64,000 nt of DNA from Beta vulgaris subsp. vulgaris (taxonomy: Eukaryota > Streptophyta > Magnoliopsida > Caryophyllales > Amaranthaceae): contig NC_079204.1 in the NCBI RefSeq assembly GCF_026745355.1, positions 51,074,209-51,138,208 on the forward strand, written 5' to 3'. The notes under the pieces were generated by a model. It was not told the origin of the DNA and searched no databases. It was given only the letters and a program-made list of their open reading frames with translations. The first letter of the stretch is position 1, and each line of letters begins with the position of its first letter. Shown here piece by piece: positions 1 through 64,000 of this stretch. A program made the position numbers and the translations under genes.

Positions 1-76
<76 letters not shown>

Positions 77-133
77 AATTGTATATAATTGTATATATAT
101 GTATATATATGTATATATGTATATATATGTATA
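1..133. repeat. AT/GTAT microsatellite
   Basis: Almost pure TA repeats with scattered G, running into the left end of a retroelement. The same repeat resumes at 758, so the retroelement landed inside one microsatellite. Confidence 0.95.
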
Positions 134-757
134 CCTTACGTTTTTTCTCTCTCCTCTCTACTTTCAAAAATCCTAGCCTCCATTGTTGATTTTTAAAGGG
201 GCTTCCATCGGTTTTTACCGTTGGAAAGCCCCACCTTTGTTTTTTTTTTGTTTTTAGGTTTCCAATAACGATTTCTCCCTCGAAAGAAAGGATTTTCGAT
301 CTCCTTCGTAAGAAAAGGTTTTTCGATCTCCTTCGAAAGACAAAGGTTTTTCGACGACCTCCTTCGAAAGACAGGGTTTTTCTCCTCTTTTAGAGGGGGA
401 ATTTCTACAGGTTACAATCCGGGATACTAGATCTAATGGATTGCCGTGAAATTATTTTGTTTGGTGAAGATTATGCGGGATCACAAAGGTTATCAATTTT
501 TCGAATACGGTCAGATGAATCCGACGGAAATCATCCTCACGACTACAAGGGATCGTTAGATTGTCTCTCCAACAAGGCTGTATTTTCCAGCGATAAAAGC
601 GGGAGATGTTCCACATTGCAAGATTTGTTTGATGATCGTAGTTTTTATGAAGGAACTTTTTGTTTGATTCAACTTATGTATTTGTTTGATTCGATTGCTT
701 ATGTAGATGTCGTATGACTTTTTATTAATGAATTAATTTTACTATTCAAAAAAAAAA
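134..757 (+). mobile_element. Short poly(A) retroelement, copy 1
   Basis: A 624-bp unit with a pyrimidine-rich 5' leader, about four copies of a 28-bp repeat (around 283-382, core CTCCTTCGAAAGACA), a 93-codon ORF and a poly(A) end at 748-757. A second, roughly 97-98% identical copy lies inverted at 40036-40661. Flanking microsatellite sequence at 118-133 and 758-773 matches and may be the target-site duplication, though the repeat makes this ambiguous. No reverse transcriptase is present, so mobilisation in trans by a LINE is inferred. Confidence 0.75.
436..717 (+). CDS. 93-aa ORF of the short retroelement
   Basis: I do not recognise the product. The frame opens with MDCREII and ends at a TGA just before the 3' tail, so the ORF fills the 3' half of the element. 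It has no obvious membrane segment, signal peptide or known motif. It is acidic in the middle (RSDESDGNHPHD). The copy at 40071-40352 is open over the same 93 codons. There, one deleted T and one inserted A, twelve bases apart, change four residues and restore the frame. The ORF could be a real retroelement or captured protein, or open by chance. Confidence 0.35.
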   Translation: MDCREIILFGEDYAGSQRLSIFRIRSDESDGNHPHDYKGSLDCLSNKAVFSSDKSGRCSTLQDLFDDRSFYEGTFCLIQLMYLFDSIAYVDVV

Positions 758-789
758 TGTATATATATGTATATATATGTATATATATG

Positions 790-821
<32 letters not shown>

Positions 822-833
822 TTATATATATGT

Positions 834-898
<65 letters not shown>

Positions 899-1028
899 GT
901 ATATTATATATGTATATATTATATATATATATGTATATATATATATATGTATATATATATATGTATATATATAAAATTTTATATTTTTTTATTAAATTAA
1001 TTATGTATATATATATATATATAATATA

Positions 1029-1106
<78 letters not shown>

Positions 1107-1117
1107 GTATGTATGTA
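758..1117. repeat. TA/GTATA microsatellite
   Basis: About 360 bp of TA and GTATA repeats, broken by one short AT-rich unique stretch near 974-1003. The overlapping open frames (alternating Met-Tyr-Ile) are products of the repeat and are not genes. Confidence 0.95.
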
Positions 1118-1543
1118 TTTCACCATAAAATCTATAATTTATATTTGAACAATATCTTGAGACAAATATATCAAAATCTCAATTAAATACCATAATTTAT
1201 ACAAATGGATCGATTTCCAAAAACATAATGAAAACTTTTGACTTTATAAAATGTAAATTTAAAATTAAAAAAAGGAAGGAGTACCTTGTAAGAAGTTCTC
1301 ATGAATGTTGATGCAAATTAAAGTCAATATGGAATAATCTTTCGGCTTCATTACTCCATACATTTCTAAATGTTCTTCTTGGAAATTAGGTTGTTTCAAA
1401 ATGTTATTCTTGATTTTAGTATTAGGACGTTTCCAAATGGTTCTTCTTAGAGGGAATATTCTCTTATTTGAAGGGACATAAAGTAAGAGAGAAGTACGTA
1501 AAATCAAGAACGAAGTAACAAAAAGTATTACAAATAAATAAAA

Positions 1544-2614
1544 CGGTTTTTTCACCATATATCCCTGACAATTTTTTTTTGCATCGTATACCCTTTCAAC
1601 TTTCCAAATTCACCATATACCCTTCACTTTTTGAAAAATACATCAACTTACCCTTAATGACTAACGCCGTCAAACTCCGTTAGTCATTAACCCCTAATCA
1701 CCCTCTAACCCTAATTAACTAACCTAAAGCTAATTTTAATACCCTAACCCTAATACCCTATACCATATACCCTAACTCTAACCCCCACCCACCCCCACCA
1801 CTGCAGTCCCCCTCCCCCTTTCCGCCACCCGCAGCGCCGCAACCCCCTCCCCCGAAGCCCCACTCCGTAAAATCGTGCAGCATCACAAACTCCGCAGCTT
1901 CGCAATCGGTGGCTACCGGAGTGCCGGCTGAAATCGGGAGAAAGGGAGGGGGAACTGCGCTGCGGGTGGCGGAAGAGGGGAGGGGGAGCTTCGAGGAAAG
2001 AGAGCTGCGAGGAAAGGGAATGGGGAGGGGGAGGGGTGCTAAGTGGTGGGGGATGGCTGAAGAGTGGAGGGGGGCTGCGTGGTGGGGGATGGCGGAAGGG
2101 GGGAGGTATGAAAATCCGATGGGGTGGTGGGTGTAAAAATTCGGTCAGGTGGTGGGTGCGAAAATTCGGTCAGGTGGTGGTGGGTCAAGTGGTGGGTGCG
2201 AAAATCCGGTCAGGTGGTGGGTGCAAAAATCTGGTAAGGTGGTGGTGGGTGTGAATATTCGGTCAGGTGGTGGTAGGTCAGGTGGTGGTGGTGGTGGTGG
2301 TGCTGGTTAGGGTTAGGGGAGTGGTTGCCTGTGGGCTGGGATGGGGTAGTGGGCTGGGGATGGGATAGTGGGCTGGGGGTGGGTAGGAGCTAATGGGCTT
2401 TTAGGGTTAGGTTTTTTGATTAGTTAGGTTTTGGATAATTAATTAGGATTTAAAGGGAGATTACGAGTTAATGACTAATGAAAGTTTAACACCGTTAGTC
2501 AAAAGGGCAAGTTGATATATTTTTCGAAAAGTGGAGGGTATATGGTGAATTTGAAAAGTTAAAAGGGTATATTGTGCAAAAAAAAATTGTTAGGGATATA
2601 TGGTGAAAAAATTG
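1544..2614. mobile_element. Long-TIR Mutator-like MITE, copy 1
   Basis: Inverted repeats of about 150 bp begin TTTTTTCACCATATATCCCT on the left and mirror this on the right. Flanking 9-mers TAAATAAAA (1535-1543) and TAAATAAAG (2615-2623) match at 8 of 9 positions, as expected for Mutator-type insertion. The interior carries no transposase. It is C-rich then G-rich, with telomere-like CCCTAA units on the left and TTAGGG units on the right. A relative lies at 53024-53487 and a more decayed one at about 26031-26536. Confidence 0.75.
2118..2300. repeat. G-rich tandem repeat inside the MITE
   Basis: Roughly seven imperfect copies of a unit of about 25 bp with the core GGTGGTGGGTGCGAAAATTC, ending in a GGT triplet run. 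It lies in the central part of the Mutator-like MITE. Confidence 0.8.
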
Positions 2615-2623
2615 TAAATAAAG

Positions 2624-3381
2624 AGAGAAGTTTTGAAAGTAAAAGAGAAAGTCTAATAATTCAGTAAGAGAAATATATATCTGTGTGTGCATGCATTCGC
2701 GAGCACATGCATGTTACCCTATGGATTGATAATCCAAATTAATGAGAAAATTAGATAAAAGGTGATATAAAATTCAGTATTTTAGAAAGATGTCACTATA
2801 GATGTTGCATTTATTATGTTTCTCTCTATCTCTTTCATGAAAATTATCAATCCTTATTTATAATTTAACATTATGCTCATAAGTCCGATCCAAAATATTT
2901 TAGAGAAAGATTGATTCAGAAAAAGATCGAGTAGAAAGCCAAATAAAAAATTTGAGGCTTAGTCCATTCAGCAAGTATGAACGAGGATACAAGATTGTAT
3001 AAAAATTTGACTTCGTGCACCAAAATTTGAGTCTAAGTCTAGCTCAACAAAAATGGAAGTCAAGCAAGTTTTATCTACTAGAACTGTTTGTTCTGTCGAA
3101 CAAGTTTAAAGTAGATTGGACTATAGTGTGGAGTGTTGTTAATCCACGACCAAATTGCCAGGATGGTATAAAGAAAGGGGTTTTTGGTATATTGGTATGA
3201 AAAAGTCATTAGGGACATATTAGTATAGAGAAAATAGTGTCACTTCGACAAATTAGTGTTAAAAAATAGCTCCAACATTATATAGACTTCAATTTTTTTT
3301 GGATTTAACCTTTTTTTTTTAGGAGAAAAGCAAGCTAGATTAACTTAAGGACAAGTTGTCCAAGAATACATAGGGTGCCAC
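2624..3381. other. Intergenic, nothing recognised
   Basis: AT-rich sequence without a supported gene. The short frames at 2495-2692 and 3015-3200 show no recognisable protein. Confidence 0.6.
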
Positions 3382-3389
3382 CTTTGGAG

Positions 3390-4376
3390 CAGTGGTAGAG
3401 CCACAGTGGGTCACGTGACCCCTCAAATTTTAAAAAAAAAAAAATTAAAGATTTTTCGTAAAAAAAAAAGAAAAAAATAGCAGCACAGCAGCAGACAGCC
3501 ATGCAGGCGTGATTGAATATTTAAAATACCCCTATAACGGCTAATGTTGGGGCTTCTTTTTGGCCCACTTGCATATATTAATTATAGTGGTCCCTAATTT
3601 CCCAACTCCCAATTCTTATTAGATTTTAAATTAAATTAAAAATTAAAAACCATCTAATTTTGAAAACTATCAATTTCTCTCTCCTTCCTTTCCCAATTCT
3701 CACGCTTAATTTTTCTTTTTACCTCACACTCTCACTGAGTGATCGAGTCGCTGCCCAGTCATTACTGCCAGTCAACATTCAGGCACCGGCGTTGGCCTTC
3801 ACCGGCGCACTGCACCACACCGGCACCGCAGCCTCCTCCAACCTCCGACCAGCCCGCAGTCATCGCCCATCAGGCATCAGGTATTATTGTAAAACTATTT
3901 ACATAATTTATATTTTAATTCTTTTACATTATTTATTTTCTAATTCCTAAATTGTATATTTAAAATCTTATTTGGTTGATATTAATTGTAATATTTGCAT
4001 ATATGTGTGAATTTCCGAATTTGTAAGGTGAGATAATTAAGTGATTGATGCATTTAGTTAGTTTGTTGTTTATTTTTTTTGTGAATGTTGAAATTGTGAG
4101 ATGTAAATTTGTATAAATTAGGTAGTATTAATTAATTTATAATTTTCTGATGATTTAGTTTCTTTAGATGGTAATTTATTGATTGATTTTCATATAGTTT
4201 AATAGTTAGTTCATATGTGTTAATTTGTATTGAATAATGAATATATGAAACGATGAGTGATACACCTAGATCAAAAAAATCAAAGGTAATGGGAAAACAA
4301 CCCGATCTTCGACAATTTAAATATCCTTTGTCTTTTTCTGTGACCCCTCGATTTTGAAATCCTGGCTCCGCCACTG
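3390..4376 (+). mobile_element. hAT deletion derivative
   Basis: The ends are CAGTGGTAGAGCC on the left and the inverse GGCTCCGCCACTG on the right. The flanks CTTTGGAG (3382-3389) and CTTTGAAG (4377-4384) match at 7 of 8 positions, the hAT target size. A GC-rich leader ends at a GT donor-like site near 3880. An ATG at about 4255 opens a short frame (MSDTPRSKKSKV) that resembles the basic start of a plant hAT transposase, but the body of the enzyme is deleted. The larger element at 8795-12587 has the same ends. Confidence 0.7.
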
Positions 4377-4708
4377 CTTTGAAGGGTAGTGGTTTTCCCA
4401 AATTTGTTCAACACCAAAAGGAACTAGCCTTGCTAAGTGGTGGACAACAAAATTCTCATCACATTTAACACGTGACCAAACAATAGTTAGATTTAACTTA
4501 AATAATAAAAACTATTTTGATCTCATTTTACCTAGTTTTTCACTCACTTTCTCCTTTTAAATGACATAACTAGTTTTTAGGTCTGAGTAGTGCTCCGAAG
4601 AATTAAAATTTTACCTTAAAATTATAAAATCAAATATGATTTAGTCTAGTGGATGTAATATAAACTTGAAATTATGGGATCAAATCTTACATGTATTATT
4701 TAGTTTTT

Positions 4709-5851
4709 GGGAAATTCTATATGGTGACCCTCAACTTTTTTAAATTCTATTTGGTAGACAATTTTTATCTTTCCTCTATTTGGTAACCCTCTAATCTATT
4801 TTTTTAATTTTATTCAACCTTATTGCATTTTAAAATCATTTTTTAATTTAAAAACTGATTTTTCAATTACGAAAAACTGATTTTGAAATTTTTAAAAAAA
4901 CTCAAATCCTCCCCCACCATTACCACCCATCTCACCCTCCTTTCCCCTCCCTTAGCCTGTGACCACAACAAATTCCGGCGACCCTCCCCTTCCCTTCTCC
5001 ATTTCCGGCGCCCCATCCCTGTTTCCGGCACCCCCTCCCCTTCCCTTCTCCATTTCCGACACCTCCTCCCTTTCCCTTCTCCATTTCCGGCGACCCCTCC
5101 TCTTCTCTTCTCCATTTTCGGAGCCCCAACCCTATTTCCGGCGCCACCTCCCCTTCCCTTCTCCATTTCCAGTTCCCCTTCCCTGTTCCCGGCGCCCCCT
5201 CCCCTTCCCTTCTCCATTTCCAACCTCGGCCACGCCAACTCCCTACCCCGTCCTCAATTTCGACCCCCTCCCCAACTCCCTACTCCATTTCCGCTTTTCC
5301 TGGTTCCAGGGAATCGATTTCGTCGAGGTGGTTTTGCAGGAGTAGGGAAAGATAGTGGATTTTGGGAGGGGGTTATTTTCGATAAGGGAGGAGGTCAGAA
5401 ATGGAGAAAGGAAGGGGAGAGGGTGCCGGAAACAGGGGAGGGGGCCGGAAATGGAGAAGAGAAGAGGAGGGGACGCCGGAAACATGGAGGGGGAGCCGGA
5501 AATGGAGAAGGGAAAGGGAGGGGTCGCCGGAAACATGGAGGGGGAGCCGGAAATGGAGAAGGGAAGGGTAGGGGTGGCCTCTATTTGCGGTGGTCACAGG
5601 GTAATGGAGGGGAAAGGAGGGTGGGATGGGTGGTAATGGTGGGGGAGGATTTGGGTTTTTTTTTTTTAAATTTCAAAATCAGTTTTTTGTAATTAAAAAA
5701 ATCAGTTTTTAAATTTAAAAATGATTTTAAAATACAATAAGGTTAAATAAAATTAAAAAAATAGAGTAGAGGGTTACCAGATAGAGGAAAGATAAAAATT
5801 GTCTACCAAATAGAATTTAAAAAAATTGAGGGTCACCATATAGAATTTCCC
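4709..5851. mobile_element. Foldback Mutator-like element
   Basis: Inverted repeats of roughly 190 bp begin GGGAAATTCTATATGG and close with the complement at 5851. The flanks TTAGTTTTT (4700-4708) and TTAATTTTT (5852-5860) match at 8 of 9. The core is also self-complementary. Its left half repeats a C-rich unit of about 28 bp (CCTTCTCCATTTCCGGCG) and its right half repeats the complementary G-rich unit (GCCGGAAATGGAGAAGG). The whole 1.1 kb could therefore fold on itself. Long frames on both strands (for example 4883-5692) are products of the repeat. Confidence 0.75.
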
Positions 5852-5860
5852 TTAATTTTT

Positions 5861-6400
5861 TTTTACTGCCATATGTTTACATGAAATAAACACTCTAAGA
5901 GATAGCGTCACGTGGCACAGTTCTTTGTTTGGAAACGACTTTAATATGTTAGTATAGATAGCAATAACAATAATAAAATATGTGTATCAAGGAAAATTAA
6001 TAAACAAGGGATTAGAAGGTGCAAAAAGAGTGAAAAGATCGATAATGTTCGTAGTAATGTTTTATTATTGTTACATTTGAGTTTATGTTAAATACGGATA
6101 AAAAATAAAGCTATAGTTTAAAGTTAGGTTTATTAATGTCAAAGTTGTTTTTTATATCAATTTGTCAAAATGTCCCTATTTTTATACCTATATGTCACTA
6201 GTGATCATTTATGGTACCAATTTGTTAAAAAAACCGTCAATTTTTATACCAATTTGGTAGTTTTTTATATCTCTATATAAAGTTAGTGAATTGCAATTAT
6301 CCAAACAAAATTCGATAACATTTTTTTTGACATCGACAAAACGTATAATAAAATAGAAAATACAATAAATTAAAACTGAGAAATGAAACTCGAGAGACAC
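5861..6400. other. Intergenic, degenerate repeat remnants
   Basis: AT-rich sequence. Around 6130-6265 phrases such as ACCAATTTG recur, similar to 3190-3290, but no element ends could be defined and no gene is supported. Confidence 0.5.
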
Positions 6401-6409
6401 GAAGATAGA

Positions 6410-7190
6410 TAGTATCGTGGGTGTTGTGAACTTGGGATCTTGCCACTTTGGTGACACAACTGACAACACCAATAGAGCATTGGAGCATGGTGGCTAGTGC
6501 TTTAATGTCCTTGATGGACCGATGATCCACTGTAATATTGTATAGAAAAAATTTTGAACATAGGTTGCGCTGAGACAGTACACGAGAATATGTGAGTCTG
6601 TTTGGATTGCAAGACGGTTATATCCTCTTTCTTTAGCCAATTTTAAGGCATACAAGCAAGCTCGTGCTTCCGTCATTAGCGCATAGTTGGCAAGAAGGCA
6701 TCGTCCCAATTCTTGTTTGCGTGGTAGAATCTGGTGTAGAGGTGGGCATGGCCCGGGGAGTCGGGCCACCACGTCGGCCGGCCTGGCCTGGCACGAGTTC
6801 GCTCAAGGCTCGGCCCGACCCGTTGTCCGTTATGCTCGTCTGTCATGGTCAAGAAATTATATTTCAGGCCCATTCCGGCACGAGCTCGCCTTTTTCTTTG
6901 TTTTTTAGTCTAAAATTGTCAAAAAAAAATACAACATAAAACACAGGTAAGGTCCACAAGAAGCACGAGCCCGACCGTGGATATAGGCCGGGCCGTGAAC
7001 AAAATTTGAAAATTTCAATCACAGCACGACCCACCATTCATGGGCTCGGGCTCGGCCCGCCAGTGCCCAATGCCCGTGGTCTAAGCCCGGCTCATCATGC
7101 CCATGTCTAATCTGGTGCAATTCAAGCAAAACTCCCAAGATGAGTAGTTTTGTCCCATGAGCCATCTATTATGATAGTTATATCCGAAGT
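6410..7190 (-). pseudogene. LINE RNase H domain relic
   Basis: Read on the minus strand, the segment starts with IDGSWDKTTHLG (about 7180-7118), is split by a hAT MITE, and resumes through TEARACLYALKLAKERG (about 6680-6580) and LAIQTDSH. This is the pattern of the plant LINE-type RNase H domain (reverse-transcriptase-like, RVT_3). A stop lies after GSFA, and frame shifts occur further on, so it is dead. No reverse transcriptase is attached. It is either an isolated LINE fragment or an old domesticated RNase H-like gene piece. Confidence 0.65.
6737..7109. mobile_element. hAT MITE, GC-rich
   Basis: A 373-bp unit with ends TAGAGGTGGGCATGG and CATGCCCATGTCTA. It is flanked by a perfect 8-bp duplication ATCTGGTG (6729-6736 and 7110-7117). 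The body is rich in GGCC and CGGGC motifs and has no coding capacity. It interrupts the RNase H relic, which reads on from both flanks. Confidence 0.85.
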
Positions 7191-7339
7191 TACCTAACGA
7201 GTTCGCCCAATATTAGTTGCAATGAAACCTGTTGAGAAGAGTGCATCTCTTTGCTCGCTGTGTGCATGTGTTGTTTCTAAAGTGAAAGTTATGCTCTTAA
7301 ACTCTTAGATATCCCTTCTATTCTAGTATATCTTCTATC

Positions 7340-7705
7340 TGTTAAAGGTTAATCTAGAAAAATCTAGATGTGTAATGAAAAATATAGTATAAAGTATAAA
7401 ATAATCAAGTGATGATGTATCTAGAAATATCTTGTAAAAATCAAGATATTAGACAAGTGTAGAGAAATCTAAAAACTAAGGTACAACAACTATAAATATG
7501 TTGTATGTGTATGAGTTAAGGAAGAGCCAAACAAGTGAGGTCCACACAAGATATTAGGAAAGGTAGAAACAAAAGGTTCTACCAAGGTGAATGAGAGAAA
7601 TGAGCTCTCACAAACACACTTGTACAATTAATTATCAATGAAAATTCAATTTTACGATACTATTCGGGTCCATCAAAACTTCCATATGCGCCACAAATTA
7701 TATCA
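7340..7705 (+). repeat. 5' LTR of the non-autonomous element
   Basis: Starts TGTTAAAGG and ends in CA immediately before the primer-binding site. It aligns along its length with the split 3' LTR, with several substitutions and indels, so the element is considerably older than the Copia element at 13.4 kb. Confidence 0.75.
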
Positions 7706-7718
7706 TGGTATCGGAGCC
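7706..7718 (+). promoter_or_regulatory. Primer-binding site (tRNA iMet type)
   Basis: TGGTATCGGAGCC directly follows the 5' LTR. It differs by one base from the usual plant TGGTATCAGAGCC, complementary to the 3' end of initiator methionine tRNA. Confidence 0.8.
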
Positions 7719-7992
7719 ACAAAAGTGATCACGAAGAAGATCGAAGGCCCGAGAGATGGAAATCAAGTTTGTAAGAAGAGACTTGGAGGGCACAATTAAG
7801 GTAAGTATCTAATACAAAATTTCAAAGAAGATAATTCAAAAGGAAGGTATGGAGATGAAATAAAAGAGTTTTAATTAAGAGAAGACAAAAACGGAAGATA
7901 TGTTTGGAAATTAAAATATGATGATGGAGAAAAAAAAGGATGAGATAACTTTTGACAAAGGTTGAAGATTAAAATGTAGGATAAGTTGGATG

Positions 7993-8426
7993 GTTGGTGA
8001 CATGAACATTAACAAATGAAATTAATATTGGAAGAAAAGGAAAGAATGAAAAATATGGGAGGATATTGGTGACAAGAGCACCAATAGTTGAAAAAAAAAC
8101 AAAATGAAAAGAAAAAGAAGCAAAAGAAAAAAAGTTCAAGAGAAAGATTTTGGAGTTTGCTAATGACATGGGCATTAGTCAGAAATGATTGGTGACATGA
8201 GCATCAATTAAAGAATGAAATTGAATAAAGATATGTGAAGAAGAAAAATAAAAAAAGTTCAGATTAGGGGGAGTAAGTTGGTAACATGGGTACCAACACA
8301 AAACATTGAAGATCAAGAAGATGTGAACTGTGAAGAGAAAGCAAAACTGAGGATAGTTGGTGACATGGGCACTAACAAAAGCAATTTCAGTGCATGGTCG
8401 AGTTGTTGATGACAAGTGCATCAACA
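7993..8426 (+). other. Array of seven hairpins with a fixed 7-base loop
   Basis: Seven stem-loops lie at 7993-8013, 8064-8086, 8159-8179, 8188-8208, 8277-8297, 8356-8376 and 8404-8426. Each has a stem of 7-8 bp and a loop of exactly seven bases reading ACA(T/A)G followed by two variable bases, usually ACATGGG or ACATGAG. Stem sequences differ but pairing is kept: TTGGTG/CACCAA, CTAATG/CATTAG, TTGGTA/TACCAA and GTTGATG/CATCAAC. The other changes give G-U pairs that pair only in plus-strand RNA. Spacing is irregular. A structured RNA signal of the element, such as packaging or dimerisation, is inferred; no known family was recognised. Confidence 0.75.
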
Positions 8427-8461
8427 GATTTAAATTTTTGAAAGTATAAATTTATCAAGAT

Positions 8462-8471
8462 TAAGGGGGAG
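8462..8471 (+). promoter_or_regulatory. Polypurine tract
   Basis: AAGGGGGAG immediately precedes the TGTTAAAGG start of the 3' LTR, the normal position for priming plus-strand DNA. Confidence 0.8.
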
Positions 8472-8794
8472 TGTTAAAGGTTAATCTAGAAAAATCTAGA
8501 TGTGTAATGAAAAATATAGTGTAGAGTATAAAATAAGTGATGATGTATCTAGAAATATCTTGTAAAAATCAAGATATTAGACAAGTGTAGAGAAATCTAG
8601 AAACTAAGGTACAACAACTATAAATATGTTGTTCTCTTTCAAAAAAAAAAAACTATAAATTTGTTGTATGTGTATGAGTTAAGGAAGAGCCAAACAAGTG
8701 AGCTCATCCACACAAGATATTAGGAAAGATAGAAACAAAGGGTTCTACCAAGGTGAATGAGAGACATGAGCTCTCACAAACACACTTGTACAAT
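8472..8794 (+). repeat. 3' LTR, first part
   Basis: Matches 5' LTR positions 7340 to about 7630. It carries a 35-bp gain at 8632-8666 relative to the 5' LTR and is cut by the hAT element at 8795. The remaining part is 12596-12672. Confidence 0.8.
8632..8650 (+). mobile_element. 19-bp ultra-truncated retroelement insertion
   Basis: TTCTCTTTC followed by a run of A is inserted in the 3' LTR. It is flanked by 16-bp direct repeats at 8616-8631 and 8651-8666 (15 of 16 identical). The 5' LTR has a single copy of that target and no insert. TTCTCTTTC plus poly(A) is exactly the 3' terminus of the retroelement at 39530-40741. Confidence 0.75.
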
Positions 8795-8879
8795 CAGTGG
8801 CGGAGCCAGGATTTTAAACTTGGGGATACGATGAATAACTAATTAAAAATACTCTCATGTATACACTACAAGAAAATAC

Positions 8880-9205
8880 GTCAACAACGACCGCTTAAAG
8901 CCGTCGCTAATGAGAAAAAAGCCGTCGCTATTATGATCAACGACGGCCAGCCGTCGTTGAAAGTCGGACGTTGGAGAAATGGTCGGTGATTAAGTAATCA
9001 ACGACGGTTCGGCCGTCGGTGAAGTATCACCGACCGTTCTGCACCCAATCACCGACTGCGTCCTGAAGCCGTCGTTGACTTCATTCCAACGATCGCTTTA
9101 AGTTGTCGTTAAATCAACGACGGTTTATAACAGTAGTTAAATCAGCGACGGTTTAAAACAGTCGTTGATTGTTTAACGTCTGCTTAAAGCGGTCGTTAAT
9201 TCAAG
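8880..9205. repeat. CACTA subterminal repeats, left
   Basis: Repeated units built on CAACGACGGTTT and GCCGTCGCTAAT in both orientations. The matching right-end cluster is at 11440-11660. Such arrays are the binding sites for the element's accessory protein in known En/Spm systems. Confidence 0.8.
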
Positions 9206-9589
9206 TCTTTTATAATGCAGGCTAAAGAATAACAAATTAATATCACAAAGAATAAGATGCAATGGAAGAAACTTGAGAATAGAAAAGAATGAAGAATAAC
9301 AATTGAATAACCATTCAATTAGAGAATTCAACTCACTGAAATTATTTCAACCAAGAAGAAAAGGATGGAAGAACAAATTAATATCACAAAGCAAAATTGT
9401 AGACATAATTTTTTTGCCATTCCACAGTATTGGTCAAAGTACTTTATAAACTAAATAACTAATTTACACAAAAACTCCCTAAAAGTCAGAAGACGCAAGA
9501 TTGAAGATGACCACAAAGATCATAAGTATGTTGTGACAACAAAAGCTTCAAAGTCACATTTCTTCACATATTCTAACTCTCATAAATTA

Positions 9590-11437
9590 CAAAAATGTTT
9601 TGCAGCAGGGACTAACTTCCCTTCCTTGATGGCTTGCTGCATCATCAGATAAATAATGGGCTTGTGTATGTACAACCTGTCAAAGTTGAAATCATCCGAT
9701 GAGTTTATCGCATAATCAATCAATAAATCGGTAACAAATCACATTCAAGCACATAACCGAATTTGGGAATTATGACAACACAAGTTAAAATGAGCATAAA
9801 AAGTTAATGAGAAAAAACGTAAAATGAGCAATATACTTTTGTAGGAGCCTTAACCTTATCAGAAATAATTGATGCTTGGTTTAGTTTGGTTAGTGAACTA
9901 CTAATGCAGCACAAATATATATTATCTTATAGACTATCGCAAAATTGACTTGAATGAAAAAAGAGTGGTAATCTTACTAAACCATTCCATTCGAGCATCT
10001 GGACATTTAGTACTGAAGCAACCCAACATTCTGGATAAGTAAGATAGGCCTAGTCTATTACAAAACAAGTTCTAGATGTAAAAGATAATAGAAGTCCCTT
10101 CACTTTTAAAATTTACTGGAACAAATCCACCAATACTGCGAGGATATTATCACCATTTGTCAATCCAAAAGAGAGAGGTAGGAAAAAGAAAACCCATTAT
10201 ACACTACAGTCACTCCTCAATTCATAGGCCAAACTCCAGACCCTCCCAAGCCACAAGATCAATGCATAAAATATGACTTAACAATGCATGTATCAATTTA
10301 AAGCATTTAAAAGTAATTCAGATTCCACAGAGCAAAATGCTGCTAGTTTATAACTCATTTCAGCACATAAAGTCACTTCCATTGCATTTTTTCAAAGATC
10401 AGAAATATCATTTTTTTCAAATCTTGTTTTGAGTGGAAAAGAAATCAGCTTGTGTATGTTTCATGTTTCTACTTCTCACAACTAGAGGTATTCTCCAATT
10501 CTAAACTAGCAGTTCAGCGTGATAGAGACATTGAGCGTGAGTTGCTTCTAATTTCAATACCATAAAGCAGAGTATTTATCAATTTGTAGATTTGACAACA
10601 AGAACAAGTGAGCAAGTATAATCTAAAATTGTAGGAACAAATGAATTAACAAAAGAGATATAGATATAGTGTATTTTCTGTAAGTAACGATAATTTGTTT
10701 GAATTGCACTTCAAAGTGGGAGATTTGGATACAAGAGAAAGAAAAAAATTACTTGGTGAGATGGTCAGGTGGTGCTGTCGATAAGAAGACATTGAACATT
10801 GCAGATTTCAGTGAATCGAGCTCCGATTTCACAACCGTTCTCACTGTTCAAAATTGCAGGCTTTGATTCCTCCATTTTCACAGCCGAGGGACTCATGAAT
10901 TTCCCACCTAAACCCTGAAAAAAAAACAATCGAAAATTTCTAAAAAAAAAATCAAAACTAAACGTAAAGGAACATGATAAAATAGCAACAAGAAAATCAA
11001 ATTAGTGAAAAAAACAAAAACGTACTACAATTTCAACTCAAGAACAAGAGTAGATCTCTTCGATTTCTCCGCCGACAATGTGACAGATTTTCAGATCAGT
11101 ACCCAAAAAAATCGAAAATTGGAAACCCTAGAACTCGAGAAATTAAAAAAAAGACGATGAAAAATAAAATAAAACTTGAAATCAAAATCCCTTACCTTCT
11201 TAGAGATGGAGTTGAAACCCTTTTTTTGGATTCTCTTTTTTCCGTTTCACTTTCTCTCTCCTCAGTCTCTATCTCTTCAATAAGCGTTCGTTGCTCTGTT
11301 GGATTGAGAGGGAGGAGGAAGGAGCAGATCTGAAGAGGAGAGAGATGAGGGATTAGGGTTGACCGGTTGAGTAAGGAGAGGGAGGAATGAGGAGAGAGAG
11401 AGCAGATCTGAAGAACACGAAACTTTGTTTTGTCATC
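9590..11437 (-). other. Exon-like segments inside the CACTA element
   Basis: On the minus strand an open frame starts at 11443 (MSDDKTKFRVLQ) and reaches a donor-like AAGAAG/GTAAGG near 11196. An acceptor-like TTTTTTCAG/GGTTTAGG sits near 10918, followed by a 43-codon frame beginning MSPSAVKMEE. A last exon-like piece after GACAG near 9680 encodes IYLMMQQAIKEGKLVPAAKH before a stop at about 9590. I do not recognise these. They could be remnants of the element's own gene or captured host exons. Confidence 0.35.
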
Positions 11438-12672
11438 ACTCATCAGCGACCGTTTAACACAGTTCCTTAAATTGAAAAAATCTAAAAATTATAATAATAA
11501 AACTAACGACTGTTCTAAACGGTCGTTGATAAACAACGACGGTTTATCCGTCGCTGATCACTCTAAAAGCCGTCGGTGGCAACGACCGTTTTAAACCGTC
11601 GCTGACTACAAGAATAACAACCGTTTTTAGAACCGTCGCAGTGAAGCCGTCGTTGTTTTGGCCTTTTCTTGTAGTGATATTACAAACGATTTAATATAAC
11701 AAAATGACAAGCCAAAATATTTACCAATACTAAGAGTCATACACCCCAAAATACGAAAAAAAATTACATAAGCTTTCAATAATTCGACGGGTCTTCATCT
11801 TTTGAAAACGATTCATCACACAAATTGAGATACTTCACTTACTCAATAATTCAATTAATATTTAGTAATTACTAACCTAGTTTAATCATACAATCGTAAT
11901 TCGTATAAACTAAATTACAAAGAATGAATTTTCATATTATATAATTTATTACTTATAAACATATAGATTATATATTAATGCTATGAAATACAAGAATACA
12001 AGATATAATAATGTAAAACTAATTTTTTAAAAAAATTAACCTGCGAATTGCGATGCTGCTTTCCGGCGAGGCGGTGATCGGGGGTGTTTCCGGTTAGATG
12101 TGCTCGGTGCGATGCTGCGACAGTGCTTCCCAGTTCCCAGTCGCCGGTGTGGTGGTTGTGTTGCTTCAGTTCAGACTTAACGGCGTTCACGCTGTGGAAT
12201 TTGGAAATAGAGGTATTTGGGTTGGGTAACTTACTGAGTGATACTTTTGGGAGAGAGAAGAGAGTCTTTTTTTTAATTTTGAATTAATATCAGATTTAAT
12301 TTTGGGAGGGAGAGATTTTTTTTTTAAAAGAAAATGTTAATTAATTGTGGAGAGGCCTACCAGTTCTTTTTTGTTTTGATTCCCCATGCTTACATGTCAC
12401 TGTCAATTTAACACATTAAATTTTGCCAGCCAAATTACTGAATTAGCCGTTGAAGTGTTGAGTGTTGAACCACCTTTCCTCACTCATTCAGATTTTTCTT
12501 TTTTTTTTTTTTAATAATTGCTTCACATTTTTTTTACAATCCGGGGATGCGGCTGTACCCCCACCGCCCCACGTGGCTCCGCCACTGTGTACGATTAATT
12601 ATCAACGAAAATTCAATTTTACGATACTATTCGGGTCCATCAAAACTTCTGTATGCGCCACAAATTCTATCA

Positions 12673-13414
12673 TATATACTGTAGTTCCTTATGAAAATAG
12701 ATTTTTTCTAAAGCGTCAAAATTACCTTGTACTCTGTCACCCTAAATGAAACTATACCCATAAACCTAACTCAGATAAAATGGCACAAGTGATTAGATTG
12801 TTGTACATCAACTACTCTAGTAAAAGTGCAGGAAATGTATGTTTTTGGCTAGACAAATTTTAGTGTGGGCATTATAGCTAGACTTCAAGCGATGGGTGAG
12901 AAAGGAATATATATTCAGATGATAAGAATGAGCAGTATAAGCTTCAAGTTCAGAGGTTTAATCACCACCATCCAAGAATATCTTTCGCTCCACCTTTGTA
13001 AATTGTAATTTGTAAGTGGAACAACACAAATTTTGTGATTTTGCAGAAAAGACACTAGTGACATTTAGCTGTGTAAAGTATGCACAGATCCTCACATGTT
13101 TATAAGCCCAAATAAATGTGTAAAACAAACGGGCCCAAAGCAAGGGATACTTCCTTTTTGTTTTTGTTTTTTTTAATACTTGTCCTTCCTTTTTCTTAAA
13201 TCAGTAAAACATAATTTCTTCCATTTTTTATTACTTGCAACATGGGTCGTTCTTCGCCCCCCTTGCTCATAGTTTCTGCCTCAAATCTCAAAATACCATT
13301 GCGCTAAGGAGCTGACACTCTTTTGGTTGCTCCTCTCTGTTTATTCCGTTTTCTTTAACAATCACTCTACTTCATGATTACCATCTCCACACCCATATAC
13401 CCAACATTTTAAAA
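12673..13414. other. Intergenic, nothing recognised
   Basis: AT-rich DNA between the older LTR element and the Copia insertion. The small frames here have no recognisable protein content. Confidence 0.6.
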
Positions 13415-13726
13415 TGTAAAATACCAAGGAAATGACTGCATTCCTTGATGTCAGTGTGTATGCACAGAATGAAATGCATCCACTATCTTTTGCAGCTGTC
13501 TCTAGTACTAACTGTCAGTGTACTAGGATACCGTTTAATTTGTCTCTTTGTAATCAAATCCTCCAGCTCAGACTTATAGCTGTTGCTTGGTGATTTCCTA
13601 GGAAGTTTCCTAGTAAGCTGTGTCCTATATAAGGCTCAGCAAAGGTTGTAAGAAAACAGAAGTAAGAATGAATGAAAGAGAGACATTGTGCTGCAAATTC
13701 TATAATTCTGAATGAGAATGTTTTCA
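13415..13726 (+). repeat. 5' LTR of the Copia element
   Basis: Starts TGTAAAATACC and ends GTTTTCA just before the primer-binding site. It includes a CTATATAAGG TATA-like box. Confidence 0.95.
13626..13633 (+). promoter_or_regulatory. LTR TATA box
   Basis: TATATAAG about 100 bp before the LTR end, the expected place for the promoter of the genomic RNA. It is repeated in the 3' LTR near 18402. Confidence 0.65.
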
Positions 13727-13739
13727 TGGTATCAGAGCA
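13727..13739 (+). promoter_or_regulatory. Primer-binding site (tRNA iMet)
   Basis: TGGTATCAGAGCA directly abuts the 5' LTR and is complementary to the initiator methionine tRNA 3' end. Confidence 0.9.
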
Positions 13740-13830
13740 CAGCTCTTTAAATCTCGTCTATATTACATTCTTCTTCTTAAACACATCACAAATTTTTTCT
13801 TGTTTTAACTAAAATCTGTTTGCTTGAATC

Positions 13831-16800
13831 ATGGCTTCATCTACTCCTACTGTAATAGAACAAACAAATCCTTTATATCTTCATCCCTCAGATGGGAATA
13901 ACTTTACATTCATAGATAAACTCCAAGGATCTTCAAATTACAGATCTTGGAAACGTTCTATGGAAATAGCATTAGCTTCCAAAAGGAAGTTAGGATTTAT
14001 TACAGGAGTAATTAAAAGGGATAAGAAAGATGCAGTTAAGCAAGATGCTTGGGACACATGTAACAACATGATTATATCCTGGATTCTTGGTTCTGTAAAT
14101 GAATCAATCAAGAAGTCCATCATGTTTGTTAGTGATTCAAGAGAAATATGGAATCAACTTGAAAAAAGATTTTCTCTTACAAATGGTACTAGAAAATATA
14201 AACTCTGTAAAGAGATTTATGAAACCAAACAGCAAGGAAGAGAGATCAGTGAGTATTACACTCATATGAAATGCTACTGGGAAGAGCTTGAAGCCCTTAA
14301 CACTTTACCACCCATAACAACTGTGAGTGCAGAAATCACCAAATTTATGGAAGTTCTGACTCAGCAACAAGAAGAACAGAAACTTTTTCAGTTTCTGAAT
14401 GGACTTGATGAGTCCTATGGAACACAAAGAAGTAATTTACTCATGATGGGTACCTTACCTAATGTTGAAACAGCATGTAGTTATCTGGAGCAAGAAGAAG
14501 CTCAAAGAGAAGTATTGGGGCAAGTTAAGGAAGAAAATGATACTGTTGCCATGTTCTCTAGAGGCACAGGGGGAGCCAGTAACAGCACTCAGGCTCCTAA
14601 TCAATGTACAGTGTGTGGAAAAATAGGTCACACTAAGGATGGCTGCTGGTTTGTCATAGGTTTTCCTGCAAAAACTAACAAACCGAAGTATCAAGGTGCA
14701 GGAAAAGGAAAATTTAAAGCTACTGGGCAGCAGAAATGGAACAAAGGAGGAAAACAAGGTGGAGTGAAAGTGGCTGCTGCTGCTCAACAGGATGCAGTGT
14801 CCACATCAAGCTCATCCACCACCATCACAGCACAGCAACTGGAACAACTTTTGAGGTTACTTCCTCCTCCATCTAAAGGAGGAGATACAGATGAAGAGAT
14901 GGATTATAATTTTTCAGGCATGGTTTCATGTTGCTTTGCTAACTCAAGAGAAAATGAGTGGATCTTGGATTCTGGAGCCTCAGATCACATGACTGGGACT
15001 TATTCTCTTTTAGAAGGTGCTCATGAATGCAGAAATACCTCTCTCATAAACTTACCCACAGGTGAGACTTCTAAAATTTCTCATATAGGAACTGTTTTAC
15101 TCTTGAATGGTGTGAGTCTTAAACATGTTCTATATATCCCTGCTTTTAAACATAACTTATTATCTATAAATAAGTTGTGTGAAAACATGAAGTGCAAAGT
15201 TGTGTTCTTTGATAAATATTGTATAATACATGACTGTGAAAGCAATGAAGTGAAGGGTATAGGAAAGGGGGAGAATGGTCTCTATTATCTTATTAATGAG
15301 CCTGTTGCAAGCACTCTAAAGAAGCTTAAAGAGCAGACCTTTAACAGTGTGAGTGCTCAAAAGGGAAAAACAGCCTTGAATGTTCATACATGTTCTGAAG
15401 TACCTGGTGTGTTAAGAGATGTTCCAAAGCTTAGTAAAGCAACACTGTGGCATCATAGGCTTGGCCATGCACCAGTGAAAAGAATTGCTCTAATTGAGAA
15501 TCTTGATATAGGAAGAGAGAAGGGAGAAGTATGCTTGACTTGTCCATTGGCAAAATTCACTAAGTTGCCTTATGGAATAAGTAACTCTAGGGCAGAAGAT
15601 GTGTTTGAACTTGTTCATATGGATACTTGGGGGCCATATAAGGTAAGTTATAAAGGGAAATTTAGGTATTTCCTCACTTTGGTGGATGATAAGTCAAGAG
15701 TAACATGGATACACTTGTTGAAACTGAAATCTGATGCTTTTGATGCCATACAAAGGTTTGTAAACATGGCTAGAACCCAATTTAATAAAAGTGTAAAGGT
15801 CATCAGATCTGATAATGCACTAGAATTTGAAGATAAGAAATTGAAGCCATTCTTTGACAAACTGGGTATAATACATCAAACTTCTTGTCCTGATAGACCA
15901 CAGCAGAATGGGAGGGCTGAAAGGAGACATAGACATGTACTTGAAATGGCAAGAGCTTTAAGATTTCAAGCAAGTTTACCTTTACACTTCTGGGGGGACT
16001 GTGTTATGACAGCCACTTATATTACAAATAGGCTGCCAACTGATGTAAACAGAGGAAAAAGTCCTTATGAAGTCCTCTATGGAAAGGCTCCTAACTACAA
16101 TTTCATGAAGTGTTTTGGGTGTTTAGCATTTGCTTATAATCCTGAGAGAAAGAAAGACAAGTTTCAGGCTAGAGGTGTTCCCTGCATCTTTATTGGGTAC
16201 TCTCATACTCAGAAAGGATACAAAATGCACAACCTACTCACAGGGGTGTCATTTGTATCAAGGGATGTCAGATTCTATGAATCTGTATATCCATATCACA
16301 TATTTCACTCAGTATCATCACAACCAATTGAAGCATCAAGTAAAGCTCAGGTATGGAATGAAAGTGATGAAGGTGAACCTGTGTTAGTCAGGAGAGAAGA
16401 AGGTGAAGAACAAGTGATAGAGCAAGCTCAAGAAGAACAACACACTCAGGTTGTTCAGAGAAGGTCCACAAGGGATCATAAAGCTCCCACCTGGCACTCA
16501 GATTATCAAGTTAATGTGAATTGTGTACAAAAAGTGGGTGTGACTGATGTGAGTAATGAATACACCTGTCTCCTGAGTAATGTGAGTAAAGTACCTGATC
16601 CCAGATATTTTAAACAAGCTGTGAAGCACAGTCAGTGGCTACAAGCTATGAATGAAGAGTTAGAAGCTCTTGAAGGCAACAACACTTGGTTGATCACTCA
16701 CCTGCCACCTGGAAAGAAGGCAATAGGATGCAAGTGGCTTTATACAACTAAGTATGATCCACAGAGAGAGAGTACAAGGTATAAGTCAAGACTGGTAATC

Positions 16801-18183
16801 CTGGGTAACAGACAACAGTATGGTCTTGATTACAGAGAGACCTTTGCTCCAGTTGCAAAGATGACAACTATAAGGTCTCTATTGGCTGTTGCAGCAATGC
16901 AAGGGTGGTATACTCACCAAATGGATGTAAAAAATGCTTTTTTACATGGTGAGTTAGAAGAAACTGTGTTCATGACATTACCTCCTGGCTATGAAGGAGA
17001 GGGGTTCAGATTTGATACAGGTTTGACAAAGGAAATTCATACTTACAATGATGATAAAACAAGAGTTTGCAAACTGTTGAAACCTCTCTATGGGCTCAAG
17101 CAAGCCCCTAGACAGTGGTTTGCAAAATTAAGCTCAGTTCTGAAGGCTGATGGTTTTGTTCAATCAAAATCAGATCACTCTCTCTTTACCAAGCAAGAAG
17201 GAATCTCATTCACTGCTATACTGGCATATGTAGATGATTTGATTGTGACTGGCAACAATCTAAGGTGTATAAAGCAAGCAAAAGAGTTCCTCAACACAGA
17301 GTTCAAGATGAAGGACATGGGTGAACTAAGGTATTTCCTTGGAATTGAAGTTGACAGAAGCTCTCAAGGCATCTTCCTCTCTCAGAGAAAGTATGTTCAA
17401 GATATGCTAGAAGAATATAAACTCACTCAGTGTAGACCACTCAAGTTGCCTATGGATACTCATGTTAAACTTCTCTCTACCTCTGGAGAACCTTTAACAC
17501 AACCTGAAACATATCAAAGGTTGGTTGGGAAGCTAATTTATTTGACTCTCACCAGACCAGACATAGCCTATACTGTGCATGTCTTAAGTCAATTTATGCA
17601 TAGCCCTACTTCAGTACATCATCAGGCTGCAAGAAGAGTGCTGAGATATCTAGCTGGCTCCATAGATCAAGGCATACTTTTGGCTTCTAAGTCTGCTGCT
17701 AAGCTTCAAGCCTACTGTGATAGTGACTGGGCAGGGTGTCCTAACACCAGGAGATCCACCACAGGGTTTTGTATTCTACTAGGCAAGTCTCCAATAGCTT
17801 GGAAGTCTAAAAAACAAACTGTAGTTGCAAGATCTACAGCTGAAGCTGAATATAGATCTCTAGCCATGACTATCTGTGAAGTCATTTGGGTAAAACAGCT
17901 TCTCAGGGAGCTTGGAATCAAAGAATGGGGAAGCACACCAATTTTCTGTGATAATCAAGCAGCCTTGGCCATTGCTGCCAACCCAGTACATCATGAGAAG
18001 ACAAAACATGTTGGGATTGATTGCCATTTCATCAAGGAGAAAGTAGCTGAAGGACAAATCAATCCCACCTATGTGTCTACAAGCCAACAGATTGCTGATG
18101 TTCTCACTAAAGTTTTGACTGTAGAACAACATCAACTTCTATTGTCCAAGTTAGGAGTTCAGTCATCCTCACTCCTAGCTTGA
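13831..18183 (+). CDS. Copia gag-pol polyprotein, 1450 aa
   Basis: One intact frame encodes all retrotransposon proteins in Copia order. Gag occupies about residues 1-250, followed by a CCHC zinc knuckle at 259-272 (CTVCGKIGHTKDGC). The aspartic protease has the DSGAS motif at 380-384. The pre-integrase LWHHRLGH motif starts at 539. The integrase catalytic triad is D598, D661 and E697 (35 residues between the last two). Reverse transcriptase has YVDD with aspartates 1135-1136. RNase H follows, with D1297 in the CDSDWAG motif. There is no stop or frameshift, and the TGA overlaps the polypurine tract. The start chosen is the first ATG after the primer-binding site. Protein processing is inferred from family knowledge. 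Confidence 0.97.
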   Translation: MASSTPTVIEQTNPLYLHPSDGNNFTFIDKLQGSSNYRSWKRSMEIALASKRKLGFITGVIKRDKKDAVKQDAWDTCNNMIISWILGSVNESIKKSIMFVSDSREIWNQLEKRFSLTNGTRKYKLCKEIYETKQQGREISEYYTHMKCYWEELEALNTLPPITTVSAEITKFMEVLTQQQEEQKLFQFLNGLDESYGTQRSNLLMMGTLPNVETACSYLEQEEAQREVLGQVKEENDTVAMFSRGTGGASNSTQAPNQCTVCGKIGHTKDGCWFVIGFPAKTNKPKYQGAGKGKFKATGQQKWNKGGKQGGVKVAAAAQQDAVSTSSSSTTITAQQLEQLLRLLPPPSKGGDTDEEMDYNFSGMVSCCFANSRENEWILDSGASDHMTGTYSLLEGAHECRNTSLINLPTGETSKISHIGTVLLLNGVSLKHVLYIPAFKHNLLSINKLCENMKCKVVFFDKYCIIHDCESNEVKGIGKGENGLYYLINEPVASTLKKLKEQTFNSVSAQKGKTALNVHTCSEVPGVLRDVPKLSKATLWHHRLGHAPVKRIALIENLDIGREKGEVCLTCPLAKFTKLPYGISNSRAEDVFELVHMDTWGPYKVSYKGKFRYFLTLVDDKSRVTWIHLLKLKSDAFDAIQRFVNMARTQFNKSVKVIRSDNALEFEDKKLKPFFDKLGIIHQTSCPDRPQQNGRAERRHRHVLEMARALRFQASLPLHFWGDCVMTATYITNRLPTDVNRGKSPYEVLYGKAPNYNFMKCFGCLAFAYNPERKKDKFQARGVPCIFIGYSHTQKGYKMHNLLTGVSFVSRDVRFYESVYPYHIFHSVSSQPIEASSKAQVWNESDEGEPVLVRREEGEEQVIEQAQEEQHTQVVQRRSTRDHKAPTWHSDYQVNVNCVQKVGVTDVSNEYTCLLSNVSKVPDPRYFKQAVKHSQWLQAMNEELEALEGNNTWLITHLPPGKKAIGCKWLYTTKYDPQRESTRYKSRLVILGNRQQYGLDYRETFAPVAKMTTIRSLLAVAAMQGWYTHQMDVKNAFLHGELEETVFMTLPPGYEGEGFRFDTGLTKEIHTYNDDKTRVCKLLKPLYGLKQAPRQWFAKLSSVLKADGFVQSKSDHSLFTKQEGISFTAILAYVDDLIVTGNNLRCIKQAKEFLNTEFKMKDMGELRYFLGIEVDRSSQGIFLSQRKYVQDMLEEYKLTQCRPLKLPMDTHVKLLSTSGEPLTQPETYQRLVGKLIYLTLTRPDIAYTVHVLSQFMHSPTSVHHQAARRVLRYLAGSIDQGILLASKSAAKLQAYCDSDWAGCPNTRRSTTGFCILLGKSPIAWKSKKQTVVARSTAEAEYRSLAMTICEVIWVKQLLRELGIKEWGSTPIFCDNQAALAIAANPVHHEKTKHVGIDCHFIKEKVAEGQINPTYVSTSQQIADVLTKVLTVEQHQLLLSKLGVQSSSLLA

Positions 18184-18190
18184 GGGGGAG
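18182..18190 (+). promoter_or_regulatory. Copia polypurine tract
   Basis: GAGGGGGAG overlaps the gag-pol stop codon and abuts the 3' LTR. Confidence 0.9.
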
Positions 18191-18502
18191 TGTAAAATAC
18201 CAAGGAAATGACTGCATTCCTTGGTGTCAGTGTGTATGCACAGAATGAAATGCATCCACTATCTTTTGCAGCTGTCTCTAGTACTAACTGTCAGTGTACT
18301 AGGATACCGTTTAATTTGTCTCTTTGTAATCAAATCCTCCAGCTCAGACTTATAGCTGTTGCTTGGTGATTTCCTAGGAAGTTTCCTAGTAAGCTGTGTC
18401 CTATATAAGGCTCAGCAAAGGTTGTAAGAAAACAGAAGTAAGAATGAATGAAAGAGAGACATTGTGCTGCAAATTCTATAATTCTGAATGAGAATGTTTT
18501 CA
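18191..18502 (+). repeat. 3' LTR of the Copia element
   Basis: Same length as the 5' LTR, differing by one visible substitution. Confidence 0.95.
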
Positions 18503-19689
18503 TAAAATAATTTTTTAATTTAGCTCTAAAATTAAGTGTAGAAATGTTAAAATTCCTTACAAATACTTAAAAAATATATAAAATGAAGAGCTCAAACAAT
18601 AAAGTAATAGTTTGTATATAGTACTCAATACCCATAGGTACGTGAGTACGTCCATCATCTTGCGATGTGATTGCTTGATATTTCATTAAAGATTTAGTCC
18701 TGAGTTATTTTTTCACTTTCATCAACATTACTCGCGCCCTTTGTTTTCTTTTTCTTTGGGTCACTTCCCTTTATTATTATTTTTCCGATTTTCAATCTTC
18801 CTACATATGGTAAATTACATTTCCCTTGATCCCCCACTTTGGGGAGAAACTGTTGACGTCTCATCGTGAGAGGCTAAATTGGTCTCTCATAGGGGCATTA
18901 TTGACATCTTGCGCAAAAGAAAGGAGTTGTTCCAGAACCCGCTAGCTTAATATTCTTTCCTGGAAGAAGATGAAGTTGGTATCAAAGTTCATTAAGATTG
19001 GTACCAATACCAAAGTAACTCTTACTGGTACCAAAGTGTAAGTAAACTTTAGTATCAACTTTGAACTTTGGTACCTATTATACTTACTGGGTACCAAAGT
19101 ACAAGTAAACTTTGCTATCAACTTTGAGCTTTGGTACCAATTATATTTACTTGGTACCGAACTATAGGTAAACTATGGTATCAGGTTTGAACTTTTGGTA
19201 CCAAGTAAACTTACTTTAGTACCACTAAGAAGGTCATTTTATGAGAAGCCTATAAGGTCTCTACTTTGGGGGATATTGGCCCACTTCACTTCTCTTGCCT
19301 TGCAATGTTTCTAACTTAAGCCTCATTTCTCACTATTCTCATCATCTATTATTAAGATATATCGTCCTTGAGGCCCATTCCTCTCTTGCTTAATGCTTAT
19401 CTCATTATTTACTATAAAATCATATTCTTTTAATATCCCTCATTGTCATTTGTCTATACTGCACCGTTTAAGATAATAGTTGTGTCATGTATCCTTTGAT
19501 GCACTACAGAGCGCCACGAATTTGGTTGTATATTGCTCGTATTTTTTGTATTTTTTAATAAGGAGAAACATTGACAAGTTGGAGGGATAAAGAGAATCCC
19601 TACTTATCAAGGGTGAGAATCAATCTCAAGTTTTCTTGGAATCGGGAGAGATGCTTTAACTAATAACCTCTACCTCACTCTTGTATGAT
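18503..19689. other. Intergenic with a GGTACC-rich repeat
   Basis: No gene is seen. TCCCCCACTTTGG near 18830 and CTACTTTGGGGGATAT near 19259 look like degenerate inverted ends around the GGTACC repeat, so a decayed TIR element of about 450 bp is possible. Confidence 0.45.
18975..19225. repeat. GGTACCAAAGT tandem repeat
   Basis: About four imperfect copies of a unit of roughly 60 bp containing GGTACCAAAGT, AGTAAACTTT and TATCAACTTTGA. A related repeat occurs at 60474-60590. Confidence 0.75.
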
Positions 19690-21308
19690 TTTTTCTTTTT
19701 TGACAACGAGAAATCGTGCATTGATTAAAACAGTAAGTACATCCTAATGCTAATATAATCAAACCTAAACCAAACAAACAAACCTAAAGGAATTTTATGA
19801 GCTCGTACATTCCATCTAAAAGAAAAATGAGTAAAAACGATAAAGAGTCGCTTAGAAAGGGGGCCGTCACTGGTCAGTGCATGTGATGGTAGATTCAACC
19901 CTCGATGGCTGATGGAAGTGGTAAAAGAAGCGAGTGACGTTCATGAACCGAACAACGAAAAACCAACAGCGAGCGTCGCGTCTCGCCGCATGAGCAATCC
20001 AAACAATCTGCTATCGCTTGGGATTCTGGGCTCATGATCTTTTGAATAGTCATGTTCCGTTGTGACTCATTACTCTCCCTCGGGAGTATTTCAGGTTTTT
20101 CCATGAGGTAGAAGAAATGCAAATTAATGGGCGTGCTAAAAACCTCCAGATGCAACTGGAGTGCCGCCTTCAGATTTAGAATTGTCAAGGCAAGGACCAT
20201 TAAGATCAATGCCAAGCTAAAAAGAGAGCCAAACAAGTTGAGCTCTCGAACACAACTCCGATTTGCAATATCGGAAAACATACGTTCTAACCATGAAAAA
20301 CTATCATCGCATGGTCCGTGCTCACGAACTTCTAAAGTCACCTTGGCTCTCGGCACATATTCCCAAAAACGAACATATTCTATTGTTACAACCTTGAACC
20401 ACCAATCTTGACCCAACTGACAGACACTTGTCGATGGCCACAACCAACCATGGACAACATCTTTAACAACTCGAAAAAAACAATGCACTCCTATTATTCT
20501 GATATTTAACCTGCATTTTAAGGAAAAAAAAAACCTAACATACTGACATCAAACATAACTAATTGGAAATCCCAACAACTAAGGGGAGGGGGAGGGGAAG
20601 CCCGACAGTAACAGGGGGAGAGGAAGGGGGGACCTGACACTAATGGGGAGAGGGGAAATGGAAGCCCGATACAAAAACAGGGGGGAGGGAGAGGGGAAGC
20701 CCAAAACGACCGCAACACTGAACAAGGGACCGTGCCTACCTGACACAAGGATAGAGATGGGGAAGGGGACCATGGATGCGAAAACACACAGATAGTGACG
20801 CGGAGGGGGGAACTAACCAACATGCAAAACTAGAGAACCGACAAAAAGAAATTCAAAGGAAAAAAAAAACAGGGGTGGGAAACAAACAAACAGGGGAGGG
20901 GGATAAACTTTGGAAACGACGGGGAGGCAAGCACGGGGAGCAATGGGGAAACAGAGGGACAGGGTGGGGAATTGCAAAACTGGGGGAAGGCGGAAACACA
21001 CGGCGAGAGAACACCTACGGGCAGGGGAAGGGGAGATGATGCACCTACGGGGATGGGAAAGGGAAGACCGTCGCGACTACGGGGGATGTGATGGACACAG
21101 GGGAGGAAGACACGGAGGAGATAGACTCGTAGGAAATATCAATAGGAGGACGAACCAGAAACAAAAAAATGGGGGGGGGGGGCTCGATGGCTGTCGTGAG
21201 GGCGTAGAGGCGACTTAGGCAATCGTCGAGCCCTAGGGTTTATGGCGCCGTGGACTTTCGCTCTAATTTTAGTCCTATATTAAGGAATTAAGCTTATTTT
21301 TTTGGTTC
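19690..21308 (-). mobile_element. Minus-strand short retroelement, 1.6 kb
   Basis: The plus strand starts with a T-rich run (19689-19701), the complement of a poly(A) tail. The site is flanked by CACTCTTGTATGAT (19676-19689) and CACTCTTGTATAT (21309-21321), a near-identical target-site duplication. Read on the minus strand, the 5' part is strongly C-rich (20580-21190) with ACCCTAG near its start. A 197-codon ORF follows, then the 3' tail. No reverse transcriptase is present, so it is a non-autonomous element or a retrotransposed transcript. Confidence 0.65.
19895..20488 (-). CDS. 197-aa ORF of the 1.6-kb retroelement
   Basis: I do not recognise this protein. The N-terminal third is Trp-rich (WLWPSTSVCQLGQDWWFK). 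A hydrophobic segment (FGSLFSLALILMVLALTIL, around residues 86-104) could span a membrane. The C-terminal part is polar with a Cys-Ser patch. It sits near the 3' end of the element, like the 93-aa ORF of the other short elements. It may be the remains of a captured gene or a chance frame. Confidence 0.35.
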   Translation of the reverse strand: MHCFFRVVKDVVHGWLWPSTSVCQLGQDWWFKVVTIEYVRFWEYVPRAKVTLEVREHGPCDDSFSWLERMFSDIANRSCVRELNLFGSLFSLALILMVLALTILNLKAALQLHLEVFSTPINLHFFYLMEKPEILPRESNESQRNMTIQKIMSPESQAIADCLDCSCGETRRSLLVFRCSVHERHSLLLPLPSAIEG

Positions 21309-21625
21309 CACTCTTGTATATTGCTAATGAAATAAATCAATTTTGTAAGCTTCACCTAAAAAAATTATAAAAAGAAGGCTTTGTTAGCTTATAATATGTA
21401 TGAAGGATTTTTCTTTTATGTTAATAATTATGATTACTAATTTAGTACCAGTCGACCAAACGTGGTAGTAATTAGTAAACACAATCTTGTTTTTAAAGTA
21501 CTTAAAAGAGAAATGAGTGCTGATTAGAACAAATTTTCTAAAATTTTATGTACTTATAAAAATATACAATTGAAGTATCAAGGCTTCCCAATACAAGGGC
21601 CTTAAGAATTAAGGTATAAATTAAG

Positions 21626-24600
21626 AATTCTAAATTCTTTCACACTTTTGCCTCCTTGAGAAAAAAACAAGAATGTTGTCTCTTCTTTGATAGTTGATGG
21701 AAGGAAATAATGAATCTGGCCGAAATAAGAGAAGAGGCAATAAGTTATTTTTCAAAGGTGTTCCATGAAAACTCTACAAGCAGGCATGTGTTCCCCGGTT
21801 TGGATTTCAAAAGGCTATCCGAATCTCAAGCCTCAGAACTAATCGAAATGTTCTCTCATTTGGAGATTTAACAAGCAATGGCATCATGTAATCCCTCAAA
21901 ATCTTTGGGACCAGACGGTTATAACTTCAACTTCATAAAATCATCATAGGAAACTAGAAAAGGTGATGTATATTCATTATAGGAACTCTTCTCAAAGGTA
22001 GTAATGTTGCGTTCATCGCTCTCAGCCCCGAGATAGTAAACCCCGATGGGTTTAAAGATTACAGGCCAATTAGTATGGTTGTTGTATCTATAAAATCATT
22101 GCTAAACTTTTGGCAGGGAGATTAAAGAAAATGATGAGTTCTTTGGTTGGTCCGCACCAATCATTTATTGACGGAAGATAGATACTTGATAGTGTCTCAT
22201 TGCAGGTGGACTCCTGAAGTTGTGCAAAAAATAAAAAATGGCTGCAATTCTTCTCAAACTTGATTTTCACGAAGCATTTGACTGTTTTCTTGGTCTTTCT
22301 TGACTTGGACCCTCGACCAAATGGGATCCCCCCTCCCCCCAATGGATTTATTGGGTTGCTTCGTGTGTGTCATCGATTGCCGCCTATATTCTCTTAAATG
22401 GCACTCCTACGAAGCCAAGCTTCAACAGGGTCTTCGTCAAGGAGACCCCCCATCAGCTTTTCTCTTTGTTGCAGTTCAAGTCTTGAATCTTATGATAAAA
22501 AAAGGCGACATAAATGCATCTTTGGGCTGGGATTAAAGTGTGCAAGAACAGTCCAATTCTCACACATCTGCATTTTGCAGACGATCATCAGTCACTTCAT
22601 AATATCAAGATGGACCTCATATTATCCCAGTTGACTTCAGGGGTCCAAATCAACTTCCATAAGAGCGAGATTCTCGGTATTAATGTTGTTGATGCTCGGC
22701 TAGCTTCATGTTCTACTCGAATATTATGTTGCAAAGTGGGCCACCTCCCACTCTCTTATCTAGGTCTCCCCCATTGGAGGTAATACTTCGAGATTTTGCA
22801 TGTTGGGAACTATTGATTGAACGAATATCCAAGAAACTAGCAGCATGGAAGAGTAAAACTCTCTCTTGGAGGTAAGCTCACTTTTTATTAAAGCTTCCCT
22901 GGCCTGTCCAATCTTCCCATTTATTATATGTCTCTATACCCCATACCTCAAGGCATAATGGAGAAAATTATCACCATCTAAAGAAGATTTCTTTGGAATG
23001 GAAGCTTAGATAAAAGAGCCCTTACTCTTGTCAGATGAAAAATAGTCCAATTACCAAAAATAGCCCTTACCCTTATTAAACCTTCTCATTTGAACCCTTG
23101 GACTTCTATATAAACGGGTGTAGCGTTTCTTTCAAGAACCCAACTCCCTTTGGAGGCAAATATTCCAGGCCAAATACAACTACCCACAATTCTTTTGTAT
23201 GGCCGATGTTTATCATTTGCAAAGTGGCGGTCCATGGCTTGGCATTTGCAATTCATTGTTAAAACATCAGGCCAGGGGGCTTGCAATCTCTTGCAAAAAG
23301 GTACCAAGAAACAAGTGGGTAATAGAAGTAGGACCTTATTTTGGCATGATTCGTGGATTTCAGAGGTAGCTCTAAAATTCTCCTTGCCAAGATTGTTTTG
23401 AATAGCAGCTTCTCCTCTCGGATCCATAGCATCTATGAGAACATGGAACAATGGTGTATGGGTCTGAGAAGTTCTTTGGTGTCGTCGACTGAGATCAATG
23501 GATCAATTAGAGTGTAATTCTCTCTCATATTTGCTAAGCCAATTTACTTCAAGGGATGATCACCAAGATAGATTGATTTGGTCCTTGCATAAATCTGGTT
23601 CATTCTCATTTCACTCTTTTTATATAGAGGACTTGTTCCCTAGCTTTCATATTAATTAAAGTCTTCTCGTGGTCGGTGTTATTGGGGAAAATCAATACAA
23701 AGTGGAAACTTGCATCTCATAATATAATTCCTCTTTTGGACGTGTAATACTCAATTAGCACCTTAGAACCTGAAGATGTGAATCACCTTTTCCTTCATTG
23801 TGCTTTTCGCAATCTATTTGAAACTGGTGGTGTGATTTATGGTCCCTTTCTTAGGTTTAGCCTTCATCCCTCGAGATGGCTTTTGCTCAATGGAGTTTCC
23901 CCTACAAAAATAAATTCTTTAGAAAAGTCTGGATTGCATGCTTCCAAGTGATTGTTTGGTCTTTATGGAAGGAAAGAAACTCAAGGGTGTTCAACAATAA
24001 GAGAAGCTCGGTTCAAGAGGTCCAAGATTTGGTGTTACTCCGCCTCTGTTGGTGGATTAAAAGCTCGAAGGACCCTTTCCTTACTTTCCTAATGAGGTAA
24101 TGCGAAATCCAAGATGTCTGTTGTGGCATTCACCCTCTCATATTCGACCTCAAGATGGCTTCTTCAAGATATCCCCACTTATCTTGCCAAATTGAAATGG
24201 TCAAATGATGTCTCCCAAAGTTCAACCCAATGCTGCCTGGTCATTGGTGGTTCCCTTCACAATAAAAGGGTGAAACGCTATGTGGTTTCTCATGCCTAGT
24301 TCCACCCATGGATGCTAGTTGTGCAGAGGTTCTAGCTATTCGCAGATCAATCCAGATTGCAATCAATAATGATCGCTTCAATAATAATTTTATTGAAATC
24401 GAATAGAAATCTCATGAAGCAGTTATATGGTGTTCCAACCCCTTTGGCGGTCCTTGGAATCTGAACCTTATTCTCAATTTTATAAGATCTGCATCCAAGA
24501 AAGGTCTCAAGCTCTCAGTTCATTTCAAGAATCCAATTAACTTCTTTCTCAGCTTCTGCGATTATAGCGAGCAAGGATTTATATAGCAACTCATAATTTA

Positions 24601-24719
24601 TAATTTGGATGTAATGGGGGCTGTCTTTATTGATTCTAGCATATACTGGAACTTCTGCTTCTTGTAAGCTAATCTCATACCTCTAATTGCGTATTGATTA
24701 ATAAAACCATCAAAAAAAA
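21626..24719 (+). pseudogene. 5'-truncated, broken LINE (L1-type)
   Basis: It is flanked by 22-bp direct repeats at 21604-21625 and 24721-24742 (20 of 22 identical) and ends in a short poly(A). Translation in changing frames gives ORF2 landmarks in order: REEAISYFSKVFHE after the endonuclease position, SLGPDGYNF, DYRPISMV, a FADD polymerase box at about 22574-22585 (HLHFADDHQ), SYLGLP, the zinc-binding reverse-transcriptase motif FWHDSW (about 23340), and a degenerate RNase H near 24300. Stops and frameshifts are frequent. The endonuclease and ORF1 are missing. Confidence 0.85.
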
Positions 24720-24742
24720 GAAGAATTAAAGTACAAATTAAG

Positions 24743-25130
24743 TTAATGAACTTAAAGCAAAAAAAATATAAGAGAGACGCAATATCTTTTTCTATTAAAA
24801 GGAGGCAAGCAAGTACCTCCTTTAAAGTTTAAACTACAAAACTTTACAAGCTATAAGACTATAAAAACTGAAAACAACATAAATGTAAAACTACATGAGC
24901 TTTTGGGGCATCATCCATACCATAATTAAGCCAGTTTTAACGGGCCAAATCTACTACTAACTTGCTATAATTCTTCTCTAATCAGGGCACCAGCCTAAAC
25001 AAATGCTGGTATATGTGGCCCGTCTATTACTCACCCTATCACACATTCACACTAATTAACTTGAAACATAACAGCATCATTAGTTACTAACTACTCCATC
25101 AGCTAAGGAGCTAGGTTGGCTAATCCACAT
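24743..25130. other. Downstream of the MADS-box gene
   Basis: AT-rich sequence that should include the 3' UTR of the minus-strand MADS gene. No other feature is recognised. Confidence 0.5.
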
Positions 25131-28100
25131 CTAACAATTTGGTGCATCATTTGGTTCAAACACCATTATTTGATCAGCAATCGACCCGTCGGAGGTACTC
25201 TCCGTCTTCGGTACAACTGATAGCCTGCATCATACACAAGTGATGTCGAAGTGTAAGAAAACCATTCGTTTATTACTTCTATTAAGTCGTAATTTCTCCT
25301 TTTCAAAATGTTCTTCCTATTTGCTTTTTTTGACTGTTTTCAATTTACATGTTTGTTGCTCAATCGTTATAACTAACTTTTATTTTTATTCGGTAATTAA
25401 CTGGCCGGATTTATACCCACGAGCAAATATTTACACAAACATCCCAAATTTAGGGTTGATGAGAGTCGAACTTCCGACCATGAGGATTGGGAGGTGGGAG
25501 CCCACGATGATTCTCAATTGTTATAACTAAATGAAGTATTGATTATTACCCTAAGCGCAAGAAATTCTCAGATTCAACTTCTTTCTCAGCAATGCAAACT
25601 TCATCAGATGTTGACCCGTTTAAGTGCCTTCTCTTTAAGGAGTTGGATTCACTGCAGGATGATTTCATGCTTTGTTTAAGCTCCTCCACCTATTTAATCA
25701 ATCAATTCATGTGTTAATTGCCTCTTAAATGATGAAGTTTTTACCTAATATTAAAGGATATAATATGAAGTTTTGTATTTGTTACACATACTTCTTTGCG
25801 TAACGCTTCATTTTCCCTGCTTGTCTTCTCCTCCTGGACGGCCAAAAGAAATAATTAATACATTAAATGATCATCACATGTATAATGATTTTTTACATTT
25901 TTTTTTTTTTTGAAAGAATAATGATTTTTTACATAAATTCTATTAAGTCCTACAGAAAAGTGATATGTGGAAAAATAATAAACTACCCTCTCCATCCCGA
26001 TATGGAAAAAGGGTCTTAATAATATCGGAATTTTCACCAACTCTGAATATATTTTTTTCGCCAAATACCTTCCAAGATTTAAAATTCACTATATACCCTA
26101 ACAACTTTTAGTTTTTTTGTGATTAATCATTAATTTCATTACTACATCCTAATGAATCCTTATTTGACCAATTTACCTTAATTGACAACCATTGAAACAC
26201 CTTCTATGACCCCTTTTGTTCTCGCTTCCTCCCTAACTCGACCCCTTTTTATTCTCGCTTCTTCCCTAACTTTCTTTCCTAATTTTTTTTTATCCATGAG
26301 TGGTGTTTTATTTAATGGTAGTCTATATATTAGGATAAATGACTTAAGTATGGCCTAGGGGTTGATTGGGGTTTAGTAAACAAATTAAGGGTGAATAATT
26401 AAAAAGGCCAATGGGTGTAAGTCATTACAGACATACGTAATTTTAAGGAAATTTAAAAGGTATATGGTGAATTTTGAAAAATTGGAGAATATTTGGTGAA
26501 AGAAAAACTCGAAAGTATTTGATGAAAAATTCATAATAACGTTATATATACATATATATAATATCTCACAGCTCGCTTCAAAATTATTTCAGTAAATATA
26601 TTCATTAGATTGTAGTTTCAGATGCTCAATAGTAAAGGGAAACTTTGTAAGCATACCTGTAGTTTTGATTTCTCATACTGTTCCCAAAGGAGGCGCTCCT
26701 ACAATACAAACAGTAACACAATTATTCATTAAATGTTTTTGTAAATTTTCTGCCAAGTTAATTAGTATTAATTCATACCTTCGTTTCTCTAATAGAATAA
26801 AGTCCATCACATAAATGCTGCTCCAATTGTTGAAGCTCGCCGAAACTCAAACTTTCCAATCCTTTGCCTTGCATATGCCTACAGATCAAGATCAGAAATA
26901 TTATTATTAACACTAATTAAGTCCAAGCACATACATTAAACATCTGTTTTGTATTTTTTGTTTTTTCTAGGTAAAATTGGTCTCAACACCCTAACTATAG
27001 CTCGTGTGCACCCAACACCACCAACTACGACTAGTAGCCTAAACACCATCAACTATGCAGTGACGTGCATTCCTTACCATAAATGAGGACGAAAGTCTAA
27101 AATGTTGCCGAATACGGTGGGTTTTTATGGTACAGACTGCACCTCACCCCGTAGTTGGTGGTGTTTAGGCCATTAGTCAGTTTGTAGTGTAGGGTACACC
27201 CGAGCCATAGTTCAGAATGTTGAGGCCAATTTTACTTTTTTTCTCGACTAATCAAAATTATGACCCTTAATACTTTTACTCTTACAATTTGTTTTTTCAA
27301 TGCACCTACCCTTATTGTTATCTACTTCGAAAAAAATTAATTTTGATATTTTAAAAATATACATCCAAACACTTCTAATGTTTGACCTTGAAAAGGCGAA
27401 TGCCAAAGCCAAAATGTATAACTAAAAGAAAAAAAAAAGGAAGTAATAAAAAAATTGAACTGTTAAGTAATCTAAAAAGTTACATACATGCGAAGCCTTG
27501 TAACTTCTTCTCTCAATGCAGTCACTTCATCAGGCTGTGGATTCTGTGCAAGTAATCAATATTATCGAAACAAATGAGAAACGAAAAAATTAATTACTTC
27601 TTAATTTACAAATTAAGCAAAATATAATCTCTGTTAACACTAGGATTAAAAATCTGTATCACAGTTGATTACCTCCACCACATGCTCAACAACAGCAACT
27701 GCATTGGAGGAATTTGCTGGGACGGCAGTGCTCGCGGGAACATGATCCTTGTGATTCATATATCTGCGCAGAACTTTTTGCATACTGCAAAAAAATAAAA
27801 TAAAAAAACATAAAACATTCAGCACTTAAAAATGTAACATAAACATTGCAGTATATAAATATATAGGTATATAAGTGTATATATTTGGTTGAATTATGTA
27901 AAATAATTTTTTTTTGGATCTCTTTCGGGAACCTTAGTAAGATGAAATTTCTCTCAGCTGCTATTATACAGGGCCACTCACCCAGAGAATAGTATTGTAT
28001 GATGAATCTCTTTAAAAAATCAACTACTCATATTTAGTACTCCATCAATTCTATCTATTATTCATGATATATATGTGTCTTGTTAGCTATCACGATGAAT

Positions 28101-29934
28101 GAAATATCTATAAAGATTGGGGCAAGATAAGACCTACCGTCTAAAACATCAGATCGATCAACTAGTGCATTTCTTCTACTAATACGTAATGAAAGATATT
28201 AATTGTCCAAAGTGTTATAATGAAAAACGTATAAAGATAAGTGAGCAAGAAACGGAAGGAGTATGTCGAAAACATATTCCTAAACTAATACCAACAAATC
28301 TGTCGAAAATAGGAAATAAAAGATCTTCTAGAGAAAGAAAAAGGGTGAGAAAATTGCAACCAACACTTTTTGTAGAGTGCGTGATCCCGCATGCGCGCAT
28401 GCAATCCACGCGCAAGAGTATGTATTTATACTTGTTAATGAAAAATAATATAGAAAGAAAATCGCATGAATAATTAATGAGATAGTAGGTCAATTAGTTT
28501 ATTTCAAGTGCCAAGAAAATACGAAGAAAAATTGCAACCATCTAATATCTATGAAAAAATTGGAAATAGACTATATTTTAGGAAAGAAAGCATATATGCT
28601 TCGCTCAAATTGTTGCTCTCACCAGCGCGTGCTCTCCATGCAATAGAGTGTAAATTATAGGGTTCATGGAATTATTTACTACAAACATATAACCAAGATT
28701 CCATACATGCTTTAAATTAAACCACATAACATATTAACATTGTACACTTAAAGAGGTACGTACATAAAAACTAGAATCAACATTGATAAAAAAAATTAAA
28801 TTCATATGTGACATATCTCACACGCGCAAGAGCATGCATTCTATCTTGCGAGTCCATGAAAACATATATTAAGACTACAAGGAAGTGAGGAACTGCTCCA
28901 TTTATTAAATTTAGGCAAAAAAAATCTCAAGAAAAAACTGTACTGATTTTTCTAGAGGGCGCATGTATTTTATCATCTTTTATGCGGAAGATCATGTATG
29001 AATTTAAGGGATTTTAATCCAATCTTTAAGCTGGTGTGTCCTGCGGCTAGTGGCCTAACAGAAGTTGTTGTTCGGACCAATTATCTTTCTTAATTAAAAA
29101 AAAAAAGAATATCTTGATAATTATTTTTTTTTTTCAAATGAAAAATATTAAGATAAAAGAAAGTTAAACCCATCTATACTCCTACCAAAATCAAGATATA
29201 GAAGGTAAAACATGGAGAAGATGATTTTTTTTTGTCAGCTAGGAAAAAAATAGTAGGGGTTAATTTTATATCTTGAATAAGAAAAAAACAAAATGGAAAC
29301 AGCCGTTAATCTTCATCTCTATACGCGTACAAAAAACATCGACCACCGTACTATATCAAGAAAGACGACTTAAATTAAAATATATGCATGCAAATTAGAA
29401 AGATAAATGATAAATCACATATTTATTTCCAAAACCATAAAAATTCACAAAAAATAAAAGCAGATTAATGAAATTACTTCCAAGCCATATAAATTCTTTC
29501 CAAACTTGGTAAAATCAGTCAAACCAAGAAAAAACACGAAAAACTTTATATGCCATTAAAATTCATTATTTTCCATGAATGCATGATAATAAAAAATTCC
29601 CTGGGTCAAAATCATCATAGAAAAAGATCATAAAAACAACGAAAACCTAGTAATAAGAATTATTTGATTAATGCAACAATAATTCAAGATAATAACAATA
29701 TGAAAAAACCCTAAAGATAATAAAAAGAGTTTGAGGTAAAAAAAAAAATTACCCAACGTTAGAATATTCATACTTCTTCCCTGTGCTAGAGAAGATGATG
29801 AGACCAATCTCACAAGCACATAAAATAGAGAGTTCTGAGGCCTTCTTTATCAATCCGCCGCGTCGTTTTGAGAAGGTAACTTGTCTGCTATTGATGTTAT
29901 CAATTTGCTTGATCTCAATCTTACCTCTACCCAT
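25131..29934 (-). CDS. MIKC MADS-box transcription factor, AGL15/AGL18-like
   Basis: Eight exons join in frame: 29753-29934, 27673-27784, 27488-27543, 26779-26878, 26657-26698, 25792-25833, 25550-25689 and 25131-25224. They give 255 residues with GT/AG introns throughout. The MADS domain (1-60) starts [13 protein letters not shown] and binds CArG-box DNA. A linker is followed by a K domain (about 99-165, with [19 protein letters not shown]) for dimerisation. The C-terminal tail ends with LRLGLS, as in the AGL15/AGL18 clade. That clade regulates embryo development and flowering time; the role here is inferred. Intron 1 is 2 kb, typical of the family. [13 protein letters not shown] departs from the usual DAEV segment. 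Introns carry two MITEs. Confidence 0.88.
26031..26536. mobile_element. Decayed Mutator-like MITE in MADS intron 5
   Basis: Left (TTTTCACCAACTC, CGCCAAATACC, AATTCACTATATACCC) and right (GGTATATGGTGAATTTTG, ATTTGGTGAAAG, TTGATGAAAAATT) segments are inverted and resemble the ends at 1544-2614. Exact borders and target duplication are unclear. Confidence 0.5.
26974..27232. mobile_element. MITE in MADS intron 3
   Basis: The ends AAATTGGTCTCAACA and TGTTGAGGCCAATTT are inverted, the subterminal regions pair (CCAACACCACCAACTACG with CGTAGTTGGTGGTG), and TA flanks both sides. It has no coding capacity and resembles Stowaway elements in size and target. Confidence 0.7.
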
Positions 29935-30086
29935 GGTAGAAAATCAAAGAAAGAAGATTTTGATGAAGAAAAAAATTGAGTTTTTGTAGAAAGATATATA
30001 TGTTTTTTTTTGGTCTACTACAATGGAGGAAAAAAGAGAGTAGAAAGAGAAGATTGAGGTTATATGTTTTGAGAGGTGGGTAGGTT

Positions 30087-30094
30087 TTTATATA
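30087..30094 (-). promoter_or_regulatory. TATA box of the MADS-box gene
   Basis: TATATAAA on the minus strand lies about 155 bp upstream of the MADS start codon. It predicts a 5' UTR of roughly 120 nt. Confidence 0.5.
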
Positions 30095-30099
30095 TAGAA

Positions 30100-31550
30100 G
30101 AAGGAAAGGAGGGTGGAAAATCTGATATATTTGTAGTAAGTATTTTCATAAAAGGTAACCACTAAGTTTAGTAAGAATATAATGGAAAAAAAGAGCCCAT
30201 ATATAGCGGAAAATATATAGGAAACTTGGGAGGCACCCTGATTTGGGATTATTACTAATTTACTACTTGTGATATTTATATTTATAGGTTTTTGTATTTT
30301 CGATCTCCTGTGTTTCTTTTTTATTCTTCTTCCTGGTTTTAGTGTGGTTTTCTTATGGAAATATGCCAATTTTGTAAATGGGTGCCAAGTTAATAAGGAG
30401 AAGAAATCCTCCGTTTCTTGTTTTGTAGGAAAATAACCACAAGGATTTTTTTTATGTATTTCTTCTATTTTTTATTAATTAATTATCTCGACATGTGATG
30501 GATCGGAGCATACATAAAATAAAAAAAAAAAAAATAGGAGATATATGTAAATAAATAAAAAGAAGGATTCATGTAAACATATTACTAAAATCATATATGT
30601 AGCAATTAAAATGAAACTTTTAAATAAGCGAAAAAATTTATAAAGAACAGACAAAGTATATAACTATCAAAGGTGTTGGAAATAGAGTCGTTTTGATTAG
30701 GTTTGATTAATTAGGATCATATACAAAATGGGTTATTTAGGCGATTTGAATCCGATCGACTCGAGTCATGTTTAATATATTGTCAATTTTCTAATTAGTA
30801 GATGATTAATAAACAACATTCGTTACACTTATTTTAATTTTCGACCGAGTTGGTTTGAGTCAAGTGAAGTTTAGTGATATAATTACGGGTATAATTTGTG
30901 TTAGGTTAGATAATAATGTTACATGAGTTAATTTTTAGGTTCATTTGTGATGGTCAAATTATTATAATATAAGAATTTTCCACATTGTTTTTGATTTTAA
31001 ACAATATTTTGAAGAGATCTTTTACATACCAATTTTCTAGTCTTTATAACATACTACCATAGACTAAACTTACCATTGGATTTTTAGATGGTAGAGAAAC
31101 AAATATGTGCTTTTAGGACTAAAAGATATACAATATTGTGAAAAAAGTATTTATAAATACTTTTTACTTCTCACCCAACCACCTATTAACTATTATGAGC
31201 AAAATTTACAGCAAGTTAAGATATATCATGGCCACTATTTTCTTACCAATGTATCATTGGACATTTTCCTATACCAATGTGGCAAATTATAACCTAGTTC
31301 TAATTACATATACTGATCTGATAACCTTGATTTTGTGTAATTGCGTTTTATAAATAATTAATTATGTTTTGAAGTATTGTTTTCCTTTTTCAAATATGAG
31401 TGTAGATTTTCTAATTAAAATTATGAAATGATAAAAGTAAAATTGGTAAAAACATAATGTTATGAAAGTATCCTATATATAGACTAAACAAACAAAATAA
31501 TTAGATTATATATTAATTATATATTGCTAAAGACTTTTCATATGTTTATA
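30100..31550. other. Intergenic, nothing recognised
   Basis: AT-rich upstream region of the MADS gene. No gene, and no element with definable ends, was found. Confidence 0.5.
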
Positions 31551-33479
31551 CTAGCTTTTTATGCACGCGATGCGTGCGATGACATTTTTAGGCCTAATTA
31601 TTACTAAGTAGTAAACAAAAAGAAAATGCAAGTTAGTATTTTAAGTTCACCTCCATTTTGTGAATGAGATTCTTGGAAATACAATCAAATAGTACTCCTT
31701 CTACATCCTGTTATTTCTTTTCAGTCATTAACTCTTTGCATTTAAGTAGCATTACAATATTACTCCCTTAGTTAAACTTATCTATATTGAACAAAAAAAA
31801 ATTGAGTCCATATTATCTGTTACGTTGAATTTCCAATGCAACAATATTATAATTTGGCTAATTTATACTTTGATCTACACTTGTATTTGAAACCCATATT
31901 ATAATTTGGCTACTTTATACTTTGATCAACACTTGTATTTAAACCCAAAATTTTGAGTGATGTGTTGTATCCTGTAGGCACATCCTTCTAGAATTTTAAC
32001 AAAAAATATTTCACTACCTTTTCCACTACTTGGCAACATCAGTATAGTTCCACTACTTTTGCTAGTCATTTTCTCTCCTCTCACTACAAATCTACAAACC
32101 ATATTATCAAGGAACCTAGTTCATCAAACTATACACTATATAATAAGAAAATCAACCTTTTCAAGTATTAAGCAAAGCAGTAGATCTAATTCAGCACAAA
32201 TCCATCAGCCGTATCAACCACTTTTGAAGGAAGCAAACCAAGTTCAGTTTTTTCTTGGGTCGATTTTCTGACAAAGAAAGATAATTTCTTAAATCAACTT
32301 CAGTTTTTTCTTGGTCGATTTTCTATCATCCCAAAATTTAATCCGAAAAGTATGAATCAATTTCAGTTTTTTTTTCCCTTGCCTAACATCTAAATTATGA
32401 TTTCACAAACTTATATTTAAAATTTTCATCAGTCTCATATTTAAAATTATATTTGAGATAAAATTGTAAATCTTCATTCACAATTTGATATTGGATTTTT
32501 TTTAAAAAAACAAAAATCGTTTCTTTTATCTTGTTTTCTGATTTAACATGCATGAAAATGAATTAAATTTGAATTGTATAAAAGCCCTTTTTTTCATTTC
32601 AAAATTTTACAGTTGTCTTGGTGCTTACTTTCACTATTTGTTTTCGCAAAATAATGTAATTTTTTTTTTCTGAAAATGGTTTTAGCAAATTAATTTAATT
32701 TTTTTTTCTAAAAATTGATTTTTGCAAAAACCGTTTGCGAAAACTTTGATTTTGGTTTTTTTTTTTCAAAATTTATTTGTGAAAATGGTTTTTTTGCAAA
32801 AGTTATGAGCAGAATTTTAATATTGGAATTTTTAAAAAAAAACTAAATTTGTTACTTTTATCTTGTTATCTCATTTCATGTGAAAATAAAGGGTTAAATT
32901 TAAGTCTTTTTTTAACTAATTGCTATCATCTCCCTTTTTTTCTGTTAGTCGCTACATAACAATTGCTATTGTTTTTTCAATAATTTGAAATAACTTGGAA
33001 AATTAAAAGAATTATGTACCTTTTTGGAAGTTTGCAAATCGCCAATGGACAAATGTGTGATATCCTCGTTGAAATTTTATTTTATTTATAGATTTTTATG
33101 CATAGCGTGTATAGGTAAATAATAATTTGTAAGTGAAATTTGTGAGTTATTGAGAACAATGATTTGTAAGTGAATTTTGTGAATGTTTTTTTTATGTATT
33201 TACGCCTTACTATATTAGTTTTGGTTTGTAAGTTAATTTTTAGTTTTTTGTAATGTTTAATGATTTGCGGGATTTCTTGAACGTGATTTAGAAAGGGATT
33301 TGTAAAGTTTCCTAACATAAGTGTTTTGGGAGTGATGTTGAAATTAATTTCCGGTAGCTTTGTTTGAATCCCCATTTTGGTATTGATATTATTTTTGTAA
33401 TTTAGTAAGGGAAAGAGGGGTAAAATAGTCAGTTCAAAAGAGGACACCATAGGTCCCCCCTTCCCTTATGTAATAGAGA
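31551..33479 (-). mobile_element. Non-autonomous Helitron, 1.9 kb
   Basis: On the minus strand it begins TCTCTATTACATAAGGG. It ends with the hairpin GCACGCATCGCGTGC followed by CTAG, and sits between A and T, the Helitron hallmarks. The first 60 bp match the shorter Helitron at 33860-34396. The interior is AT-rich with no Rep/helicase frame and includes a tandem repeat. Confidence 0.85.
31845..31946. repeat. Two-copy tandem repeat in the Helitron
   Basis: ATATTATAATTTGGCTA followed by TTTATACTTTGATC and ACACTTGTATTT occurs twice in a row with few changes, a unit of about 52 bp. Confidence 0.8.
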
Positions 33480-33819
33480 TACGTCGAGATCTACATATAT
33501 TTTCTATAGCATTACATTATATTGTGATATAAGTTTATTAAATTATATTGTGGTATAGAAAAGTTAACAATGTCAAGTTCATATATAGCTTTGACGATGT
33601 ATATATTTACTATTTTATACTCACTCCGTTCCTTAAAGATGTTCTTATCTTTTGTTTTTGTCCATTACTTAAAGTTCTTCCTAATTTTGCTTTTTTTCGT
33701 AATTTGGTACACATACTTTTTTTTTCTTTTGCACCTTGCAATAATGCCCACTATATTCTACAAACCTTCACCATTACATTATCTTCCAATTCAAGAAAAA
33801 ATATACCCAATTTTTAAAT

Positions 33820-33855
<36 letters not shown>

Positions 33856-33859
33856 ATTA
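33480..33859. other. Spacer between two Helitrons
   Basis: AT-rich, ending in a short TA microsatellite (33822-33850). A CTCCGTTCCTTAAAGATG phrase near 33625 recalls a Stowaway end, but no partner end was found. Confidence 0.4.
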
Positions 33860-34396
33860 TCTCTATTATATAAGTCAAAGGAAGAAGTGTGGTGTCCTCT
33901 TTTGAAGTGACTAAAAATACCCTTCAATAATTTAAAATAATATTTTTCTTTTTAAAAAAAATTGAAAAATATCAATAAAACTTGCCATGTGAATGGAATA
34001 TGCAATACCATTAATAATTTGACATACTAGATTGACACAATCATCAACTCATGAAATCGATCAATTAGAATCTTCAACCAAAAATAATTAGCAACATATC
34101 GTGATAACATAATATTTCATATTTACAAAGTTCAAACAATATGGTTTATTAACATCTATAATTGTTAAAGAACTATACTAAAGAAAAAGAAAATTATTAA
34201 ATCATTGACCAAGTTTTATAGTGACAGTATTGAACAGTTAAAAATCATTCACTTTTAAATTAAAAGATAATAACATCTACAAAAGAACCTCAATAATTTA
34301 CAGGACTATCAAAATAATTTTAGATAAAAAAACATGTTCATTTGTATATAACTACATAAGATTGTCGACGCACGCATCGCGTGCATATGCAACTAG
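33860..34396 (+). mobile_element. Non-autonomous Helitron, 537 bp
   Basis: It starts TCTCTATTATATAAGTC after an A and ends with hairpin GCACGCATCGCGTGC, a short spacer and CTAG before a T. It has no coding content. It is a close relative of 36001-36596. Confidence 0.88.
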
Positions 34397-34410
34397 TATA
34401 AATATATTAA

Positions 34411-34554
34411 GGGCTTGTTCTCCCCAGCTTATTTTCAGTTCGGTTCAATTCAGCTCTGGACAATACTTTTACTCTCACATATCACTACTCATTTCAGTTC
34501 AGTTCAATTTAGTTCAGTTCAGTTCAGTTGTTTTATGCCGAAGAGAACAGGCCC
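34411..34554. mobile_element. TTCAG-rich MITE, copy 1
   Basis: The ends GGGCTTGTTCTCC and AGAGAACAGGCCC are inverted and TAA flanks both sides. The interior is made of CAGTT/TTCAG pentamers. Copies occur at 38579-38777 and 62357-62503, with a relative at 54021-54994. The 3-bp target suggests the PIF/Harbinger (Tourist) type. Confidence 0.75.
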
Positions 34555-34801
34555 TAAAAAGCGTGCATAAACAAGAAACTGTGTCACGTAGCGCTCTCCC
34601 TAAGGAGTTTTAGTTCGGTATGATCCCAAAAAAAAAAAAAAATTGGAATTTTTTTTCTAATATTCTATTTTTGGAGTTACATCACTTTTTCATTAGAATT
34701 ACATCACTTATTCATAAGAGTTATAACGCATAAAATTCATTTCATTTCTCATGTAAGTATGCATTCTCATGTAAACTCACTTATATATATATATATATAT
34801 A

Positions 34802-35410
34802 GGTGTAAGTTCATATGAGAACCACCCTTATGGTGAGAACTACTCATTTTTTCTCATTTTACGAAGATTTTGATCATTTCATAACATTTTTGCTCATTTT
34901 TTGTTTCACTTATTTTATGATTTTGCTCATTTAACAATCTTGTGCACATTTATCAACGTTTTTGCTCATTTTACTCTTTGCTCATTTTACTTTTTTTTTC
35001 TCATTGAACTTTTTTATGCTTATTTTACGTTTTTCTTCTTTTACATTTTTGTACATTTTACGTTTTTGATAACTTAATGTTTCTACTCATTTTATTTTTT
35101 TTATTTATCTTTTTTGGTAGAAAACGAGCATAATATTAAAACCAACAGTTAGCAACCATTACAAAGTCTGTTCAACCATGGTCGTCAGCTGCCATGGTAG
35201 TTGAAAACCTGGTGCAGTACCGACGTTCTTCTAAGATAATAATATTACATTCCGGGGGAGGGAAGGGGAAAAAAATTAGATTGTTAGGCGCTGACGTTTC
35301 TACTCATTTTATGTTTCTGCTCATTTGTTACTTTTTTTGCTCATTTGAGGAAGTTTTTGTTCATTTTAAGTGGTTCTAACGGTTCTCACCATAAGAGGGT
35401 TCTTACTATA
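34802..35410. mobile_element. TIR element with TGCTCATTTTA repeats
   Basis: Inverted ends carry CCCTTATGGTGAGAAC on the left and GTTCTCACCATAAGAGGG on the right. The interior repeats TTTTGCTCATTTTAC many times. A 200-bp retroelement fragment is inserted at 35096-35295. Confidence 0.65.
35096..35295 (-). mobile_element. Short LINE-type fragment, minus strand
   Basis: A T-rich start (complement of a poly(A) end) and 17-bp flanking repeats GTTTCTACTCATTTTAT at 35079-35095 and 35296-35312 mark a 5'-truncated retro-insertion. No domain can be recognised in 200 bp. Confidence 0.7.
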
Positions 35411-36000
35411 TATATATAGAAATAAAGGAAGTAGGTATTAAGATTTGAACCAATGACTTTAGAACATTTAGTGTAAATATATGACATTCCAATACAAAGT
35501 CCAAAAGTTCGAGAAAGAAACATGACTCGTTTCCAAGACCTAGTCTTGTGTGGACCTAATCCACTAATATTAGTGTGGATCAAAAACGTCCATGTGATGT
35601 AATGACTCTTTATTTTCTTATAGTTACATTTTATAATCTAAAATTATACCAATATACTATTATCAATACTGTGTAAATAATGAATATTATACAAATTTTT
35701 TGTATAAAAAAATTAGTGTGATCCAATCTCATTCAATTTGGTTTTTTAATAATTAGCTTAGGCTTTATTCCCTAATATGTAATATATATATTCTCTTGAG
35801 ATCCAAATTGATTTCTTTCTCTTTTAATATAAAGTGCAAAATTAGTTTCCTTTTATAAAAACTATCCATATTTGTCAGTGCCAATTAAGTTAAAAAATCA
35901 CTAATGTTGCACTGATATAGAAAACAATCTTTTCACTTTTTAGGGCAGATTGTAAGTGATTCATATTTTATATTTTATACCATATTTGAGTGTTTATAAA
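35411..36000. other. Intergenic, nothing recognised
   Basis: AT-rich DNA between elements. The small frame at 35386-35583 shows no recognisable protein. Confidence 0.5.
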
Positions 36001-36513
36001 TCTTTATTATATTAGCCAAGGAAGGAGTTGTGGTGTCCCCCTTTGAAATAATTAGAATATCCTCTAATAATTTAAAACAACGTTTTCATTTTATAAAATA
36101 AAAAAAAATGAGAATCAATGCAACTTGCCATATGAGTAAGTCAAAAATTTAATATGCAATAACTTGACAAAATAGATTGACACAATCAATTAAAAAAATT
36201 AATTAGAATATTCAATCAAAAAAAAGTTAGCGATATATCGTGACAACATAATACTTCGTATTTACAAAGTTCAAGCAATATGATTAATAACATTTATAAT
36301 CGTTAAAAAACTATACTTGTTAATAATGAATTATTAAATCATCGGCCAAATTTTTCAATGATGGTATCGAACAGTTAAAAAGCCATCACCTTCAATTTTA
36401 AAAGATAATAACATCTACAAAAGAAATTCAATAATTTACATCACTAACAAAATAGTTTTAGATACAAAAACATGCATGTTCATTCGTGTGTGTATATATA
36501 TATTATATATATA

Positions 36514-36562
<49 letters not shown>

Positions 36563-36596
36563 TGTTAACGCACGCATCACGTGTATATGTGACTAG
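36001..36596 (+). mobile_element. Non-autonomous Helitron, 596 bp
   Basis: It starts TCTTTATTATATTAGCC after an A and ends with GCACGCATCACGTGT and CTAG before a T. It is similar to 33860-34396 throughout, apart from an expanded TA microsatellite at 36495-36558. Confidence 0.85.
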
Positions 36597-37477
36597 TTGT
36601 AATTAAGCTAATTCACTAACTAACTTGTCCACCATTATGTATGTAACTAGAAGAGGGGAAATTGAAGATCGCTTACAAGAGGTTAATAAGACTCGATTTT
36701 AAAACCTTCTGTGATATCAATACCACAAGACTAACAATCACTTGTCCCTCAAAGATTTTCCTTCTTTGACTTAAGCCAATACCACTAATAGAAGTTAAAA
36801 CAATTTTGTGCCACTATGCATAAGGCCTTGTTCACTCCATCTCAGTGATACAGTCTGGTTATTTGATTATATTTTTTTTACATGACAAATTCCCACATGT
36901 GTATAGCAGGGTATCATGAGTCTACTCTTAATAAAAAAATTAAAAAAGTTAAGTAAAATTGTGAATATTCATAGTGCGGTATGGTTTGCATCAAATCGTA
37001 TTTTCGTGATTTTCGATTGGTTTGCGGTTTCAAAATTATAGTTTGGTTTGTGATTTCAAGCAAACCACGATTTGCAGTTTGGGTTGGGTTTGATTTTTTG
37101 TAAACCGAGATTGCATCGTAAACCGTAAATTTATGTGATGATTTTTAAAATAAAGTTTATTTATTTTGATTTTTTATTGAAAAAAAATACATTTGACAAA
37201 CTCACAAGTATACGAGATAATAAGACCATATAAGAGTACAAGACTACAGGTTGACGTTAATATGACATATGAGTATTAATTTAGGAGTTTAAGACGTCAT
37301 CACTCATCAGTATTGTTTGTTAGTTGTTTTCTAACTACGTCGTCAATGAAAGCTTGTGAATTGTAAAGTCTTTTTATTTTATTTATTTGGACTCTTTGTG
37401 TTTATTATCTAGTATTCTTAAATTATGTATTGATTTACCAACAACTTTTTACCATTTTTTTTTGACTTTTAGATTAC
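36597..37477 (+). repeat. Tandem duplication, copy A
   Basis: About 0.88 kb starting TTGTAATTAAGCTAATT, immediately after a Helitron end, and closing at ATTAC. Copy B (37884-38955) repeats it with over 90% identity by eye. Copy A is cut at its right edge by a CACTA-type end, while copy B continues into further sequence. Confidence 0.85.
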
Positions 37478-37740
37478 CACTAGGGGAAACAAAGGAAGGG
37501 CTGCGCTGGAAGGGTTGCGTTTTCTTTAAAACGCAGCCCTTCTTGTATGAAAGGCTGCGATTTTTGGGCTAACCGCAACCCTATTAGTGAAGGTCTGAGG
37601 TTATTTAAAAACCGCAACCTTATAAGTAATAAAGGGATGCGTTTATTTAAAAAACGCAGCCCTTTATTACTTAGAGGGCTGCGATTTTTGAAAAACGCAG
37701 CCCTTTAAGTAATAAAGTGTAATCCCCCACAATTTTAAAG
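37478..37740. mobile_element. CACTA-type end fragment
   Basis: It starts CACTAGGGGAAAC and then repeats AAACGCAGCCCTT and GGGCTGCGTTTT in both orientations, the layout of CACTA subterminal repeats. The opposite end is absent; the sequence runs into a TA microsatellite (37776-37848). Confidence 0.6.
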
Positions 37741-37766
37741 AATTTTCATAAATACATTAAAGTATT

Positions 37767-37854
<88 letters not shown>

Positions 37855-37883
37855 ACGCACGCATTGCGTGTATATGCGACTAG

Positions 37884-38955
37884 TTGTAATTAAGCTAATT
37901 CACTAACTAACTTGTCCACCATTATGTATGTAACTAGAAGAGGGGAAATTGAAGATCGCTTACAAGAGGTTAATAAGACTCGATTTTAAAACCTTCTGTG
38001 ATGCCAATACCACAAGACTAACAGTCACCTATCGCTCAAAGATTTTCCTTCTTTGACTTAAGCCAATACCACTAAAAGAAGTTAAAACAATTTTGTGCCA
38101 CTATGCATAAGGCCTTGTTCACTCCATCTCAGTGATATGGTTATTTGATTGTATTTTTTTTTACATGACAAATCCCCACATGTGTATAGCATGGTGTCAC
38201 GAGTCTACTATTAGTAAAAAAATCTAAAAAGTTAAGTAAATTCGAGAATATTCATAGTGCGGCCTGGTCCGCATCAAATTGTATTTTCGTGATTTTCAGT
38301 TGGTTTGCTGTTTCAAAATTGTAGTTTGGTTTGTGATTTCAAGCAAACCACGATTTGCAGTTTGGGTTTTGTTTGATTTTTTGTAAACCGAGATTGCATC
38401 GTAAACCGTAAATTTATATGATGATTTTTAAAATAAAAATTTATTTATTTTGATTTAATATTGGGAAAAAGAATACATTTGACAAACTCACAAGTATACG
38501 AGATAATAAGACCATATAAGAGTACAAGACTACAGGTTGACGTTAATACGACATATGAGTATTAATTTAGGAGTTTTAGGGCCTGTTCTCCCTAGCTTAT
38601 TTTCAGTTCAGTTCAGTTCAGATCAGTTCAGCTCTTGACAATACTTTTACTCTCACATATCACTATTCAGTTCAGTTCAGTTCAATTCAGTTCAGTTCAG
38701 TTCAATTTAGTTCAGTTCAATTCAAATCAGTTCAGTTCAGTTCAGTTCAGCTGTTTTATGCCGAAGAGAACAGGCCCTAAGACGTCATCACTCATCAGTA
38801 TTGTTTGTTAGTTGTCTTCTAACTACGTCCGTCAATGAAAGCTTGTAAATTGTAAAGTCTTTTTATTTTATTTGGACTCTTTGTGTTTATTATCTAGTTT
38901 TCTAAAATTATGTATCGGTTTACCAACAACTTTTTACCCTTTTTTTTTAGATTAC
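37884..38955 (+). repeat. Tandem duplication, copy B
   Basis: Second copy of 36597-37477, preceded by a Helitron 3' end (hairpin plus CTAG at 37880-37883). It carries a 199-bp MITE at 38579-38777 that is missing from copy A, where the empty site GAGTTTAAGACG is seen. Confidence 0.85.
38579..38777. mobile_element. TTCAG-rich MITE, copy 2
   Basis: The ends GGGCCTGTTCTCCC and GAGAACAGGCCC are inverted, with TTA on the left and TAA on the right. The interior is almost entirely TTCAG units. The empty site in duplication copy A confirms the insertion. Confidence 0.85.
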
Positions 38956-40035
38956 GAAACTCATATCACGTAGGAAAATATGAGTTAACTGCACCTAATC
39001 GTCTTGTGCGGTCCGATTTGGGTTGGTTTGGGCAAAAATGCGGTGCAATTTGGGTTGAAAAATATCAAACCGTATACTTGCAGTTTGGTTTGATTACAAT
39101 CCGAAGTGCACCAACCCAACCCACACGAACAATCCTAATTGAGACATATCCTATAAGAGTTTACACAATAATATGCTTTTTTTTCTGCAACCACAATGAA
39201 ATATTTTAATACTCCCTCCGTCCCAAAATATAGTTCCCATTTCTATTTTGGGTGTCCCAAAATATAGTTCCCATTTCTATATTTAGTTTCACATTTTTTC
39301 GTAATTTCTCTAGAAAAACCGTGTTCCATCATTAATTTACTTCTTGAATTTTGTTTTTTTATTCAACCAAAATGTTACAATTAATGCTCTTTCACCAATT
39401 ATTATTCATTCTCTCTCCTAAAATCATCTTTTCCCATACAACATTTATTTAAATAAACAAAAAATCTTTACTATCTCTCTTAGATTCTACTTGCATAAAT
39501 TAACGTGAAAAAAGGAAAATAGGAACTATCCTAATTGAGGGGTTGTTCTCCCTAGCCTCCCCTACCCCTTCTTCATCAATTAGGGGCTGTCATGGATGTT
39601 TTCATTCATGGTAAGCCTCTTTTCCCCTTTTATTTCCAGTTTTTAATTCATTTTCTTGTTCTGTTCAAAAAATTAGTCCCTCTTTATGAGATTTTCTCAA
39701 ACTCTGTTATGGGGTTTTTAGTTTCTGTTTTGGAAATCTCCTTCTCCCTTATGGAAGTTGTGAGTATGGTTCTTTTGTTTTTAGGTATGAGAAATTATTC
39801 TCATTCGTTGAAGTTCAAGACTCAACATGAAGGTATTGGAATCTCGGATGCGGTCAACCTGACTCGATCAAGAATGTTCTTCCCAAACTATATCAGAATG
39901 ATAGACTTCCTCATCAATAGCTGCTTGATTCAGCAAACACAAGAGGGTTGTGCTGTATTATTCGATCTGGTTCATTGTAGTTTCTTCGAAGACGAATTTG
40001 ATTTAGTCTTATTTAATTGTATCTTGTTTTACTTT

Positions 40036-40661
40036 TTTTTGAATAGTAAAATTAATTCATTAATAAAAAGTCATACGACATCTACATAAGCAATCGAATC
40101 AAACAAATACATAAGTTGAATCAAACAAAAATTTCCTTCATAAAAACTACGATCGTCAAACAAATCTTGCAATGTGGAACATCTTCCGCTTATATCGCTG
40201 GAAAATACAGCCTTGTTGGAGAGACAATCTAACGATCCCTTGTAGTCGTGAGGATGATTTCCGTCGGATTCATCTGACCGTATTCGAAAAATTGATAACC
40301 TTTGTGATCCCGCATAATTCTTCACCAACAAAATAATTTCACGGCAATCCATTAGATCTAGTATCCCGGATTGTAACCTGTAGAAATTTCCCCTCTAAAA
40401 GAGGAGAAAAACCTTGTCTTTCGAAGGAGGTCGAAAAACCTTGTCTTTCGAAGGAGATCGAAAAACCTTTTCTTACGAAGGAGATCGAAAACCCTGTCTT
40501 TCGAGGGAGAAATCGTTATTGGAAACCTAAAACAAATAAAAAAGCAAAGGTGGGGGCTTTCCAACGGTAAAAACCGATGGAAGCCCCTTTAAAAATCAAC
40601 AATGGAGGCTAGGGTTTTTGAAAGTAGAGAGGAGAGAGGGGAGAGAGAAAAAAAAAAAGGG
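40036..40661 (-). mobile_element. Short poly(A) retroelement, copy 2 (nested)
   Basis: An inverted copy of 134-757. The target-site duplication TTGTATCTTGTTTTACTTT (40017-40035 and 40662-40680) is perfect, the last Ts merging with the poly(T). This proves insertion into the outer retroelement. Confidence 0.9.
40071..40352 (-). CDS. 93-aa ORF of the short retroelement, copy 2
   Basis: The same length as the ORF at 436-717 and open throughout. It differs in the segment after MDCREIIL (LVKN instead of FGED, from paired indels) and at single Lys/Ile and Thr/Asn positions. At least two further base changes are silent. Function unknown. Confidence 0.35.
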   Translation of the reverse strand: MDCREIILLVKNYAGSQRLSIFRIRSDESDGNHPHDYKGSLDCLSNKAVFSSDISGRCSTLQDLFDDRSFYEGNFCLIQLMYLFDSIAYVDVV

Positions 40662-40775
40662 TTGTATCTTGTTTTACTTTAATACCTATTGTAGATGTCG
40701 TTTGACCTTCAATTAATGAAATTTCTCTTTCAAAAAAAAAAGGGAAATAGGAACTATATTTTGGGACTGAGGGAG

Positions 40776-41805
40776 TATATCATTTAAATAAATACTAATA
40801 TAAAACAGTTGGTCTTGTAAGAGACCGTCTACTTTTAATTTAAAAGTAGGCGCGGCCCAAGCCCGATATTAAGAAGAGAATAGATCATATTTCTTAATAT
40901 AGTGACTACTTTAATCTATTTAGTGACCATTTTAATCTATTTAGTGACCAGTTTAATCTATTCATTAATAACATTCTTTAATTCATTTAGTGACTGATTT
41001 AATCCATTTAGTGACTAGCTTAATCCATTTTGTAAGACTGACGGACTATTTTTAAAAATTGATTGTTCTAATTCGAAATTTAGAAGGGAAATAAAAGAAG
41101 GAGAAGAGAATGGACGACTAGGATGGTGCAAGATACCTAAAAATAGTGTTAGGTTAGAGAGAAATTGAATGGGCTTCTTAGGAGAACGTAGGTTTGCATT
41201 GTCTAATTTTATATTAAAATTAGACCGTCTATTATAATAATTTGTGAATATAAAATATGCGAATAGTGTAAAATTCAAAGCGTGAACTTTTTAAACCAAG
41301 AGTATATAAACAAAGAGTAAAAAGTAAAATTGGAATTAAGGCCATTATGTCAATTTTTGGTTCCCTCTAAATCATCAACAAAAAAAATTAAACAGCCCAA
41401 GAAAGAAAGAAGTCCAATTCATAAAACCCCAACGTAAACCCTTTGGCTTTGGCCCCACAATTTTGAATTCAAAAATAAAGAACTAAAACTATAACGTTAA
41501 CTTCCCATGCCTTAGGTTCGGACACAAGCCTAAACTCTTCAAATGACTCTCCCACCATTCGATCAAAAATTAGTTGTGTGATTAAAAATATAAACTCAAT
41601 TCTTTAGGCTCGGACTTTACTTAATACTCTGAAAAAACCCAAAAAAAAAAAATTACAACAATCAAATCAAGGTAACATAAAAATGTAAGTTCTTGATCCA
41701 TCAATTTATTTTCTCTCTCCTAAAATATGTAAATTTCTTGTGAAATTATCTGAATTTTTTCTCCTATTTTCTTGTAAAAACTTTGTTTGGAGTTGCAGGG
41801 CATTA
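40776..41805. other. Upstream region of the kinesin gene
   Basis: It includes a possible decayed MITE starting near 40803 (TTGTAAGAGACCGTCTAC) with a weak partner around 41212-41232. The sequence at 41780-41798 ends TTGCAG just before the start codon, which may be the acceptor of a 5' UTR intron. Confidence 0.4.
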
Positions 41806-44800
41806 ATGGCGGAAACTGCTAGAAGTGGGGAGCTGCATGATTTTCATTTAGCATCAAGAAAAGCTGAAGAAGCAGGTATTATTTTTTATTATTATTATAT
41901 TTTTTGGGATTGTTTTACATTGATAAATTGGCAGAAATGGAAATAAATATGTTATTTTGGATTGTGGGTAGGTGCAATTGCTGTCTTTTTTTGGTAAATA
42001 ATCCAATATGATCTTCATTGATTTTGGGTATTTTTGCTAACTTCCAAAGATAAATATGGAAGAAAAAGAACCCTTTTTTATTTTCTTTATTTCAATTTAT
42101 TTCCTCTTTTGTTTCTTAATTATCTGAGAAAACTTTTATATAAGTAGTATATTAACGGTATGATATTTTAAAATAATTTCCCCCCTTAATAATTCGTTTT
42201 TGGACAATTATACAATTTCCTAAAAATAAAAATTGGATTTTTTTTTTGTGTTTCTTCAAATTTATTACCCACCTACCCCTCTTTTTATAAACCAGTCATT
42301 TTATTTCATAAAAAAATTAACCAATCATACTATTTTTTTTCTGGGTTTGCTAAGAATTTGATTTGAGAAAAAAAAAATGTGTGATGATGCAGGTCTTAGG
42401 AGACATCAGGCAGTCCACTGGCTAGAATGTTTTGTGGGTCACCTTGGCATTCATAGTGAACCATCTGAGAAAGAGTTCATTTCTTGCTTGAGAAATGGCA
42501 TCATATTATGCAATGTAATTAACAAAATCCAACCTGGGTGTATATCCAAGGTATTTATAATTTACTTCAATCCCCCCTTTCTGTTTTCGTGTTCGAATTC
42601 GTTAATGTTTGATGGTTTCATGGATGCAATATCTTTGCAACTTTGGGATTAAGATTTTGTAGTTATGATTGTGATATTTATTTTGTTATTTTTGTGTTTT
42701 TTTAACTGATTTGGTGGGAAATGTTGGGGGGTGAATTGAAGGTTGTGGAGAATAATGAGCCTGTGACATCTGAATCAACAATATGGGATTCGAAGCCGTT
42801 GCCTGCTTATCAGTACTTTGAGAATGTTCGGAATTTTCTTATGGCAGTCAAAGAATTGAAGCTTCCTGCATTTGAAGCTTCTGATCTTGAAAGGGTACTA
42901 AACTATATTTGCATGATTTTTGTTGTTTTGTTCGAGTTATTGTAGGCGTACCAGTCTTGATTCATGCAGCTGACATGATTTTAATGGGATTAAGGCTCGG
43001 ACATTGTGGTTGTTGTAATCTAAATATGATTTATGCTCTTTAAAATTCAGGATAATTTTGAGGCAGAATCAGCTGCTAGGATAGCTGATTGCATTCTAGC
43101 ACTTAAATCTTATCATGAGTGGAAAGAGTGGAGTGGGGGGAAAGGAGTCTACAAGCATGTAACAGTTAAATCTCCACTCGTTCTGCAATGTGCTGCCAAA
43201 AACTTCTCTCGACCACTAAGCACGATTTCTGCTCAACCTTGTCGGCGTCTGAACATGTCTGCTGTGGATGAGAAACAGTCTCTTACAGGTTTCCTTTTGC
43301 CCTGTTATGTTTTCGTAATGCTGATGTTCTAGTGCATGTATATAAGCTTAACAAATTTGATGGATGTATTTCATATGAATGTTTGGGAGATTAGGGAGAT
43401 AATTTGACTTGTACCATTTTATGTCTTCTTAATTACCAACCAGTTTATTAGTATATGGATATTAGCTTAATTATAAATCAATTATATCTCACAAGTTTAG
43501 TATTTATTTCTTTTAGCAATGGGATTTGGGCTCTAATAAAGCTATGTGAGTATGACATAGCTGCTCATGTTAAAACTTCTATATAGCACACTCTTCTCTC
43601 GAGACTAGATGCAAGAATGATGAGCATACTAATCATGAGATTAGTATATGCATATGAGATTATCAATTTCTCACAAGTTTAGCCTTTTGCATCCTTTAGC
43701 ATGATGAGGATTCACTTTCACAGAAGCTATGTAAGGTTGACATCACTGTTCATGTTAGAACTATTATGTAGACACACTTTGCTAGTGACGAGATGCAAGA
43801 ATAAATCATTCAATCATGAGATTAGGCCGATCATCTGAATGTCTAGGCTATCTCGGGGTTCATGGCCTTTTCCAACTCTTAGTAGATTTTTGGGTGAAAT
43901 TACTTGGGGTTGGGGGGATAATATTAAGGAGAGACACCTTTTCTCTGTACCCTACTTCATCAGCAACAACGTTTGCTGGCCAAGAATTCATCCTCTTTGA
44001 TTTCAACTCTCTGATCCAGTTTTGCTTTCTATTTGGCTTTTGTAGATTCCATTGTCAAGGCACTTACAAACCATATGGTTGATTCGAAGGAAAATATCAA
44101 TGATAATTTTCTTACTACTTTCCACAATGGAAGCCAGGTAAAGCACCTGCCTCTCCCCTCGCACCCCCCCTCCCCCCGAAAAAAGGATGTTACTTCATGA
44201 ATTTTACACTGATTTTGTGCTGCTTTCATGACAGGGGCCAGTCCAACTTTTTAATGAGATTTTGTCAAGTTGTTTGGAGGAGAAATTAAAAAATAAATTT
44301 CCAACGGTGGGTGTAATGTTTGCTAATATATATCAATATATGGATTATGGACTTAGATGCATAAGGATTCCAAGTAAAAGTGATTTGTGCTTACTTGGTT
44401 CAGCTTAAATCTTGCTCTCAAGATAGCTCTGGAGAAAAAGGAGGATCACATGCTCCAGAACCTGTGCTCAAGGAAAATTTATCCATTCTGATGAGCCCGG
44501 AGGTACTTCTAATATTTCTTTTGGCTTTCAGTATTGCAACTCAAAGTACTGTTCTGGATTAGCTGTTAAATGCTACATGTGTTTCAGATTGCACAAAGAA
44601 CTAATCTGAGCAAATGATAATGAATGTCATATCCAAGTATATCTATTTGTTAGAGTATTCTCAGAAGTACCTGCAATAATGGCAATGTACACTTTCAAGT
44701 TCAATATGTCTGTCCTTGTTCATTTTGAAGGGTAGTTATTATATAGTCTAACAAAAGTCTAATAGAGAAAATTTTCCAGCATCCTCCATAATCATTGGAA

Positions 44801-47800
44801 TAAGGGTCACTAGAAAAAAATCTATCAAAAGCATGCAATGATGTTATGGCAGCCAAAATGACCACTCTATTGTGCTTGATAAACTATCTGGTGGAGGAGT
44901 ATCCATTTTAGAAATCTGCAACTAAAATTAGGATCATTTTGTGTTCAGCTCGCTGTCTTAAAGACGCTACAACATCTAATTTTAAAAATCTAAATTGTTG
45001 GAGATGCATATTTTCTCAACTGTGATGACTAATCCTTTCCCAACTTACTTCCTCAAAGCCATTGCAGAGCCACAAAGCTCAGAGCAGAAAAGGCAGCACG
45101 GAATATTGGCATAGGCTGCAAAGTCAAGAACGGGACCTTTCAGTAATTATTCTTGCCACCCTAAACCATATTATCAAGAATTGCTGCATGGGACATACTT
45201 TGCTCCAGCATTGTAGAGCATCTATGATCAAATTCTTTTACAAAATATAAAATTCCCTGAGCTTACATTTTCCACTCTGCAGAATATTAAAGCCTTATGG
45301 TGCAAGACAAAGGGAGAGTTTGAAGGCTTACAATCTCAGCTGTTGAATGATTTAATGCAATTAGGTGAGCAAACACACTTGACTTATATTCATTCTTCTG
45401 CATCTTAGCCAAGTGCCAAAAGTATGTGTAATGATTCCTTTGATTTTCCAGGAAACCTTGTCGAAGAGATGTCTGGTCCTGCATCTGGTTACCAAAAAGT
45501 TATCCAAGAGAATAGGAAGCTATACAACATGGCCCAAGACTTAAAGGGTGAGTTTGGCCTTGAGGGAATGCTCGATTTTTTTTTTTCACCTCGAGTTTTT
45601 CCCATGTGAGCTACGATGCCAGTTTCTATTGTGTGTATTTTGGGGATTCTTCTCAAAAATCAAAGGATTTCCTTTGAAGGTGGAATATCTTAAATTATTG
45701 TTTCCTGATGTATATTTCAGGAAATGTCAGAGTCTACTGCAGGATCAGACCCATCGTTAATACAGAAGCAAAAAATGTGGTAGATTTTGTAGGGAATGAT
45801 GGCTCACTTGTGGTTCTTGATCCCTCAAAACCAAGACCTGATGGAAGAAAAGTCTTCCAGTTCAATCGGGCATATGATTCAACAGCTACACAAGGTACAT
45901 CATGATGATTGATTGTGCAACTAAATTGTGTACATATTTCAGATGCTTTTTTTCATTTCTACCATGGATTAAACTCTTTACTCTTTTTCGACTTAATCTT
46001 CCTTTTCTAACAGACGAGTTGTTCAAGGAAATTCAGCCACTGATCAGGTCTGTCATGGATGGCTACAATGTGTGCATTTTGGCTTATGGCCAAACTGGAT
46101 CTGGCAAGACACACACTATGGTAGGCACTGCTGATGTTTGCTATGTGTGTCTTAATTTTGCTGAACATAATACTGTAATTAATATAAATGACTTATTGTT
46201 GAAATTCTATGTTTTATCATCCAGTTCTTTTCATGAATCTTTCTTTTTTAGTATGGTTCATCAGGTATCTCAGAAAAGGAGATGGGCATCAACTTCTTTG
46301 CTTTGAATGACCTTTTCCAAACAGCTGATAGGAGGCAAGACATAAATTATGATGTGCGCGTTCAGATGGTTGGGATATACAATGAAGAAATACAAGATCT
46401 TCTGGCTGAAGATCCTGCATCTAATGGTGAATCAAGTCATCAAAATGTTATATTCCGTTCTGTGAAGTCAAGTATTGAGGCTATCAATTTAGTAAAATGT
46501 GGCGAAAGAACACATATGGGAGTCAATACTTTGAAGATGAACAACTTAAACAGTCATTCTCATAGGTCAGTGGGGGCATCAAAACTTTCTTGAACTGTAT
46601 GGATGACTTTTTGCATCGCGATACTAATGGTCCTTTTGCTTCTCTCATAGCGTTGTGACTGTACACGTACATGGCAAGGATGTGTCTGGAAACACCTTCC
46701 GTGGTTGCCTTCACTTGGTAGATCTTGCTGCTAGTGGAGAGGATGACAAGTCCCTCATCTGCTTGGAAGATGTCATAACTTCGTATTCCCAGAAAAGTTC
46801 CAGCACTCATCAAAGAAACAGTACTAAACTTACATCACTTTTGCAAGATGCTTTAGGTAATTCTTTTTGTGTATTTGTTAGGCTTAAGAATGTTTACTGT
46901 GATGAAGTTGCAACCTCTTACACAAATTGATTATGTTAACTTTCATGCCATATTAATATTGCAATATACATCACAGGAGGAAATGCAAAGGTAGTGGTGT
47001 TCGCACATGTGATTCCAGACGGAGATAAATTCGCAGAGACAATTAGTACGTTGAAGTTCACACAGAAGATCTCAACTATTGAGCTCGGAGCTGCTCAGTC
47101 AAACAAAAAGAACATAGAAGTAATGGAATTAAAACAAGAGGTATAAACTTGATATACAGTGAACTCTTTTAAGGCATTGCTTCCATTTGTCCTTGTAAAT
47201 TTGAGATTAAAATTTAGGAAGTCTATATTGCAGATTGAGATCCTGAAGACTGCACTAGGAGACCAGGACACCAGAAGTCCACTGCCTAATAGGCAGCTGA
47301 GATCACCTTGTGATAAATCCAGAACAGTAGTCGAAAAAAGTCCTGTGAAAACGCGAAGATTGAGCATGGAAAATCCAGGAAACATGAAATCTGAGAAGAT
47401 GGCAAAATCACCTTTAGAGAAACGGAAAACAACAATCGAAAATCCCAGTGCCAGAAAGATTGATAAACTCTCTAATGCACCAATAGGTAGAAGCAAAGAG
47501 CCTAAATCACCAACTGCGAAACCAATGCTTGAAGGGTCCTTCCCAAGATCCCGAAGATTGAGCATTGAAGATCCCATGATTAACAGAAGTGAGAAAAAAC
47601 AAAAGCTGAAGGAACCCAAATCTCCTTGTGAAGGAAAAAACTTACTAAGAAAGCAAACTCCTCTAAGATCTCGCCGCCTGAGCATTGAGAATCCTAATAT
47701 GAAGCCTATAGCTGACATCAGAAAGAGCACTAAAACACCACAGACTTCTCTTCGTGCTCGAAGATTAAGCTTGGAAGGGCCAAAGGATTGTGCAATGAAG

Positions 47801-48505
47801 AGCTTGCATTCAGTTGATGTTGTCAGTTCTAAGGATTATATCAGCATTATGGAATTTCCTAAGAGCCCACCACCTGCGGCTTGTATAAATAATGGACCAA
47901 CTTTCACAGATTGTGCCACAAAATATCCATCATTACAACCACCAAAAACACCCGAACAGCAAAAACTTGACAGGGGTGAGATGCAAACTCCTGGCATTGC
48001 AAAAAGTACAAGTAGGAAGGGATCCCATATCAAAAGATCACTTAGAAGTATTGGGAAGTTGATCAATGGCTCTGAGAAAAGGTATTAATTGATGCTTTTA
48101 CTTAATCATCTCTAGTTTTTTATGTAAACTTTGTTATCTTAAGGGTTTTTGTCACATTATAGGAGCCAACACAAGGTTGAATCATCGACAATAAAGGGAA
48201 AAGACATTACTAGAGAAGCAAAATCACCCCCAACAGCTAAAGCAAGAGCTCAGAGGAGACAGTCACTAACTGGCATTCCTCTACCACCAGGTTTAGATAG
48301 AAGAACTTCTCTTGGAGGCACATCGACTGATGCTCGTAAGTAGAAACAATCGTCCAATGTAGATTATGAGTTGCTGTGAAGATTATTTGTCCATGTTTCT
48401 TACATTGTTTTCTTACTTGTTTTAGGTTCAAATGACAGTAGGAATGCAAGAACGCCTCCTCCAGTGCGCTCATCAACAACCAAGATAACAAATCGTTGGA
48501 TGTAG
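41806..48505 (+). CDS. KIN-14 kinesin with calponin-homology domain, altered motor
   Basis: Eighteen exons join in frame to 1066 aa: 41806-41875, 42393-42550, 42742-42894, 43051-43288, 44046-44137, 44235-44306, 44404-44502, 45068-45142, 45283-45364, 45452-45547, 45721-45894, 46014-46120, 46252-46565, 46651-46856, 46977-47140, 47234-48081, 48163-48335 and 48426-48505. A calponin-homology domain (about 24-140, actin-binding in this family) is followed by a coiled coil and the KIN-14 neck ([14 protein letters not shown]). The motor spans about 379-690, then a basic Ser/Pro-rich tail. The P-loop GQTGSGKT (462-469) is intact. Switch I reads NNLNSHSHS (569-577), switch II DLAASGE (601-607), and about 17 residues after switch II are missing. 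The domain order resembles Arabidopsis At3g10310-type kinesins. Microtubule binding without motility is inferred. Confidence 0.9.
43500..43830. repeat. Diverged duplication in kinesin intron 4
   Basis: Two segments of about 165 bp (from CACAAGTTTAG at 43490 and 43674) share GCTATGT, TGACAT, GTTCATGTTA, GAGATGCAAGAAT and ATCATGAGATTAG in the same order. This is an old tandem duplication. Confidence 0.55.
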
Positions 48506-48975
48506 ATAGATGCATGATGCTTCGACTTGAAGCACACATTAGCTGATAATTTGATGTAGGATTAGTGGAGAACACAATTTGACAAGGGAGGTTGAGGGAA
48601 ATAATGATATTGATGTAGATAGAAAATGTACTACACCACAATAGGAATGTGGTGTATTTATCTTGAATATTAATTTTTTTCAAATATAAATTGTTGGTCT
48701 ATCATCTTGCATCCAAATTTATTTCAAGCTTGTTTCAAACTGTAATATATCTTCATTTCATGCCAACAGGTAATCTAACTTGTACTCAGTACGCATAGCA
48801 GTGATAGTGGACTATATTGGACCAAAATAGGCGCTGTCATGCTGATATCTTTACATCTTAACGTTTAATAAGAACAGTTAGCAGCAGCTGTCCACAAACT
48901 GAGTATTGATACAGCAGGACAAGAAATTAGTGAGGGTGTTGCCAAGGCAAGCACAGTATAGAAATCATTTGTTTC
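48506..48975. other. Kinesin 3' flank
   Basis: It should contain the kinesin 3' UTR. No further gene is seen. Confidence 0.5.
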
Positions 48976-49072
48976 CGACGGAAGGCGTGTACAAAGGGCA
49001 GGTACGTTAACGCAAGATGATGACTGGTGCTTATTAGGAATTTCTTGGTGAAGACCAACAATTGCAATGATT

Positions 49073-49108
<36 letters not shown>

Positions 49109-49506
49109 ACCTGTTGGTCAAGGCTATACACTCGTTGAATACATTATTGTAGCGCCTGCTAGAACATCTAAGGGTATTATATACCTGTTATTGCCTCAAA
49201 CTTTCATGGCATAAAAGGCCATAGTCCCTCTAAGAAGCTAGCTGCGAAGGACTACCTCCTCATAACTAGTTAGTAGGCTAAGGTCTCGTTCGTTAACGAA
49301 TTCACTAGACAAATCTATCCACCAACTAAGAACAGCCATGCACCGCCACCAATAGAATCAAGAAAGAGCTCTTAGTCTGTCAATCTTACGATGTCTGGAC
49401 CTAGTAAGTTTCTTCGTGTAGAGTCAATTTAAGCCGCAGGCTCCACTCTTGGTGGTGCCACTGGATCAATTCCTTTAAGTTTTAGCCTTCCAACCATAGT
49501 CCCCGA

Positions 49507-49537
<31 letters not shown>

Positions 49538-49909
49538 TGGCGGCGTCCTAAAAAGTAACATATGTCGATCCCTGGTTGGCATCATTTATGGTTGAGACTA
49601 GGGCAGTATCGGATCGTTTTTGAGCCTCCAACTTTCATTCTTGATTAATGAAACATCCTTGGCAAATGCTTTCACAGTTATACGTCTTTCATAAATCCAA
49701 GAATTTCACGTGTAACTATGAAGTACAAATGTCCCACACTGTCCCTGTTAATCATTACTTCGATCCGAAGGACAACATAATAGGACCAAAATCCTATGAT
49801 GTTACCCATGCTAATCTATACATAGTGTAGGCTTGCTTTGAGCACTCTGAAGTCTAAATTAAGGCTAGAGCACATCGTCGGCGAAAGAGATAAGACGACC
49901 AGTGCACAC
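48976..49909 (-). pseudogene. Degenerate 18S rRNA fragment, antisense
   Basis: Read on the minus strand this is the middle and 3' part of plant cytoplasmic 18S rRNA. Signatures recognised on the plus strand as complement include GTGTACAAAGGGCAG, AACAATTGCAATGAT, TTATTGCCTCAAACTT, AAAGGCCATAGTCCCTCTAA, AATTCCTTTAAGTTT, TTTGATTTCTCATAAGGTGC and TAATGAAACATCCTTGGCAA. It carries many C-to-T and G-to-A changes, small indels and a deletion of about 40 nt near 49855, so it cannot be functional. ITS, 5.8S and 25S sequences are absent. Confidence 0.95.
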
Positions 49910-49985
49910 TAGATCCAAAATTTCAATAAACATGTTAAAGAATATTTTAAATATACATTGTATGTGTATCTATCTATATATTATA

Positions 49986-50350
49986 CTCCCTCCGTCCCAT
50001 AATATAGTGCTCACTTCTCATTTTTCACAAGAATTAAGGGAAATGGAAAGAGTTTTAGGATTTCACAAAAAAAAATATTTAAGTAAATGTTTATTGGGTA
50101 TTTTTGTCTTGGAACTAGTTTTCTCTTCTTTTTCCTTTAAAATAAAATGAAAGAGCAATAAATATACCTTGGAATGGTGTAAAACAATAAATAGGGGCAC
50201 ATATTTTAAAAGAAAGTAGGGGTATTTTGAAAAGTTTTATGTAGAAATGAAGGATAATTTAGTCCAAATAAATTGATAAAAAAGAATTAGGCACAACATT
50301 TTGGGACACCCAAAGAGGAATGCAAGCACTATATTATGGGACGGAGGGAG
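49986..50350. mobile_element. Stowaway MITE
   Basis: It starts CTCCCTCCGTCCCATAATAT and ends with the inverse ATATTATGGGACGGAGGGAG. TA is duplicated at 49984-49985 and 50351-50352. Length is 365 bp, non-coding. Confidence 0.93.
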
Positions 50351-50352
50351 TA

Positions 50353-51311
50353 TATTACAATATATTCTTTTTGAACTGAATTGGACTTATTGAACTTCAA
50401 AGGATGAGTGCAAATCCAATCCGAAAATATTTGGTCTCGAAAATTTGAGTCTAAGTCCAGTTCAAACACTTTTCAGTCAAGCTTAATCCGACAAATTTAG
50501 ACTGTACTGGATTGAAATATGGACTTTTGTAATCCACTTACACCCTAAGCATAACAACAATAAGATATTGTTAAAGACTTTGTTAGATTTCATTGTCCAG
50601 CGACACTTTTAATACCCTCCATCAGTCCTTTGTACTTCATACTTCCGAGTTCCGGCTTCTCCCATTATTCATGCTTAACCATCGCAATAAAAAAGATTCA
50701 GCAAAAATTTATGTGGTCACATTTTAATGAGCACCCTATAATGACTAATGTTACTAAAAAAATTATTTCCCTGTAGTCACATCGAGGCCAATTTTTTTTG
50801 GTTTCATTGGTGTTGTGCGTGGTTTCGGTGGTGGTGTGCGTGGTGGTGGTTATTGGGTAGTGAGGGATGGGTAATCAGGGTCGTCTATTAGGACATGCAA
50901 AGAGACCAACAACAGAACAGACATGGTCCGTTTTTTAAAGGACCCGAAAGTCTCAAATTTTAGTCATATTATTCAAATCTGAGCTTATTTTTACGAAGAT
51001 ATGATGATAATGCTTACTTTATGATATATATTATTCACATTTTAACAATTTATGCATAATAGTTTTATATATAGGACTCAACTTCATAATTAGCACAGGG
51101 ACCCAAAATTTTTAAGACGGCCTTGGATGGGTTTTGTGATGGTGAAGATGAAAGAAAGGGAAGATAAAGGTTTGTGGTGGTAGATAAAGTTTAGATTAAA
51201 ATTGCGTTTTCAAGTGTGCTTTGGGGTGATTTAAGAAATTTCAAGCCGGTATTAAACTATATCTGGTTTTTCCGAGAAAGAACTCTCATGCATAGGTCAT
51301 GTGGTTTAGGA
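50353..51311. other. Intergenic, decayed repeats
   Basis: No gene. Around 50935-51120 the phrases TAAAGGACCCGAAAGTCTCA and GGGACCCAAAATTTTTAAGA resemble parts of 60895-60950 and suggest a decayed dispersed element without clear ends. Confidence 0.4.
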
Positions 51312-51523
51312 TTTTTTTTTTTTTTTTTTGATTTGGTAAGATAAATAACCTCTAAGTTGTTCTTGCATAGGGCCCAACTCAGAGGCCCAAGCACTTGGAA
51401 AGAAGGGGAGTTGTAAGGGGAATTCTCCTCCAAAGGCCCTTTACTTGGTGAGATTCGAACCCCTAATCTTGAAATCATGAGGTAGAATTCCTACTATGAC
51501 TATCAAGTGAGCAAAGATAAGCT
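51312..51523 (-). mobile_element. tRNA-derived SINE, minus strand
   Basis: It is flanked by TGGTTTAGGA at 51302-51311 and 51524-51533. The plus strand begins with an 18-base T run (poly(A) on the minus strand). The far end has a polymerase III B-box-like GGTTCGAATCTC, read on the minus strand. Length is about 212 bp. Confidence 0.8.
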
Positions 51524-52170
51524 TGGTTTAGGAATATATTTTGAGTGTGATTCATTTATGCAACGTATGTCATGTTGGGTGAATCGGAAAATACCTCGCA
51601 GAAAGGGTTGAGCTTGAGATTATATATAGTCTAAGCATGCAAGATATGGGGGCACTAGCCTTAGTATTGTGGTCCACATGTTATGCCGTTCTTACGGGGC
51701 TTGGCCCCAAAGCCTAAAGGGGCTTCACTATTAAAGTGTCATGTAATGAACTTGTGAGTTTTTGGCCTACATGAAATATAAAATAAATGTGTATGTTTGT
51801 AGTTAATTTTGATACTTCTTCTATTCTGTTTTAAATAAAATGTATGGTCTTGGTATAAGTAGATGAGAGGGATAAAAAGAAAGAAAAAGAGAGACTGATG
51901 AGATAAGGAGAGAGATCGAGAAAAGTGAATACCAAATAAAGTACACGTTTAATTTATTTTTAAACTGCCTAAAATGGTAAGTGTTTCATGTATTTTAGAA
52001 GGGAAGAAATATATTTTTTCAAAAATATTCAAAGCTATGTGCGGTCAAGCATGAAAGTCAAAATTCTATGATTATAAAAGATATGAGAATCCATTACGGA
52101 ACTATCTAGTCAAGTAATCATGGCATAAGCCACAGTAAGCCTTTTCACTAAAACACAAATTTTTCAAAAA

Positions 52171-52341
52171 AAAGTCTGACGTAAAGTTTGACATGGACCA
52201 ATTAGTTAAAACTTAGCAAAAGTTCTTATTGTGTTTATAATAAGTCACGCACTTCAAAAAGAGGGTATAACGTTAAGTTTGACATCAGACTAATTAGTTA
52301 GAACTTAGTGAAAATTCTTATTGTGTTTACTAGTCACATGC
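52171..52341. repeat. Two-copy tandem repeat
   Basis: GTTTGACAT, AATTAGTTA, AACTTAG and TTCTTATTGTGTTTA occur in order twice, offset by about 90 bp. Confidence 0.7.
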
Positions 52342-52369
52342 TTTAACTATTTACTTAAGCCAAAAATCA

Positions 52370-52840
52370 TAACTATTGACTTACCATAACTTTTTAACCC
52401 AAAATTCATAATTATTATCTAGAAAAATTTAACTATCAATCCAAAACCATAAAATAAACTACAATTAGTAACCCAAAACAATAACTATTAATCCAAAATA
52501 ATGCTCTGTAACTATTAACCTGAAAAATATAACTTATAACCATAAATTTATAAATATATCCAACATCCATAACTATCAAGTATCAACCTAATAATATGAA
52601 CTATTTACCCAAAGCCATGACAATCATCCCGAAAAATATAGCTCATAATAACCAAATGCCATAAATATTAACCAAATAAGTAAATATTAAAATAAATAAT
52701 CCAAATAATATAACTATCAATACGTAACCCTAACCATATGTTTAAAATCCATGAGTAATAACCTACAAGCTATAATTATTAATCTAATACCTTAAAAAAA
52801 TTTAACTAAAAATTATAACTATTAATGCAAAACCATCATT
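52370..52840. repeat. Degenerate AACTATTAACCCAAAACCATA repeat
   Basis: Many loose copies of ACTATTAA, CCAAAA and CATAA at intervals of about 25-35 bp. Reverse-complement versions (GGTTAATAGTTATGG) occur at 53500-53600, beyond the inserted MITE. Confidence 0.6.
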
Positions 52841-53023
52841 GCTTCGCAGGATTTTAAACACGACCTTAACTTAACTTTGATTAATTTATCGTTGTCAACA
52901 AGCTTTTTGGTAGACCAATTCGACCACCAAAGCTTATGTTTTTCGGTAAAAGTACTCAAAATATTTATGTTAATAGTTATGATTTTTTTTATATAGTTAC
53001 AGTTTTTAGATTAATAGTTATTG

Positions 53024-53487
53024 TAGTTTTTTCACCATATGCCTGCTTCAGCGGCGTCGCAGGGTTGCGGCTCTGCGGGACTGCCATGGGAAGGGGAGGG
53101 GTGGTTGCAGGGAAGGAGGATGGGGCTACGGGGACGAGGACGGGGGGAGGGGGCTGCGGGGGAGGGAGGGCTTCGGGGACGGGGATGGGGGAGGGAGGGC
53201 TTCGGGGGTGGTGGGGGTTGGGGGCTGCTGGGGTGGGGGGAAGGGTGGTGGGTGGGTGGTTATGGTTAGGGTTAGGGTTAGGGTTAAGATTATAGGGAGT
53301 TAGGGTTTAGAGTAGTTAATTAGGATTAGAGGCCTGATTAGTGTTAGTGACTAATGGAAGTCTAATACTGTTAGTCAAAAGGTAGTTTGATGTATTTTTG
53401 AAAAGTGGAGGATATATGGTGAATTTGAAAAGTCGAAAGGGTATATGGTGCAAAAAAAAGTTGCCAGAGATATATAGTGAAAAACCG
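53024..53487. mobile_element. Mutator-like MITE, copy 2
   Basis: The 9-mers TAGTTATTG (53015-53023) and TAGTTATTA (53488-53496) match at 8 of 9. The right end is colinear with the right end of 1544-2614. The left inverted repeat is mostly deleted, leaving TTTTTTCACCATAT. The core is G-rich with a run of GGTTAG repeats (TTAGGG-type, about 53262-53285). Confidence 0.8.
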
Positions 53488-53496
53488 TAGTTATTA

Positions 53497-54017
53497 TTTT
53501 GATTTGGGGTTAAATGCTTTTCGGGTTAATAGTTATGGCATTTTGGTTAATATTATGGTTTTTTGTTCTTTTTTGATTAATAGTAATAGTCAATTAATAG
53601 TTACTCCGACTTTTTGTTTAATTAACCGATTGTAGAGCTTAACTAACAAATAAAATCATATCAGCAATCAAATATGCTGAACAAAAAGTTAAAACTTTAA
53701 AATCAAACTCTAAAATCTAACCGTTAAACTCTAAACTTTATCAAAGTCATTGTTTTCCAGATTTGCGGCGCTGAACTGATAGTGTGTCAAAGTCTAGCTG
53801 TCACTAAAATCGAACCTGCTGGTTGTTTCTTAAGCTGTCATGCCTTCCAAACTCCTTTGAATCTTTGTAGAAGACAGCCTTTAGTGTTACTGTCACACTC
53901 ACAGGAACACACAAAGGAAAGTTTGGGAAGTCGAGTCCAGCTGTGTACAGCTGATATTTTGGGCTTTGATACGAATAGCGTCCAAACCTTTACCAAATAT
54001 AGGGTCAGGAGTACGAC
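53497..54017. other. Intergenic, nothing recognised
   Basis: It starts with the inverted partner of the 52.4-52.8 kb repeat. The frame at 53782-54063 shows no recognisable protein. Confidence 0.45.
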
Positions 54018-54020
54018 TCA

Positions 54021-54994
54021 GGCTATGTTCAGTTCACCTTATTTTTGCTTATTTCAGATCTAATCAAATCAGATCAGATCAGATCAGAAAAAATAAGTTC
54101 AGATCAGATCAGTTCAGATTATGCTTATATTTAAAAATCATTATATCTTTCATTACATATTAGTAAAAATTATATTAATTGAATATTAATAAAGTACTCA
54201 TTGAGACTAGGAATGGCAAATGGGCGGGGCGGATGCGGATACCCCTAAATTCACACCCACCTCCACCTAAATTTTCCATACCCACCACCTACCCGCCAAC
54301 CATGGCGGGTACAAGTTTCCATATCCACCTCCGCCCACGTGGGTATAAGGTTATACCCACATCCGCTCCACCACCCAAGTGGATATCCATTACCCACTTA
54401 TACCCACCCATCACCTAGGTGGATTTTCCACCGGCCCACCTGATTTATTTTTTATATAAAACCTATTATATAAATTAATTATTAGAAACACCTTTTCAAA
54501 CAAAAAAAAGTACACATTCTTAGTATTCATATTTCTTAATTATTTTTTACAATTTTTTAGATTTATGAACATAATTCTTTATTTTATAAAGGGTAAATTA
54601 GTAAATATTATACGGGGTGGATGGATATGGAGCGGGGCGGGCGGATATGGGGCGGGGCGGGTGGATTTGGGGCGGATGTGACCTCATATCCACCACCTAC
54701 CCACCACCCATGGCGGATTTGACTTTTCGTATCCATACCCACCCACTACCCACCAAAGTCATATCCATACCCGCCCCAACTGGGCGGATGCGGTGCGAAA
54801 CCCGCCAAATTATACCCACCTGCCATCCCTAATTGAGACGAATCAAACAAGACCCCACATGACTATATTTTTTCTTATATATTGAGAAAAATCTAAAAGA
54901 TAAGATCTTGTAATCAGAAAAAATAAGTTCAGATCAGATCAGAAAAAATAAGTTCATATCAGATCAGAAAATTTCAGGTGAACTAAACATAGCC
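54021..54994. mobile_element. Harbinger-like MITE with nested hAT MITE
   Basis: The ends GGCTATGTTCAGTTCACC and GGTGAACTAAACATAGCC are inverted, and TCA is duplicated at 54018-54020 and 54995-54997. The interior is AGATC/TCAGA pentamer repeats like those of the TTCAG MITEs. It is split by the hAT MITE at 54208-54831. Confidence 0.85.
54208..54831. mobile_element. hAT MITE nested in the Harbinger-like MITE
   Basis: A 624-bp unit with ends TAGGAATGGCAAATGGGCGG and CACCTGCCATCCCTA, and a perfect 8-bp duplication ATTGAGAC at 54200-54207 and 54832-54839. The interior repeats CCACCTACCC and GGCGGGTGGAT. Its ends resemble the hAT MITE at 6737-7109. Confidence 0.85.
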
Positions 54995-54997
54995 TCA

Positions 54998-57432
54998 GAC
55001 CAGCTAGATTTTAATTTTCGGACCAAACAATATAATAAGCATATCACAATGAGTATTATGTTATTTTTTTTAAAAAAAAAGGTATTATAGTATTCTCTCC
55101 AATATACTTTATCCAAAGTCTAGTTTATGCACTCAAGTGCACCTAAAATAAACATGTATCATTGATTTAAAATAATATGAACTTCTTTCATTAACTTTTA
55201 TAGATAAAAAGAACACACAATTTCATATTAAAGAGCATGTTTAATGCATTTATAAAAAAATATAGATCTAATAAAAAGAACATATAATAAATAGACATTA
55301 ATAAAAATTCAATGAATATACGTTTAAAATTTTAATTTGGAAAAGGAGTACCGCCACAAATTTTGAATATTTTCTTGTTAGATAATTTTATATTCTTTTA
55401 TATTGAGTTGTGTTCATCATGTATCAAGCCCGACCCTTAACATGTTCAAAACAGAATATGAAACAAAGCCTCACTTTCAAAAGGATCCCAAACTGGAAAA
55501 AAAAAAAGAATCTTTAAACATAAAAAACTTGAAATTGATAGTCAAAATGTTTGCAATTTCTTGAATTCAATTCTTCTTGGAATGTATCAAAAGATTTTGA
55601 AGAGAATAACTTAGTTTGATGCATGTTTTTAATTTGGTTTACTTGCATTTTTTGGTGGTTTCTTTGAATTTTTTTATAGGGCCTATTTTTCAATATCGAT
55701 CAACACATAGCCTCCATATTGTTCGGGTTGGGGTTGTCACGTATATACTAAAAAGATCTATCTTTCACATTAATAAGGATGTATACCGATTCTGAACATC
55801 AAATTTGTTTCTTGTTGAACAATTCCATGTTCTTTATCATATTGAGTTACGTTTCTTTTTTTTATGTATAGTAGTATAGGGAGGAAGATAATTTCATCTT
55901 CTTTTTTGTAATGAGTTATGTTCAAAGGAACATAGGTCACGGTGAAATGAACATAGAACTCAAACCTCAAACACGACACATGTGTTTTATATTATGAGGG
56001 TTATTGTATTTGATTAGAGGTACAAGGACAACTATGCACTAAGGTGTACCTTCTAAATAGTTATAGAAAATGTATTACATAGCTCAACTATTATAGTGGC
56101 TTATAACTTGATCATCATTTAAATATATAAGGAAATAATATCATACAAATTTCTAACATGCGTATCTATCAATATGATATATTTAAAATCTAAAAGATCG
56201 TGTTTTCGTGAATATAGAGTGTCTAAGAGCATAACTAATAGTTTATAGTTGTCCTATAGTTTATGGTCATTAATTATTTATTACTTCTCCACTCTTCCAC
56301 CTACCTCACCATATTTTCTCTCTACTCCAATTCCTCTTTTATTCCTCTTTTTCTTGATCCATCATGAAGAATTGGATATCAGTTTTTTGGCTAAATTTTT
56401 TCTTTCTCCTAATAAACCAATATTACCTATATACTCTTTCTCATCATAACCCACAAGAAAAACAACAGCTAAGATTACTCTAAAAACTAGTTATACACCA
56501 GACTTTAATATTTTATACAAGATGACCACCTTATCTATTATCTAGTCGAGAAGAATTAGATTTATATGCTTAAGTTCTATTGGTCCCTCCAAACATGTAG
56601 CCGTTATATGAATGGAAACAGTTTTTTAAGATAAAGACTATACATTATTGGTCCAAAAGCTGACCAATCACCAAACCCAGATCAAAACAATGTTTATTTT
56701 AATTGGACTGCTCTATACTCTATACAGATGAAGATCCAATCCCTAGGTGGGACAATGACTTGAGAAAACGAATAATTTATCTTAAAGCAAGGCTGGCATT
56801 CTGGCAACCATTTTAGACTTCAAAGGCCAACAACTAGCCCATGTTAGTATCTTACTGGCATCAATACTTGTGGATAATTAAGGTTGGCAGAAGCATCTCC
56901 ATTATAATTTGATCTGGAAAGCTCAGATTCTTTTCATCTTATCATATGATTATATGAATGAATGGAGAAGAAAATGCTATGTTTCTCAATACCAAACCAA
57001 TCTTATTCTTTGCTTACTAATGCATTTACATCACAGTTACATTCTCTACAACAAAAAATTCCTAAACCATCTAACTACTGTATATTGATATACAAAATTT
57101 GATTTTTTAAAGGAATATGGTATTCGAGTATCCAACCTTTTCGTTGTTAGCCACATGGCGTTTTGCTAATGGACAGCTTATATCGACTACTTGAGTACGA
57201 GGACTAGTTGACCATTAGAATAACGCCATATGATGGTAAGCGGGTGTAAGGTTGGCTACACCCACCATTAGTCATTCTCAAAACCAAGGAACAAAAGAAC
57301 AAACGAATCAACACTATGAAGCACGAAAACCTCTTGCACATGAGGTTTCTTTAGGTCCAAAGTGAAACCGATCCTGAAACCTTATCCATTCCCATGCTAC
57401 ATAGACCAGGAGTGTTCAACAGTAACAAAACC
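54998..57432. other. Intergenic, nothing recognised
   Basis: About 2.4 kb of AT-rich DNA. The part next to 57433 should include the 3' UTR of the glycosyltransferase gene. No element ends were defined. Confidence 0.5.
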
Positions 57433-59961
57433 TCAAGAGAGAGATCCTCGAATTTTCCTAAGAGCCAAATAATCATACGCATGAACAAGCCGCTTCTTGA
57501 ATCTCCTAAGATCTAACTTAACATTCTGCTTATCCAGATAGATCCTCTTAGTGTACTCCCAACCTTTTGCGTTTACACTATCAGGGTCGCTTAGAACAGG
57601 ATCAGTTATATCATAATCATCATGCAATGAGCTCTCTTTTGGAAGAATTTTGTACCCAATATACTTCAAACCAAGCTTCATCGCGGGATCTCCATAGTAA
57701 GTCTGAGCTGCCCAATCAGTTCCTAGAGGAACAACTTGAATGAAAACACGGCTAGGCTTAACAAAGAGAAAGTGTGTCATGGCTGCACCATGGACTCCAA
57801 TCATCACATCACTAGAGTTAAGTGCCCTATAAATCTTCGCTAACTCAGTGGTTCGCTCTGGCCTTACCACCTCAACCTGAAAACCGATTTTTTCAGCTAG
57901 TTTCACTAGTGAGTCTTCATTGAGTATTGCCCTAGACCCACTTCTTGAAAGTATGACCAACTTTGGTTTCTTTGGTGAATCATCATACTCAAGTAAGGCG
58001 GTGGTGGAGGATGGAGATTGTGAGACTTGCTTCTCCCTTTCCTCATCTAGAATTAAATCTGTAATTCGAGGCAAATAAGCTCGGTCCAAGATGTTCCTAA
58101 AGTCCCTAATTGACTTGTTTTCTCTCATAAGGGATTGATCAATAGTGAGCTCATCATGTATATTCAAACCCACAATGGTTTCTGGAAAGCAATGTGTTCG
58201 ATTATCTCCATTGAAGTCAATGGGTGGATAATCAGTCAAGTGGGAAAGAATATCCCCATACTTAGTCAACCACCAATCATGATATTCAAGGATGACAAAC
58301 ACAACTTTCTTCTTAAAATGCTGAGAAGTGATGTATAACGGGACTATACCGTCATTGAATTCGTGGTAGACGTTTCCAGTATATCCTCCTGTTGAGAAGA
58401 ACACTGCTGGAACATCATGGACAACATCACATTTATGCTGAGAATTGCTGGTTTTGTGCTTTGACACAAGTGAAAGTTCTTCAATGGTGTTCATAACACT
58501 ACTTTCCCATTTTCGGGTGTAAGGCCTAACCTTTTCGCCTTCACCCAAACTACCTTTCTGATCATTTTGAGTGTAAAGGAAGATTGAAGAAGTAGATGAA
58601 TGTGTCCTTATGTCACCCTTCATGTAACATACATCAGTCCTGATACTACTTCTATCACAACATATTGTTCCTGCATTTAAAGTTACAAATTTTTTGGAAA
58701 ACACAACAATTAAACAACTTAACAAGTAAATTTTAGCATTCAAAGATCATAAACACAAATCTCTGTTACACATATTTCTTCCTATCAATACTTTTACTAA
58801 TATATACCAAGGATGTCTTGGCCTAATGGTTAAGATTGAGGTGCTGTGAACAATAGGTCACAAGTTCGAATCCCCCCTCCCCTTCTTTGTACTTTGTACC
58901 GCCTTCGTGACTTATGGATAAAATACTTTTACTAATATATAAGGTGATTTTTTTATCATCAAATGTGTGCATTTGAAAATGACAAACTGATGCAAATAAC
59001 AATCTTGGGTGGCTGACTATTTCAAACTTACTAATCTATGCAAATCCCACATAATACTACATACATGATACATCAAAGTCCAAACTATTATGTAATTAAT
59101 TGAAAAGTAGCACACGCAAAACCTTTCAAACTTTTTGTTCATTATTTTAATTTAGGCATGGAAAGTAATTAAACTGATTGATTCTTTTACGCAATCTTAG
59201 CAATTTGACAGCCATCTTAATGACAAATCAATGAATCTAAATTTCACTTTTCCATATCAAACTTTATGTTAAAATACTTTACATCATCATAATATTAAGT
59301 GAATTAAATTTGAGAAAACTAAGAGTTTCTACTTTTGGTCTTTTAAATGGGTAAAATGAATGTTTTCTTGTAATTTTAGAGAGAGTAGCAGAGTATTATA
59401 CCAACAACAACAAAGCCTTATTAGTCTAAAAATGATGTATGAACAATAAACATAAACAAATCATTAGAGAAAAAGAACAAACCATTAGAGACGTATGAAC
59501 AAAGAGGAAGCTTTGAACCCATATCATCATTCTCAGCTCCTAATGAATCTGAAAAATTCACAAAAAATACAAAAAATTAACAAAAATTAGAAGATTAAAA
59601 CAGGGGTTTTAAGAAAAAAAGAAAAGAAACACACACCCATAAAAAAAATTACTGAAAAAATCAAACATGCAAAAACAAAACAAAAGTTGAGAAAAAAAAG
59701 AGAAGATTTGGTTGTAGTTTGCTTACAGAGGAGAGAGAAAGTGGAGGGAAAACCAAAGAGTTGAGGAGTCCATATGAGACTACATGAGAGAAGAGATAGA
59801 AAAAGGAAAGTAAGAAGTTTTGGTCTAATTGCTCTTTTGAAATAACTTCCATTTATAGAAAGTAGCCCAATTTGTGATTCTTCATCTGATATAATGAAGT
59901 TTTTAACAAAGTTTTCTCCTTTCTTCATATTTTGGCAATAGTATCTTTGATGATGCACCAT
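57433..59961 (-). CDS. GT61 Golgi glycosyltransferase
   Basis: Three exons join in frame: 59727-59961, 59483-59548 and 57433-58670, giving 512 aa. A cytosolic tail is followed by one membrane anchor (about residues 49-70), so a type II Golgi protein is predicted. The luminal part contains the family pattern PLCSYVSNGTICCDRSS, then CYMKGDIRTHS, YHEFNDGIVPLY and GVHGAAMTHFLF (about 390-402). These are hallmarks of family 61 (DUF563), whose plant members add xylose or arabinose to cell-wall xylans. The exact sugar is not predictable here. Met at 59928 is an alternative start. Intron 2 holds a SINE. The first exon is essential because the 57433-58743 frame alone lacks the anchor. Confidence 0.92.
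58807..58921 (+). mobile_element. Short tRNA-derived SINE in the GT61 intron
   Basis: It is flanked by perfect 20-bp repeats AATACTTTTACTAATATATA (58787-58806 and 58922-58941). It contains an A-box-like TGGCCTAATGG and a B-box-like GTTCGAATCC, spaced as in a tRNA, followed by CTTTGTACTTTGTACC. At 115 bp it is little more than a tRNA head. It cannot fold as a full tRNA by eye. Confidence 0.85.
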
Positions 59962-62353
59962 TTTCTTTCTTTCTTTCTTTTTTGGTTGTTTTTATGGCAG
60001 AAAAAAGAACCCAGAAAAGCAGAGAAATAGAGTAATATTGTCTCCTTGTTTAAAGACCCGGAAATCAAGGTTATGTACAGAGAAACAAGATGAGTTGAAT
60101 GAGGAGAGAGAATAGAAATAAGAGGGTTTTTGTTTCTTTTTTCTGAGAGAAAATAAAATGGGTTTTTAATGGGTTTTTTGGGTTATGAATTTGGAGAAGA
60201 GAAGAAGAGGTGAGAAATGTGGAAGTCAAAGTGTCAATGAAGGGGGGGTGCTAATTAGAAAGAGAAGTGTAAGAAAATTGGTTATATATAGAAAGAGGAA
60301 GAAGTTAAGCGTGTTTTAGAGAGTCAAAATCAAAAGCGTGGGATTCGGCCAAACATAGGGCATGGCCGCATAGCCCATAGGCATGCAAGCTGGAAATTTT
60401 GGGTTGGGGGGAGAAAGCCTTGGTAACCAATTGTTTGAGTCCAAAAATGACTCAAACACTCAAAAAGTTACACATTGGTACCATTATAACCTGTATTGGT
60501 ATCACATTGTTATCAGGATTGGTACCAAGCAACCTTACTTTGGTATCAAAATTTTCGGACAATGGTACCAATCTAACCTAGCATTGGTACTAAACAACAC
60601 GCGCGTGAAATTTCCAAGGCTTAAAATGACCAAATTGTCCCTGTTTGAGTCTCCTAAGAGACTCAAACGGTTGGTTGCCTAGACAAACTCCGGGGGGGGG
60701 GTGCTTGCACAAAATATTTCTTATCCTTATGGTAGTTGTAAAACTTACTCTACAAGCAGTTAAAATATTTTAAGAGTTGTATTTATGATCATGAATCTCC
60801 AAAAACTTCTCTAGTTTCGTGAGTTGTGAGAGTATGAGAGGATTGTATTATCATGTGACGTACATACTCGATATTGAGGGGTGTTTAGAGGGACAATGAC
60901 CCAAGGCTCAAGCCTAAAAGGGACCCAATTTTCTAAATTTTGAAATAGTACTAGAAATAATAATGAAACAATTCACAATTATACGCGTGAGGATTGAGGA
61001 GTTACTGAAAAACACGTGCACGCGTCACGAAAATAACTTCGTTACTTCACGTCTTCGCCAAAACAACTTATCATCTTCTTAGGTTTTCTCTCTTCACTCT
61101 CTTCGAAGATCCAAACTAAAAAAAAAATTATTTCCTGAAATTTTCTCTAACCACCATTAAACTTGTGGAAAGTTTCCATATTTCTCAAAATATAACTGTT
61201 AGCATTCTCTTAAATATTAGCAAGGGGCAATTTAAGGTAGAGATGGCAATGAATGATAGTATGGAGGATCTGTTGGCACTCCTCCGGGAGGAAGAGGATG
61301 TTGAAGATAAGATGGTGCATACATAAATTAGTAATGAAGACCTCCAAAAATTTCTTAACAAACTAGGAGGTGTTTTTGTCTACTCTCAACAGCTAATTCA
61401 ACTATTTCCAGTGAATATGAGACTCTCCTCGCCTCATAGAATTGTATTAGCAGGGGTTGAATATATGAGGCTCCTTTCGTTTTGTTTCATTTGGCAGTTA
61501 GGGAGCAAGTAAAGCCATTGAGAAAGGAAGCTGCTTTTGTAAATTACTTTGTCAGCTGTGAAGATGAAAGATAAAACAAAAAGAAAAAACATTATCTTAA
61601 ATATGACAACGGGAATTATTTTCTGCAATTTAAATAGGAAAAAATTGAATTTCCATAATGCATTACTCATAAGTTCTAGTCTCCATCAATTGAAAATATT
61701 AAGAAATTTTGGGAAACAATATGTTGTCGAGATTGTCAAAGCGTCGACTGTCGAGCGAGGGTTTTTGTTAGGGACTTGGGGTTCCTCTACGCATCCACCC
61801 CTATGACTCTACCCACGGTGGTCCGATTTGTCCGTGGTTAATTGTTGTCGACTTGCCGCCTTGACGGAGTTCCGCAATTGGTCAAGGTGTTGTCACTTCA
61901 TTCTCTATTTCTCTAATTTTCTTGTAATATGATTATATGATTTGAGTGTTCAATTTTTTATTTTTTTTTTTGCGGATTTTTTTGATATCATGTATTAAGT
62001 GATGGCATATGAGTTGCTTGAATAATTTTTTACTTGGTAAATTATTTGTAAAATTGCATTAGCTTAAACAACATTATTTATTTTAATAAAACTACTATCA
62101 TATTTTTAATTTGCTCTATTATATGTGTTTTTTAAAGGGCCACAATCTACTATTTTGCCTAGGGCCCAAAAAGATCAGTCTGGTGACGCAATATTTGTAT
62201 CAGGAAATTCTGGGACGTAGTTCTGATGTCAAGTGCCTGAAACTTGAGTTGTTTTAGGCTTTCTTTCTATCTAAACATACTGGGAACGATAAGTTTCTCA
62301 CACCAAGATGTCATGATTGCATCTAACACGTAATTTCATAGTGTTTATTATGT
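59962..62353. other. Upstream of the GT61 gene; intergenic
   Basis: A minus-strand TATATATAA at about 60282-60290 could be the GT61 TATA box, with a long purine-rich (minus: pyrimidine-rich) leader. A GGTACC-type repeat lies at 60474-60590. Around 60895-60950 and 62140-62170 are phrases typical of a decayed dispersed element (AAGGGACCCAATTTTC; GGGCCCAAAAAGA). No gene is supported. Confidence 0.4.
60474..60590. repeat. GGTACC/GGTATC repeat
   Basis: Alternating GGTACCA and GGTATCA units at 20-30 bp intervals, related to the array at 18975-19225. Confidence 0.6.
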
Positions 62354-62356
62354 TTA

Positions 62357-62503
62357 GACCAGTTCTCTTCGACATAGAACAACTGAACTGAATTGAACTA
62401 AACTGATTGCAACTGAACTGAAATGAATTAAATTACAACTAATAGAAATGATAATTGGAGCTGAATTGAATTGAACTGAAAATAAGTTGTGGAGAACAAG
62501 CCC
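62357..62503. mobile_element. TTCAG-rich MITE, copy 3 (inverted)
   Basis: It ends GGAGAACAAGCCC on the right and has degenerate GACCAGTTCTCTTCG on the left, with TTA/TAA flanks. The interior is AACTGAACTGAA. It lies in the opposite orientation to the copies at 34.4 and 38.6 kb. Confidence 0.75.
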
Positions 62504-62506
62504 TAA

Positions 62507-63130
62507 GAATACATTGTTTTGTAGAAGCACCAAAAGAAGCGAGAGACTAAAAATTGCACGATATACTGAAGCAGAAACACTATACATTTATGTGATGGAC
62601 GACATCCTAATGTCAGAAAATTATTAACAATGTGTATAGATATATTAAAAGGCGTTCCTATCAAAGAAAGGGTGCACGTGACAATCTTCTCAAGCTTCTA
62701 ATACACAATTTTATAATATCATTGAAAAATATTGACGATGTGTAATTAATAGGTTTCGAACATATGGCCTTTGAAATGAAAGTGAGAGTTTAACCATTAA
62801 TCCACTATAATTTGAATGTTTAATGTTTCAAAGTAAAACATAATGATGTCTTATAATTATATGTAATTATAAAGACATAGGCAAACATTTTGATCTCTAA
62901 CACTTTTATTAAGTAACATTCACTTACCTCAATTCCATTGAAGTTGTTATTTTTATCCCAATTCCTTAGAAGCTTTTTTAAACAACCTATTCTACTAAAG
63001 CGGGCAAGAAATTATAAAAAGGGTTTGCAATCAACAGAATATTACGGAAAGCTAAGAAAATCGATTATGAAATATTACTCTCAGCTCCAACTTACCCTTA
63101 TTTACACGATAGTAAACACTACAACCAAAA
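62507..63130. other. Intergenic, nothing recognised
   Basis: AT-rich sequence up to the broken Copia fragment. Confidence 0.5.
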
Positions 63131-64000
63131 GCTCGCATATTAGAATAATCTGCAGGCCGGCTTACCTGACCACATCTCATATGATATTTTCATATTGATT
63201 CCACAGTGAGGTCTACGGTTGATCAGATAACATGATGTACTGACAACTTCTCCCCAAAACCTTCTTGTCATCCCAGCATTAAAGAGCATGCACCGAGCTC
63301 TCTCCAGAAGTATCTGATTCATTCATTCAGCTACACCATTCTGCTGTGGTGTATCCTTGACAGTATGATGCCTAACAATCCCTTCATTCTTGCAGAATTA
63401 TTCATCGAACCCAGACAAATAGAACTCCATAACATTATCAGTTCATAGCCTTTTAATCTTTATACGAGTTTGATTCTCCACCAAAGCCTTCCATTGCTTG
63501 AAATTCTTGAAAGTTTCACCTTTTAAATTCATTATGATCACCCAAGCCATCCTTGAAAAATCATCAATTACCTATGACCTCCCAAAGACTCGACACGTGA
63601 AGGACTCCAACAATCGGAGTGGATATAATCAAGAGTACCTTTTGTTCTATGAATGCCCTTATGAACTTTCTACGATGTAGTTTCCCAAAAACACAATGCT
63701 TGCAAAACTCGAGGTTTTTCGTCTTGTGGCCACCTAGAAAATCTGTCTTGGAGAGGATTTGCATTCCTTTCTCACTCATATGCTCAAGTCTAATGTGTCA
63801 TAGTTTGGTCATATCCTCCTTCTCAATTTCAGATGAAGCAACAACATATAAACCTGAGAGAGTAGAACCTTGAGTGTGAAACCTGAGAGATGAAGCAACA
63901 TATCTACTTACTCATAAGTAGTGAACCACTCCATACGAGGACTCGTATGATACGACGCTCCATAATTAAGAATCCACACATCATTACAATGTGATTGTTC
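63131..64000 (-). pseudogene. Copia pol fragment, runs off the window
   Basis: On the minus strand from the right edge, frames give the protease region (WILNYGASYHTSP, about 63990-63930), the pre-integrase region (MSEKGMQILSKTDFLGGHKT, 63779-63720; FCKHCVFGKLHRRKF) and the integrase end (MNQILLERARCMLFNAG, 63322 downward; FWGEV; LINRRP). The protease catalytic DSG is changed to NYG and several stops and shifts separate the parts. Reverse transcriptase is absent at the left. It belongs to a Copia lineage different from the 13.4-kb element. Confidence 0.85.

Follow-up and report, generated by a model that had tools for sequence, protein, structure and literature searches.

The window, that is, the whole 64,000-nucleotide stretch of Beta vulgaris subsp. 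vulgaris DNA that was analyzed, contains an LTR retrotransposon spanning positions 7340–8794 and 12596–12673; all of its features described here lie on the forward (+) strand. The 5′ LTR (7340–7706; 367 bp, TG...CA) was identified by blastn alignment of the LTR pair, and its boundaries match those of other copies that carry exact 5-bp target duplications. At the window copy, inspection of the flanks revealed no exact target duplication. The 3′ LTR is split by a nested insertion (about 8795–12595) into a first part (8472–8794), which shows 7 mismatches to the 5′ LTR in 285 aligned bases plus indels, and a last part of 78 bp (12596–12673), which is 94.9% identical to the end of the 5′ LTR (both by blastn). 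The nested insertion starts with CAGTGGCGGAGCCAGGATTTT, features AACGACGG inverted repeats at 8886–9200, and gave microRNA family matches in Rfam, all of them sub-threshold. A GGGCC/GGCCC-rich stretch (6740–7115) lies 5′ of the element in otherwise AT-rich surroundings. The window also holds an intact Ty1-copia frame of 1450 codons (13831–18183) and a xylan glycosyltransferase gene (57433–58743), to which Spinacia and Amaranthus proteins are closest among the named matches (82% each).

The 5′ LTR possesses a TATA-like box (TATAAATA, 7491–7498), and the RNA would start ∼30 nt 3′ of it. The LTR is adjoined by a primer binding site (PBS; TGGTATCGGAGCC, 7707–7719), which we take to be of the initiator Met tRNA type; the word GGTATC[AG]GAGC of this site was found in 25 of the 37 family loci that were fetched from the genome. 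It is followed by a splice-donor-like sequence (GGTAAGTA, 7799–7806) of the pattern RGGTAAGY, which recurs 40–220 nt 3′ of the PBS in 28 of the 37 loci, including two divergent subfamilies. This strong GGTAAGT at 7799–7806 might be used in splicing or might shield the poly(A) site of the 5′ LTR. A polypurine tract (PPT; AAGGGGGAG, 8463–8471) adjoins the 3′ LTR, and a PPT-like internal copy (AGATTAGGGGGAG, 8261–8273) is situated directly 5′ of hairpin H5 (see below), with a similar tract at the same place in 19 of the 37 loci. The internal copy is a possible second plus-strand start. PBS and PPT of the element are presumably of the copia type. The internal region between the LTRs (7707–8471; 765 bp) has a longest sense frame of 56 codons from stop to stop, in agreement with the earlier note on this DNA, which had called it non-coding. 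A minus-strand frame runs across the hairpins, and a search for a protein homologue of this frame found none.

The internal region contains seven hairpins on the sense strand, each composed of a 7-bp stem and a 7-nt loop that starts with ACA(T/A)G. By pattern search, these are H1 (GTTGGTG-ACATGAA-CATTAAC, 7993–8013), H2 (ATTGGTG-ACAAGAG-CACCAAT, 8065–8085), H3 (GCTAATG-ACATGGG-CATTAGT, 8159–8179), H4 (ATTGGTG-ACATGAG-CATCAAT, 8188–8208), H5 (GTTGGTA-ACATGGG-TACCAAC, 8277–8297), H6 (GTTGGTG-ACATGGG-CACTAAC, 8356–8376), and H7 (GTTGATG-ACAAGTG-CATCAAC, 8405–8425). All stem-loops listed in the earlier note were thereby recovered. The ACAWG word occurs seven times in the internal region and heads such a loop every time, and 2000 dinucleotide shuffles of the region yielded a mean of 0.003 hairpins of this type (maximum 1). 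A further candidate, H8 (TTGAAGT-ACAAGAA-TTTTCAA), was rejected, since the bases that should close its loop do not pair. The start-to-start spacings are 72, 94, 29, 89, 79, and 49 nt; since all but the first are out of frame, a repeated peptide in which each hairpin encodes seven codons is ruled out.

The stems differ in sequence and nevertheless stay paired, as had been claimed. All 49 stem cells of H1–H7 form standard pairs, and both sides have changed at five of the seven pairs, which was reached by 1 of 500 shuffles; none of the 500 reached the covariation score. The count of further pair types is ordinary (reached by 120 of 500 shuffles). If the seven stems are derived from one presumed parental stem by 19 substitutions, ∼10.8 broken pairs are expected under neutrality. 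None is observed, an outcome that did not occur in 100,000 neutral simulations. In predicted folds of the array, all seven hairpins never form at once. Instead, H3 pairs preferentially with H4 and, when the span is unlimited, H1 with H6. The predicted mutual pairing of H3 and H4 (8157–8210) makes a two-state switch possible; their starts lie 28 nt apart in all of the 22 places that a pattern located in the 37 loci and 29 nt apart in the window. Within the loop, folding programs often add a C2–G7 pair, which would leave a bulged A and a four-base loop. Comparison of the downstream spacers in 15 pairs, with H3 left out for its 8-nt spacer, reveals a clear relationship only for H2/H4 (z 4.1), followed by H4/H5 (z 2.4) and the remaining pairs (z below 2). 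In addition, blastn aligns the H1 unit with the H4 unit, hairpins included.

The same loop is also found outside the array. In the LTRs, hairpin a consists of TGAGAG-AAATGAG-CTCTCA at 7592–7610, where the loop of the window's 5′ LTR is mutated, and of TGAGAG-ACATGAG-CTCTCA at 8758–8776 in the 3′ LTR (fold prediction and pattern). The neighboring hairpin b is GGTAGAA-ACAAAAGG-TTCTACC in the 5′ LTR (7562–7583; 8-nt loop) and GATAGAA-ACAAAGGG-TTCTACC in the 3′ LTR (8728–8749; one broken pair), ACAAAGGG being the commonest loop of this hairpin across the family. A predicted fold of the R region (7531–7623) encloses two hairpins within an outer stem formed by ACAAGTG (7531–7537) and CACTTGT (7617–7623), with z −2.58 for the folding of 7520–7660. 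The stem of hairpin a is unrelated to the internal stems, and its loop ACATGAG is identical to that of H4. Of 43 LTR hairpins shaped in this way across the family, 37 carry the ACATGAG loop. Exact matches to the hairpin a 19-mer number 133 in the genome (0 for the reversed control), and a hairpin of this type arises in 10 of 5000 shuffled LTRs. The claim of seven hairpins therefore stands for the array itself and is too small for the element, as the LTRs and, as shown below, the relatives hold further ones.

Taking the window element and the 37 loci together, ACATG heads a hairpin of at least 6 bp with a 7-nt loop in 158 of 224 occurrences and ACAAG in 73 of 273. These two words top all 1024 five-base words; the next by count are AATCA (13/121) and ACGTA (13/17). 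At loop position 7, the 38 hairpin types present in at least two loci show G in 32 and A in 6 cases; these types were chosen on ACAWG, so that those letters restate the selection. CAUG is found in 23 and CAAG in 15 of the 38 loop types. Some good stems carry other loops (GCTAATG-ACATCAG-CATTAGC, GCTAATG-ACAAAGG-CATTAGC, and GTTGGTG-ACGTAGG-CACCGAC; loci L038–L074 and L096–L109). ACAWGNR is therefore the main form and no strict rule.

The element belongs to a family. A homology search of the 569-Mb Beta assembly with 7993–8426 as the query returned 50 rows, namely the window itself, 40 strong rows at 37 loci, and 9 small rows within those. There are at least 37 further matching loci outside the window, all of which were fetched; the number is a lower bound because 40 of 129 first-look candidates were scored. 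ACAWG hairpins are present in 37 of 37 loci, with 2 to 9 internal hairpins of at least six paired positions out of seven per locus, where counts of nine include the rejected H8 (up to 8 without it). A PPT–LTR junction pattern (≤2 mismatches) matches 34 places in the genome (reversed control, 0). Twenty-four of these lie outside the fetched loci, and the 15 stretches that were read hold 18 of the 24. All but one of the 15 possess internal ACAWG hairpins; the exception, L095, is an incomplete element with only the LTR one. The matching internal stretches of these relatives are 66–92% identical to that of the window. Among six loci read around the LTR hairpin, L110 is a further hairpin element with stems of its own, and five show LTR sequence only in the 2.5 kb read. 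A tandem array at G000:C2:34673522-34718545, part of which is covered by locus L099, consists of ∼1.3-kb units of one subfamily with LTR and hairpins.

Reading 20 copies together with more of their flanks revealed an LTR pair in 19, and the element size there is 1.4–1.9 kb. A 5-bp target duplication was called in 9 of the 20 (one of them AAAAA within an A run); TG and CA were required, and a shift of the ends by 6 bases was tolerated. In the youngest LTR pairs there are 0, 1, and 3 mismatches, which indicates that the family moved recently. The longest sense frame among those listed for eight relatives has 76 codons.

We extended the covariation analysis to the stem types of the family. From 70 21-mers present in at least two loci, 32 without a four-pair inner stem and four LTR types were removed. 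In the resulting 34 types, 97.5% of 238 cells are paired, a figure for selected types that compares with 1750 of 1831 cells without selection. Double changes occur at six of the seven pairs (reached by 14 of 500 shuffles) and in 42 cells versus 10.2 ± 5.2 in shuffles, none of which reached 42 in 500. Further pair types are again unremarkable in number (reached by 41 of 500 shuffles). The earlier note had also argued that the G-U pairs make sense only in sense RNA. This argument is a modest one: in the window, five G-U pairs face no A.C pair, and the 34 selected types show 15 versus 2, but it is weaker in the family at large (11 versus 6 among unselected pair states in at least two copies).

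Compensated differences are also apparent between subfamilies A–F, a grouping made in the present analysis. The comparison comprises 54 rows, among them two of the several L099 units but not the incomplete L095; hairpin orthology is taken from the alignment, and some shuffling of hairpins may have occurred. Across subfamilies, H1 reads GTTGATG/CATCAAC or GTTAGTG/CACTAAC, and H2 reads ATTGGTG/CACCAAT, GCTAATG/CATTAGC, or GTTGGTG/CACCGAC. H3 alternates between GCTAATG/CATTAG and, in one copy, GCTAAAG/CTTTAG, and the closing pair of H6 is either G-C or A-T. Common mismatches are found in H6 of subfamily C (T.C at pair 2) and at the outermost pair of H4 of subfamily D. CAAG is the common form at H2, at H7, and at H6 of subfamilies B and C.

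According to the earlier note, its claim would be refuted if the stems of other copies decayed at the neutral rate, and singleton and shared variants were compared to test this. In an alignment of 39 units, from which the middle one of L055 was excluded, singletons were taken as mostly post-insertion changes and shared variants as changes of the source lineage. Singleton rates per cell are equal across classes (stem 0.0166, loop 0.0196, and spacer 0.0171), whereas shared variants are ∼threefold rarer in stems (0.0268) than in spacers (0.0824), with loops at 0.0482. Counted as events (shared, at least three copies), stems show 62 singleton and 13 shared changes versus 192 and 109 in spacers (Fisher p = 0.0015), and loops show 37 and 11 (p = 0.074 versus spacers; stems and loops combined, p = 0.0008); these p values are guides only, because shared variants are mutually dependent. 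The LTRs behave alike. The shared rate is 0.023 in the stems of both LTR hairpins and 0.0675 in the remaining LTR stretch, with similar singleton rates; here, a variant present in both LTRs of the same element is treated as shared, whatever its class.

Inserted copies hence decay neutrally, with no constraint on dead copies. In the source elements, by contrast, selection maintains RNA hairpins whose loop is nearly constant: shared variants are depleted in the stems, pairing is kept, and double changes occur. This bears out the central claim of the earlier note that the RNA structure of this non-autonomous LTR element is selected. More generally, setting singletons against shared variants in genomic copies is an easy way to tell selection acting on source elements apart from neutral decay.

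The element is best explained as a TRIM-like, non-coding LTR retrotransposon with an array of one RNA recognition element. In this recognition element, a 6–7-bp stem of free sequence would present the loop A-C-A-W-G-N-R, and it recurs at some seven or eight places in the internal region as well as in both LTRs. Because one loop sits on many different stems, we propose that a protein reads the near-constant loop, the stems being interchangeable, and that having so many copies gives the RNA a higher avidity for this protein. The protein is most likely the Gag/nucleocapsid of a putative autonomous Ty1-copia element. The array would let the non-autonomous RNA enter the particles of that element, to be followed by reverse transcription from the PBS and integration. 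We favor packaging by Gag because an LTR element without coding capacity depends on the Gag of another element and because there is a precedent in BARE2, a Gag-less copia element that is packaged in trans in BARE1 particles (PMC3735527; this and the other papers cited are used as far as their text was available to us). We give the reading of the hairpins as a Gag-binding packaging array of a putative autonomous partner slightly less than even odds (roughly 0.45). More tentatively, the multiplicity itself could be the packaging code, in that ∼nine or more operator hairpins per RNA, internal and LTR ones together, make the parasitism effective. If so, the array would have evolved by repeated duplication of a hairpin, and the non-coding RNA would outcompete its autonomous partner for Gag. 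How plant LTR retrotransposons choose their RNA for packaging and how TRIMs borrow proteins is poorly known, and the hairpin motif provides a specific bait with which to look for the protein, as well as a route to the partner.

Several observations do not sit easily with packaging. The dimerization and packaging sequences of HIV-1, Ty1, and Ty3 are at the 5′ end (PMC11381356), whereas most hairpins lie in the 3′ half here. In predicted folds the seven do not form together, as H3 pairs with H4 and, when the span is unlimited, H1 with H6. The dispersed hairpin packaging signals proposed for STNV-1 (AxxA) found no support in vivo (PMC6475782). Conservation of the loop alone is marginal (p = 0.074, as above), some loops depart from ACAWG, and the count of further pair types is ordinary both in the window and in the family. 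Furthermore, the earlier note had suggested looking for an autonomous partner that shares these LTRs, and this expectation was disappointed in the 21 additional loci read: neither the 15 PPT–LTR junction stretches nor the six LTR-hairpin loci gave a copia coding match. The intact copia element of the window (13831–18183) is an unlikely partner because blastn found none of the hairpin element's LTRs around it and because it is devoid of 7-nt ACAWG hairpins with 6 bp.

The position of most hairpins in the 3′ non-coding part would suit a different protein. The hairpins could recruit a host protein for the nuclear export or stability of the unspliced non-coding RNA, comparable to the constitutive transport elements of simple retroviruses and to the RTE and MTE of mouse IAP and MusD; cis elements of this kind are known from mammalian retroelements (PMC12786077, PMC10746203). 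With GGTAAGT following the PBS in 28 of 37 loci, retaining unspliced RNA could indeed be a problem for the element. However, the ACAWG loop is also present in the LTR, near the presumed RNA start, no Rfam motif has such a shape, and the available text of the cited literature contains no comparable plant case. We therefore regard an export or stability element as unlikely.

A role of the loops in RNA–RNA contacts is less probable still. Self-complementary CAUG could pair two RNAs, or two hairpins of one RNA, by loop kissing, and arm exchange would then yield an extended duplex. Ty1 makes use of kissing loops, which have also been proposed for Ty3 dimerization (PMC5454406, PMC11381356). The CAUG in 23 of the 38 loop types, the predicted joining of H3 with H4 and of H1 with H6, and the fixed 28-nt distance of H3 and H4 are in line with this possibility. 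Yet 15 of the 38 types have CAAG, which is not self-complementary and renders kissing through CAUG less likely, and neither the constant first A nor the purine at position 7 would be needed for it.

Could the hairpins be without function? Template-switch mutation can create and maintain stems (PMC8794818), here by rewriting one arm from the other and so keeping the hairpins perfect. Reverse transcription offers many opportunities for such switches, and part of the region did grow by duplication (H2/H4 units). We consider this origin improbable. Template switching can also turn a loop around, yet the 60 commonest hairpins listed with 7 bp and a 7-nt loop include none in which this has happened. 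It should also restore Watson-Crick pairs, whereas G-U pairs persist (15 in the 34 types), and it explains neither the low shared next to normal singleton variation nor the same loop on the unrelated LTR stem. Finally, a young tandem duplication of a palindrome, with pairing kept through mere youth, is very improbable: for all the relationship of the H2/H4 units outside the hairpin and the blastn match of the H1 and H4 units, recent tandem duplication is disfavored by the comparison of spacers, where only H2/H4 are clearly related, and of subfamilies, since 19 stem differences have broken no pair and the array is present in relatives with internal stretches of 66–92% identity.

Database searches set the hairpin array apart from known RNA families. 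In Rfam 15, no match within 7000–9500 reaches the gathering score of its family. Viral contigs yielded 24 loci with one hairpin-pattern match each, about the chance number estimated, and no match to the copia polyprotein of the window. In prokaryote genome contigs, the PPT–LTR pattern is absent (0), and five single hairpin-pattern matches in MAGs were read as chance. In searches of open-licence papers, no description of such a hairpin array came up in the text available to us, and together with Rfam this agrees with the earlier note, which knew of no described family with the motif. The family itself may already be in a beet repeat library, one of which lists 60 TRIMs (PMC11603912).

Retrozymes are likewise non-coding elements of plants, with ∼350-bp LTRs, 600–1000 bp between them, a PBS, a PPT, and LTRs that contain a functional RNA motif (PMC4918200). 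In retrozymes, however, this motif is a hammerhead ribozyme, and their conserved ends match Ty3-gypsy (PMC4918200). Identity with a retrozyme was rejected by the hammerhead test, as Rfam gave no hammerhead match in 7000–9500 at E up to 5. Ty1 SL1a/SL3a and the Ty3 DS are short RNA hairpins of LTR elements with functional loops (PMC5454406, PMC11381356). Unlike the array described here, with its many copies of one loop, they number one or two and are located at the 5′ end. In the MS2 operator, a variable short stem presents a constant loop to the coat protein. Similarly, the AxxA motif proposed for STNV-1 would offer a constant loop on short variable stems to the coat protein (PMC6475782); both are cases from RNA viruses or phages, and the in vivo role in STNV-1 is unsupported (PMC6475782). 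The MPMV CTE, IAP RTE, and MusD MTE are structured retroelement RNAs that recruit a host protein (PMC10746203, PMC12786077). They belong to mammalian elements.

Two further parallels are non-autonomous plant elements. In barley, the RNA of BARE2, a non-autonomous Ty1-copia element, undergoes packaging in trans (PMC3735527). BARE2 differs in lacking the gag start while keeping other coding sequence and the dimerization and packaging signals, and a repeated hairpin array goes unmentioned in the available part of that report (PMC3735527). Like TRIMs and SMARTs, for which tandem arrays are also known (PMC4717578), the present element is a short non-coding LTR element. The plant TRIM survey gives an average of 685 bp, with 225 of 289 subfamilies below 1 kb and listed sizes of up to 1,449 bp, and names no coding partner or relative for 278 of the 289; the words hairpin, stem-loop, and secondary structure are absent from its available text (PMC4717578). 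With TG...CA LTRs, a 5-bp duplication in family copies, PBS and PPT adjoining the LTRs, and no coding capacity, the element fits the TRIMs, though it is somewhat large. Compared with the TRIM average it is larger (∼1.4–1.9 kb versus 685 bp), and it has a conserved hairpin array.
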